From a virus, in IMG/VR virus record IMGVR_UViG_3300026484_000244, positions 1-40,038 of that record: 40,038 bases of DNA, one strand, 5' to 3'. Every line of letters starts with the position of its first letter. Positions within the stretch are counted from its first letter, which is position 1. The position numbers and the translations under genes were made by a program. Below, one piece after another: positions 1 through 40,038 of the stretch. The notes beneath the pieces are model-generated. The model ran no database searches. It had not been told where the DNA came from and saw nothing but the letters and a program-made list of their open reading frames with translations.

Positions 1-127
1 AAGAACAAAAAATATAATAAAAGAAAATAAAAAATTTGCAAGTTTATATTATTTTGCAGATTTTATAGAACAACAATTAAAAGAAAATGAGCCATGGTTG
101 TTTAATAGCCAAGAAACATATATTATG
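1..127. repeat. Terminal direct repeat, left copy
   Basis: Bases 1-127 are identical to 39912-40038. The repeat lies inside one open reading frame that reads through the junction in frame, so this is the overlap of a circular or circularly permuted molecule. An exact 127-base overlap is also what a k=127 assembler leaves on a closed contig. It should not be read as a biological terminal repeat without read evidence. Confidence 0.95.
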
Positions 128-151
128 GAAGACGACGAAATACCGTTTTAA
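2..151 (+). CDS. SF2 helicase, C-terminal end (continues from 40038)
   Basis: This is the C-terminal end of the helicase that starts at 38500. It is open from the first in-frame codon to a TAA at 149-151 and ends in an acidic tail, MEDDEIPF. Bases 1-127 duplicate the right end of the window, so only the last seven codons and the stop (128-151) are new. The full protein would be 520 residues. No start codon is expected here. Confidence 0.9.
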   Translation, partial: RTKNIIKENKKFASLYYFADFIEQQLKENEPWLFNSQETYIMEDDEIPF

Positions 152-170
152 GAGCTTTTATGCTTAATTA

Positions 171-187
171 ATACAAAGATATATCTA
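171..187. promoter_or_regulatory. 17-bp direct repeat upstream of early gene, copy 1
   Basis: ATACAAAGATATATCTA occurs here and at 577-593. Each copy lies 90-100 bases before the start of a small early gene (263 and 676). The core AGATATATCT is a palindrome. A promoter element or operator shared by the two genes is the simplest reading. Bases 152-262 hold no other gene that I can support. Confidence 0.5.
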
Positions 188-262
188 CTTGCTAGTTTTT
201 GTGTTCTCGTTGAAGCTAGACACATTAAATCACTATATACAAAACAATGAAAGGAAAAAACA

Positions 263-538
263 ATGGAAACAATTAAAGATGTTCAATCTCAAAGAGAAAA
301 ATCTTATGGTTCTTATTATGTAAATGCAGATTATGTTGGAGAAATGGTTAAATCATATATTAAACATTACAAAATGCAAAACAACAATAAAGAACCAAGT
401 AAAGCAACATTAGGTTCAATGTGCCATATTTTTATTAAAATGGCTAGATTGCTAGTTGAGGAACCAACAGAAGATACATTGTTGGATTTAGAAAGCTATG
501 TGAATTTGCATAGAGAAAGGATAGAAGTGACCTTATAG
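263..538 (+). CDS. DUF6378-like small phage protein
   Basis: This 91-residue protein starts after an AAAGGA Shine-Dalgarno sequence. It opens with a QREKSYGSY segment and continues with GSMCHIFIKMARLL and a final LESYVNLHRERIE. This is the layout of the phage DUF6378 family (a 'D.RG..YG' start, then 'K..R.l' and 'D...Y..l..e'). I recall that family as distantly MazG-like, helical and of unproven function, so a role in nucleotide metabolism is only a guess. It is the first complete gene after the helicase in the rightward arm and stands apart from its neighbours, with repeat-bearing intergenic DNA on both sides. Confidence 0.5.
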   Translation: METIKDVQSQREKSYGSYYVNADYVGEMVKSYIKHYKMQNNNKEPSKATLGSMCHIFIKMARLLVEEPTEDTLLDLESYVNLHRERIEVTL

Positions 539-576
539 TGCATAGACGGCAAAATAAGACACTTTATTGTTAAGGC

Positions 577-593
577 ATACAAAGATATATCTA
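577..593. promoter_or_regulatory. 17-bp direct repeat upstream of early gene, copy 2
   Basis: Second copy of ATACAAAGATATATCTA. Here it is flanked by GACAC (558-562) and GTGTC (596-600), which could pair around it. It sits in the 137-base gap before the gene at 676. Confidence 0.5.
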
Positions 594-675
594 ATGTGTC
601 GTTTGTTTAAATTTAATGCCATAGCGTTAAGCAAATGATGTATTGTGATAATCGTATAAGCAAAAGGGAGAAAAT

Positions 676-891
676 ATGGATGAAGAGATAGAACCACAGC
701 AATATGTTGTAAATGACATATACAGAGTTTCAAGTTATATTAGCGATGTGATAAATGTTGATTTTGAAGCAACTGCGTCATGTGATGGGTGCAAAGATGG
801 TTCCATTACTGTTTTTGAATTAACATACAGAGATCACTTAATGCTTCGTGATTTTATATCATCAAACAATCTATGGAGTAAAATAATATGA
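676..891 (+). CDS. Hypothetical protein
   Basis: This is a 71-residue protein of no family I recognise, with a good Shine-Dalgarno (AAAGGGAG) before the ATG. It is mildly acidic and has a CDGC pair in the middle (residues near 37-40), which alone is too little to call a metal site. A GAACCAC heptamer lies inside the gene at 691. Its stop overlaps the start of the next gene as ATGA, so the two are probably translated together. Confidence 0.7.
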   Translation: MDEEIEPQQYVVNDIYRVSSYISDVINVDFEATASCDGCKDGSITVFELTYRDHLMLRDFISSNNLWSKII

Positions 892-1172
892 AATATGATT
901 TAGGGAAATTTATAATGGTTGAAAATATGACAAATGAAAGAATGAATACTGTTCCAAATCAGTTTATCATTACTTTTGAAAAGGGAATGGTTTTTCAAAG
1001 TTATAAAAGCATTATTGCTATCAAAACAAATGATAAAACTTATATAGGAGGAAAATATAAATATTCAAACACAACTGGCAAATATAGAAATATTTTCTTA
1101 GGAGAAGAGTTAAGAGAAACAGAGATAAAAATAAAAAAAGGAATTTATATTTATGACAAAGAACTAAAATAG
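888..1172 (+). CDS. DUF8033-like small phage protein
   Basis: This 94-residue protein has the pattern NQFIITFEKG, VFQSYKSIIA, then TTGKYRNIFLGE and a final 'ikkGiYi'. Phage proteins of this size grouped as DUF8033 share this 'fQSY.SiIa ... Y.ttgkYrnqFLge' pattern. They are of unknown function and turn up in many lytic phages. It begins inside the stop of the preceding gene (ATGA overlap) and is followed by a hairpin at 1187-1218. The family assignment is from memory. Confidence 0.6.
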   Translation: MKYDLGKFIMVENMTNERMNTVPNQFIITFEKGMVFQSYKSIIAIKTNDKTYIGGKYKYSNTTGKYRNIFLGEELRETEIKIKKGIYIYDKELK

Positions 1173-1186
1173 CCCTTTTTGCATTT

Positions 1187-1218
1187 CAGAACCACGGAGC
1201 AGAGCGAAGTGGTTTCTG
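1187..1218. terminator. Hairpin built from the heptamer, possible terminator
   Basis: CAGAACCAC (1187-1195) pairs with GTGGTTTCTG (1209-1218) with one bulged T, around a 13-base loop. It lies 15 bases after the stop of the gene at 888-1172. No strong T tract follows, so termination is plausible but unproven. Confidence 0.5.
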
Positions 1219-1231
1219 TTTGCATTACTTT

Positions 1232-1257
1232 ATATCAAGTATTACCATACTTGATAT
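1232..1257. promoter_or_regulatory. Perfect dyad, possible operator
   Basis: ATATCAAGTA (1232-1241) and TACTTGATAT (1248-1257) are perfect inverted arms of 10 bases with a 6-base spacer. The dyad lies between the hairpin at 1187 and the repeat array at 1276, upstream of the replication genes. It could be a protein-binding site or part of an origin. Confidence 0.5.
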
Positions 1258-1275
1258 GTATTACATTATATCATA

Positions 1276-1384
1276 TGGTATTTTTTACTATGTCTAAATG
1301 GTGCTATGTAGTAAATTTTACTATATGAAGCTATGTAGTAAATTTTACTATGTCTAACCATTCCTATGTAGTAAATTTTACTAT
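1276..1384. repeat. Iteron/operator array: three palindromes plus a degenerate copy
   Basis: The 15-bp palindrome TAGTAAATTTTACTA occurs at 1309-1323, 1336-1350 and 1369-1383, each preceded by CTATG. A degenerate fourth copy ends at 1290. The right half-sites are spaced 33, 27 and 33 bases. The array lies just before a promoter and a ribbon-helix-helix gene, and then a winged-helix replication-type gene. This layout fits either the operator of the ribbon-helix-helix protein or replication iterons. Confidence 0.75.
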
Positions 1385-1427
1385 TACACAGCTTATATGT
1401 ATATTATAAGTATAAAATAAGTAACAA

Positions 1428-1438
1428 TATGCTATAAT
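1428..1438 (+). promoter_or_regulatory. Extended -10 promoter
   Basis: TATGCTATAAT is an extended -10 (TGnTATAAT). The ATG of the ribbon-helix-helix gene follows 28 bases later, with AAAGGAG at 1452-1458. The same element recurs at 31093 and 33624 (+) and, on the other strand, at 29772. No convincing -35 is seen, as is common in Campylobacterota. Confidence 0.7.
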
Positions 1439-1466
1439 TCATTATTTTACGAAAGGAGAGAGCTAA

Positions 1467-1646
1467 ATGAAAGATAGCAAAGCTAAGAAAAAGCAAGTCA
1501 CTATCTTTGTTGATACGAATACCTTAAATTATCTTGACGAAGTAGCAAACAGATTAGGTTCTGGTTCTAAATCACAAGCAATAAGGTTTTTAGCCAAACA
1601 AGAACATGACAAGTACAAACAGCAACAAGATAAACAAAGTCTATGA
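1467..1646 (+). CDS. Ribbon-helix-helix (Arc/CopG-like) regulator
   Basis: This is a short protein of 59 residues with AAAGGAG eight bases before the ATG. After a basic start (KDSKAKKK) comes a beta-strand QVTIFVD and then two helices, LNYLDEVANRL and SKSQAIRFLAKQE, separated by a GSGS turn. This is the layout of a ribbon-helix-helix DNA-binding domain. Such proteins dimerise and bind short palindromic repeats. The array of 15-bp palindromes 80-190 bases upstream is the obvious candidate target, which suggests autoregulation or control of replication. The fold call comes from the pattern; the operator is inferred. Confidence 0.7.
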   Translation: MKDSKAKKKQVTIFVDTNTLNYLDEVANRLGSGSKSQAIRFLAKQEHDKYKQQQDKQSL

Positions 1647-1992
1647 TGGAAGAATGATGATTGGTATATGTATTCAATATTATGTTGATAATTATAGATT
1701 ATCACACATAGAGCGAAGCATGTTAGAGATAATATTGAGATATACCTTTGGTTTTAAAAAGAGAAACGCTTATGTATCACAAAAAATATTTGAGCTAAAC
1801 AGTAAAACTCTTAAAAAATATAGAGATATGTTGTCTGAAAAAGGTATATTAAAATGGAAAAAAACAAGAAAATATACCATATATGAAATTATTGAACCGA
1901 AAAAAGAAATAGAAAAATTTGTTCTAAGAGATGGCGTCAATGTGGTTCACAACAAGAAAAAAGAACAAAAACTTAATTTAGATGCATGGTAG
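1606..1992 (+). CDS. Winged-helix replication initiator-like protein
   Basis: This 128-residue protein resembles the N-terminal winged helix of phage replisome organisers (the lambda O/DnaD-type group): HIERSMLEIILRYTFGFKKR, then a 'yvSq..fel..ktlkky...L.ekGil' segment and a lysine-rich wing. The start at 1606 overlaps the ribbon-helix-helix gene by 41 bases and lacks a Shine-Dalgarno. The paired ATGs at 1654/1657, behind a weak GGAAG, would give a 111-112 residue protein without overlap and may be the true start. Set between an iteron-like array and a helicase-primase gene, it probably binds the origin and loads that enzyme. Confidence 0.55.
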   Translation: MTSTNSNKINKVYDGRMMIGICIQYYVDNYRLSHIERSMLEIILRYTFGFKKRNAYVSQKIFELNSKTLKKYRDMLSEKGILKWKKTRKYTIYEIIEPKKEIEKFVLRDGVNVVHNKKKEQKLNLDAW

Positions 1993-2000
1993 GAGATAAG

Positions 2001-4088
2001 ATGATAGATACAATAGTAAGCTACATAAACAACAACGGTAAGTTTAACACACAAAAGGAAATAATAGAGAACGCCTTGTGGTTCACAGTTTCCTCATATG
2101 CGGGATTGTGCCAACCAAAAATAATACATAATGGCTTAGAAACACATTTAAATTATTTTGGAATATCCGTAGCTCCCTCAAGTGCAGGAAAGGATTTTAG
2201 TTTAAAATACATACAAAAAATGTTCAATATTAACAGTAGCAAATATGCAGAAAGCATAAAAGCAGGATACATAGAAGCAACAAAATCAATAGATGGGAAT
2301 TTTGCAGATATAGATATTGACGGAACAAAGGTTCCATTATCAAGTTTTTTGCCAAATGATTTAACTATCAATATCGAGGGAACACCAGAGGGCTTATATC
2401 TTAGAGCTTTAGCATTAAGTAAATCATTTCTTGGTTCGCTCAATATAGTGAATAATGAAATAATGGACATAGTTCGCGGTTCAAATCTGAACAGAATGAA
2501 AGAATTATTTGATGGAGAGTTTAATGCAAAAATAATTAAATCATCTATAAATGAAAATATTTCAAACATAAATGCAAATATGCTTTTGTTCGGTTCAAGC
2601 GTTGGATTAAAATCAAACCAAGAAACATATTCAATGTTTAATAATGCAATGAGTTCTGGAATATACAGAAGAGCTTTTATATACTATTTAGAGCCACGGA
2701 CTCAAACGCTAAGGCAAAAAAAGGATGTAGTAGATGAAAGTATCATAGAGTATGCCGTAGGCAATCTAAAGGCATTTATGAGCAAATCCGTAAATAGACT
2801 AAAAGGTGAAGATGTTTGTATATATTTTGACAATGAAGAAACTTATCTTTATCTTGATGTGATTTATGAAAAACTACTTGATTTTTCTAATAAAAACATA
2901 AATGATGAAAGATTTAGTTCTGAAATGGGTTCTTTGCAGAAAATAGTAAAATTATCAGCATTACACGCTATATTACATAACAGGAATATCACAAAAGAAG
3001 ATATAGACTATGCGTACGATTTTAATATAAGATGTAGAGCAACCGTATCTAGTCTGTTCAATACAGAGCCACCGCATAAAAGAATATACAAAATACTCAA
3101 AACATCAAATCAAGCATTAAGTAAAAGCGAAGTGCTTGAAAGAGATATTTTTCAAAGAAGCACATTTAATGAAGATATTGATTTAGTGTCTGAATATTGT
3201 TATAGAAAAAATGAAGTATTAAATATTGTTGGTTCTAAAGTTAAGAAATACATAATAACAAAATTACCAGAAAACAAACTAAATGAAATAATTGTATCAG
3301 TATGTGCAGAAAATCATGGAGCAAGAAGTTTTGATTTTATCCCTATAGAGATACCATTTTTTGATTCTGAAAATTCACTTGAAAAGCTTGTTGTAACAGA
3401 AAAGAAAGATAGCTTTACTCTTTGTCATTTTAATAAAAAAGGTAAAGCACAATTTGGATATAGAAGTATTGAAACAGCAAAGCCAAATCAAAACTGTATA
3501 GCCTTTGATTTTGACGGAGGCTCGAGAATTGAAGATACTATTGAGCTAATGAAGCAATTTACATATATAATTTATACAACAAAATCACATACAGAAGAAA
3601 ATCATAGATATAGATTATTGTTGCCAACAAAAACAAATTTTTATGTAGATAATGAACAACACAAAGGGCTGCTTAAAAATATAGGTGATTTGCTAGGATT
3701 GCCGACTTTCGATGTATCAACAAGAAATATAGACAGACTGTGGTTCACAAATCCAAATGCAAAGGTATATACAAATAAAGCAAGTTTACTTGATATAGAA
3801 TGCTGTATTCCCGAAACAGAAATAGCTGAAAAACAGTTGGTGAAAGCTGATGCTGAAAATATAGATGATATAACAGCAGATAAAAGAATTTATGGAATGA
3901 TTAAATATACGATTGCAAACGCATACAAGGGCAATAGAAACAATGCATTATTTAGGCTATATGCTTTTGTTAAAGATTTAAAACCAGACGAAGCAGGAGA
4001 AATAACATATAGAGTTAATGCAATGATTAATGACCCTTTAACTGAAAGAGAAATACAAAAAATAATAAGGAGGTCTATTGGATATTAG
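2001..4088 (+). CDS. Helicase-primase (DUF3987-like ATPase + AEP primase + PriCT)
   Basis: This 695-residue replication protein starts at the ATG behind AGGAG (an upstream ATG at 1986 overlaps the previous gene and lacks such a site). Near residues 57-65 is a P-loop-like APSSAGKD, with Asp in place of the usual Ser/Thr, followed by NNEIMDIV, as in DUF3987 helicase-like proteins. The C-terminal third has archaeo-eukaryotic primase motifs: AFDFDGG (DxD near 503-505), TKSHTEENHRYR (SxH near 529-530) and a later FDVSTRNIDRLWF. The last 65 residues (GNRNNALFRL ... PLTEREIQKII) resemble a PriCT domain. It would unwind DNA and make primers for host polymerase, since the phage has no polymerase of its own. 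The order ATPase first, primase last is the reverse of the usual primase-helicase fusion. Confidence 0.7.
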   Translation: MIDTIVSYINNNGKFNTQKEIIENALWFTVSSYAGLCQPKIIHNGLETHLNYFGISVAPSSAGKDFSLKYIQKMFNINSSKYAESIKAGYIEATKSIDGNFADIDIDGTKVPLSSFLPNDLTINIEGTPEGLYLRALALSKSFLGSLNIVNNEIMDIVRGSNLNRMKELFDGEFNAKIIKSSINENISNINANMLLFGSSVGLKSNQETYSMFNNAMSSGIYRRAFIYYLEPRTQTLRQKKDVVDESIIEYAVGNLKAFMSKSVNRLKGEDVCIYFDNEETYLYLDVIYEKLLDFSNKNINDERFSSEMGSLQKIVKLSALHAILHNRNITKEDIDYAYDFNIRCRATVSSLFNTEPPHKRIYKILKTSNQALSKSEVLERDIFQRSTFNEDIDLVSEYCYRKNEVLNIVGSKVKKYIITKLPENKLNEIIVSVCAENHGARSFDFIPIEIPFFDSENSLEKLVVTEKKDSFTLCHFNKKGKAQFGYRSIETAKPNQNCIAFDFDGGSRIEDTIELMKQFTYIIYTTKSHTEENHRYRLLLPTKTNFYVDNEQHKGLLKNIGDLLGLPTFDVSTRNIDRLWFTNPNAKVYTNKASLLDIECCIPETEIAEKQLVKADAENIDDITADKRIYGMIKYTIANAYKGNRNNALFRLYAFVKDLKPDEAGEITYRVNAMINDPLTEREIQKIIRRSIGY

Positions 4089-4284
4089 AATAAAAGATAA
4101 TTTTCCAACAAAAATTGAGCTTGACATGGAGATATATGGAAAAGCTATTATTAAGATATGGAGTGGTGAGAAATTGCTACAAAGCATTCCTGTAAAATGG
4201 ATTAACAGATTTGAGTTATTATCAGACATAGTTGAGCAAATAACATCAAAGCAAAAGGAGAAATATGGCAATAGAGATAATTAA
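4078..4284 (+). CDS. Hypothetical protein (TTG start)
   Basis: This 68-residue protein uses a TTG start four bases after a strong AAGGAGG. It overlaps the end of the helicase-primase gene by 11 bases and the start of the following ATPase gene by 20 bases. It has alternating beta-type stretches (IELDMEIYGKAIIKIW) and a basic end. I recognise no family. The tight overlaps on both sides support a real, translationally coupled gene in the replication operon. Confidence 0.65.
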   Translation: MDIRIKDNFPTKIELDMEIYGKAIIKIWSGEKLLQSIPVKWINRFELLSDIVEQITSKQKEKYGNRDN

Positions 4285-4960
4285 AGCAAAAGGAATAGTG
4301 AAGCAATCAGGAATAAAAATATTGCTTTATGGGTTTAGTGGTTCTGGCAAAAGTAGTCAGTTTAAATTTACAGGAAAAACATTATTGTTGTCATCCGAAA
4401 AAGGAGAACTTGTTTTAAATGAAGCAGACAATGTTGATATAATAAGAGTTAATTCACTTGGTGAACTTAAAGAAGCATATGTATATGCCAAAGAACATGT
4501 ATCTGACTATGATACTGTTGGAATAGACAGTATTAGCGAAATTGGCGAAATGATTGTATCTGAATTAAAAAAAGATCCAGAATACTCTTCTCTAAAAGAT
4601 GGGATGAAGATGTGGATGAAATTTAGTGAAATAATGCTTGGTATTGCTAAGTCTTTTAGGGATTTAGATAATGTAAATGTATTGATTGTTGCACTTGCAG
4701 AAAGCGTAACAAGTGGTTTAAGTGAAAAGCTTTTACCTATGATACCAGCAAAAAAAGTGCAATCTAAACTTGCATCATTGTATGACGAGGTTCTTTTTCT
4801 TAGAACAAATGAGGAGGGAAAAAGAGAGTTTGTTACAAGCGAAACATCGGACATAGTAGCAAAGGATAGAAGTGGTAAACTAGAACCACTTGAGGAATGC
4901 ACAAAAGAATACGGTATTGGTACAATACTTAAAAAAATAAGAGGAGAAAAGAATAAATGA
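4265..4960 (+). CDS. Sak4-like RecA-type ATPase
   Basis: This 231-residue P-loop ATPase has Walker A GFSGSGKS at residues 23-30 and a Walker B-like stretch around DTVGIDSISEIGE. It lies directly before an ssDNA-binding-like gene and a Cas4/RecB-like nuclease. Phage ATPases of this size in this setting belong to the Sak4/AAA_24 group, which are short RecA-like single-strand annealing proteins. The probable role is recombination-dependent replication and repair, working with the two neighbours. A GTGGTTC heptamer falls exactly in the Walker A codons (4338). The start has a good AAAAGGAG. Confidence 0.75.
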   Translation: MAIEIIKAKGIVKQSGIKILLYGFSGSGKSSQFKFTGKTLLLSSEKGELVLNEADNVDIIRVNSLGELKEAYVYAKEHVSDYDTVGIDSISEIGEMIVSELKKDPEYSSLKDGMKMWMKFSEIMLGIAKSFRDLDNVNVLIVALAESVTSGLSEKLLPMIPAKKVQSKLASLYDEVLFLRTNEEGKREFVTSETSDIVAKDRSGKLEPLEECTKEYGIGTILKKIRGEKNK

Positions 4961-5115
4961 AAATAGAATTATCTAAGGAAGATATAGAGGTTGCAATAAA
5001 GCAATATATCAGCGTGTGGTTCCCAGCAGTAGATGTTGAGAAAATAGAGTTTATTAGAACAAAAAGTATTAACAGCCTAAGAGCAAATATTGAAATAAAA
5101 GAAAAAGGAGAATAA
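4957..5115 (+). CDS. Small hypothetical protein in recombination operon
   Basis: This 52-residue protein begins inside the stop of the ATPase gene (ATGA overlap) and ends two bases before the ATG of the ssDNA-binding-like gene. It starts KIELSKEDIEVAIKQYIS and continues with a strand-rich half. I do not know the family. Its placement between two recombination genes, and a GAGGAG-type ribosome site, make it a likely real gene. Confidence 0.65.
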   Translation: MKIELSKEDIEVAIKQYISVWFPAVDVEKIEFIRTKSINSLRANIEIKEKGE

Positions 5116-5117
5116 GA

Positions 5118-5747
5118 ATGGACTGGTTGAATATAGACAATAACCTTGTGGATGATTATGAAGCAGGAAAATTTGATGTTGAAATAAAGAGTGAAGTTTT
5201 GAAAGTTAAAATAGAGAGAGCTTTCATAAGAAGACACGAGAGTGGAGCAATGAGTTTCAATCTTGAATTTAAAACAGAAAATGATAGAACAATCTTTGCA
5301 CAAGAGTTTATACAAAGCGGTGAAGAGAAAGGATTAAAATCAACATATACTGACAAAACAGGTCAAGAAAGATTATTGCCCGGACTCTTGAATATTATGG
5401 ATATGTGCAAGGTCGTTGGCGTTGACTTTAAATCATTGAAGCCAAAAGATGGTGTTATCGAAATAGCTGGTAAAAAAGTGCAAATAAAGTATTTTGATGA
5501 ATTAATGGGAAAAACATTAATGATAGCAAATCAAGCATACGAAGATGATTACAACAACGAATTAAAGGTTAAAACGAAAGTTGTTAAATTTATGGATGAA
5601 AAAGGAAATGATAAAAACGGCAATCCTGTTGCAGATAAATATATTAAAAAGTTTGAGAAAACACCTGTTGTCGGATTGAAGAAAAAAGAGGCTGTCGCTG
5701 GAGAAGCAAAAACAGAAAAAATTAAAGAAACTTTATCAAGTTGGTAA
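5118..5747 (+). CDS. ssDNA-binding-like phage protein
   Basis: This 209-residue protein begins MDWLNIDNN and is rich in beta strands over residues 15-150 (KVKIERAFIRR, SFNLEFKTENDR, VIEIAGKKVQIKYFDE). It ends in a lysine/glutamate-rich tail closing with ETLSSW. The size, the position between a Sak4-like ATPase and an exonuclease, and the terminal aromatic residue fit the DUF669-type or gp2.5-like ssDNA-binding proteins that accompany such ATPases. It would coat single strands during replication and annealing. Similarity is judged by layout, not by a clear motif. Confidence 0.6.
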   Translation: MDWLNIDNNLVDDYEAGKFDVEIKSEVLKVKIERAFIRRHESGAMSFNLEFKTENDRTIFAQEFIQSGEEKGLKSTYTDKTGQERLLPGLLNIMDMCKVVGVDFKSLKPKDGVIEIAGKKVQIKYFDELMGKTLMIANQAYEDDYNNELKVKTKVVKFMDEKGNDKNGNPVADKYIKKFEKTPVVGLKKKEAVAGEAKTEKIKETLSSW

Positions 5748-5796
5748 TAGTTTATGTAGGGCAAAACGCCCTACATAAAAATTCAAAGGAGATATG

Positions 5797-6537
5797 ATGA
5801 AGTCGTCAGACAAGTATATCAAAAAAATATTAAAAAATACAGAATATAGTGGAAATTTACAACCTAAAGCAAGAGAAATAAGTGCATCACAGCTTGGTTC
5901 TGACCCACAAGAAGCACTACTTCGTTATAAGCATGGCGTTGTAAAAAGAAGTGATATAAATCAAGCTACGATAGGTTCTCTTGTTCATCTTGCACTAGAG
6001 TATATATACTCATCTGATAAAGATTATTCTTGTGAGCTTCATGTTGAGCAACAGCTTGATAATGGCTTTTTACTAACAGGAACAATAGACAGGGTTGACA
6101 ATGTTGATAATGTTATTGTAGATACAAAAGTCACAAAAACCTATACAATTAAAAAAATACTTGAAGACCCAATGCATCCATATAGATTGCAAATAAATGC
6201 TTATAGGATGATGCTTGAAAATGAAACAAAACAAGAGTATTCGATGATGCTTGAAATATTTAATAAAGAGGGCGGGTATAATGTAAGATTTGACGAAACA
6301 ATTCCAGATATAACTTATCTTGAAATAGACAGGATAGCAAATGAAATCATAATTGAAGAGGTGAATAAATTAGTTGATTTTGTCAAGAATGGCGTTGAGC
6401 AAAAATGTAAAGATGTCTGGTTCAGAAAAGTACAAGGGCAGACTATCCCTTTGAAATGCTTAAAGTATTGCTCATACAATAATGTATGTAAATTTTACAA
6501 TCCAAAACCAAACACAACTGTAAAAGGATGGCTATGA
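5797..6537 (+). CDS. Cas4/RecB-like PD-(D/E)XK nuclease
   Basis: This is a nuclease of 246 residues. The ATG at 5797 is five bases after AAAGGAG; the adjacent ATG at 5794 is too close. The order GSLVHLALEYI, GTIDRVD, IVDTKVTK and QINAYRMML is that of the RecB/Cas4 fold (GxxxH, D, (D/E)xK, QxxxY); here the middle motif is D-x-K. A C-terminal KCLKYCSYNNVC cluster, with a cysteine further upstream, fits the 4Fe-4S site of Cas4 and AddB nucleases. It probably resects DNA ends for the ATPase and ssDNA-binding protein before it. No cas1 or cas2 is present, so a CRISPR role is not suggested. Confidence 0.8.
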   Translation: MKSSDKYIKKILKNTEYSGNLQPKAREISASQLGSDPQEALLRYKHGVVKRSDINQATIGSLVHLALEYIYSSDKDYSCELHVEQQLDNGFLLTGTIDRVDNVDNVIVDTKVTKTYTIKKILEDPMHPYRLQINAYRMMLENETKQEYSMMLEIFNKEGGYNVRFDETIPDITYLEIDRIANEIIIEEVNKLVDFVKNGVEQKCKDVWFRKVQGQTIPLKCLKYCSYNNVCKFYNPKPNTTVKGWL

Positions 6538-6644
6538 ATAAATTAAGATTTAGCTTGTATGTTGTTAGTACATTTGTTGGTTCATATTGGGTTGTGAATG
6601 ATTTATATAAAAAATATAAATATCATTCACAATCAAAATTTTAA
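6534..6644 (+). CDS. Very small single-TM protein
   Basis: This 36-residue reading frame starts within the stop of the nuclease gene (ATGA overlap) and has AAAGGA upstream. Residues 6-22 (FSLYVVSTFVGSYWVV) form one likely membrane helix, followed by a basic, tyrosine-rich tail. It is the last gene of the rightward arm. Its TAA overlaps the TAA of the leftward giant gene in a shared TTAA. Function unknown. Confidence 0.5.
   Translation: MNKLRFSLYVVSTFVGSYWVVNDLYKKYKYHSQSKF
6641..6644. other. Convergent stop codons sharing TTAA
   Basis: TTAA gives TAA on the + strand (6642-6644) and TAA on the - strand (6641-6643). The two transcription arms of the genome meet here with no intergenic base and no hairpin between them. 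Read-through antisense transcription into both arms is likely unless termination lies within the genes. Confidence 0.85.
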
Positions 6645-9600
6645 TACACTGTTAAACCCATTAACGCCAGTGGTGTTTCTTTCCCACTGGCAACTCTTTC
6701 TAAAATCAGTGCATTATTTGATACAATCATTTGTGGTTGAGGATTACCTTGTAGCAATTTAAATATCGTTGAACCTGCCAAAAACTTATCATCTATTAAC
6801 CCTCTTTGATATTCCCAACTTGCTGTTCTTATTCCACCTATGTCGTTTTGAGAATTACCTGCAATTTCATGAGCAATTATCATTGATGCTAAGATTGATG
6901 ACATTGTTACTGGTTTATCTTTATATAGCTTCATTATATTTATTGAATTTCTATACATAAAGCCAATAAAAGGCAAACCATAATTGTCTAGTTCATTTAT
7001 TATTTTAGGATATGTTCTTCTAAAATCCACAAAAGCTTCATTTGTTATTCTTGATGCTTCTCGTGGCTCATAGCCTTTCTCGATTAAACTTCTATATAAA
7101 GAGCCTCTTCCCACTAAGTCTGCAAAATTCATGGCTTGTATTGACTTTACAGAGATGTCATTTAAGAAGTTTTCTATTTTTTCTATATGTTCATTGTTCT
7201 TCGCTTTATTGTCTGCTATCATTATATTAAATATTGTTTCGATATTGCCATTCTTTTTTTCATTTTTCATCAAATATGCGTCTGCTAATGTTTGTATTGC
7301 TCCTTGCTCATGAAGTTGTGCAAACACATTATTTTGTTTCAATGCTTGTATTCTTTCTTTTATTTTACTTATAGTTTTCTCTTTTATTTTTGTATCTTTG
7401 ATGTTTCTTAATGTTATTATATCTGTTTTTATGTCATCAATTGCCTTAAAGAACACCTTGTAGTCACTTATTGTTTTTGATATGTTTTTGCCTATTTGAG
7501 TTGGTTTTACACCATGAGCAACTAATACTGATGGAACCACTGCGAGGTTGTTAACTATTGATTTTACATTGTATATTGTGACATTCTTTTTTAGTGACCT
7601 TATTAAGTTTTTATATCCTTTTTCTATTACTCTGGCTACAACTTGATTTTCCTTGCTAAACATAAACTCATGTTGTGCTGTAAGTATATTCTTGAATGCT
7701 TTATCAACATGTGTTATGTTGGAACCGCTTTGCCTAAATGCTTTAATTTCTGCTTTTGATAATTTTACATATTTATGGCTATTTCTTTCTGTAATTTTAT
7801 CTTCACTGACAAATATATTACCAATATCTTCTTGGATTTTATCTGCAAGTTTTTTGTTTAATGCATTTATTTTGAGTGAGGAAAACTGTGAAGCCATATT
7901 CTCTATGACATCATTACTTCTATTCATAATATCAATATCAAAGTCTTTGCTAAAAAATACCTTTATTCCTATAATGTCGCCTTTGCTGTCAAATATTCTT
8001 GCGGGTTCAATTCCAGATTTATTTAGATATTTTATTTTTGATTTCAATCTCTCTATTTCTTTTTTTGTTTTATTTTTTATCATATAGGTGGTTCCAAGAA
8101 TAGAGTCTTGTTGAAATTCCAATATGTTGTTCTCTATGTTTGCCCTAGTATCAAGCTTATATATGAATGGTGTATTTTTGTATCTTTTAAATCCAGTAGG
8201 CACTTTTCCATTAAAGCTAATTGCTGAAACAACATTATTCTTTGCAACAAAAGAATCATATCCTCGTATGTAATCGCTCCCCAGCTCCTCTTTTTCTATT
8301 TCTTTTATCAACGATATAATATCTCTATCTATGGTACTTGTGTCAAATATATCTAACTCTTTTATCTTGAGCATGTTTTCTTTTTTTACAACTTCAGCAT
8401 CAAGGATATCACTTATTGCTTTTATTGCTTCTTCTTTGCTTATATCTTTTAATAGTTTTTTAGCAACAAAGAAGTTGTATATTTCATATTCATTTTTAAA
8501 ATAATATTTGGAATTTGTTGGTTCTGTCGAATCTCTGAAAACTTTCTTTGCAAATTCAATTTTTGTGTCTTTGAGTAGTTTTCTCATGTTGCTGTTTTGG
8601 TTTTTCACAAGCTCTTTTAATTTATCTTTTATTTTCGTATTTCCACCGAGGTCTGCAATGCTGTTTATTTTTTTTAGCTTCATCATAATTTCATTATATT
8701 TTTCTTTTCCTAGTGCTTTTCTTGCAGGTGATGTTTTAAGGTTTTTTATTATTGTATTATTTATATTTTTTATAGAAGTCAAGTATTTATGTTTTGTTGC
8801 AAATATATTTCTTATTTTTTTATATACTTCTTTTTGTGAGTGTCCAATAAGTATGTCATTTTTAATTTGAGAAGCAATTGCACTTGAGTCTATTGCTTGT
8901 GTTATTTTTCTAATATTAGCTTTTTTAAATATGCTTCCAAGCAAATCTTCTATTTTGCTAGCAATAACAGTGTCTGCATCTTCTAGCTTTTCAAGCATAA
9001 TGTCAAGCAGTTGTGGTTCCATAAGTCTATTCAGCAACTTTCCTGTTGTTTTTATACTATCGTAATACGCGGGATATATTGTGTTTTCATATATATCTTT
9101 TAGCTCACTATTGTTTTTTTCAAATAGCTCTATGATGTTTTCTGCATTTGATATAAATTCTTTTGTCATGTGTTCATTTATTTTTTTATCTTTTGCAATA
9201 TCAAGCATAAGCCTAAAGCTAGAATATGTAGCCAGTGCTTCTTCTTGCTTTATGTATTCATTGAAGTCCTTATATGCAGTATTTATGCTATCTGGTATGA
9301 CTATATTTTTTATTTTTTCCTTTAATATACTGTTGTTTTTTTCATATATGTGAACCAACTCATGTGCCAAGATTAATAACTCATTTTCAAAGCCAAGTCC
9401 TCCATTTTCTGTAAATTCGCTCATAAATATTTTGTTGTTTTTTTTGTTCACAAACCCAAAATCAATTTTTCCAGTTATAGGGTTTATTCTGCCTATTTCA
9501 ACTTTTGGTTCAATAAGTGTATTTTTATTTTTTGGTTTTGGCAATGTATTCAGAATATCTTTAAATTTTGTTTTCATATATATTATTGATTTTTGTACTT

Positions 9601-11872
9601 TTGTTTTGATTGTTTTTTTAGTATTATCAATATTGTTTTTTTTCTTTTTTTCTGTTGTTTTCTGTGTATTTCTATGTTCTGTTTTATTTTTTGTAGTTTT
9701 TGTTTCGTTTTTCTTTTTATCTGTTTTTCTTGCCTCTTCTTTTATTTCAGAGATTAACACTTCTGCTTTCTCTTTATCAATGCTTTTTTCTTTTGTCTTC
9801 AAGTTTTCTTTTTTTTGTTTTTCTATAATTTCTGTTTTATCTGTTTTTTTATACCACTTCTTTCTAACAGAATCTAAAGCTTCTCCTCTGTTCTCCACAA
9901 TATCTAATTGCTTATTATAGTGTTCTATTTCTTTGTTAATTGCGTCTTCTTTGATTCTCTCATATATTTTACTGTCTGACGATAATAGCTCTTTTAACAA
10001 CTTGTCTGTTTCAAGCATTACCCTACCTGACTCAATATCAAAATTCTTCATATCTATTGGTTTGCCAGATACTGTATGCGTGTTTCTTTCAATTTTTTCA
10101 TTAAAATCAAAATCAAATTTTTTCAATAATCTATTTCTGTATTTTATATATTCTTCAAATATTTCTACTTTTTTGTTTTTATCTTTTGTTTTATTGTACA
10201 TATTCCTTAATTTTTCAATATCTGCAATATGTTGTTTTTGTGTTTTATATGCAAACTCTATATTATTTATTTTATCAACATCATTTTCTTTTTTGTAAAA
10301 TTCAAGCATTTTGTTTTTTGCATTTTTGATATCATCTGCGTATGCCCCAAGCCTACTATTCACTGCTCCTATTTTTTCAAACAATCTTTGTTTAAAGTTG
10401 TTTATTTTATTTTCGTTTTTTTCTCTAAAATCTATATCATTTAGTTTTTTATCTTCTTTGTATATTTCACTTATAACATCTTGAGCTTTGTTCATTTCAG
10501 ATATTAGTTCTGCATCACTCATCTCATTCCATTTTTTCTTTGAGTCTGTCAATGCAGAATATAAATCAAGAGCCACATAATCTTTCCCATCAAGCTTTTC
10601 GCCACTAGCTATTTTATCAATTACTGTATTCATTGTAGCTACGGCTTCACTTTCATTCATGTAATATCTAAATTTATCAATATCGCTTATAATTGCTTTT
10701 GTATGGTCGGATAGCTTCTTGTGGTTCAGCATATTTAAAATGTCATCTTCCCTTGTTGCAACTTCATCAAGCACTCTATATTCGTTCCCTGTTTTGTTCA
10801 TGTTTTCGGAGTGTGTTAATTCGTGTTCTATGATTATTCTTTGTTGCTCTGGTGTTTTATTTTTAAAGTTTTCCCCCACTATAATAATCTTTGAATCTTT
10901 TAATGCTCCTGCATCAACTCCATCTATACCTGATATTGCATCTTCTGGAACCACGAATGCATTGTTTTCGCCTATACTTTTGTCTTCTTTGAGTATTATA
11001 TTATCTTTTGATAATGACTTTGTTTTTCCATCTACAACCTCAACTGAATCATTAAATATATCACTTATGTTTACTGGTTCTCCACCAGAAAGTTTTTCTT
11101 TTAAATTCTTTTCAGCAAGTTTTGCAGTATCAATTATATCAAAGTCATAGTAATCTCTTGTTTCATTATATGGTTCTGCTTCTATAAAATTGTCAATATT
11201 GTCTTTATGTATCCTGATGTCATTTATGTTTTCATTATTTTCAGTTTGTATTTTTTCTCCAAAAGGTGACTCTTCGATTATCTTTTTTGTTTTATTTATT
11301 CCTAGTTCTGTTGTTTTCTTTGCTATATTTTTTAATTTATTTGCATGTTTAACTGCAAGTAGTGGTGTTTCTAGTCCAACCGATAATAGAGTGTTATCAA
11401 CAAATGAGTCATATGTCTGTTTTGGGTCTATGTTCGTAAATTTGTTTTCTCCAGCTTTTGAACCAAGCATTTCTGGAGAACCTGTTGCTGTAAATATTGC
11501 ATTGTCTGCAAGTAGTCTGCCACCATAGTTTAATCCTCGTGTGGCTCTAAGAAGCGGAGAAGCCCCTAGCCCTGCTCCAAGCAAAGAACCTAATTCTTGA
11601 GCAAGTGTAGGCTCTCCTGATGGTGTTTGTGTGTGCTGTTCTTTTCTTAATTCTTCATATCTTCCACTTGTCATCTCATTGTATGATGGAGCATCAAATG
11701 GCATTGTAGCAATATCATAGCCTGTTTTTACTGCGTCCTCCAACCCAAGCAAGGTGCTGTCTGCGAATTGTTTTACTCCATGCACTGTTGGAGAGTTACT
11801 ATAATTGTTTATTTTCGCTATTGACTCATCTCTATTTTTTGTATTTAATTTTGCAAGTTTGGCTATATCCAT
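6641..11872 (-). CDS. Giant internal virion (ejection) protein with two HExxH motifs
   Basis: This 1743-residue protein is the largest gene and the last of the leftward arm. The N-terminal 130 residues have small hydrophobic Gly/Ala-rich stretches. HELTH lies at residues 350-354 with a downstream DEVATRED, and HELVH at 837-841 with QEEALATYSS. Each fits a gluzincin-type zinc peptidase (HExxH...E). A Lys/Thr-rich coiled linker separates the two domains, and the last 150 residues hold a hydrophobic stretch. It follows 135 and 692 residue proteins, the small-medium-giant layout of T7 gp14-15-16, so it probably enters the cell with the DNA. The HExxH pair suggests cleavage of host proteins or peptidoglycan stems. 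The metallopeptidase reading rests on motifs only. Confidence 0.65.
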   Translation of the reverse strand: MDIAKLAKLNTKNRDESIAKINNYSNSPTVHGVKQFADSTLLGLEDAVKTGYDIATMPFDAPSYNEMTSGRYEELRKEQHTQTPSGEPTLAQELGSLLGAGLGASPLLRATRGLNYGGRLLADNAIFTATGSPEMLGSKAGENKFTNIDPKQTYDSFVDNTLLSVGLETPLLAVKHANKLKNIAKKTTELGINKTKKIIEESPFGEKIQTENNENINDIRIHKDNIDNFIEAEPYNETRDYYDFDIIDTAKLAEKNLKEKLSGGEPVNISDIFNDSVEVVDGKTKSLSKDNIILKEDKSIGENNAFVVPEDAISGIDGVDAGALKDSKIIIVGENFKNKTPEQQRIIIEHELTHSENMNKTGNEYRVLDEVATREDDILNMLNHKKLSDHTKAIISDIDKFRYYMNESEAVATMNTVIDKIASGEKLDGKDYVALDLYSALTDSKKKWNEMSDAELISEMNKAQDVISEIYKEDKKLNDIDFREKNENKINNFKQRLFEKIGAVNSRLGAYADDIKNAKNKMLEFYKKENDVDKINNIEFAYKTQKQHIADIEKLRNMYNKTKDKNKKVEIFEEYIKYRNRLLKKFDFDFNEKIERNTHTVSGKPIDMKNFDIESGRVMLETDKLLKELLSSDSKIYERIKEDAINKEIEHYNKQLDIVENRGEALDSVRKKWYKKTDKTEIIEKQKKENLKTKEKSIDKEKAEVLISEIKEEARKTDKKKNETKTTKNKTEHRNTQKTTEKKKKNNIDNTKKTIKTKVQKSIIYMKTKFKDILNTLPKPKNKNTLIEPKVEIGRINPITGKIDFGFVNKKNNKIFMSEFTENGGLGFENELLILAHELVHIYEKNNSILKEKIKNIVIPDSINTAYKDFNEYIKQEEALATYSSFRLMLDIAKDKKINEHMTKEFISNAENIIELFEKNNSELKDIYENTIYPAYYDSIKTTGKLLNRLMEPQLLDIMLEKLEDADTVIASKIEDLLGSIFKKANIRKITQAIDSSAIASQIKNDILIGHSQKEVYKKIRNIFATKHKYLTSIKNINNTIIKNLKTSPARKALGKEKYNEIMMKLKKINSIADLGGNTKIKDKLKELVKNQNSNMRKLLKDTKIEFAKKVFRDSTEPTNSKYYFKNEYEIYNFFVAKKLLKDISKEEAIKAISDILDAEVVKKENMLKIKELDIFDTSTIDRDIISLIKEIEKEELGSDYIRGYDSFVAKNNVVSAISFNGKVPTGFKRYKNTPFIYKLDTRANIENNILEFQQDSILGTTYMIKNKTKKEIERLKSKIKYLNKSGIEPARIFDSKGDIIGIKVFFSKDFDIDIMNRSNDVIENMASQFSSLKINALNKKLADKIQEDIGNIFVSEDKITERNSHKYVKLSKAEIKAFRQSGSNITHVDKAFKNILTAQHEFMFSKENQVVARVIEKGYKNLIRSLKKNVTIYNVKSIVNNLAVVPSVLVAHGVKPTQIGKNISKTISDYKVFFKAIDDIKTDIITLRNIKDTKIKEKTISKIKERIQALKQNNVFAQLHEQGAIQTLADAYLMKNEKKNGNIETIFNIMIADNKAKNNEHIEKIENFLNDISVKSIQAMNFADLVGRGSLYRSLIEKGYEPREASRITNEAFVDFRRTYPKIINELDNYGLPFIGFMYRNSINIMKLYKDKPVTMSSILASMIIAHEIAGNSQNDIGGIRTASWEYQRGLIDDKFLAGSTIFKLLQGNPQPQMIVSNNALILERVASGKETPLALMGLTVY

Positions 11873-11882
11873 AATGCTTTAC

Positions 11883-13961
11883 CTATTTAGATTTTTCTAC
11901 TATATATGAAATAATGTAGGATAACAATTTACCTTGTGATTCTGTTTTGTTTATACTTAAATCTTCTCCGCTTTCTCCTGATATTAATTCGCCTGGACTT
12001 GGGATATCCTTGTTGCTCGAAACTCCATTGTAAATCGTATCAAGCACGGCTTCATCGCTAATATCTAAAGATGGGTCATTGTAGTATTCTTTCAATGCTT
12101 CTTTTGCTAAATTTATAACCTTTGGATTTGTGGCATATTCAATTCTATCTTCATTTGAAGTGAAAAATGGAGTTGTCATTTTGTTGTCTATTAGTTCGCT
12201 TTCTGGGTTTACCTGACTTCTTAATTCTTCACCAAACTGTGCAAGAGCATTTTCCATGCTGTCGGCATACATTCTTTCTTTTGAGTTGCCACTGTATTTT
12301 AATTCTGTTAAGTTTTTGAATATGTTTGTAATTGTTTCAAAAGCTCCCTGCTTATCATTATATGTTTTTGGTGCAGAGAAGTACGCTTCGCCTATTTTAT
12401 CATCTAGTTTTTTTATTGCATAATTATATTGCTTTTTGTCTATATCTCCTGCACTATATAATTTATCAAGCTTTGTTTTTTCTATATCTCTTAGAACCAC
12501 AGGAGAGTAGTATTTGTCGTTTTCTCTTATTGATGGTTCAGTATCGAAAGCTGAATCGGTTACACCTCTATTTTTAATTGCATAATCCAAGCCACTTATT
12601 TTATCTTCTATTACTTTATTAAAGTCTATATTTGCATTGACATCAACGGGTAGTCCATATTTTTTTAATTCTTCAGCATTTTTGTTTGATGCAAATGCAT
12701 ATAGGCTATCATTCATATTTTTATACTTATCATACTTTTCTGCGTACATTTCAACCTTTGGTGCCTCTTTGCCAAACACATATCCAATATTGCCTACAAC
12801 ATCTTTTATGTTTTTATCTTTGTTGCTTTTAAATACATTGCTTATAACTGCCTTTTTGAATTCTGGATTTTCTTGTGAGAAAAGCTGAATATCCCTATCT
12901 GAAAGGCTATAATTGTCTAAAAAGTTTTTTGTTGTTTTTGCATCAAATCTTTTTATCCTCTCTATATTGTTCTTTGTTGGAACAAATTGTTTTTTAGTTT
13001 GTTGAGTTGGTTGGTTGGTGGTTTCACTTGATGCTGGTATGCTTTTATTTAATACTGGCATGTTGTTTGCTGTATTGTTGTTTCTTTTTAACGCCTCTTC
13101 TTTGCCACCTAGCATTCCTCGATACTCATCTTCAAGCAATGAAATTGTGTTTAGTTGTTTTGTTGCTGATTCTTTTTGGCTGTCGTCAATTGTTGTATTT
13201 ATTGTATTTAACAAATTTGATTTTTCAAGTTCTAAACTTTTTATTGCATTAAGTATTTTTAGTTTTTCTAATGTGCTTTGTTTTGTGGTTCTGCTATCTA
13301 GTAATTGTTTTTGTTTTTTTATATTTGCATCTGTTCTATAATCTATAAGTTTTTCACTATCTTCTAATTTATCATTTCTGTTTTTTTCATACAACAATGA
13401 TTTATTTTTATTGCTATATGCAGTATTTAGTAGTTCACTTTGAAGTTCTGGCATTATTGAGCCTTTTGCAAGTATAGATTCACGCTCAACACTATTTAGG
13501 TCATTTATGTCGGCTATGCCATCGTTATTTTTATCTCCAACATTATCTATATAGCCTAAAATTGTATTTTTTTGCTCATTCAATAAACCATTATTTTGGT
13601 TCAACAATTCATTGTTTTTCATTTTTGCAATATTGCTTCTCGTTTTCATAAATTTATCAAATACAGAACCTGCCATTGATGGGTCAACATAACTATCGTA
13701 GTTATTCTGTATATCATAAACACTTTTATCATTATCAAGAAGCATTGAATTATAGTTTTCTTTTAATCCTAAGCCGCCTTTTTTAAAACTTGACAACATG
13801 CCATTGTTTTTAAGATAATCTTCATATCTTTTTTTTTCATCTTCTGCTTTATTGCTTGAAAGTAGGCTTAGCCCACCCTTGACAGAGCCTACGATATCCT
13901 GTAATGCTTTATTTTTATTGTTTAGTGCTGACGCTATTAAGTTACTATATACCAATGACAT
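11883..13961 (-). CDS. Internal virion protein with EF-hand-type loop
   Basis: This 692-residue, mostly helical, Asn/Lys/Ser-rich protein ends ten bases before the giant protein gene starts. Near residues 143-154 is DKNNDGIADIND, which matches a calcium-binding EF-hand/dockerin loop (D-x-N-x-D-G-x-x-D-x-x-D). Long coiled-coil stretches follow (about residues 200-290). Size and place match the middle ejection protein (gp15-like) of a T7-style core. No sequence family is recognised. The calcium loop suggests that folding or assembly is sensitive to calcium. Confidence 0.6.
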   Translation of the reverse strand: MSLVYSNLIASALNNKNKALQDIVGSVKGGLSLLSSNKAEDEKKRYEDYLKNNGMLSSFKKGGLGLKENYNSMLLDNDKSVYDIQNNYDSYVDPSMAGSVFDKFMKTRSNIAKMKNNELLNQNNGLLNEQKNTILGYIDNVGDKNNDGIADINDLNSVERESILAKGSIMPELQSELLNTAYSNKNKSLLYEKNRNDKLEDSEKLIDYRTDANIKKQKQLLDSRTTKQSTLEKLKILNAIKSLELEKSNLLNTINTTIDDSQKESATKQLNTISLLEDEYRGMLGGKEEALKRNNNTANNMPVLNKSIPASSETTNQPTQQTKKQFVPTKNNIERIKRFDAKTTKNFLDNYSLSDRDIQLFSQENPEFKKAVISNVFKSNKDKNIKDVVGNIGYVFGKEAPKVEMYAEKYDKYKNMNDSLYAFASNKNAEELKKYGLPVDVNANIDFNKVIEDKISGLDYAIKNRGVTDSAFDTEPSIRENDKYYSPVVLRDIEKTKLDKLYSAGDIDKKQYNYAIKKLDDKIGEAYFSAPKTYNDKQGAFETITNIFKNLTELKYSGNSKERMYADSMENALAQFGEELRSQVNPESELIDNKMTTPFFTSNEDRIEYATNPKVINLAKEALKEYYNDPSLDISDEAVLDTIYNGVSSNKDIPSPGELISGESGEDLSINKTESQGKLLSYIISYIVEKSK

Positions 13962-13976
13962 CTTGTATCCTTTGTC

Positions 13977-14384
13977 TTATGCATATTGTGCAAGAGCTGA
14001 TGATGAGAAACCAGTATTTAAGTTTTGGCTATTTCTTCTTCTTCTGTCTTCTGCTTCTTTTGCAAGTTGCAATTCATAGTCCATTGCTCCCATTTGTTTA
14101 TCCAATAGTCGTGAGTTATCCCTATACGAAAGATAGCCTAATCCTAATTGCCCAAGCGTTCCTGCTGTGTTTGCATAGTTTCTCCAGTCTTTTGATGTTG
14201 TGTTTTTAAAGAAATCCTTGGTTCCATTCACTGTGCTATTGAGCATTCTTCCCAAGCCACCTAAAAAGCCATTATTTTGCGAAAACAGTCCTTGCTGTGA
14301 GTTTATTAAGGAATTTGAATTATTTGCTATTTCTGCTACTCTAAACCCATTTTTAGGGTCAATCCAATAATCAGCTAATCCCAT
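13977..14384 (-). CDS. Small internal virion protein
   Basis: This 135-residue protein is rich in Asn, Gly and Ser. It has a Gly-rich middle (NNGFLGGLGRMLN, GTLGQLGLGYLSY) and a charged helix, LAKEAEDRRRRN. It is the first of the three genes (135, 692, 1743 aa) that resemble an ejection-protein set, and would be the gp14-like member. The call rests on order and size only. A strong hairpin (14401-14443) separates it from the gene before it. Confidence 0.5.
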   Translation of the reverse strand: MGLADYWIDPKNGFRVAEIANNSNSLINSQQGLFSQNNGFLGGLGRMLNSTVNGTKDFFKNTTSKDWRNYANTAGTLGQLGLGYLSYRDNSRLLDKQMGAMDYELQLAKEAEDRRRRNSQNLNTGFSSSALAQYA

Positions 14385-14400
14385 GTTGTATCCTTTTCTC

Positions 14401-14443
14401 TATAATATAACAGAACCACCCTTGAGTGGTTCTATATATTATA
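14401..14443. terminator. Long hairpin with inverted heptamers between virion genes
   Basis: The arms 14401-14419 and 14426-14443 pair almost perfectly around the loop CCTTGA. The inner part is GAACCAC (14413-14419) against GTGGTTC (14426-14432); the outer part is AT-rich. It overlaps the stop codon of the leftward gene 14439-14882. There is no clean T tract in either direction, so it may be a weak terminator, an RNA-processing site or an mRNA stabiliser. Confidence 0.65.
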
Positions 14444-14882
14444 ACATTTCTACTGTAAATCTAGGCATCATTCTTATTTCTTTTACCTGGTCATTGTCGT
14501 CAAGTATTGCCTTGTCATATTTTATTGCCTTTATGGAGGGTATAAAATATTCGCTTATTTCAATTTCTTTGTCTAAAAATGCAGACATAAAATATCCATT
14601 TACGCCAACCTCTACAACATCCATTGGATATTTTGGGTCTAAGTTTCTGATTACACATTTAACCTTTTTGCAGTCATTTGGTGTTTTTGGTTTTTTGTTA
14701 CTTATTTTTTCTTGTTCATCAGGCTCTTCTTTGATAATGTTTTCTTTTACTTGACTGTTTTCATCAAGCAACCCCTCATCAATTAATCTGTTAAGCAAAA
14801 CTTCTGTTTTTATATTTTTAGGAAATTCTATTCCATTTTTTACTGCTAACTCTTTTAACTCATCTCTATTTAGGTTTGTCAT
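14439..14882 (-). CDS. Head-associated protein with N-terminal HeH/SAP-like motif
   Basis: This 147-residue protein lies right after the major capsid gene. Residues 1-38 (LNRDELKELAVKNGIEF ... TEVLLNRLIDEG) look like a HeH/LEM or SAP helix-extended-helix domain, common in small phage genes next to the capsid gene. An acidic, lysine-mixed linker follows, and then a beta-rich half with a YPMDVVEVGVNGY segment. A decoration or minor head protein is the likely role. Hairpins made of the inverted heptamer lie on both sides of the gene. Confidence 0.5.
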   Translation of the reverse strand: MTNLNRDELKELAVKNGIEFPKNIKTEVLLNRLIDEGLLDENSQVKENIIKEEPDEQEKISNKKPKTPNDCKKVKCVIRNLDPKYPMDVVEVGVNGYFMSAFLDKEIEISEYFIPSIKAIKYDKAILDDNDQVKEIRMMPRFTVEML

Positions 14883-14903
14883 AATGACTCCTTTTTTGTT
14901 TTA

Positions 14904-14925
14904 ATGAACCACCGAAGTGGTTCAT
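14904..14925. terminator. Hairpin of inverted heptamers with cUUCGg loop
   Basis: ATGAACCAC (14904-14912) and GTGGTTCAT (14917-14925) form a perfect 9-bp stem. Read in the direction of the capsid operon (- strand), the loop is TTCG closed by C-G, the very stable cUUCGg tetraloop. It lies between the capsid gene stop and the next start. An A-rich stretch, not a T tract, follows in that direction, so a role in capsid mRNA stability or partial attenuation is as likely as termination. Confidence 0.7.
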
Positions 14926-14942
14926 ATATTATTAACTATCCG

Positions 14943-16010
14943 TTATCCGTAGATATTCGGATTAGCACCTGCTACTGTTGTGTTTTCACTTGCAGAGCTT
15001 TCTAGCCTACAAACATGATATTGATTTAAAATCAATGCTGTTGTATCTGCTACCCATGCAACTGAACCTTTGGTGTTGTATGGGTTTTCTGCACCGCCTG
15101 AACTAACAGGCTTAACAATGGTTCTAAGCTTTTTCTTTCCAGAAAGCTTAACCACACCGAAAGCATCTTTACCAAAAGCAACTGACTTGTAGACAAGAAC
15201 AGGAGTTGCGGCATTGTTCATATATGTCAACGCTCTTGTTGTTTCCAAAAATCTTAATTCTTTTCTTGCTCCAACCTCGTCTTTATTTAGCTGTGCAAAA
15301 GAAGCATATTTTTCAGCTGGAACATATCCAGGGATATTCTCCAAGTCATCTCTCACATCTGGATGTACCGCCATATAATATGCAGGTCTTATAGGTTCTG
15401 TACCGTATTTGTTTGAACCACCAACTCTTGATGTGAACTTTTTAGCTAAAGCCATTCTAAGCGTTTTTGATACCTTATCTAGGGCTTTTGCATTTACGAT
15501 ATCTTCTGCCACAATATCATCACCACTTGAACCTGCTACGCCGTCTGTTGCATCAGCGTAAACAACATTTGCTCCAGAAGAGAATACCATTCCATAGTAT
15601 GTGTCAACGGTGGCTCCAGCATGAATACCAAGCTCATCCGTTATGATTGTGAGTATTGGGTCTTCGTGATATAAGTCAACCTCATCTGAATATGGGATGT
15701 GTGCTCCAAATCTTTTCATGTCAGCATTAACAGTAATTTTTGTAATGCTTTTTCCATTTACTGCTCCTGCTCCCTCTGCTAAAACATCTGTTAAGTTTCC
15801 GTTTGCATCAACAGCTACTGGAATGTGTTTGTACATTGAAAACTTAATTGTTTTTCCATTCTTTTGTTGTAGAACTTTATCTGTTCCCCATTTACCCCAA
15901 AATTCTTCCTCTTTTGCATTTTCAAGCAAATTTCTATCATAATAGAATTGAACATTTGCAGGAAGCACAAATCCTCCTGTTGTTGCAGTATAACTAGCAA
16001 AATCAGCCAT
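14943..16010 (-). CDS. Major capsid protein, N4-gp56-like
   Basis: This 355-residue protein has the features of the N4-gp56 major capsid family (HK97 fold): a short N-terminal arm, GKTIKFSMYKHIPV, a 'Ltdvl.EGagav.gksIt' segment, KRFGAHIPYSDEVDLYHEDP, and a C-terminal third with VYKSVAFGKDAFGVVKL. It is preceded by an acidic scaffold-like gene and the portal, the usual podovirus head order. It should assemble as the icosahedral shell. Many GTGGTTC-bearing hairpins cluster next to this gene but none lies inside except 15415. The family call is from remembered patterns. Confidence 0.8.
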   Translation of the reverse strand: MADFASYTATTGGFVLPANVQFYYDRNLLENAKEEEFWGKWGTDKVLQQKNGKTIKFSMYKHIPVAVDANGNLTDVLAEGAGAVNGKSITKITVNADMKRFGAHIPYSDEVDLYHEDPILTIITDELGIHAGATVDTYYGMVFSSGANVVYADATDGVAGSSGDDIVAEDIVNAKALDKVSKTLRMALAKKFTSRVGGSNKYGTEPIRPAYYMAVHPDVRDDLENIPGYVPAEKYASFAQLNKDEVGARKELRFLETTRALTYMNNAATPVLVYKSVAFGKDAFGVVKLSGKKKLRTIVKPVSSGGAENPYNTKGSVAWVADTTALILNQYHVCRLESSASENTTVAGANPNIYG

Positions 16011-16031
16011 TTTTTATCCTTTTTGTATTTT

Positions 16032-17048
16032 TTAGCTTATGCCAACTTTAGCCATAACTTTTGCTTTTATCTTTCTAAAGTCATCGCTCGGCATACTCCA
16101 TATTTCTTCTGCGTCCTTGAGATAATCTTTTTTCTCTCTACGCACCTCTTTTCTTTTAGGCATTGTAGCCTTTTCTCTGGCCCTTGAAGCTTCTTCGCTT
16201 GGCGGCTCAACTTCTTTGTTAAATAGTTTATTGTAAGCACTAGCATAATGCTGGAGAAAATCACCTCCATTTATATAATATTGCTTTAGTGCTTCACTTA
16301 TGGTTGGTTCAGCCTTTCCTGCTTTTATATCTACATATAAAGCCTCAAGAAGCTCTGGTTTCTCCGCCATGTTTTTTTTGAAGTCGTCAGGAATTACATT
16401 TAGGATGTGCTTTACTTTTGGTAAAGTTCCCTCGTCTGCAAGTATCCTACTTTCTATTTCTTTTAATTTTCTACTTGACTCGTTTGCTTCAACGGTGGTC
16501 AAGTAATCTTCAACCTCTGGTTCTTTATCGGTGTCAAGGTCATACAAGTCAATATTGTACTCTTTAGCCAATAGAACCAACGCCTCTTTGTTTCCCTCTT
16601 TTAGTGCCTTTAGTGCATTCAAATGCTCATCAGGAACTCCCTCTACTAGCTCTATTCTTTTTTTATTTTCTGCTATCCATTGTGTTTTTTTTGTATAGTC
16701 TATCCCCTTTTTAGCTAATTCTACAACCTCATCTTTTGTAAGTTCAAGTTCGGTTCCAACAGCTTTTAATTTAAACACTTCCTCTTTTGTTCCTTCTTGT
16801 TTAGTGCTGTTGTCGTCCGGCTCTTCTTTTTCTTCCTCTTCTTCTTTATTCTCCTTTTGAGGCTCCTCTTCTTCTGCCTGCTCTTCCTCTTCATCGTTAT
16901 CGTTATCATCTTTTTGAGGTTCTGCCTCTTCGGCTTCCTCCTCTTCCTCTGGCGGTTCTTTACCTTCTTCTGTTTTGTTTGCTTCTTCCCATAGTTTGTC
17001 GTATTCTTCTTCGTATCTTTTTGCTTCTTCAAGTTCTTGTTCAGTCAT
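16032..17048 (-). CDS. Scaffolding-like protein
   Basis: This 338-residue protein has a very acidic, low-complexity N-terminal quarter (residues 20-85, runs of Glu with Asp and Lys). It then has a helical body and a basic C-terminal part (REKATMPKRKEVRREKK). Acidic helical proteins directly before the capsid gene are typically scaffolds that guide capsid assembly through a basic C-terminal end. The gene overlaps the end of the preceding gene by eight bases, which suggests coupled translation. Confidence 0.65.
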   Translation of the reverse strand: MTEQELEEAKRYEEEYDKLWEEANKTEEGKEPPEEEEEAEEAEPQKDDNDNDEEEEQAEEEEPQKENKEEEEEKEEPDDNSTKQEGTKEEVFKLKAVGTELELTKDEVVELAKKGIDYTKKTQWIAENKKRIELVEGVPDEHLNALKALKEGNKEALVLLAKEYNIDLYDLDTDKEPEVEDYLTTVEANESSRKLKEIESRILADEGTLPKVKHILNVIPDDFKKNMAEKPELLEALYVDIKAGKAEPTISEALKQYYINGGDFLQHYASAYNKLFNKEVEPPSEEASRAREKATMPKRKEVRREKKDYLKDAEEIWSMPSDDFRKIKAKVMAKVGIS

Positions 17049-17379
17049 CTAATCCTCCTAGAACTTCTTCTGCAACATTTCCTTGCTCAATTGCTTGTGA
17101 CAAAAACTCGTTGAATATTCTTCTTGCTTCTATTTGCATAAGTATTTCTTGCCTCATCTGTGGCTGAACCCCGAGGTTTAATCCAAGGTTTACAAGCCCC
17201 TCATCTATAAATTTCTTTTTAAACAGCTTAAAGTTACCATTTGCTGAAAGCTTTATAACGGCATCTTTCAGTTTTACTGCACTTTTCATATCTGCCATTT
17301 GTGCTTCCGTTACTTGAACCACAGAAGCATCATCCTCTTGCCCGTACACTTCATTCTCTATGTCTGTTTGGTTACTCAT
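17041..17379 (-). CDS. Small protein between portal and scaffold
   Basis: This 112-residue, acidic, helical protein ends EEVLGGLDD. It lies between the portal and scaffold genes and overlaps the scaffold start by eight bases. It has no recognisable domain. Podoviruses often carry a small gene at this place, so a minor head-assembly role is a reasonable guess. Confidence 0.6.
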   Translation of the reverse strand: MSNQTDIENEVYGQEDDASVVQVTEAQMADMKSAVKLKDAVIKLSANGNFKLFKKKFIDEGLVNLGLNLGVQPQMRQEILMQIEARRIFNEFLSQAIEQGNVAEEVLGGLDD

Positions 17380-17439
17380 TCTTGAGTCCTTTTGTTTTTT
17401 ATTTATCAGTTTAATGACATGATTTAGGTCATTCTATTA

Positions 17440-19323
17440 TTACATTTTTTGTAAGGCTATTTTATCTAAATCTCTTTTATGGTTTTCGCCGTTTATTCTT
17501 TCTGCAAATTCAAGGTCTTTAATGTCAGCATTATTCTTAGTATCAATACTCTTATAGTGCTTCAATTCTGCGTCTTTTGAAATCTGTAATGTTTTAGTTC
17601 TTATCTGCTCTATTTCTGCTTCTAGTTTTGCTATCTCAAGATTTTTAATTTGTATTGTATATTCATCAGGTTCAGGAGAATAATTTTTCAATTCTTCTGC
17701 CTCTTCATACATTTTGTCTAGTTTAAGCATTTTAGTATATAGCATTTTAACAATATTTGGGTCTTGTCCTTGCTGTGCTGTTTGAAGCAGAAATGATAAT
17801 TTTCTTGATTTCTGGTCATCGGCATTAAGAGTAGTGACAATCATCTCCATATGCACTCTATCTGATATATCTTCTCTTTGTATAGGAACATGCTTATTCC
17901 CAAGAAGTGTAACCATTTCTGTTTCGCTCATAAATTCAGAAGCATAAGAAAGCCATTTTTTCAATATTGGCTTTATAAGGTTTTCAGATATATTTACGAC
18001 AATGTCGTTTAATCTTCTATTTGTTGCAGTATCTAGCCCTTGTGCTTGTGTTGCAGATAAAACTTTAGTTTGTTGCCCCAAGGCAATCTCTGTTATTCCA
18101 CTCAAGCTTTCATTTTCCCTCTTAAACATATCCAATGCCTGCAATGGCGTGGTTCCAAGACTATTGTAATTTGATTGCCAAATATCGCCAAACTGTTTAT
18201 TAAATTTAAAGTTTTGACCATTTAAAAATTTAGCTTCCTCTATTGGATTTAATGCTCCATCTGGTATTCCTATTTGTCCAATGTTTGCACTAGCTATGTT
18301 TTCTATTAGTCCTCTCGTTATCAATGTTATGAGGTGACTCTTGTCATATAAATCTTCAACTTGGCTTTCCCCTACGATGCTAAATGGCTCTTCATCAAAG
18401 TTGAAAATAACAAACGGTATTTCATCATCTGGATATGGGTTATCTTCTAATTTTAGAATTTCATCTTCTGCCCAAACACATACTATGTTTTCAGCAATCC
18501 CATCTTCGTTTATGTCATATTTTCCCCAATATTCATATACCATTATTTTTTTTCTTGAAACATCTGATGTTTCAAAATCTCTATCAGCTCCATTCTCTTC
18601 TTCGTCTATCATTCTATCTTGATATAATTCGCTGTTTGATTGTTCGTCTTCCGTATCCGACAATTTCTTTTTTGCAAGTCGCTCAACTGCATCTTGGTTT
18701 AGCCAAGATGTGTTCTCTCTTAGATTTGAAAAAGTTGTTTCATATCTTATTATCACAAACTCCGGCTCACCGTCTTCTGCCGTAGGGTCTATAAATACAT
18801 TTTCAAATTTAATTATTTTTGCATCTGGATTATTTTCTACAACTTTTGTTATCTCAACTTCTCTCTCTTCCTGAAACCCAGCTTCGTTTTCTATTGTTTC
18901 AATTATTGTTTCTTTTTTTGTGCGATATTTCCAACTTGTTTGAACCACAACGATGGACTCTACTTGTGCTAATTTAATTGCTTTTTTTAAAAAATTATAT
19001 CTATTGAAAACTCTACAAAACCAATAGTTTAACAAAGCTTCTCTGCTTTTTGCTTTCTCTACATCCTCTGGAGTTAAGCCTTGACATCTTACTATTTCTG
19101 GAGTATTTACAAATGGTTCTAGCAATATAGGTAATTGCCACTTTAAAAGCTTTTTTATATCCTTTGATACATATTTGCTTTTACCTTTTTTTTCATTTCC
19201 AAGTGGTTTTGCTTTATAGTATTTTCTCCATTTTGCTATTTTGCTTTCTGGACTTGCTTTTGCTTCCTTTGCACTTGAATAGTCTTCTTTTAATTCTTGC
19301 AGTAACTTTTTTTTGTCTATCAT
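17440..19323 (-). CDS. Portal protein
   Basis: This 627-residue protein starts at the ATG 7 bases after GGAG. An upstream ATG at 19374 adds 17 residues without a ribosome site. Portal-like features include an N-terminal KWRKYYKAKP, the repeated 'vYEYWGKYDInEDG' segment, NPYPDDEIPFVIFNFDEEPFS, then SHLITLITRG and a 'sGITEiALGqq...sATQaqgl' segment. The last of these is typical of large podovirus portals near the clip/crown transition. The C-terminal 120 residues are coiled coil. It would form the dodecameric vertex through which terminase packages DNA, and sits before the scaffold and capsid genes as expected. Confidence 0.75.
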   Translation of the reverse strand: MIDKKKLLQELKEDYSSAKEAKASPESKIAKWRKYYKAKPLGNEKKGKSKYVSKDIKKLLKWQLPILLEPFVNTPEIVRCQGLTPEDVEKAKSREALLNYWFCRVFNRYNFLKKAIKLAQVESIVVVQTSWKYRTKKETIIETIENEAGFQEEREVEITKVVENNPDAKIIKFENVFIDPTAEDGEPEFVIIRYETTFSNLRENTSWLNQDAVERLAKKKLSDTEDEQSNSELYQDRMIDEEENGADRDFETSDVSRKKIMVYEYWGKYDINEDGIAENIVCVWAEDEILKLEDNPYPDDEIPFVIFNFDEEPFSIVGESQVEDLYDKSHLITLITRGLIENIASANIGQIGIPDGALNPIEEAKFLNGQNFKFNKQFGDIWQSNYNSLGTTPLQALDMFKRENESLSGITEIALGQQTKVLSATQAQGLDTATNRRLNDIVVNISENLIKPILKKWLSYASEFMSETEMVTLLGNKHVPIQREDISDRVHMEMIVTTLNADDQKSRKLSFLLQTAQQGQDPNIVKMLYTKMLKLDKMYEEAEELKNYSPEPDEYTIQIKNLEIAKLEAEIEQIRTKTLQISKDAELKHYKSIDTKNNADIKDLEFAERINGENHKRDLDKIALQKM

Positions 19324-19395
19324 TTGTTTTCTCCATGTAAGATGCAATAATGAAATAATATCATATTTTTGCAAAAAGCCAAGATTGAATATGGC

Positions 19396-20487
19396 TTATT
19401 CATTATCTTCTCCGCCAAAATCCATTCCGCCGAAGTCATCATGTTCATAACCACCATCATCGTTACCTCCGTCGTGAGAACTGTAATGGTCGCTCACTTC
19501 TCCTGTTGTTGGCAAACCATCATCCCAGCCTGTGTCTGTTTCGGTTGGTTCCCAATTAGGATTATCTGCGTCTTTTGTATTCGCACTATCATCTAAAGCT
19601 GACGCCATTGCATCATCAGAATAATCGTAATCCCTGAATGTGTCGCCTAGGCTTTCTATACCCAAAGCAGTAGCTATAATGTCTTTAAAATTTTGAGTTA
19701 CACCTCTGCTTGATTTTAGGGAACCATATTGTGCTTCCCCATTATCTCCAAAGCCTACAATCTCTCCTCCAAAACCAAAGTGATTATCTAGCCCAATAGC
19801 CATTTCAAATAATTCATCAACAAATTTCCCAACAACTGTTGCCACTATTGCAATAGCAGCAAAAGAGGATACCCCTAGTGCTGATATGACAGCTTTTGAA
19901 GCCACTGTACCAAAAGAACTTGATACTGCCCCTAGTGTTCCTGCCGAAACAAACTGTGAAAAAGAAGTTACTTTTCCTGTAAAAATATTTTTTATCAACC
20001 CTGTTATTATTATCGGATTTTTTATATTTAACATATCAAATCTTGTTGCCCACGCTTTTTGAATATCCAACAAAGAGCTTGTTCCCATGCTACTCACTTG
20101 ACTATCGTCAAGAAAACTCTCCCCGCTCGTGGTTCGGATTACTGCCCCTGTTATCGCATCAATTATCGACATCTCATAATAAAGAACCACTGTTTCTTTT
20201 TCTTTTTCTTTTGCAAAAACATTGACAATATCTTCTCCTGCTTCTGCAACCATTTCGTAAAATCCTGAATTTAAAAAGCTAAGTAACGCTCCTGTTGTTA
20301 TTGATGATGACATTGTTTGCCGTATAGGATTATTTTCAAGTGACGGTTCAGCCTCTACACTAAACAATGCTCCACCTGCAAATGTTTCATTTTTAAAGAT
20401 TCCTCCTGCTCTCCAGTTATTCAAATCTGAAAACATAGGAATTTCCGTATGTTGGATATATGTTCTATTCAACATTTCGGTTGCCAT
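19396..20487 (-). CDS. Virion protein with hydrophobic core and acidic Gly-rich tail
   Basis: This 363-residue protein has a long hydrophobic Ala/Val/Gly-rich region (about residues 160-235, including SALGVSSFAAIAIVATVVG). It also has an acidic, Gly- and His-rich C-terminal tail (DHYSSHDGGNDDGGYEHDD). I recognise no family. The hydrophobic stretch could insert in a membrane during DNA entry. The tail could bind metal ions, which is speculative. It overlaps the preceding gene by one base and lies in the tail-to-portal stretch of the late operon. Confidence 0.55.
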   Translation of the reverse strand: MATEMLNRTYIQHTEIPMFSDLNNWRAGGIFKNETFAGGALFSVEAEPSLENNPIRQTMSSSITTGALLSFLNSGFYEMVAEAGEDIVNVFAKEKEKETVVLYYEMSIIDAITGAVIRTTSGESFLDDSQVSSMGTSSLLDIQKAWATRFDMLNIKNPIIITGLIKNIFTGKVTSFSQFVSAGTLGAVSSSFGTVASKAVISALGVSSFAAIAIVATVVGKFVDELFEMAIGLDNHFGFGGEIVGFGDNGEAQYGSLKSSRGVTQNFKDIIATALGIESLGDTFRDYDYSDDAMASALDDSANTKDADNPNWEPTETDTGWDDGLPTTGEVSDHYSSHDGGNDDGGYEHDDFGGMDFGGEDNE

Positions 20488-20825
20488 TACTCTACTACTC
20501 CTGTGCTTTTGGTCGTGCTTACTTTTGCTCCAGAGCCGTCTTCTGTATCTTCTATTGTATCATCTATATATGAATGCGTGTGGTTCTCGTAATTAGAAAG
20601 TCTTTCTTCTAAAGCACTTAATCTACTTAGCAAATCGTTTATTTTTGCCTTTGCCCAGTTTTCATAAACATTATTGTTTTCATCAAATGTTATTCCTAAA
20701 TCTTGGCACATTGCACTAAATTTAGATAATTCATCAGCATAATCACCAGACAATACAATTTGTGTTACACTTGATTTTGCTAATGCACTTCTTGCTTTTG
20801 AATTTCTAAAGTCAAATTTTGCCAC
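20487..20825 (-). CDS. Small coiled-coil virion protein
   Basis: This 112-residue protein has a short coiled coil (residues about 62-80, LLSRLSALEERLSNYE) followed by NHTHSYID and a Ser/Thr-rich end. An HxH motif after a trimeric coiled coil is typical of phage fibre and spike tips, where the histidines can hold an iron atom. A small tail spike or connector part is possible. It shares one base with each neighbour, indicating a tightly packed operon. Confidence 0.5.
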   Translation of the reverse strand: MAKFDFRNSKARSALAKSSVTQIVLSGDYADELSKFSAMCQDLGITFDENNNVYENWAKAKINDLLSRLSALEERLSNYENHTHSYIDDTIEDTEDGSGAKVSTTKSTGVVE

Positions 20826-21331
20826 TATGTCACCTTTGTTACTGTTGTTGATGTTGGTGCTTCAACTCCAGCTAAATCAGCTATTATATTAAATAGAACC
20901 ATCCACATATCAGAACTTACTGTTGAGCCACTTGCTCCTACTGTTCCATAGACATCCGCCAGACTATCTGCACTTTTTATTTTGTTGTTAAAAACTACGC
21001 TATTTATTAACTGTGTCTTTTTTTCTAAAACATAATCTTTATCTGCAACCATTTTATCCGCTTGTGCTTGGGCTAAAGCAACTTTGCTATCTGCACTTCT
21101 TGTTTCAATATCTAGCATTACATTGTTTCTACTTATTTGTGACTCATTCATTTCTTGCTTTTGTATTGCAGATACGCTTAATTGCAATACAGTTGAAATC
21201 GTATTGCTAACAACCATTGCATAGTCTGGTGACTCCATTCTTTGAAGACTATATTGTTCATCTAGAGTCACTTTTGCTTTTGCCATCAAGGTGTCATATA
21301 ATCCCTCTATTCCAGTTGTATTTATTGCCAT
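20825..21331 (-). CDS. Helical virion protein, unknown
   Basis: This 168-residue protein is mostly helical, with a long Ala/Gln/Lys heptad-like region (residues 75-105, VALAQAQADKMVADKDYVLEK) and a Thr/Val-rich end. No family is recognised. It lies between the endolysin and the small coiled-coil protein. Its helix-rich makeup suggests a tail or connector structural role. Confidence 0.5.
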   Translation of the reverse strand: MAINTTGIEGLYDTLMAKAKVTLDEQYSLQRMESPDYAMVVSNTISTVLQLSVSAIQKQEMNESQISRNNVMLDIETRSADSKVALAQAQADKMVADKDYVLEKKTQLINSVVFNNKIKSADSLADVYGTVGASGSTVSSDMWMVLFNIIADLAGVEAPTSTTVTKVT

Positions 21332-21343
21332 GTTTTTTCCCTT

Positions 21344-21694
21344 TTAGTATATCCACAATCTATTTTGATTTTTAGCTCTGTCTATGTCTGCATGAATAAA
21401 TGTTTTTGCAACACCTATTCTTGCAAAACCTGCTTTTATCAAACCATTTAAAATCAAAAACCTATCTGCATCATTGTTTACTTTAATATCCACTGCTAAG
21501 CCTAATAGATGACTCGATGTTTTAGAACCGCCAATCTCGGCATTGTGGTTCTCACATCTGCAACCACTGTTTATAACAAATGGAACCCCTGCTATATGCC
21601 TTGCTAAGTTTAATCTGTCAACTAGTTTTTGGCTTATTATGTTTGTTCCACAACCACATTTGCATTCAAATTCTTCATGCTTAAAGTAATTCAT
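21344..21694 (-). CDS. M15-type endolysin (peptidoglycan peptidase)
   Basis: This 116-residue enzyme of the peptidase M15_3 group starts at the ATG behind AGAGGAA; a longer version from 21745 lacks support. The zinc ligands and catalytic residues are in SSHLLGLAVDI (SxHxxGxAxD) and FIHADI (HxD). A CKCGCG cluster near the start is often seen in phage members. It should cut peptide stems of peptidoglycan for lysis. No signal peptide is seen, so it needs a holin, and holin-like genes stand just upstream. Its start overlaps the stop of a 27-residue membrane peptide as ATGA. Confidence 0.85.
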   Translation of the reverse strand: MNYFKHEEFECKCGCGTNIISQKLVDRLNLARHIAGVPFVINSGCRCENHNAEIGGSKTSSHLLGLAVDIKVNNDADRFLILNGLIKAGFARIGVAKTFIHADIDRAKNQNRLWIY

Positions 21695-21774
21695 TCTTTT
21701 TCCTCTAATAATAAAAGTATAAATATCACTGCAAGTATAATGCATGATATAAAAACAATGATAAAATTTATCAT
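21691..21774 (-). CDS. 27-residue membrane peptide between holin and endolysin
   Basis: This tiny reading frame codes for 27 residues: one hydrophobic helix (INFIIVFISCIILAVIFILL) and an acidic end, LLEEKE. Its start overlaps the holin stop (ATGA) and its stop overlaps the endolysin start (ATGA), so it forms part of a fully coupled lysis cassette. It could be an antiholin-like or pinholin-like peptide. No homologue is known to me, and chance is possible at this length. Confidence 0.5.
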   Translation of the reverse strand: MINFIIVFISCIILAVIFILLLLEEKE

Positions 21775-22115
21775 TTTAAAAACCTATTAACCATTAATTG
21801 CCCAAACTTACTTTCAACTATTCCTATAATAGCATAGCTCGATACGCCTATCAACCCAACTATGCCATCTCTCCCTGTCATGTCTATTGGTATAAACTCG
21901 CCAAAAGTATTTGCTGTAAAACCACCTATAAACATATTTATTAACATAGTAGCTGTACTCCATGATGGTTCTCTTCCATCTTTTTTTTGCTTTGAATAAT
22001 CATACATGTAGGCGACTATTCCACCAAAACTTCCTATTATTACATCCTTTAAGGCATCAATTATTGCAATGATATATGTTATTATGTCTTGATTCTGCAT
22101 ATTACTTTCTTTCAT
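21771..22115 (-). CDS. LydA-like holin
   Basis: This 114-residue membrane protein has three hydrophobic segments (about residues 13-38, 55-72 and 83-103) and a GGIVAYMYDYSK motif. This layout matches the LydA-type phage holin family. It would form the inner-membrane lesion that releases the endolysin. Two starts are possible: the ATG at 22115, which overlaps the previous gene by 14 bases, or the ATG at 22100, one base after its stop. Neither has a strong Shine-Dalgarno, so re-initiation after the preceding gene is likely. Confidence 0.7.
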   Translation of the reverse strand: MKESNMQNQDIITYIIAIIDALKDVIIGSFGGIVAYMYDYSKQKKDGREPSWSTATMLINMFIGGFTANTFGEFIPIDMTGRDGIVGLIGVSSYAIIGIVESKFGQLMVNRFLK

Positions 22116-22788
22116 GGTTGTTTATTATTAAAATTATCAGTATCATAAATAAGCCTGTTAGATATATTGCGACTCTGAACCACTTATATCTTTCCATGAG
22201 TTCGTTCTCTCTGGCGCCCTGTATTACTACATATTGTTGAGGTATGATAGTTCCTGTTCTTCCTAACCCATCGTAGCCTCTGTTTTCATCGGGCAATATT
22301 ATCCACTCTAAATATTCTTTTGAGTGTTTAAATAGCCAAGATTCTTTTAGTGCTTTGCTGTCGTATCCGCTATTCATTTCTCTAACCAATTTTAAGCACC
22401 AAGGTTTGTTGGTTCTACATATATGCTCTACATCCCAATATCGTCTTCCGCCGTTCTTTTTGATATATCTCAATGAGCTGTCAAACACATATTCTTTTGT
22501 TCTTAGGCTGTATGCCCATATATCGCCATTTTGTGTTACTTTCATTTCTTGTGAGCATGTGAATAAAGCTTTCGTGATTTCTTTTTCAGGTATATATCTG
22601 TATCTCGTTAAAAGCCCTTTGTCGTCAGACAGCAATAAGGTGTTTACACAAAGTTTTACCTGATTTAAATTAAACTTAGCTTGTGTTCTTGCACTGTTTT
22701 CTAAATTAACTTTCCATGTTGCATCTATTATTACGCTTGAGAGAACAACAACAGCTATTAGAACAACTGTTTTAATGCTATATTTCAT
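22102..22788 (-). CDS. Two-TM protein with large extracytoplasmic (Cache-like) domain
   Basis: This 228-residue protein starts at the ATG that overlaps the previous stop (ATGA) and follows AAGGAAAG. There is one membrane helix at the N-terminus (KTVVLIAVVVLSSVII) and one at the C-terminus (FRVAIYLTGLFMILIILII). About 170 residues lie between them, which would be periplasmic. This part has GDIWAYSLRTKEYVFD, a C/W-rich HICRTNKPWCLK segment and a 'GydGlgRTGtiIPQQYVVIQGA' segment. The layout of a long N-terminal helix, a mixed fold and a return helix resembles the Cache sensor domains of bacterial receptors. Such a protein inside a lysis cassette is unusual; lysis timing or superinfection exclusion are candidate roles. 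Confidence 0.55.
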   Translation of the reverse strand: MKYSIKTVVLIAVVVLSSVIIDATWKVNLENSARTQAKFNLNQVKLCVNTLLLSDDKGLLTRYRYIPEKEITKALFTCSQEMKVTQNGDIWAYSLRTKEYVFDSSLRYIKKNGGRRYWDVEHICRTNKPWCLKLVREMNSGYDSKALKESWLFKHSKEYLEWIILPDENRGYDGLGRTGTIIPQQYVVIQGARENELMERYKWFRVAIYLTGLFMILIILIINNHERK

Positions 22789-23231
22789 GCTTTCTTTCCT
22801 TGTGACCATATTGCAACAGCTTTCTCAATACTTCTACCACTTATATACCCACCAACTCCTAGCTTTAATAAAGCCCACATGTCCGCAGATATTGGTTTTA
22901 CAGGCAACTCTGTGCTAAAAATAGCTCTTACATACGGAGAAATAATATATTCATTTGCAACTATAAATCCAAACAATAACATCAGCAGTGGTCGCCAACT
23001 TCTTTGAAGCCAATTCCCACCCATCTCTGCTATTATGACCTCTTTCTTGTCGCTAATAACCTGTGTAAATGAAGCCACTAAAGCAGTTTTCATTTGATTT
23101 CTTATTTGCTCGAGCATGTTTCTAGCTTTTAATCTTTCATCATCACTAGTAAATAAATTATCTAATCCACTTGCTACGCTATCTACCACCTTGTCAACAC
23201 CACCTGTTATAATATCTTTAAACCAGCTCAT
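22785..23231 (-). CDS. GTA-holin-like (3TM) membrane protein
   Basis: This 148-residue protein has the NWLQRSWRPLLMLLFGF signature of the 3-TM holin family (GTA_holin_3TM). An N-terminal amphipathic part (DIITGGVDKVVDSVASGLDN) precedes hydrophobic helices near 80-100 and 115-135. It is a second holin candidate in the same cassette. Its stop overlaps the start of the two-TM protein gene as ATGA. Confidence 0.7.
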   Translation of the reverse strand: MSWFKDIITGGVDKVVDSVASGLDNLFTSDDERLKARNMLEQIRNQMKTALVASFTQVISDKKEVIIAEMGGNWLQRSWRPLLMLLFGFIVANEYIISPYVRAIFSTELPVKPISADMWALLKLGVGGYISGRSIEKAVAIWSQGKKA

Positions 23232-23798
23232 TTATATACCCTTTAGGATGCTTAGGAGTACCAAGCCTATTATAATGTCCTGCATAATCCCATAATAGAA
23301 CTCATCTGTTTCCCACTTGCCTCTTACTTTATAAAAACCTATCTCGAAGTTCAAAGGAAATATCTTTCCTAGCTCGATAGATAAACTAAAGGCTATCGAT
23401 AGAGCCACGATAGTAAAAATTAAAATATAAGGATTGGCACCTACAAAGTATAGTGGGGCTAATGTAGGGAGCCACCAATAAATACCTCTAATAAATAAGG
23501 CTACTTCACAATACTCTAGCCACTCTTCTTTCCAGCTAGGCATTAGCTTCTGTGCTAACCACCTAATTCCGTTATTGGCTCCCTCATCTGTGCCTAGGAT
23601 AGCCTTTGTTTTATTGTGAGCTAATGAGCCTACCCAATCACCCCAACCAAAGCTTTCTCCTATCAAATAGCCAATAGCTACCATTAGAGCTACTTGCCAA
23701 TCTCCAAATAAGAACCACACGAGCAAACCAAATGCAACAGCTGTTACCTTAGCCATAATTGCCCAAGTGCCTCTCAATCTGTTTAATATTGTAAACAT
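23232..23798 (-). CDS. Multi-TM membrane protein
   Basis: This 188-residue protein starts at the ATG five bases after GGAGA. It has about five hydrophobic helices (AVAFGLLVWFLF, VALMVAIGYLIG, and three in the C-terminal half) and Trp-rich loops (ESFGWGDWVGSL, IYWWLPTL). I do not recognise a family with a known role. It lies next to the papain-like hydrolase and the 3-TM holin. It uses more G and C than most of the genome by eye. Confidence 0.6.
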   Translation of the reverse strand: MFTILNRLRGTWAIMAKVTAVAFGLLVWFLFGDWQVALMVAIGYLIGESFGWGDWVGSLAHNKTKAILGTDEGANNGIRWLAQKLMPSWKEEWLEYCEVALFIRGIYWWLPTLAPLYFVGANPYILIFTIVALSIAFSLSIELGKIFPLNFEIGFYKVRGKWETDEFYYGIMQDIIIGLVLLSILKGI

Positions 23799-24190
23799 AA
23801 TTCTCTCCATAGTGTTCCAGGATTAACCTTTTGTCTTTGCTTATACAGCACATAAGCAACCCATTCGCTACATATCCATTTATTATCCCTTTGAACACCT
23901 AGCGGAATAACCTGTGTTAAGGCTATATTTAGCCAGTCGTATCCTTGCCCTTCTGTTTCCCTAAAGACTTTATCTAGCCACTCTTCATCTATATCTACAT
24001 CCATAAACACCCAGTGGTTCTCTTTAGGATTTATTCTCTTTCTTCTTACTTTACCGTCACGGGGGCTAGTGGAATACCACCAACCCTTATGCACCAACTC
24101 AACATGGCTAAACCTACTTTTAGTCCACCATGCTATTAGCTTATCTTGCCAGTCTCCGCTTTCTGCTACATAAAAAGCTACTTGAGCCAC
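23783..24190 (-). CDS. Permuted papain-like hydrolase (NlpC/P60 superfamily)
   Basis: This 135-residue protein with a GTG start has its histidine in RFSHVEL (His29) before its cysteine in WICSEWV (Cys107). That is the circularly permuted order of YiiX/LRAT-type members of the NlpC/P60 superfamily. Such phage proteins act as amidases or endopeptidases on peptidoglycan or lipids, either in the virion or during lysis. It lies between the tail-fibre genes and the membrane-protein block, so a tail-associated wall hydrolase and a lysis factor are both possible. Confidence 0.7.
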   Translation of the reverse strand: MAQVAFYVAESGDWQDKLIAWWTKSRFSHVELVHKGWWYSTSPRDGKVRRKRINPKENHWVFMDVDIDEEWLDKVFRETEGQGYDWLNIALTQVIPLGVQRDNKWICSEWVAYVLYKQRQKVNPGTLWRELCLQY

Positions 24191-24191
24191 A

Positions 24192-24719
24192 CTAAGCCCC
24201 GAATGTAGGAAGTTGCTCTAACACTTCTTCAGTAGTAGGTATGGTTCCGTTTGCTTCTGCGTCAGCTTGTATCTCATAAGCTTTTTCCCATACTGCGAAG
24301 TAATAGTCGCTAAGTTCTTTAGCATTAGTTTTCATAGCTTTTACTGCATCACTATCTGTGTCTAAGATAGGCACATTGGCACCTCTAGCAGAGAGCATAC
24401 TGTCCCAACCTCCGTTCTCTCTAGCTGTATCATCTAAGAGTTTCTGTATGGCACCCTCTGTTGCATTTATAAGATTTTCTTTATCTTCCTGCATAATCCT
24501 ATCGAAGTCAGGAATGTAGTTTCCGTCAGAGTCTTTGATGTAATATTTATAGAGATTACCCAAGTCGTCTGTGGGGAGTAACCCTATGTTTTTATGATTA
24601 GGCAAAACCATACCATCGTTTTTTATAGGGGATAGCTCCTCTACTAAACCTAGTGACTGTATAAGATTGTCACTAGGGTCTGCATATAAATCTCCGTTTA
24701 TATCTTTGTAATATTTCAT
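24192..24719 (-). CDS. Tail fibre accessory protein
   Basis: This 175-residue protein starts MKYYKDINGDLYA and has a KDSDGNYIPDFD segment. Its C-terminal half is helical, with several Trp/Tyr residues. Short proteins opening with 'KYYkD.ngdvyA' right after a fibre gene are usually tail-fibre assembly chaperones or small fibre components. It follows the 476-residue fibre gene by 11 bases. It lies in a stretch free of the GTGGTTC heptamer. Confidence 0.55.
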   Translation of the reverse strand: MKYYKDINGDLYADPSDNLIQSLGLVEELSPIKNDGMVLPNHKNIGLLPTDDLGNLYKYYIKDSDGNYIPDFDRIMQEDKENLINATEGAIQKLLDDTARENGGWDSMLSARGANVPILDTDSDAVKAMKTNAKELSDYYFAVWEKAYEIQADAEANGTIPTTEEVLEQLPTFGA

Positions 24720-24730
24720 TTGTTATCCTT

Positions 24731-26161
24731 TTATTTTAGTTCGAACCAATATTGAACTGACTGGTCGTTATATATGTCGATGACTTGGTATGTTGAACTG
24801 TTTGGAACGATTGCTGTTGCAGTATTTGTAACATATGTGCTTGCTGGACGGGAAACACCCCGACTGACACGTTTACCGTCAATAAGAATATCTGTTATAG
24901 AACTTGTATTTCCTCCTATGCCATTCACGGCTATCGTGATAGGCTTTCCGGTGTTATTGGTGTAAGTAACTCCAAAAGCCCTATTAGTATGTTCATCAAC
25001 CCAAGTATAACCCTCTCCGCCTATGCCCAACATAGCAGGAAGTTGTCCATTGGCTGTTTTTAAAGCTATATTTTCAACTCCCATATTATCAACAACTACG
25101 CTAGGAAGTGTTTTGCTTTTATCTATATACTGCGGTACTCCACCTACATACATTATAGGGTTAGGCAAGAAACTTAAAGGTGTTGCTACGGGAGTATCTA
25201 GAGTTGCTTGTTTCTTATATATAGATACTAGCTTAAATGTCGCTGTCTCATCATCTTCTGTGCCGTTCATCCAGCATTGAAATTTAATAGACCTGCCTCC
25301 GCTTATAGTAACTTTACCTGATGAATATAGGTTTGTTATCGTTTTGCCATCACCTGTTTCTATAACTAGTCTTGGATTTCTCCCGCCCAATTCAACTTCT
25401 ATAACAATATCCCCACTAGGTAAATCTATCAGATTTTTACTTTTTGCTATAGGATAATCTGTTGTATTGGCGTTTACACTCAAAACTCCATTTGTAACAT
25501 CTACTGATGCATCATTTTCTGCTACCCAATTACTTGAGCTACTTGTATCTGTGCTTGATGTAAGCAGTTCTCCGCCTTTAGTAGCCCAAAGCTTTCCATT
25601 AGAAGTATTAAATACTAATCTGTTGTCATCTGCAAACTCTTTGTCGTATAAGCCATTCATAGGCTGAAATGGTGTGAGTGCGGGAAGGCTACCATCATCA
25701 GCTTTATATACCCATTGTAATCCCTCGGCTGTACTAGAGGGAGAATAATTGGCGTCGCCTATTGTTCTTGTTGTTACTATATAGCCATTATTGTCTTTCC
25801 CATTTGTGTATGTAAAAACAGCATTTGATAGATTTAGGAAATTTGTTCCTTTTACGGTAAAATAATCTGTATTTGTTAAAAGCTCCCCAGCTGTACTGTT
25901 TGCAATACACTTTACTACTACTTTGTTTGTTCCATCGGAAATCAAGTCGCCTACTACATAATCTCTAGTTGTTGTATCAGTAGCTTCTCCATAATCTACT
26001 GTATATGTTAAGGAAGCGTTGCCTAAAAAGCTATTTGAAGCAACCATGGATATTGTCCTAGAGTTTAACACACTTATATTATCCTCGTTTGTCCCTACTC
26101 TTAAATCAAGGGCATCTACTTGGCTCTTCTTCGCTATTATTGTTCTATCGCCTGTTGCCAT
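24731..26161 (-). CDS. Tail fibre, receptor-binding part
   Basis: This 476-residue protein is rich in Thr, Ser, Asn and Gly, with beta-strand repeats throughout. A short N-terminal helix region (KKSQVDALDLRVGTNEDNISVLN) probably trimerises and joins the preceding fibre gene product. The C-terminal half (from about residue 330) has the look of a compact receptor-binding head. It would decide host range. It shares a base with the gene before it. It lies in a heptamer-free, more GC-rich stretch, as expected for an exchanged host-range module. Confidence 0.65.
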   Translation of the reverse strand: MATGDRTIIAKKSQVDALDLRVGTNEDNISVLNSRTISMVASNSFLGNASLTYTVDYGEATDTTTRDYVVGDLISDGTNKVVVKCIANSTAGELLTNTDYFTVKGTNFLNLSNAVFTYTNGKDNNGYIVTTRTIGDANYSPSSTAEGLQWVYKADDGSLPALTPFQPMNGLYDKEFADDNRLVFNTSNGKLWATKGGELLTSSTDTSSSSNWVAENDASVDVTNGVLSVNANTTDYPIAKSKNLIDLPSGDIVIEVELGGRNPRLVIETGDGKTITNLYSSGKVTISGGRSIKFQCWMNGTEDDETATFKLVSIYKKQATLDTPVATPLSFLPNPIMYVGGVPQYIDKSKTLPSVVVDNMGVENIALKTANGQLPAMLGIGGEGYTWVDEHTNRAFGVTYTNNTGKPITIAVNGIGGNTSSITDILIDGKRVSRGVSRPASTYVTNTATAIVPNSSTYQVIDIYNDQSVQYWFELK

Positions 26162-26763
26162 TATAATTCCTCCAATACTATATCACCGTTATCTACATAC
26201 AATTTATAGTTTATATCAGTAGTTGCATCATCATACACGGTGTCTGTATTTATTGTTTGAAGCTTATCTGCTTTCGTTGTTGCATCAGTTTCTGTCGCAT
26301 AATGCAAAGCACTATACTCGCTTGTTTCTGTTGCTGTAAAAGTACCATCATTGTTGCTTGTATATTTCTTAACATATTCTCCGTGAGGCTGTTCAGCATA
26401 AGATGTTGCAGTAAGTTTTTCTGCTTCTGCTTCCCATGCTCTAAGTTGTGCATTAGAAGCACTTGTAGAGGCTTCATCAGCTTTGTTCGTAGCTATCGTA
26501 GCTAATGCACTAGCATTATCTTCAGACGTCTTAGCATTGTCCTCTGATGTTGAAGCATTTGCTTCAGATGTTGAAGCACTATCTGCTGACGCACTAGCGT
26601 TATCGGCATATTGCCTTGCATCTATGATGCTTTGTATATTTTCAGCATTTGTTACAATACTGCTTTTTATTTCAACAAGCTTCTTGACATTATCATATGT
26701 ACTCTTGTCTATATTTCTATCCACCAACACTGTCGGACTTACAAAACTACTAACTCTTGCCAT
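26161..26763 (-). CDS. Tail fibre, anchor and shaft part
   Basis: This 200-residue protein has an N-terminal anchor, then a run of seven-residue repeats of the type 'ASTSEDN/AKTSEDN' (about residues 52-100), then a beta-type end with PHGEYVKKYTSNNDG. Ala/Ser/Asp heptads of this kind make trimeric coiled-coil shafts in phage fibres. It precedes the receptor-binding gene with a one-base overlap, so the fibre appears to be made from two proteins. Confidence 0.65.
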   Translation of the reverse strand: MARVSSFVSPTVLVDRNIDKSTYDNVKKLVEIKSSIVTNAENIQSIIDARQYADNASASADSASTSEANASTSEDNAKTSEDNASALATIATNKADEASTSASNAQLRAWEAEAEKLTATSYAEQPHGEYVKKYTSNNDGTFTATETSEYSALHYATETDATTKADKLQTINTDTVYDDATTDINYKLYVDNGDIVLEEL

Positions 26764-27341
26764 TATATAAATCCTTTCTCTTCAACACCGGGCATTGCCA
26801 AGTTTTTTGGTTGCAAAACGCCAAATCTACCCATGTTCTCACACTCTCTTATATATCTCCAATAGTACTTATCTGTTTCTTCTTTTGAGATTGAAACTTT
26901 ATATCCTATATATGTATATAGCAAGTCAAGCATATAGTCTGGTATTGGCAATATATCATCATTGTTTTGTGGAAAGCTGTCTGGCATTGCTCTGTAAATT
27001 ACAGATATTGCAGAATAATCTGCGGGGTTCGGCACTTGTATTTTATTATATGATACAGTCATTATCGACAATGCATTAAACTCATCATTTATTGCAAGTG
27101 GTCTTATTTCTTGCTCAAGCGTTTCTCCGAAAGCCTCCAATGGCTGAATATATCCATTTGGCATCTCATATTCAGTTTTGCTTTCACTCATTTCAACTAT
27201 GTATTCTTTTGTTAGTATATCAAATCTTTTATACAGGTCTATTACCCCAAGCTTGATAAGTGTTTTGATTTTATCATCTGATGCAGAAACAAGAGAGGCT
27301 TCACTTGCTTTAACATCTGAAATTGCAGTTCCAAGTGTCAT
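26763..27341 (-). CDS. Head-tail adaptor-like protein
   Basis: This 192-residue protein starts at the ATG four bases after GGAGAA; a longer start at 27359 lacks such a site. It has a helical N-terminal part, the segment PNGYIQPLEAFGETLEQEIRP, then PNPADYSAISVIYRAMPDSF and a helix-rich end. These features resemble the adaptor or tail-tubular proteins that sit under the portal in N4-like podoviruses (DUF6682-type). It is the first gene after the terminase genes and has its own promoter candidate at 27396. Confidence 0.55.
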   Translation of the reverse strand: MTLGTAISDVKASEASLVSASDDKIKTLIKLGVIDLYKRFDILTKEYIVEMSESKTEYEMPNGYIQPLEAFGETLEQEIRPLAINDEFNALSIMTVSYNKIQVPNPADYSAISVIYRAMPDSFPQNNDDILPIPDYMLDLLYTYIGYKVSISKEETDKYYWRYIRECENMGRFGVLQPKNLAMPGVEEKGFI

Positions 27342-27365
27342 ATATTTCTCCAATTGCAATTAGCA

Positions 27366-27406
27366 CTTGATGTCAAGCATTGTGCATTTGGCAAAATTAT
27401 ATCACA
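27366..27406 (-). promoter_or_regulatory. Promoter and dyad before the structural genes
   Basis: On the - strand, TGTGATATAAT (27396-27406) is an extended -10 with a T-rich stretch upstream. It lies in the gap between the terminase stop and the adaptor start. In the leader, CTTGA and TCAAG (27366-27377) form a tight dyad. It is probably a late promoter with an operator or RNA hairpin. Confidence 0.55.
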
Positions 27407-27418
27407 AAAAACTTTATT

Positions 27419-29053
27419 TTACAAAATCAAAGGATTGTTTGTGTCTATCTCTTCTCCATACAAATCAAGAATTTTGCCACTTCCATCTGATGTTTTTGGT
27501 GAATACATTGGTGCTATTACATCCATCTCCTCGAGCATTGTAACAGCGTCAATTACATCATCCTTGCCCTTTAGCCCTTTCCTTGTGGCTCTCTTTAGTT
27601 CATTCAATAATTCAACAACCAGCTCTTCATTTCTTAATTCTTCTGGCAACCATATTTTCTTTTGAGCAAACTTTGGTTGCATTGTTAACAGCCTTTGAAA
27701 CTTGTTCTTTACGGGTCTAATTCCATCTCCATCATTGTTTTTACTTGAAGCTAAATTGAAAACAATATTTCTTAACAACATCTCTCTTCTTATCCAAGAT
27801 GTGAACCCACCTTGTTGTCCTGTAACCTCTATCCCTACGCTTATTGGTTTGTACATTTGAGCAAATCTAAATAGGTCGTCAATATTTCTATCCATCAATC
27901 TTCTTCCTATTGTGCCGTCAACAAGTAGCATATCTATATTGCTTGTTATTGCCCATACCAAAATTACACTATTATCAGCTTTTTTCCTTTCACTTGTTGC
28001 AAAGTCTGTCGTTATGTAAAAATTATATGCACTTCTTTTCTTTAGCACATCATCTCTCTTGAACCACACAAGGTCACTATCCTTAATTAATCTTTCTTCC
28101 ATACTTGCCACCCTTAACATCATTTCTCTATAAAACATATCTTCGGCTCCGACTTTTTTTCTTTTTAGATATGTTTTCACCGTAGCATCATATGTAAATC
28201 TGTCCTCCCATGAACCACGAAACTCTTCTCTCTTGCACGGAAACTTCTCACAAACTGGATATACACTTATTCTCCATGCTCCACTTTCTGTTGCTTTATA
28301 GAGCGGGTCGTTCTCATTAAATGGTGTTCCGAACCATATTATTTTTCTTCTTGTTGGGTGCATTGCATCTTCTATATCTGAATACACCGTACTCTCTATC
28401 TTTCTCATAGTTGGCTCACTAAGGGCGTCCTCTTCTTTTTGGATAAGGTCATCGAGTCCACCAAACTCTGGTCTTAAATCTCCTATCTTTGTTCCCCTTA
28501 CTCCTGTTTGAGCCCCAAACATTTTAAGCCAACTTTTTTCTTTCTTTGCATTTATAAAGGAGATTTCTTTTTGAGTTGAATAGTATCCCTTTTTCTCCTC
28601 TATGTCTGTTGTTATTATTTTTGGCAACATGCTTTGCAGAAAGTCACTATTCTCGTATGTTAAGTCCATGCTGGTTCTCATTGTTTTTACACCATTGTCT
28701 ATTGAATCACTTACATATAATGATAATTTTGTTTTTCCGAAATTTGGTATTTTATTAAAACAAGCTATGTGCCAATAAAGTTCCTCTATTATTGTTGTTT
28801 TTGCAAAACCTCTATGGCACATAACTATATCGTCAAGCGATGTTGATGGAGTGAAGATATTATCTAGCACCTTATAGTGAACCACGGGGGTTTTGTTTTC
28901 TGTTTCTCCTCTTATCAATTTTCTGAATTCAACAAATTTAATACTTTCTTTTTTTGGCACATATCCCTCGAACTCATATTTGATATTATCAAGTATCTTG
29001 TCAAGGTCTATTTTGTTATCACGATATACTTTTAATTCATCAAACTCATTCAT
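27419..29053 (-). CDS. terL: Terminase large subunit
   Basis: This 544-residue packaging motor has an N-terminal ATPase with Walker A CHRGFAKTT (residues 79-87) and Walker B-like FGGLDDL (197-203). The coupling region contains IIWFGTPFNEND. The C-terminal RNase H-type nuclease has ITTDFATS (Asp350), GIEVTG (Glu409) and KGKDDVIDAV (Asp498/499/502). All catalytic motifs appear intact. It cuts concatemeric DNA and pumps it through the portal. The gene overlaps the small-subunit stop as ATGA. The sequence style is podovirus-like, and phylogeny of this protein would place the phage best. Confidence 0.9.
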   Translation of the reverse strand: MNEFDELKVYRDNKIDLDKILDNIKYEFEGYVPKKESIKFVEFRKLIRGETENKTPVVHYKVLDNIFTPSTSLDDIVMCHRGFAKTTIIEELYWHIACFNKIPNFGKTKLSLYVSDSIDNGVKTMRTSMDLTYENSDFLQSMLPKIITTDIEEKKGYYSTQKEISFINAKKEKSWLKMFGAQTGVRGTKIGDLRPEFGGLDDLIQKEEDALSEPTMRKIESTVYSDIEDAMHPTRRKIIWFGTPFNENDPLYKATESGAWRISVYPVCEKFPCKREEFRGSWEDRFTYDATVKTYLKRKKVGAEDMFYREMMLRVASMEERLIKDSDLVWFKRDDVLKKRSAYNFYITTDFATSERKKADNSVILVWAITSNIDMLLVDGTIGRRLMDRNIDDLFRFAQMYKPISVGIEVTGQQGGFTSWIRREMLLRNIVFNLASSKNNDGDGIRPVKNKFQRLLTMQPKFAQKKIWLPEELRNEELVVELLNELKRATRKGLKGKDDVIDAVTMLEEMDVIAPMYSPKTSDGSGKILDLYGEEIDTNNPLIL

Positions 29054-29739
29054 CTCCTCCCCCCCTGTGGTTCAGACTTTATTGTCAGTCCTCCCTCTGC
29101 TACCACTTTTGCATCAATGATGCCTTTTTCTATGGCGTCCTTTGAATTACTTGCAAGTGTATTTAGTCTCTCCTCTACGGCATCAACTATATTTTTACCA
29201 TTAACCATTGTTATATTATTCACAACTCCTGCTTGTTCCTCGTCTTTTTCAATATGTATAAGAAACTTATCAAGGGCATTTATTCTATCCCTGTCAAGCT
29301 TTGCTGTCATCCCAATATCGTATAATTCCATTTTTGCTTTTATGCTTTTATCTATAAACATTATATACTGTGATATATACACTCTTGCCATTATATTCCC
29401 AACCAATTCCCCATTCGCATAAACATTTGCATATCTGCTTATCCATTCATCTGGTGAACCATTGTCAATATGCTTCTTGACTCTATCTGGAAATGTTTTT
29501 CTATACGCAGTAGTATAATCAAGCCCACTTACAACATAAGTGCAAAACTCTACTGCTTTAATATAATCAATCATATTTGCCTTTCTCTTTCCAGAACCAC
29601 GCAAATCTTCAAACTTCACTAAACTATCATAGAAGCTATCAGCATCAACTCCCTTTTCAATAACCTCTTTAATAGTCATCTCTATTTGCTTATCATTCTC
29701 CTCTACCTTAATCCTAAACCTATCAAGCATGTTTTTCAT
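29050..29739 (-). CDS. terS: Terminase small subunit (probable)
   Basis: This 229-residue helical protein lies directly before the large subunit with an ATGA overlap. Residues 55-85 (NMIDYIKAVEFCTYVVSG.DYTTAYRKTFPD) look like the helix-turn-helix region of terminase small subunits, and the rest is helical with a Gly/Arg-rich end (QGGRR). It would recognise the packaging site and recruit the large subunit. It is the first gene of the leftward arm, with an AGGAG site and an extended -10 promoter upstream. Confidence 0.7.
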   Translation of the reverse strand: MKNMLDRFRIKVEENDKQIEMTIKEVIEKGVDADSFYDSLVKFEDLRGSGKRKANMIDYIKAVEFCTYVVSGLDYTTAYRKTFPDRVKKHIDNGSPDEWISRYANVYANGELVGNIMARVYISQYIMFIDKSIKAKMELYDIGMTAKLDRDRINALDKFLIHIEKDEEQAGVVNNITMVNGKNIVDAVEERLNTLASNSKDAIEKGIIDAKVVAEGGLTIKSEPQGGRR

Positions 29740-29771
29740 ATCTACACTCCTATATATTGTTATTTATTGAA

Positions 29772-29782
29772 ATTATAGCATA
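29772..29782 (-). promoter_or_regulatory. Extended -10 promoter for the leftward arm
   Basis: Read leftward the sequence is TATGCTATAAT, identical to the promoter at 1428. It lies 33 bases before the terminase small-subunit start. The parS-like dyad at 29787-29802 covers the region where RNA polymerase would sit upstream, so a protein bound there could control this promoter. Confidence 0.7.
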
Positions 29783-29786
29783 CTAA

Positions 29787-29802
29787 TGTTTCATGTGAAA
29801 CA
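29787..29802. promoter_or_regulatory. parS-like dyad
   Basis: TGTTTCATGTGAAACA differs by one base from the bacterial chromosomal parS consensus TGTTTCACGTGAAACA (C to T at position 8). Arms of seven bases (TGTTTCA/TGAAACA) flank TG. It overlaps the -35 region of the leftward promoter. It could bind host ParB, or be an operator for a phage or host regulator. No parA or parB is encoded in the window. Confidence 0.6.
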
Positions 29803-29817
29803 TTTTGCGTATCTTTT

Positions 29818-29829
29818 TTTCATGTGAAA
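29818..29829. promoter_or_regulatory. Second, weaker parS-like half-match
   Basis: TTTCATGTGAAA repeats the core of the dyad at 29787, with the two centres 29 bases apart. The outer TG/CA bases are missing. Two related dyads at this spacing suggest a site bound by a protein on about the same face of the helix three turns apart. Confidence 0.5.
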
Positions 29830-29906
29830 TTTATAAAAATTATATGTGGTTGTAATACAATACCCTTTTAGTAATTCTTTCATCGAATACCCCCCCTATA
29901 CATGAG

Positions 29907-29972
29907 AAAAAGAATTCTTTTTGTGATTAACTAACTGCCTGACTGGACTTCTATGAAGTCAGTCAGTTAGTT
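29907..29972. other. Palindrome and large hairpin in the divergent promoter region
   Basis: AAAAAGAATTCTTTTT (29907-29922) is a perfect palindrome. Next to it, AACTAAC (29929-29935), TGACTG (29940-29945) and ACTT (29947-29950) pair with AAGT (29956-29959), CAGTCA (29960-29965) and GTTAGTT (29966-29972), with small bulges. No T tract follows. This could be an origin structure, the leader of the rightward transcript or a small RNA. The rest of 29740-30033 holds the leftward promoter, the parS-like sites and the ribosome site AAGGAG (30021-30026). Confidence 0.6.
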
Positions 29973-30033
29973 TAATTGGTTAACAAGTTCTCGATATAGC
30001 TCAAATCGTAGATTTAGATATAAGGAGTAAATC

Positions 30034-30606
30034 ATGTTAAAGTTAAAAGATGTAGTCAATGGACTTAAAGTAGTAGAGAGTAAAAGAAAAGAAAATACTA
30101 TCTTTGCTGGAGATAGAGTACCTGTTGAAATGTCCGAATTATCGGACTTTACTTCACTTCCTTGTTCAAACAATTTCGGAGAATATTTCATTTCAATAGA
30201 CAAAGAAAACAACCCAGTTCAAATAACTATCAATAAATCTACCTATATGGGTCAAGAACAAATCTCCTACATGTTAGCACCACTAACACTAAGTGGCTTC
30301 ACACTAATGATTAAAGACATAATAGGAGAACTAAGTCAAGAGAGAAAAGAGGTAATAAACAGTGTATATAATACCTTTTTAAAAGAGAGTGGCATTGAAG
30401 CTGATTGTCAAGAACTTGGTGATTTAGCAGTATATCAACCACACTTGAACAGAAGCTATATATTGAACTTTGAAATCGAAACTCACAAATATTGGTTAAC
30501 ATTTGAAAGCTTTGAAAGTATGTGGTTATTAAAGAAAATAACCAAAAAAACCAAAGATGTTCCAGTGTTTAAGAAACAATCAAAGACTATATTTAATATA
30601 ATATAG
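30034..30606 (+). CDS. Hypothetical early protein
   Basis: This 190-residue protein is the first gene of the rightward arm, with AAGGAG before its ATG. It mixes helices and strands, with segments such as GDRVPVEMSELSDF and YFISIDKENNPVQITIN, and ends in a basic tail (KKITKKTKDVPVFKKQSK). I recognise no family. Its place next to the divergent promoter makes it a candidate early host-takeover protein. Two hairpins follow it. Confidence 0.65.
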   Translation: MLKLKDVVNGLKVVESKRKENTIFAGDRVPVEMSELSDFTSLPCSNNFGEYFISIDKENNPVQITINKSTYMGQEQISYMLAPLTLSGFTLMIKDIIGELSQERKEVINSVYNTFLKESGIEADCQELGDLAVYQPHLNRSYILNFEIETHKYWLTFESFESMWLLKKITKKTKDVPVFKKQSKTIFNII

Positions 30607-30614
30607 TAGTTGAA

Positions 30615-30641
30615 CCAGAGTGCGTATTTAACGCACTTTGG
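30615..30641. terminator. Hairpin after first early gene
   Basis: CCAGAGTGCG (30615-30624) pairs with CGCACTTTGG (30632-30641) through ten pairs, including one G-U, around a 7-base loop. It starts nine bases after the stop of the gene at 30034. No clear T tract follows, so it may be a weak terminator or an RNA-stability element. Confidence 0.5.
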
Positions 30642-30660
30642 ATTAAGTATTGATTAGTGA

Positions 30661-30702
30661 ACCACATATATGCTGGCTCTCTTTTGAGTCAGTGTATATG
30701 GT
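30661..30702. other. Long hairpin, second in the early intergenic region
   Basis: The arms 30661-30679 and 30686-30702 pair along about 17 positions with some wobble pairs, around the loop TCTTTT. A GAACCAC heptamer (30659-30665) enters the left arm. AT-rich DNA follows (30710-30770) with several TATAAT-like sequences before the gene at 30779, so a promoter there is likely but cannot be pinned down. Confidence 0.55.
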
Positions 30703-30778
30703 AGTTTTAGTAAATAATAATATATAATATATAGTTATATATATTGTATATTATATAATATAAAAAAAGAGGTGTGAT

Positions 30779-31027
30779 ATGGGATTTATTATAATAGCAA
30801 GTTTAGCAACAGTATTTAATTTCATAATTGTAAAAATAAAATTAGAGAACCACAGATGGGCTGATGCAATAGTAGATATATCGGTGGCTCTGGTTCTTGG
30901 TTCTATGTTTATGGGTACCATGATTGGTATGAGTATAGCAATGATGAGCAGTGCATTAATGTCTATTTATCTTTGGTATTATCCACCAAAAATACCAAGT
31001 ATAAAAGATATATTAAAAAGGAAGTAA
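30779..31027 (+). CDS. Small membrane protein
   Basis: This 82-residue protein has one hydrophobic helix at the start (GFIIIASLATVFNFIIV), a HRWADAIVDISV segment, and two more hydrophobic stretches up to YLWYYPPK. Small phage proteins with this 'kleh.rw.DA..D' and 'yLw.yPPK' layout occur in several marine phages, with unknown function. The GAGGTG ribosome site and AT-rich promoter-like DNA upstream support expression. Confidence 0.65.
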   Translation: MGFIIIASLATVFNFIIVKIKLENHRWADAIVDISVALVLGSMFMGTMIGMSIAMMSSALMSIYLWYYPPKIPSIKDILKRK

Positions 31028-31034
31028 ACAATAA

Positions 31035-31142
31035 ATGAAATTTTTAAAAATCGTTTTTAGCTACAATAAATTAGGAGAATTGAATTACGAATTATGTTAT
31101 AATATTTTTAAAAATCTTTGCATCAAAACGGGGCAATGCTAG
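31035..31142 (+). CDS. Possible 35-residue leader reading frame
   Basis: An ATG at 31035 opens 35 codons that end with TAG at 31140-31142, inside the structured leader of the next gene. A weak AGGAAG lies too far upstream. The likely promoter of the next gene (31093-31103) is inside this frame. It could be a leader peptide for read-through transcripts or simply chance. Confidence 0.2.
   Translation: MKFLKIVFSYNKLGELNYELCYNIFKNLCIKTGQC
31093..31103 (+). promoter_or_regulatory. Extended -10 promoter for the sigma-like gene
   Basis: TATGTTATAAT is the same extended -10 type as at 1428. A start near 31110 would place the whole folded leader (31116-31193) in the transcript. Confidence 0.65.
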
Positions 31143-31193
31143 TCCTTGTCAGAACCACTGTAATTGGTAAGAAAATCTGACATTGATGCAAAG
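31116..31193 (+). ncRNA. Structured leader RNA upstream of sigma-like gene
   Basis: An 11-base perfect inverted repeat, CTTTGCATCAA (31116-31126) and TTGATGCAAAG (31183-31193), closes a 56-base interior. Inside, TGTCAGA (31147-31153) pairs with TCTGACA (31176-31182), and GGGGC/GTCCT (around 31130-31146) can form a small side hairpin. Together these make a three-way-junction shape. The outer arm ends four bases before the ribosome site AAAAGGAG (31197-31204). It matches no riboswitch class that I know. It could sense a ligand or protein, or be processed into a small RNA. Confidence 0.55.
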
Positions 31194-31209
31194 TCCAAAA
31201 GGAGTGAAT

Positions 31210-31473
31210 TTGAAAAAAAATGCTGTTGAATATTTACATGAAATTTATAAAAATAACGGTACGAAAGAATTACTAAAAGAGTTAAATAGAAATAATTATG
31301 GTTCATTTAGCCTTGAAGAGATAGGACAAATTATTGGCGTTACAAGAGAGAGAGTGAGGCAAATAGAAAGTGGTGCCATTAAGAAATTAAAACATCCAAA
31401 AATGGCAATTAAATTAAAGAGATATATTGCTGATGGAGGAATTAAAGATATAACATCATCAGATCATTTTTAG
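31210..31473 (+). CDS. Orphan sigma factor region-4 protein
   Basis: This protein has 87 residues from a TTG start five bases after AAAAGGAG; a longer frame from the ATG at 31186 would start within the leader stem. Its core, SLEEIGQIIGVTRERVRQIESG followed by AIKKLKHPK, is the sigma-70 region 4.2 helix-turn-helix, which reads the -35 element and binds the RNA polymerase flap. Regions 1-3 are absent, so it cannot act as a full sigma factor. It may compete with host sigma region 4 at the flap, or act as a transcription activator, turning host RNA polymerase to phage promoters. Those promoters appear to rely on an extended -10 and little on a -35. Confidence 0.8.
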   Translation: MKKNAVEYLHEIYKNNGTKELLKELNRNNYGSFSLEEIGQIIGVTRERVRQIESGAIKKLKHPKMAIKLKRYIADGGIKDITSSDHF

Positions 31474-31482
31474 GAGAACCAA

Positions 31483-31701
31483 ATGAAACCTGTTTTAAGA
31501 ATTGAACCCAATAAATGTAAAGAGTATATATTACAAATAGATAATAGCAATATACTAAATATCTATAAATTAAATAAATTTATAAGAATGGAAAAGATAA
31601 TTTTACAATATCCAAAAAAATATATAAAAGAATATTTAAAAATACATTTATTGTTATTGAGACATATAAATTTTTATATGAGCAAAGTATATAAACCATA
31701 A
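31483..31701 (+). CDS. Hypothetical protein
   Basis: This 72-residue basic protein is rich in Ile, Lys, Leu and Tyr, with AGGAG before its ATG. It has no recognisable motif. It lies ten bases after the sigma-like gene and is probably co-transcribed with it. Confidence 0.6.
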   Translation: MKPVLRIEPNKCKEYILQIDNSNILNIYKLNKFIRMEKIILQYPKKYIKEYLKIHLLLLRHINFYMSKVYKP

Positions 31702-31713
31702 GGAGAGCCACAA

Positions 31714-31956
31714 ATGACACTAGAACAAATACTTGATGCAATAGGCAATATGAATGTTGATTGTATTGACAATGAACTTGTTGTTAATAAATCTGATTTA
31801 TTGATTTTAGGGAAAGAAATAAGCAGGCTTACGTATGAAAATATGAAACGACTGAATACAATAAAAGTATTAGAAACAAAAATAGCATTATTGGAGACAG
31901 AAAAAACAACCTATGATAAACTATCCAAATATTGCAAAATAGACAGGAGAGCATAA
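31714..31956 (+). CDS. Hypothetical coiled-coil protein
   Basis: This 80-residue protein has a likely coiled coil over its second half (EISRLTYENMKRLNTIKVLE and onward). It has AAGGAG before the ATG and shares its stop with the start of the lytic transglycosylase gene (TAATG). Function unknown; possibly a partner of the next gene. Confidence 0.6.
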   Translation: MTLEQILDAIGNMNVDCIDNELVVNKSDLLILGKEISRLTYENMKRLNTIKVLETKIALLETEKTTYDKLSKYCKIDRRA

Positions 31957-32621
31957 TGAAATACATAAGTAGAACCAAAATTGAAATTGGACTTTATTTG
32001 TTTTTTATTTCAATAATGATATACCTCGTGGTTCAAACTGTAAACAGTATATCAAATAACAAGGTTAAAACAGTTGAGGTCGTAAAATATAAAGAAAAAA
32101 TAGTTTATAAAAAACCTACAAATGTTATTATTTCGATAACAAAAAAAGATTTAGAGGAGTTTTTAAAATATAAATATAATTTCATATCTAATGACAAAAG
32201 AGAACTAATTTTAAAATCCCTAGAAAAGGCTAGTGAAAGATATAATATAAACCCCTTGGTTCTTGCAGGTCTGATAGCCACAGAGTCCTCTTTTCGATGG
32301 TGGAAGACTCACAGTACGGTCGTAATAAATGGCAAGAGAGATAACGGTATAGGCTTAGGAGGCATAGTTTATCTATGGTGGGGAGAAGCACTAAAGAAAG
32401 CAAAAATTATTCAAACAAAAGCAGATTTATATGATATAGATAAAAACATAATGGCGATAGGTTATATATTAAATGAAAACAAGAAAAAGAAATTGAAGAA
32501 AGGCACCACAGATAGAACCACTAGTGCTTTAAGATATTACTTCGGAAAGAATTATAAAACATATAGCCAAAAAATAAAAAACAGAATAGCAGAGATGGTT
32601 CTATATAAAATATTAAAATAA
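31956..32621 (+). CDS. Membrane-anchored lytic transglycosylase
   Basis: This 221-residue protein starts at the ATG after ACAGGAG. One N-terminal membrane helix (IGLYLFFISIMIYLVVQTV) is followed by a basic linker. The SLT-type lysozyme-like domain has NPLVLAGLIATESSFRWW, with the catalytic Glu in ATESSF, then GIGLGGIVYLW and NIMAIGYILNENK. It cuts the glycan strands of peptidoglycan. It is encoded in the early rightward arm, away from the lysis cassette, so it may help DNA entry, act in the inner membrane or add to lysis. Confidence 0.8.
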   Translation: MKYISRTKIEIGLYLFFISIMIYLVVQTVNSISNNKVKTVEVVKYKEKIVYKKPTNVIISITKKDLEEFLKYKYNFISNDKRELILKSLEKASERYNINPLVLAGLIATESSFRWWKTHSTVVINGKRDNGIGLGGIVYLWWGEALKKAKIIQTKADLYDIDKNIMAIGYILNENKKKKLKKGTTDRTTSALRYYFGKNYKTYSQKIKNRIAEMVLYKILK

Positions 32622-32671
32622 GGATTGAGGAAACTAAGATAAATAGTATAAAGATTGTGTGGGAGTAAAAC

Positions 32672-33259
32672 ATGAAAAAAGATAAGAAATATGAACTAAT
32701 ACCATTAGAAAAAGGACACAAATTCTATGGTACAGGTGTTAACTATCAAATTAGAGCGTTAAAGGATTTTGCTAATGTAAACAAGGGAGATTTAGGAGGG
32801 TATGTAAATAATGAGTACAATCTAAGTCAAGAAGGAAATTGTTGGTTATATGATAATGCAAGAATGTATAATAATACAAGAATGTATGATAATGCAAGAA
32901 TGTACAATTATGCAAGAATGTACAATTATACAAAAATGTATGATAATGCAAGAATGTACAATTATGCAGCGATGTACAACGATGCAAAAATGTATGATAA
33001 TGCAAAATTATATACTATGTTATATGGTACACTATTCTCATCTATAGTTTTAAAATATCAAAAAGACATTAAAGTAATCTCTCACATAGGTTCAGAGGAT
33101 GGCGTATTAACTCTAGTTAGGTTTAATAATGTTATTTATGCTAACAGAGGATGTTTTTATGGCACTCTGGAAGAGTTAATTGAAAAAGCTAAAAAAGAAG
33201 ATAATAAACACTATAAAAATATAGAACAAATAGCAAAATTGTTATTTGAGGAGGATTAA
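32672..33259 (+). CDS. Hexapeptide-repeat (beta-helix) phage protein
   Basis: This 195-residue protein has an N-terminal KGDLGGYVNNEYNLSQEGNCW segment. About nine six-residue repeats of the type YDNARM/YNYARM follow (residues about 58-112), and then a globular C-terminal part. Repeats like these form a left-handed beta-helix. The same 'GdLGGyv..e.NLSqeGncWvydnA' design occurs in many phage proteins of unknown function. The repeats are visible in DNA as 18-base units at 32847-33006. Its ribosome site is GGGAG and it abuts the next gene. Confidence 0.7.
   Translation: MKKDKKYELIPLEKGHKFYGTGVNYQIRALKDFANVNKGDLGGYVNNEYNLSQEGNCWLYDNARMYNNTRMYDNARMYNYARMYNYTKMYDNARMYNYAAMYNDAKMYDNAKLYTMLYGTLFSSIVLKYQKDIKVISHIGSEDGVLTLVRFNNVIYANRGCFYGTLEELIEKAKKEDNKHYKNIEQIAKLLFEED
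32847..33006. repeat. 18-bp tandem repeats inside the hexapeptide-repeat gene
   Basis: About nine units of an 18-base pattern (AATGCAAGAATGTATGAT and variants) encode the hexapeptides. They leave open reading frames on the opposite strand that are not genes. The number of units may vary between isolates by slippage. Confidence 0.75.
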
Positions 33260-33616
33260 ATGCAAGTTAAATTATTACATCATACCCCTTTATGGGTAGC
33301 TGATAAAGCAATAGGCAAGTGCTGGGATAAGCCAAGTATAGATACTACTGTAAATGTAGAGAGGATAGAGCGAGTAGCTAACAAAAATAAACACTCTTCA
33401 ACTATTGAGCATTTAGTTATGGTATGGATTATAGAAGATAACGACCTAATACAAATATTCAAAGAAAACCCGTTTTCTCAAGTAAGCAATGTTAATAGTA
33501 AAATTATAGTATCATCAAATGCTAGAGCGTTACAAAATTTAGATTTAAGCAAAGATATTTTGAAGTTATTAAGTCCAAAAGAATATAGGTTTTTGTTTGG
33601 TCTGATTGAACATTGA
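33260..33616 (+). CDS. ThyX-like protein lacking the RHRxxS motif
   Basis: This 118-residue protein resembles the ends, but not the middle, of flavin-dependent thymidylate synthase. MQVKLLHHTPLWVADKAIGKCW, RVANKNKHSSTIEH (residues 39-51) and SNARALQNLDL ... EYRFLF match the N- and C-terminal parts of the Campylobacterota ThyX family. The segment with the RHRxxS dUMP/FAD motif is absent, replaced by a short stretch (residues 52-80). By itself it should not be a full enzyme. A second ThyX-like gene with the RHRxxS segment lies 700 bases downstream. The ribosome site is GAGGAGG. Confidence 0.65.
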   Translation: MQVKLLHHTPLWVADKAIGKCWDKPSIDTTVNVERIERVANKNKHSSTIEHLVMVWIIEDNDLIQIFKENPFSQVSNVNSKIIVSSNARALQNLDLSKDILKLLSPKEYRFLFGLIEH

Positions 33617-33623
33617 TGTTTAT

Positions 33624-33634
33624 TATGATATAAT
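33624..33634 (+). promoter_or_regulatory. Extended -10 promoter before the HNH gene
   Basis: TATGATATAAT lies in the 54-base gap before the HNH-type gene, which suggests that the endonuclease is transcribed on its own. That is common for homing endonuclease genes. Confidence 0.6.
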
Positions 33635-33670
33635 ATATTTATAAAATAATTAAACAATCAGGAGTTATAT

Positions 33671-34318
33671 ATGTCTTTAACGATAGTAAAAGATTTAGGA
33701 ATGAGAAGAGAAAAAGGATGCACAAGAAGGTGGTGTATAGCAAAGTGTTCATATTGTGGTAAAGAAAGTGAACACAGAACACAATCATTAAAAACAAAAA
33801 AGAGTTGTGGTTGTGCTACTTTTTTAAAAGCAAAAGTAAAACATGGTATGGCAGGAACTAGACAATATCAAATATGGTCTGATATGAAAGATAGATGCTC
33901 TAACCCTAACAACAAATCATATGTTAGATATGGCGGAAGAGGAATTACCTATGACAAGAAGTGGGAAATTTTTGAAGGTTTTTGGGAAGATATGGCTAAT
34001 GGATACACAGATGAAATGACCATAGAAAGATTAGATAACAACAAAGGATATACAAAAGAGAATTGTATATGGATACCAATACAAGAACAAGCTAAGAATA
34101 GACATGCTATCAATACTTTTAAAAAAAGAAAACCTTCTAGTTATGCTAGAAAAATTACATTAGAAGATATAAGACCTTTTGGAGAAAAATATAAGACAGC
34201 TAAAAAATTTGAAAAAGGAAAAATAATGCTAGAAGTAGTTAAAACATTAGGTATAACAAAAAACACAGCTAAGATTTACTTAGCTAAATATGTAAAAGGG
34301 ACATTGTATGCAAGTTAA
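33671..34318 (+). CDS. HNH-type (AP2-like) homing endonuclease
   Basis: This 215-residue protein has an N-terminal cysteine cluster (CSYCGKE ... SCGC). It then has the standard pattern of phage HNH/AP2-like mobile endonucleases: YQIWSDMKDRCSNPNNKSY, YGGRGITYDKKW, F.gFwedM and MTIERLDNNKGYTKENCIW. The last 60 residues contain a helix-turn-helix-like segment (VVKTLGITKNTAKIYLAKY) for target binding. It has its own promoter and lies between the two ThyX-like genes; its end overlaps the second one by 11 bases. Freestanding homing genes often sit in or next to nucleotide-metabolism genes such as thyX. Confidence 0.8.
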   Translation: MSLTIVKDLGMRREKGCTRRWCIAKCSYCGKESEHRTQSLKTKKSCGCATFLKAKVKHGMAGTRQYQIWSDMKDRCSNPNNKSYVRYGGRGITYDKKWEIFEGFWEDMANGYTDEMTIERLDNNKGYTKENCIWIPIQEQAKNRHAINTFKKRKPSSYARKITLEDIRPFGEKYKTAKKFEKGKIMLEVVKTLGITKNTAKIYLAKYVKGTLYAS

Positions 34319-34814
34319 TTTATTGCACTACACAAATCTTGAACCAAGCGAATACACTGAACATTTATACTATAACTTTGATATAGATGGAATATCAAGA
34401 GCTTGTTTACAAGAATTAGCAAGGCATAGGATAGCTAGTTTAAGTGTTAAATCCACAAGATATACTCTAAAAGAGCTAAAAGAAGCTCCTTATACAACAG
34501 AGGGTATTATGAAATTTTTAAAACAGATAGATAGAGATATAGATAATAGTAATTTTAATCAATTATGTATGCTAAGAGAAAGATTAAAGTTAGGTTTGTC
34601 AAATGATATAGCTAAATATTGTCTTCCAGAAGCATATAAAACGAGTTTAGTATGGAGCATAAATGCTCGCTCATTACAAAACTTCTTAGCTCTTAGAACT
34701 TCTAAATCAGCACTTCGGGAAATAAGAGAATTGGCTTATAAGATTTATGAGCAAATACCTGAAGACCATAAGTTCTTGTTTAAAGATTTTATTTATAAAG
34801 AAAAGGAGAAATAA
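34308..34814 (+). CDS. thyX: Flavin-dependent thymidylate synthase, N-terminally shortened
   Basis: This 168-residue protein has the ThyX signature ARHRIASLSVKSTRYT (RHRxxS at residues 39-44) and the C-terminal NARSLQNFLALRTSKSAL with EHKFLF-like end. ThyX makes dTMP from dUMP using FAD and methylene-tetrahydrofolate. Here RHRxxS comes about 38 residues earlier than in family members of 205-230 residues, because the part carrying the His of the HxxxxEH region is missing. The N-terminus, MQVNLLHYT, still matches the start of the ThyX-like gene at 33260. Either it works as is, it pairs with that protein, or both are remnants. The start overlaps the HNH gene end. Confidence 0.75.
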   Translation: MQVNLLHYTNLEPSEYTEHLYYNFDIDGISRACLQELARHRIASLSVKSTRYTLKELKEAPYTTEGIMKFLKQIDRDIDNSNFNQLCMLRERLKLGLSNDIAKYCLPEAYKTSLVWSINARSLQNFLALRTSKSALREIRELAYKIYEQIPEDHKFLFKDFIYKEKEK

Positions 34815-35209
34815 TGGAAATTGGACATTTTTCTGACCTTTGGGTAGAAAGTGATTTTATCCCTAAAAATGAAGAAGTTAAAAACTTAAGCTGTGTTGTA
34901 GCTGAAACAAAAAAAGATTTAATGGAAATAGAAGAAGCATTAAAGTGTGAACAGGGGAAATATTTTAAATACTATTATGATGGAATATATATCCTGCCTG
35001 TGGTTGTATGGTTTGATAGTGACAATCATTTTGCATATAATCATGAAGATTATTACTATCATAGATTTCTTTTTAAAGACTATGCAATTTGGAGCAAAGA
35101 TAAAGAAAAAGCCAAAAAAATTCTAAATATTCCAATTATTGTTAAGATGACTTTAGAAGAAATTTGTGAAGCGTTAGGTAAAGATATTAAAATTGTAAAA
35201 GGAAAGTAA
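34814..35209 (+). CDS. Hypothetical protein
   Basis: This 131-residue, acidic and aromatic-rich protein has a YYYDGIYILPVVVWFDSDNH segment and ends MTLEEICEALGKDIKIVKGK. That ending is seen in many unrelated phage proteins of unknown function, where a short C-terminal helix-strand unit is fused to different partners. The start shares bases with the thyX stop (TAATG). Confidence 0.6.
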   Translation: MEIGHFSDLWVESDFIPKNEEVKNLSCVVAETKKDLMEIEEALKCEQGKYFKYYYDGIYILPVVVWFDSDNHFAYNHEDYYYHRFLFKDYAIWSKDKEKAKKILNIPIIVKMTLEEICEALGKDIKIVKGK

Positions 35210-35210
35210 A

Positions 35211-35762
35211 ATGACTAAATTGGAAGAATTAAAAAATATCATAGAAAATGGTATGATAGGTGAGTTTGATGATGAAACACTTGGAATATATATACAAGGC
35301 ACATTTATAACTACTCGAGAAGGCCTTCCTATGGAGTGTTTTAATGAGTTTGGAAATTGTAATTATAAAAAATTAATAAAGGTGTATAGACTTAAAAAAC
35401 AAGCATATCAAGCGAGTATAAATTTCTGGTTAACAAAAAATTTCTTAAAGCATATAGAAGAAACTGTTTGGGAAAATAAAGGGGTATTAAGTTTTAGAAC
35501 ATTCTTGGAAGAAAATGACTTGAGTTGGAAAACATTTCTCGAGAATTGTAAAACAGAAAATCAAAGATGGGATTATATTTCAGCTTATTATAACCATATA
35601 GATGACTTAAAAGCTGAAAAACCAGAAAATTGGTTTAATTATGCTTTTCATTGGTTATACGCTTTACATAAAGATTATAATTTTTATTTAACATTTTCTG
35701 CCGACTGGAAAGAAAAAGTCGAGGAAGCTCGGATAAATAATATAAAAATTGTATGGGAGTAA
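35211..35762 (+). CDS. Hypothetical protein
   Basis: This 183-residue, helix-rich protein has many Trp, Tyr and Phe residues in its second half (ENWFNYAFHWLYALHKDYNFYL). I recognise no family. It lies one base after the previous gene, in the stretch that has no GTGGTTC heptamers. Confidence 0.6.
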   Translation: MTKLEELKNIIENGMIGEFDDETLGIYIQGTFITTREGLPMECFNEFGNCNYKKLIKVYRLKKQAYQASINFWLTKNFLKHIEETVWENKGVLSFRTFLEENDLSWKTFLENCKTENQRWDYISAYYNHIDDLKAEKPENWFNYAFHWLYALHKDYNFYLTFSADWKEKVEEARINNIKIVWE

Positions 35763-35766
35763 GAAT

Positions 35767-35871
35767 ATGACTTATGAACAATGGGAACAATCTTATGCGG
35801 ACGCTTATACTTTGAGCTTACCCTTAGAGTATCACTATGATATGTATGAGGATTTTTTAAATGATTACTAA
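35767..35871 (+). CDS. Very small acidic protein
   Basis: This 34-residue frame (MTYEQWEQSYADAYTLSL and an acidic, Tyr-rich end) lies four bases after the preceding stop with a GGGAG site. A gene fits the packing here, as the gap would otherwise be empty, but coding at this length is uncertain. Confidence 0.4.
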   Translation: MTYEQWEQSYADAYTLSLPLEYHYDMYEDFLNDY

Positions 35872-35880
35872 GGAGATTTA

Positions 35881-36171
35881 ATGCTATGCTTTTATGAGTT
35901 TGAATATGATGACTTAGATAGAAATAGAGGAGTGCAAATATTATCCTATACGCCCACAGAAGAAGACATAGAGGATATTGTGAAATTTGTACGAGAATAT
36001 ACCCCAGAAATTATCGAAGAGGATATACCTGATATATTTATAGCATATCTTTGGTGTCATTTAACAGACAATGAAATAGAGGTGGAAATAAAAACTGATG
36101 AAATAAAAGGGCTTAGAGAGGCTTTAGAAGAGCTTAGAACCGCGCCTATGAATAAAGGAAAGAAACAATGA
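35881..36171 (+). CDS. Hypothetical acidic protein
   Basis: This 96-residue, strongly acidic protein (EEDIEDIVKFVREYTPEIIEED) has AAGGAG before its ATG and an ATGA overlap with the next gene. No domain is recognised. Small acidic early phage proteins sometimes mimic DNA, which is only a possibility here. Confidence 0.6.
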   Translation: MLCFYEFEYDDLDRNRGVQILSYTPTEEDIEDIVKFVREYTPEIIEEDIPDIFIAYLWCHLTDNEIEVEIKTDEIKGLREALEELRTAPMNKGKKQ

Positions 36172-36689
36172 ATATATGCAAAAGATGTGGATGCAAATTC
36201 AATGCAGAGCCTTTTAACAAAAAATGGTATTGCAAAGAGTGCAAGCAAGTTGTGGTTCAAGAAATAAAAGAAAAAAATAGAAAAAAAGCAAGCATAAGAG
36301 TACAAAAAGTAAGAAAAAAAATTAAATCTAAAGTAGGTGAAGATAAGGTCATTATTGACAATAGGATAAATATACAATCTTTAACAATATTGCTAAATAC
36401 AACTAGAAATAAAATATATGCAAATATTTTTCAAAATCTTGTTCATAAAACTAAATATAATAGAATTTATAGAAAATCAAAAACTGATGTAATTTATATG
36501 CAAGATGTAGCATATTATTTAATTGATGATATTATTGATATTATAAATCAAAAATTAAAAATGAAAATAGTAAAAGAAAAGAAAAAAGAGGAGTATAGAG
36601 GGTGGCTCCAAAAAATACAAGATATCAAATCATTTAATGGAACATATAATGATTTGATAAAAAAGGTAAATAATGAGAGAAGAGGATAA
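36168..36689 (+). CDS. Zinc-ribbon protein
   Basis: This 173-residue protein begins with a zinc ribbon: CKRCGCKF and WYCKEC (residues 4-25, two CxxC pairs). A very basic helical segment (KEKNRKKASIRVQKVRKKIK) and a body rich in Lys and Ile follow. Nucleic-acid binding is likely. The body contains 'LtiLLntTrNKIyani', which could be a helix-turn-helix. It could act in transcription or replication. It overlaps both neighbours. Confidence 0.6.
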   Translation: MNICKRCGCKFNAEPFNKKWYCKECKQVVVQEIKEKNRKKASIRVQKVRKKIKSKVGEDKVIIDNRINIQSLTILLNTTRNKIYANIFQNLVHKTKYNRIYRKSKTDVIYMQDVAYYLIDDIIDIINQKLKMKIVKEKKKEEYRGWLQKIQDIKSFNGTYNDLIKKVNNERRG

Positions 36690-36843
36690 ATTACAATTGT
36701 TTTTAATAGAATTATACATAAAAAGAAAACTTGATAATTTATTTTCAAAATATAATAAAGCAAAAGGATATGAAAGAGTCAGTTTATCAAGAAAGATAGA
36801 AAAATTAAAAAGAAAAATAAATAAAATAACAGGAGAATATTAA
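36673..36843 (+). CDS. Small basic coiled-coil protein
   Basis: This 56-residue, lysine-rich helical protein starts inside the end of the zinc-ribbon gene (17-base overlap) and ends three bases before the dUTPase start. No family is recognised. Its position in a packed operon supports it. Confidence 0.5.
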   Translation: MREEDKLQLFLIELYIKRKLDNLFSKYNKAKGYERVSLSRKIEKLKRKINKITGEY

Positions 36844-36845
36844 AA

Positions 36846-37412
36846 ATGTTTAAAATATTAGATGAAGTATGTACCCCTACAAGAGGGAGTAAGTATAGTG
36901 CTTGTGTAGATTTATATTCAAAAAAAGATGTAACAATAGGGGCTGGAGAAACAGTTAAAATTCCCTTAGGTGTTTGTATTGATTTAAGTAAAATTGAGAA
37001 TAAATTAGTTATAGAAGAAGAAATTATACACGACGAGTTGTTTGACAATATTCCTGAAAAAATATTTGATTATCAAGATTACGAAGAATTTCTAAAATCT
37101 CACTATTTACTTTTAGAACCACGAAGTAGTTTAAGAGCAAAAGGGTTGATAGTTGGTAGCGGGATAATAGATTTAGATTATAAAGATGAGATTAAGATGA
37201 TTATTCACAATCCAATAAAATCAAGTGAGATATTAAATTATATCAGATTAGCACAAAACTTGAATGAAGAAAGCCAAATAAATACAGATTTTGAAATCAA
37301 AAAAGGCGATAAGATAGCTCAAATAACATTGTTAGAGCATAAAAGTTATCTCTTTGGTATTGATACAGATGAGGAGAGAAAAGGTGGATTTGGGAGTACG
37401 GGAAGCAAATAA
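36846..37412 (+). CDS. dut: dUTP diphosphatase
   Basis: This 188-residue trimeric-type dUTPase has all five motifs: SACVDLYS (residues about 18-25), PRSSLRAKGL, GIIDLDYKDEIKMIIHNP, KKGDKIAQITLLEH and the C-terminal RKGGFGSTG. An insert between motifs 1 and 2 makes it longer than the usual 150 residues. It turns dUTP into dUMP, which keeps uracil out of DNA and supplies the substrate of ThyX, encoded 2 kb upstream in the same arm. The ribosome site is AGGAG. Confidence 0.92.
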   Translation: MFKILDEVCTPTRGSKYSACVDLYSKKDVTIGAGETVKIPLGVCIDLSKIENKLVIEEEIIHDELFDNIPEKIFDYQDYEEFLKSHYLLLEPRSSLRAKGLIVGSGIIDLDYKDEIKMIIHNPIKSSEILNYIRLAQNLNEESQINTDFEIKKGDKIAQITLLEHKSYLFGIDTDEERKGGFGSTGSK

Positions 37413-37427
37413 ATAAAGGAACAAAGC

Positions 37428-37877
37428 ATGACATATATAGGTGTAGATGTAGGAGCCAAAGGAGCATTGGCAATAATTTCTGAAAAAAATGAATTGTTTG
37501 TTGAAGATTTTAACAAAAAAAGATATATAGAAATATTATCTTCTTTGGATAAATCAAATACTCTAATAGCCATAGAGAAAGTACATTCAATGCCAAAACA
37601 AGGTGTAAAAAGCATGTTCACATTTGGTGAGAAGTTTGGTTGGATACAAGGGGTTCTTGATGCTTATGGATTAAGATATGTTTTAATAGAACCACGCAAA
37701 TGGATGCATGCAATAGGAGTCGTCGGTTCTGGGAAAACTGCAATAAAGAATAGAGTAGTATCTTTAAGAAATGATGTTGCTGAAAAGATATATGGAACGA
37801 GAGGTGGTTTAAAAGATGGAAGATGTGACGCTATCGGAATAGCAATAGCATGTTCAAAAATAAAGGAGATAAAATGA
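37428..37877 (+). CDS. RuvC-like Holliday junction resolvase
   Basis: This 149-residue RNase H-fold nuclease has acidic residues in place: GVDVGAKGALA (Asp near 6-7), AIEKVHSMPKQG (Glu near 49) and KDGRCDAIGIA (Asp pair near 133-137). It is close to the phage RuvC group. It should cut branched DNA before packaging, resolving recombination products made by the Sak4-like system. Its stop overlaps the next start as ATGA. Confidence 0.85.
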   Translation: MTYIGVDVGAKGALAIISEKNELFVEDFNKKRYIEILSSLDKSNTLIAIEKVHSMPKQGVKSMFTFGEKFGWIQGVLDAYGLRYVLIEPRKWMHAIGVVGSGKTAIKNRVVSLRNDVAEKIYGTRGGLKDGRCDAIGIAIACSKIKEIK

Positions 37878-38482
37878 TAAATAAAGAATTTGTAAAATTA
37901 ACAAAAAAAGATATTGACTTAACGAATGATTATTCAACCTATGGTGGTTCTGAAATAAAAAAATTTCATGATATCGAATTAACGAATAAAGGATTTACCT
38001 TTGTGGTTAATTTTAAAGATTTTGTAAAATTGATATTATCGGAAATGAATGCACCTGGATTATATTCTTTTAGAGTTAATACATTTAAAACAATTGAGGA
38101 ATTTTTAAACAATAAAGAAAAAATAAAAATACACAAGAAAGAAGATATCAGGCTTATAGAATATATTTTTTCAATATATGAATCTTATGTAAATGAAGAT
38201 TATGTTGATAAAAGAAATAAGGAAGAAGAAAAAAAGATAAAAGAAAAAACAAAAGAAATTGATAAAAAATATAATCTGTTAATGCAAGCATATAAAAATC
38301 TTAGATATAAAAAGGATATAGAAAATTTAAAAGAATTAGATGACTTGCTGTATTGTGAGGCAGAGCCTATTCTTGATAAAATTTTATCAAGAATAGAAAA
38401 GAAATCAAATCCTAAAAATATAAAACTTTATAAAGAAATAGCTAGATTAGAAAAGAAGCAAATTATTGAATGTAAATATTAA
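37874..38482 (+). CDS. Hypothetical charged helical protein
   Basis: This 202-residue protein starts at the ATG after AAAGGAG (an earlier ATG at 37850 lies in the previous gene). It has a mixed N-terminal half and a very charged coiled coil (residues about 110-150, Lys/Glu repeats). Position between a resolvase and a helicase suggests a role in DNA metabolism. No family is recognised. Confidence 0.6.
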   Translation: MINKEFVKLTKKDIDLTNDYSTYGGSEIKKFHDIELTNKGFTFVVNFKDFVKLILSEMNAPGLYSFRVNTFKTIEEFLNNKEKIKIHKKEDIRLIEYIFSIYESYVNEDYVDKRNKEEEKKIKEKTKEIDKKYNLLMQAYKNLRYKKDIENLKELDDLLYCEAEPILDKILSRIEKKSNPKNIKLYKEIARLEKKQIIECKY

Positions 38483-38499
38483 GAAAACAAGGATTTAAA

Positions 38500-40038
38500 A
38501 TGAAGTTGAGAGATTATCAAAAAAAAGCAACACAGATAGGACTTTATGATGAAAAAGAAATTATTTTAGAACTTGCTACTGGTTCTGGAAAAAGTGTGAT
38601 AATCTCTGAACTTGCAAAAACTTTATCAAAAAACAGTAGCGTTGTGGTTCTCACAAATATATCTAGTTTAATTATTCAATTAGAGAGCCACCTGAATGAG
38701 TTTGGTATTACTCCTAATATCATAAAAGCCAACATGCATAAAAAGACAGATTCAAATGTGTTTTTAATCATGGAGCAATCTTTTTATAAAAAAAAGAGGG
38801 ATGAATTTGGGAAATTTCATGATTGCGTCCTGATTAAAGACGAAGTGCATGTTGGCTACAACGGGAAAAGATTTAAAGAAATAGTTGAACACATAAAGCC
38901 TAAAAAAATAATTGGATTATCTGCAACTCCGTACAATGAGGACGGGACGATATTAAAAAAAGATATATATCCGTATTCAATATTGTCATTAAAAAAAGGC
39001 ATTGAGCAAAACTGGCTTGTGCCCATAAGGTGGTTCATACCAAAAATAGTAAAAGATATTGATTATTCAAATGTAAGAATGTCAGGACTAGATTATAATA
39101 CAAATGATTTATTTAGTGCAATGGATACACCAGAATTTTATAATGGATTTTCTAAATTTCTTGAAAAAATTAATTTAAACAATGAACAAACAGCTATCTT
39201 TTGTTCAAATATTGAACAAGCAAATAAGATAGCTGAAATTACAAAAAAAATAAATGAAAAAACAGCAATAATTCATTCAAAGATAAAAGATGAAATAAAT
39301 AATAAAAATATAGAATTATTTAAAAATGGAAACATAACAACAATTGTGAGCGTATCTAAAATATCCATAGGTTTTGATGCTCCAAATATTACACAAATAG
39401 TTAATTTAAGAGCAACAAAAATACTTAGATTATTTGTTCAAATTGTCGGTAGAGGAGTTAGGAAACATAATAGCAAGAATCACTGTAAGGTGTATGATTT
39501 TGGTAATTGTATTGAAGAATTTGGCTTTATTGACTCGTATGATTATATTCCACAAGAAACAAAAGAACAATACAAATCAATAATGAAAGAGATGAAAGAA
39601 CCACTAGGTGAGATTGTTGAATTCAAAGAAGATGAAATTATAGAAGTTTCAAAAGAAAAGATAAAAATATATCTAAATGAAATAAACGAACAAAAGAAGA
39701 TTGCCATTAATTCAAACAACATAAATGATTTAATAAAAGCATTTAATGTTTCGGATAATATATATGATATATTGACATTTGGTGCAAAGATATCATCGTT
39801 AGTTAATGCAAGAATTGAAAATAGAACTGTTTTGTGGATATTTAATAAATGGGAGAAAATGATAAAAGATATTCCTATAAAAGAAAAATATTTTACAAAA
39901 GTTTTAAAAACAAGAACAAAAAATATAATAAAAGAAAATAAAAAATTTGCAAGTTTATATTATTTTGCAGATTTTATAGAACAACAATTAAAAGAAAATG
40001 AGCCATGGTTGTTTAATAGCCAAGAAACATATATTATG
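38500..40038 (+). CDS. SF2 (DEAD/H-box) helicase, continues across the junction
   Basis: These 513 residues are in the window, with seven more after the junction (128-148). Motifs are in order: Q-type RDYQKKA, Walker A ATGSGKS (residues about 26-32), DEVH (motif II, near 114-117), SAT (motif III, near 138-140), and C-terminal SKISIGFDAPN and QIVGRGVRKH (motifs V and VI). It is of the type found in phages as an ATP-dependent DNA helicase (UvsW/Res-like). It may act in fork restart or recombination with the neighbouring RuvC-like enzyme. It looks complete and undisrupted. Confidence 0.88.
   Translation, partial: MKLRDYQKKATQIGLYDEKEIILELATGSGKSVIISELAKTLSKNSSVVVLTNISSLIIQLESHLNEFGITPNIIKANMHKKTDSNVFLIMEQSFYKKKRDEFGKFHDCVLIKDEVHVGYNGKRFKEIVEHIKPKKIIGLSATPYNEDGTILKKDIYPYSILSLKKGIEQNWLVPIRWFIPKIVKDIDYSNVRMSGLDYNTNDLFSAMDTPEFYNGFSKFLEKINLNNEQTAIFCSNIEQANKIAEITKKINEKTAIIHSKIKDEINNKNIELFKNGNITTIVSVSKISIGFDAPNITQIVNLRATKILRLFVQIVGRGVRKHNSKNHCKVYDFGNCIEEFGFIDSYDYIPQETKEQYKSIMKEMKEPLGEIVEFKEDEIIEVSKEKIKIYLNEINEQKKIAINSNNINDLIKAFNVSDNIYDILTFGAKISSLVNARIENRTVLWIFNKWEKMIKDIPIKEKYFTKVLKTRTKNIIKENKKFASLYYFADFIEQQLKENEPWLFNSQETYIM
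39912..40038. repeat. Terminal direct repeat, right copy
   Basis: Exact copy of bases 1-127. Joining the two ends gives a 39,911 bp circle and restores the helicase gene that starts at 38500. Confidence 0.95.

Follow-up and report, generated by a model that had tools for sequence, protein, structure and literature searches.

Reciprocally reduced ThyX genes suggest a two-part thymidylate synthase in phages

Results

A ThyX gene pair flanking an HNH gene

The DNA analysed here, called the window in the following, is a stretch of 40,038 nucleotides that makes up the whole record IMGVR_UViG_3300026484_000244. It is part of the genome of an N4-like (Schitoviridae) phage, with a terminase about 50% identical to that of Vibrio phage phi 1 and relatives. 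Three genes lie next to each other on the same strand, ORF1 (118 aa), an HNH endonuclease gene (215 aa) and ORF2 (168 aa) (Table 1). ORF1 starts right after the stop codon of the upstream gene and is preceded by a strong ribosome-binding site, and the start of ORF2 overlaps the end of the HNH gene by 11 nucleotides. At this base composition an open frame of 118 codons has a chance of about 1e-4.

Table 1. Features of the ThyX locus and other genes of the window
Position	Strand	Feature	Remarks
6641-13961	-	Adjacent genes of 1743 aa and 692 aa	No Pfam or PHROG match
32672-33259		Gene just upstream of ORF1	(A/T)RMY(D/N)N-type repeat, like a beta-solenoid; PHROGs 7964 and 5070, of unknown function
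33248-33254	+	Ribosome-binding site of ORF1	GAGGAGG
33260-33616	+	ORF1, putative ThyX B-type subunit	118 aa; predicted four-stranded ThyX core with HSSTIEH and NAR, without RHR and SVKSxRY
33392-33412	+	HSSTIEH motif of ORF1	Residues 45-51; His = T. maritima H53, second Ser = H. pylori S50 (PMC6514825, PMC11940539)
33416-33616	+	ORF1 tail	Residues 53-118; homologous to the tails of the ORF1-types of L095 and L082
33518-33526	+	N-A-R of ORF1	Residues 87-89; R = H. pylori R165
33671-34318	+	Free-standing HNH homing endonuclease gene	215 aa; PHROG 374, E 6.6e-43
34308-34814	+	ORF2, putative ThyX A/C-type subunit	168 aa; RHR, SVKSTRY and R174 kept, first His and Ser of HxSTxEH lost
34308-34334	+	Duplicated ThyX first strand of ORF2, MQVNLLHYT	First 11 nt overlap the end of the HNH gene
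34422-34439	+	RHRIAS motif of ORF2	Residues 39-44
34443-34463	+	SVKSTRY motif of ORF2	Residues 46-52, dUMP side
34662-34670	+	N-A-R of ORF2	Residues 119-121; kept here, lost in L095 and L082

ORF2 corresponds to ThyX from the EH of HxSTxEH to the C-terminus (residues 18-168; Pfam Thy1 E 1e-34; 63% identity to the phage ThyX of L002; numbers with L denote the compared records), preceded by a short copy of the ThyX first strand. It scores well above the curated cut-offs for ThyX (Thy1, PF02511, 120.3 versus 24.8 bits; TIGR02170, 120.4 versus 87.9) and has the ThyX fold. ORF1 residues 1-59 match the N-terminus of full-length phage ThyX (71% identity to L053, and 80-81% over the head to the nearest). 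They are followed by a tail of 66 residues with a NAR strand and a PKEYRFLF end, which looks like ThyX with its RHR chemistry and central helical bundle removed. By sequence ORF1 stays below the cut-offs (Thy1 16.1 versus 24.8 bits; TIGR02170 14.6 versus 87.9). A weak hit of ORF1 to PHROG 26962 is not shared by the related proteins described below.

To obtain a structure prediction for ORF1 we used AlphaFold with an alignment that supplied only N-terminal halves of ThyX plus the ORF1-type proteins. The resulting model was confident (pLDDT 91.2, pTM 0.80) and showed four strands and flanking helices. Its best matches in the PDB were those of H. pylori ThyX (3n3y/3ah5, E about 5e-6, TM 0.77 by query length), thus ORF1 is predicted to be a compact protein with a ThyX fold.

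An earlier note, made from the sequence alone, had described two complementary partial ThyX genes around a homing endonuclease, and this observation is confirmed, with all three genes at the positions given there. One detail had to be corrected: the note had the second gene lacking the N-terminal section with the HxxxxEH histidine, but ORF2 still contains the E and the second H of HxSTxEH (residues 18-19), and what it lacks is the first H (T. maritima H53, H. pylori H48) and the Ser (S50). The shared start MQV(K/N)LLH(H/Y)T, which the note had described as alike also in DNA, is identical in 21 of 27 nucleotides.

The pair is present in two other phages

Scans of viral contigs returned two further cases of the pair. 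L095 (IMG/VR 3300026484_000107, 34.6 kb) contains an ORF1-type gene (146 aa) directly overlapping an ORF2-type gene, without an HNH gene between them. L082 (IMG/VR 3300017977_000066, 154.9 kb) contains a single ORF of 343 aa made of an ORF1-type and an ORF2-type part, and since the identical sequence is present in a second metagenome (L083, 8324 of 8324 bases), it is unlikely to be an assembly accident. A decayed extra copy of the RHR segment lies right downstream of the fused gene (L082 4955-5152), a trace of tandem duplication. In both phages a strand like MQVNLLHYT also starts the second part of the pair.

The tails of the three ORF1-types match one another far beyond shuffled sequence (z 10-15, 0 of 5000 shuffles) and better than they match any ThyX, suggesting one origin. 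However, the head of ORF1 from the window is closer to ordinary ThyX than to the other ORF1-types, and the trees of the heads and of the ORF2-type parts are poorly resolved and do not unite the three, so recombination or more than one origin is possible.

Only three lineages of the pair are known, all from uncultured phages. Single-protein scans returned no close relatives of ORF1 or of the HNH protein, and no sister phage without the HNH gene was found. Searches of genome contigs and of plasmids gave no match. Among cultured phages only the N-termini of full-length Campylobacter phage ThyX match ORF1, and nothing matches ORF1 of L095. For L082 and L095 no further close relatives were found beyond themselves.

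Both members of the pair are under selective constraint. Between the three phages, which share about 40-49% identity, the frames are open and dN is about 0.25-0.42 of dS for both genes, with high dS, and the head of ORF1 from the window has a short end branch (0.12 against a median of 0.36). No ThyA and no separate full-length ThyX was found in the records of the window, L082 and L095, although these may be incomplete, so that a full-length ThyX elsewhere in the phage is not excluded. Partial genes next to a selfish endonuclease are often decaying remains, and the decayed segment in L082 would fit this view. That ORF1 and ORF2 are remains of a thyX destroyed by the HNH insertion is nevertheless very unlikely, since the open frames, the selective constraint, the invariant active-site residues, the ribosome-binding site and the confident predicted fold argue against it.

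Active-site residues are divided between the two genes

In published structures the active site of ThyX is assigned to three chains (PMC6514825, H. pylori numbering; the primary report on the three-monomer site is Leduc 2004): RHR 74-76 and R174 come from chain A, S50 and R165 from chain B, and R66, V82, S84, R86 and Y87 from chain C. H53 of T. maritima (= H48) is located on a helix of a third monomer (PMC11940539). In 75 full-length relatives, H48, S50, N163, R165, RHR and R174 are present in all, but since this set had been chosen to contain RH(R/H), only the other counts are free of selection.

All three ORF2-types keep every A and C residue and lack H48 and S50, with P and E in their place in ORF2 of the window. 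The ORF2-types of L095 and L082 also lack N163 and R165, whereas ORF2 of the window still has its own NAR, so that the partition is incomplete there. The ORF1-types keep HxSTIEH, with its H, S, E and H, and N-x-R as invariant positions, have KEN (ORF1 of the window), RDN or IND where RHR should be, and contain neither SVKSxRY nor R174. Of the residues assigned to the three chains in PMC6514825, they keep only those supplied by chain B. Each gene has thus kept what the other has lost, the dividing line is the known chain-to-chain division of the active site, and ORF1 and ORF2 together contain the full set of A, B and C residues.

The HNH gene and the intron search

The HNH protein has an HNH domain of the phage type, and 942 phage records contain relatives of it. 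In L095 the stop codon of ORF1 is located in the same place relative to the start of ORF2 (inside ATGxAxGTTAA) as the HNH stop codon is in the window, with the same overlap of 11 nucleotides. L095 can be regarded as the uninvaded arrangement, and the simplest reading is that the HNH gene entered at the 3´ end of ORF1 in a phage that already had the pair.

A group I intron with an HNH gene is present in thyX of the N4-like phage pVa5 (PMC5746245), which raises the possibility that in the window, too, a self-splicing intron joins two exons into a normal ThyX. An Rfam search of the region and of the whole window returned no intron match, while the same search detected the pVa5 intron at E 7e-26, and the ORF1 tail is a protein sequence shared with two other phages. 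In addition, thyX of pVa5 has no duplicated or reciprocally reduced parts. We therefore consider splicing very unlikely.

ThyX genes are a repeated target of such elements. In L075 (3001-4270), L077 (3006-4309) and L108 (4001-5088), otherwise ordinary phage thyX genes are split in the same loop (after YTLKELK) by three different HNH genes, and in L075 the HNH end overlaps the start of the second thyX piece by 11 nucleotides (ATGCAGATTAG), as in the window. Two further unusual ThyX proteins were detected. L072 (3929-4318) encodes a ThyX of 129 aa that keeps the first 28 residues and the C-terminal part but lacks everything between, with no partner found in its record. L182 (3001-3576) encodes a full-length ThyX-like protein with most active-site motifs degraded (RH for EH, RHK for RHR, NAQ for NAR), and no second ThyX was found in its record.

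Discussion

The comparison of three phages suggests that ORF1 and ORF2 are the two subunits of one flavin-dependent thymidylate synthase (dUMP to dTMP), an interpretation in which we are fairly confident. In this view, the enzyme is an obligate heteromer, and a duplication of thyX was followed by reciprocal loss. One copy (ORF1) kept the four-stranded core, the folate-loop helix, the His and Ser of HxSTxEH and the N-x-R, and lost the RHR chemistry and the helical bundle between strands 3 and 4. The other copy (ORF2) kept the RHR helix, SVKSxRY and R174, and lost the segment with the His and Ser. The genes, their homology, the reciprocal residue pattern, the recurrence in three phages, the confident predicted fold of ORF1 and the selective constraint are established by our analysis, whereas the physical assembly, its stoichiometry, FAD binding, dTMP synthesis, the order of events and homing by the HNH endonuclease are inferred.

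In known ThyX each site takes the Ser/R165 side from one subunit and the RHR and dUMP sides from two others. An ORF1:ORF2 oligomer would most simply, and probably, be a 2+2 assembly. Assuming 222 symmetry of the ThyX tetramer, only one 2+2 arrangement would give complete sites, with the ORF2 chains as A and C and the ORF1 chains as B and D, resulting in two complete and two dead sites. The fused L082 protein could form the same assembly as a dimer. A model of the fused chain was weak (pLDDT 62, pTM 0.44). It was based on an alignment of five rows, since alignments with many ThyX rows placed the ORF1-type tails in wrong columns. The 2+2 assembly is an inference from the published residue roles.

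The earlier note had proposed that a heteromer of the two proteins could restore a site and that the split may have arisen by duplication and reciprocal loss after homing invasion, and this interpretation is only partly supported. The two genes are reciprocal ThyX remnants, which fits a heteromer that rebuilds an inter-subunit active site, but a homing invasion as the cause of the split is not supported, because the pair is found without HNH in L095 and fused in L082. Of the findings that the note had named as speaking against its reading, stop-codon decay in relatives was not seen, and the ORF1-types did lose part of the active site (the A and C residues) but have kept the B-site residues as invariants.

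It might also be possible that ORF2 is a shortened but self-sufficient ThyX and that ORF1 is a regulator, a stabiliser or another side product with no share in the active site. ORF2 alone passes the ThyX models and in the window keeps all A and C residues plus NAR. This explanation seems unlikely, since all ORF2-types lack the His and Ser kept by 75 of 75 relatives and two also lack N163 and R165, since the ORF1-types keep exactly those residues, which a mere regulator would not need, and since the fusion in L082 ties the two parts together.

Also unlikely is a split monomer, in which the first half of ORF1 and ORF2 dock as two pieces of one ThyX chain, as in enzymes cut by a homing endonuclease, and the extra strands are leftovers. 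ORF1 residues 1-52 and ORF2 residues 18-168 add up to one complete ThyX, and L075, L077 and L108 show plain HNH cuts of thyX. However, the two genes are not the non-overlapping pieces that follow from one cut, since strand 1 as well as strands 2-4 are present on both. ORF1 has its own strands 2-4 and N-x-R, and ORF2 its own strand 1, kept in three phages. In L095 and L082 R165 is lost from ORF2 and kept in ORF1, which fits a separate B subunit better, and the pair exists without any HNH gene.

Known ThyX (H. pylori 3AH5/3N3Y, T. maritima TM0449, M. tuberculosis 2AF6) is made of four identical subunits (PMC6514825). ORF1 and ORF2 share its fold and active-site residues and, if assembled, would have the same three-chain site, but residues carried there by one chain are divided over two proteins. 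No heteromeric ThyX was found in the literature searched, which left out most subscription journals. The nearest principle is the heterotrimeric PPCDC of yeast (Hal3/Vhs3 and Cab3), in which paralogues of a homo-oligomeric enzyme each hold a part of an interface active site (PMC4978486). It is another enzyme with another fold, and point losses are found there but losses of whole segments here. Two-polypeptide phage enzymes of nucleotide or DNA metabolism beside a homing endonuclease are the split nrdA with mobE of Aeh1 and the split gene 43 with seg43 of phage 25, and for gene 43 the endonuclease may have invaded an already split gene (PMC2988022). In these cases one chain is cut in two, whereas here two overlapping reduced copies are present, each with its own core strands.

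The best viral structural match of ORF1 was a 346-aa ThyX of Brevibacillus phage Jenst. It matches M. tuberculosis ThyX in two pieces with about 150 residues between, an N-terminal piece with GHLSI and a C-terminal piece with RH and SQRYV. The layout is conserved at about 41-45% identity in Bacillus phage EZ-2018a, and the ThyX proteins of both phages (L212 5789-6829, minus strand, and L213 201-1250) look like a two-domain ThyX with the His/Ser side in the N-terminal part and the RH/SQRYV side in the C-terminal part. These proteins belong to another ThyX subfamily, the R190-equivalent stays on the C-terminal part, and a sequence link of the N-terminal part of Jenst to ORF1 was tested and is not significant. 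Similarly compact structural matches were obtained for crAss-like ThyX of 311-334 aa. The Jenst protein may be a second, convergent two-part ThyX. That some phages use an obligate heteromeric ThyX in two-gene, fused and HNH-invaded forms, with only two of four active sites left, and that a similar two-part ThyX arose separately in Jenst-like phages, is somewhat more likely than not.

N4-like kin carry one giant virion RNA polymerase (10 kb in pVa5), and the adjacent genes of 1743 aa and 692 aa in the window could be a divergent or divided form of it.

ThyX is described as an obligate homotetramer and is an antibacterial drug target. A natural heteromer that separates the FAD/folate side from the RHR/dUMP side would let each side of the site be altered on one chain at a time, which makes half-of-sites behaviour and the role of H53 in gating directly testable. 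It would also be a clear case of subfunctionalisation drawn along an inter-subunit active site, seen in two-gene, fused and endonuclease-invaded states, and it means that single-gene annotation will miss such enzymes, since ORF1 falls below every curated ThyX cut-off.
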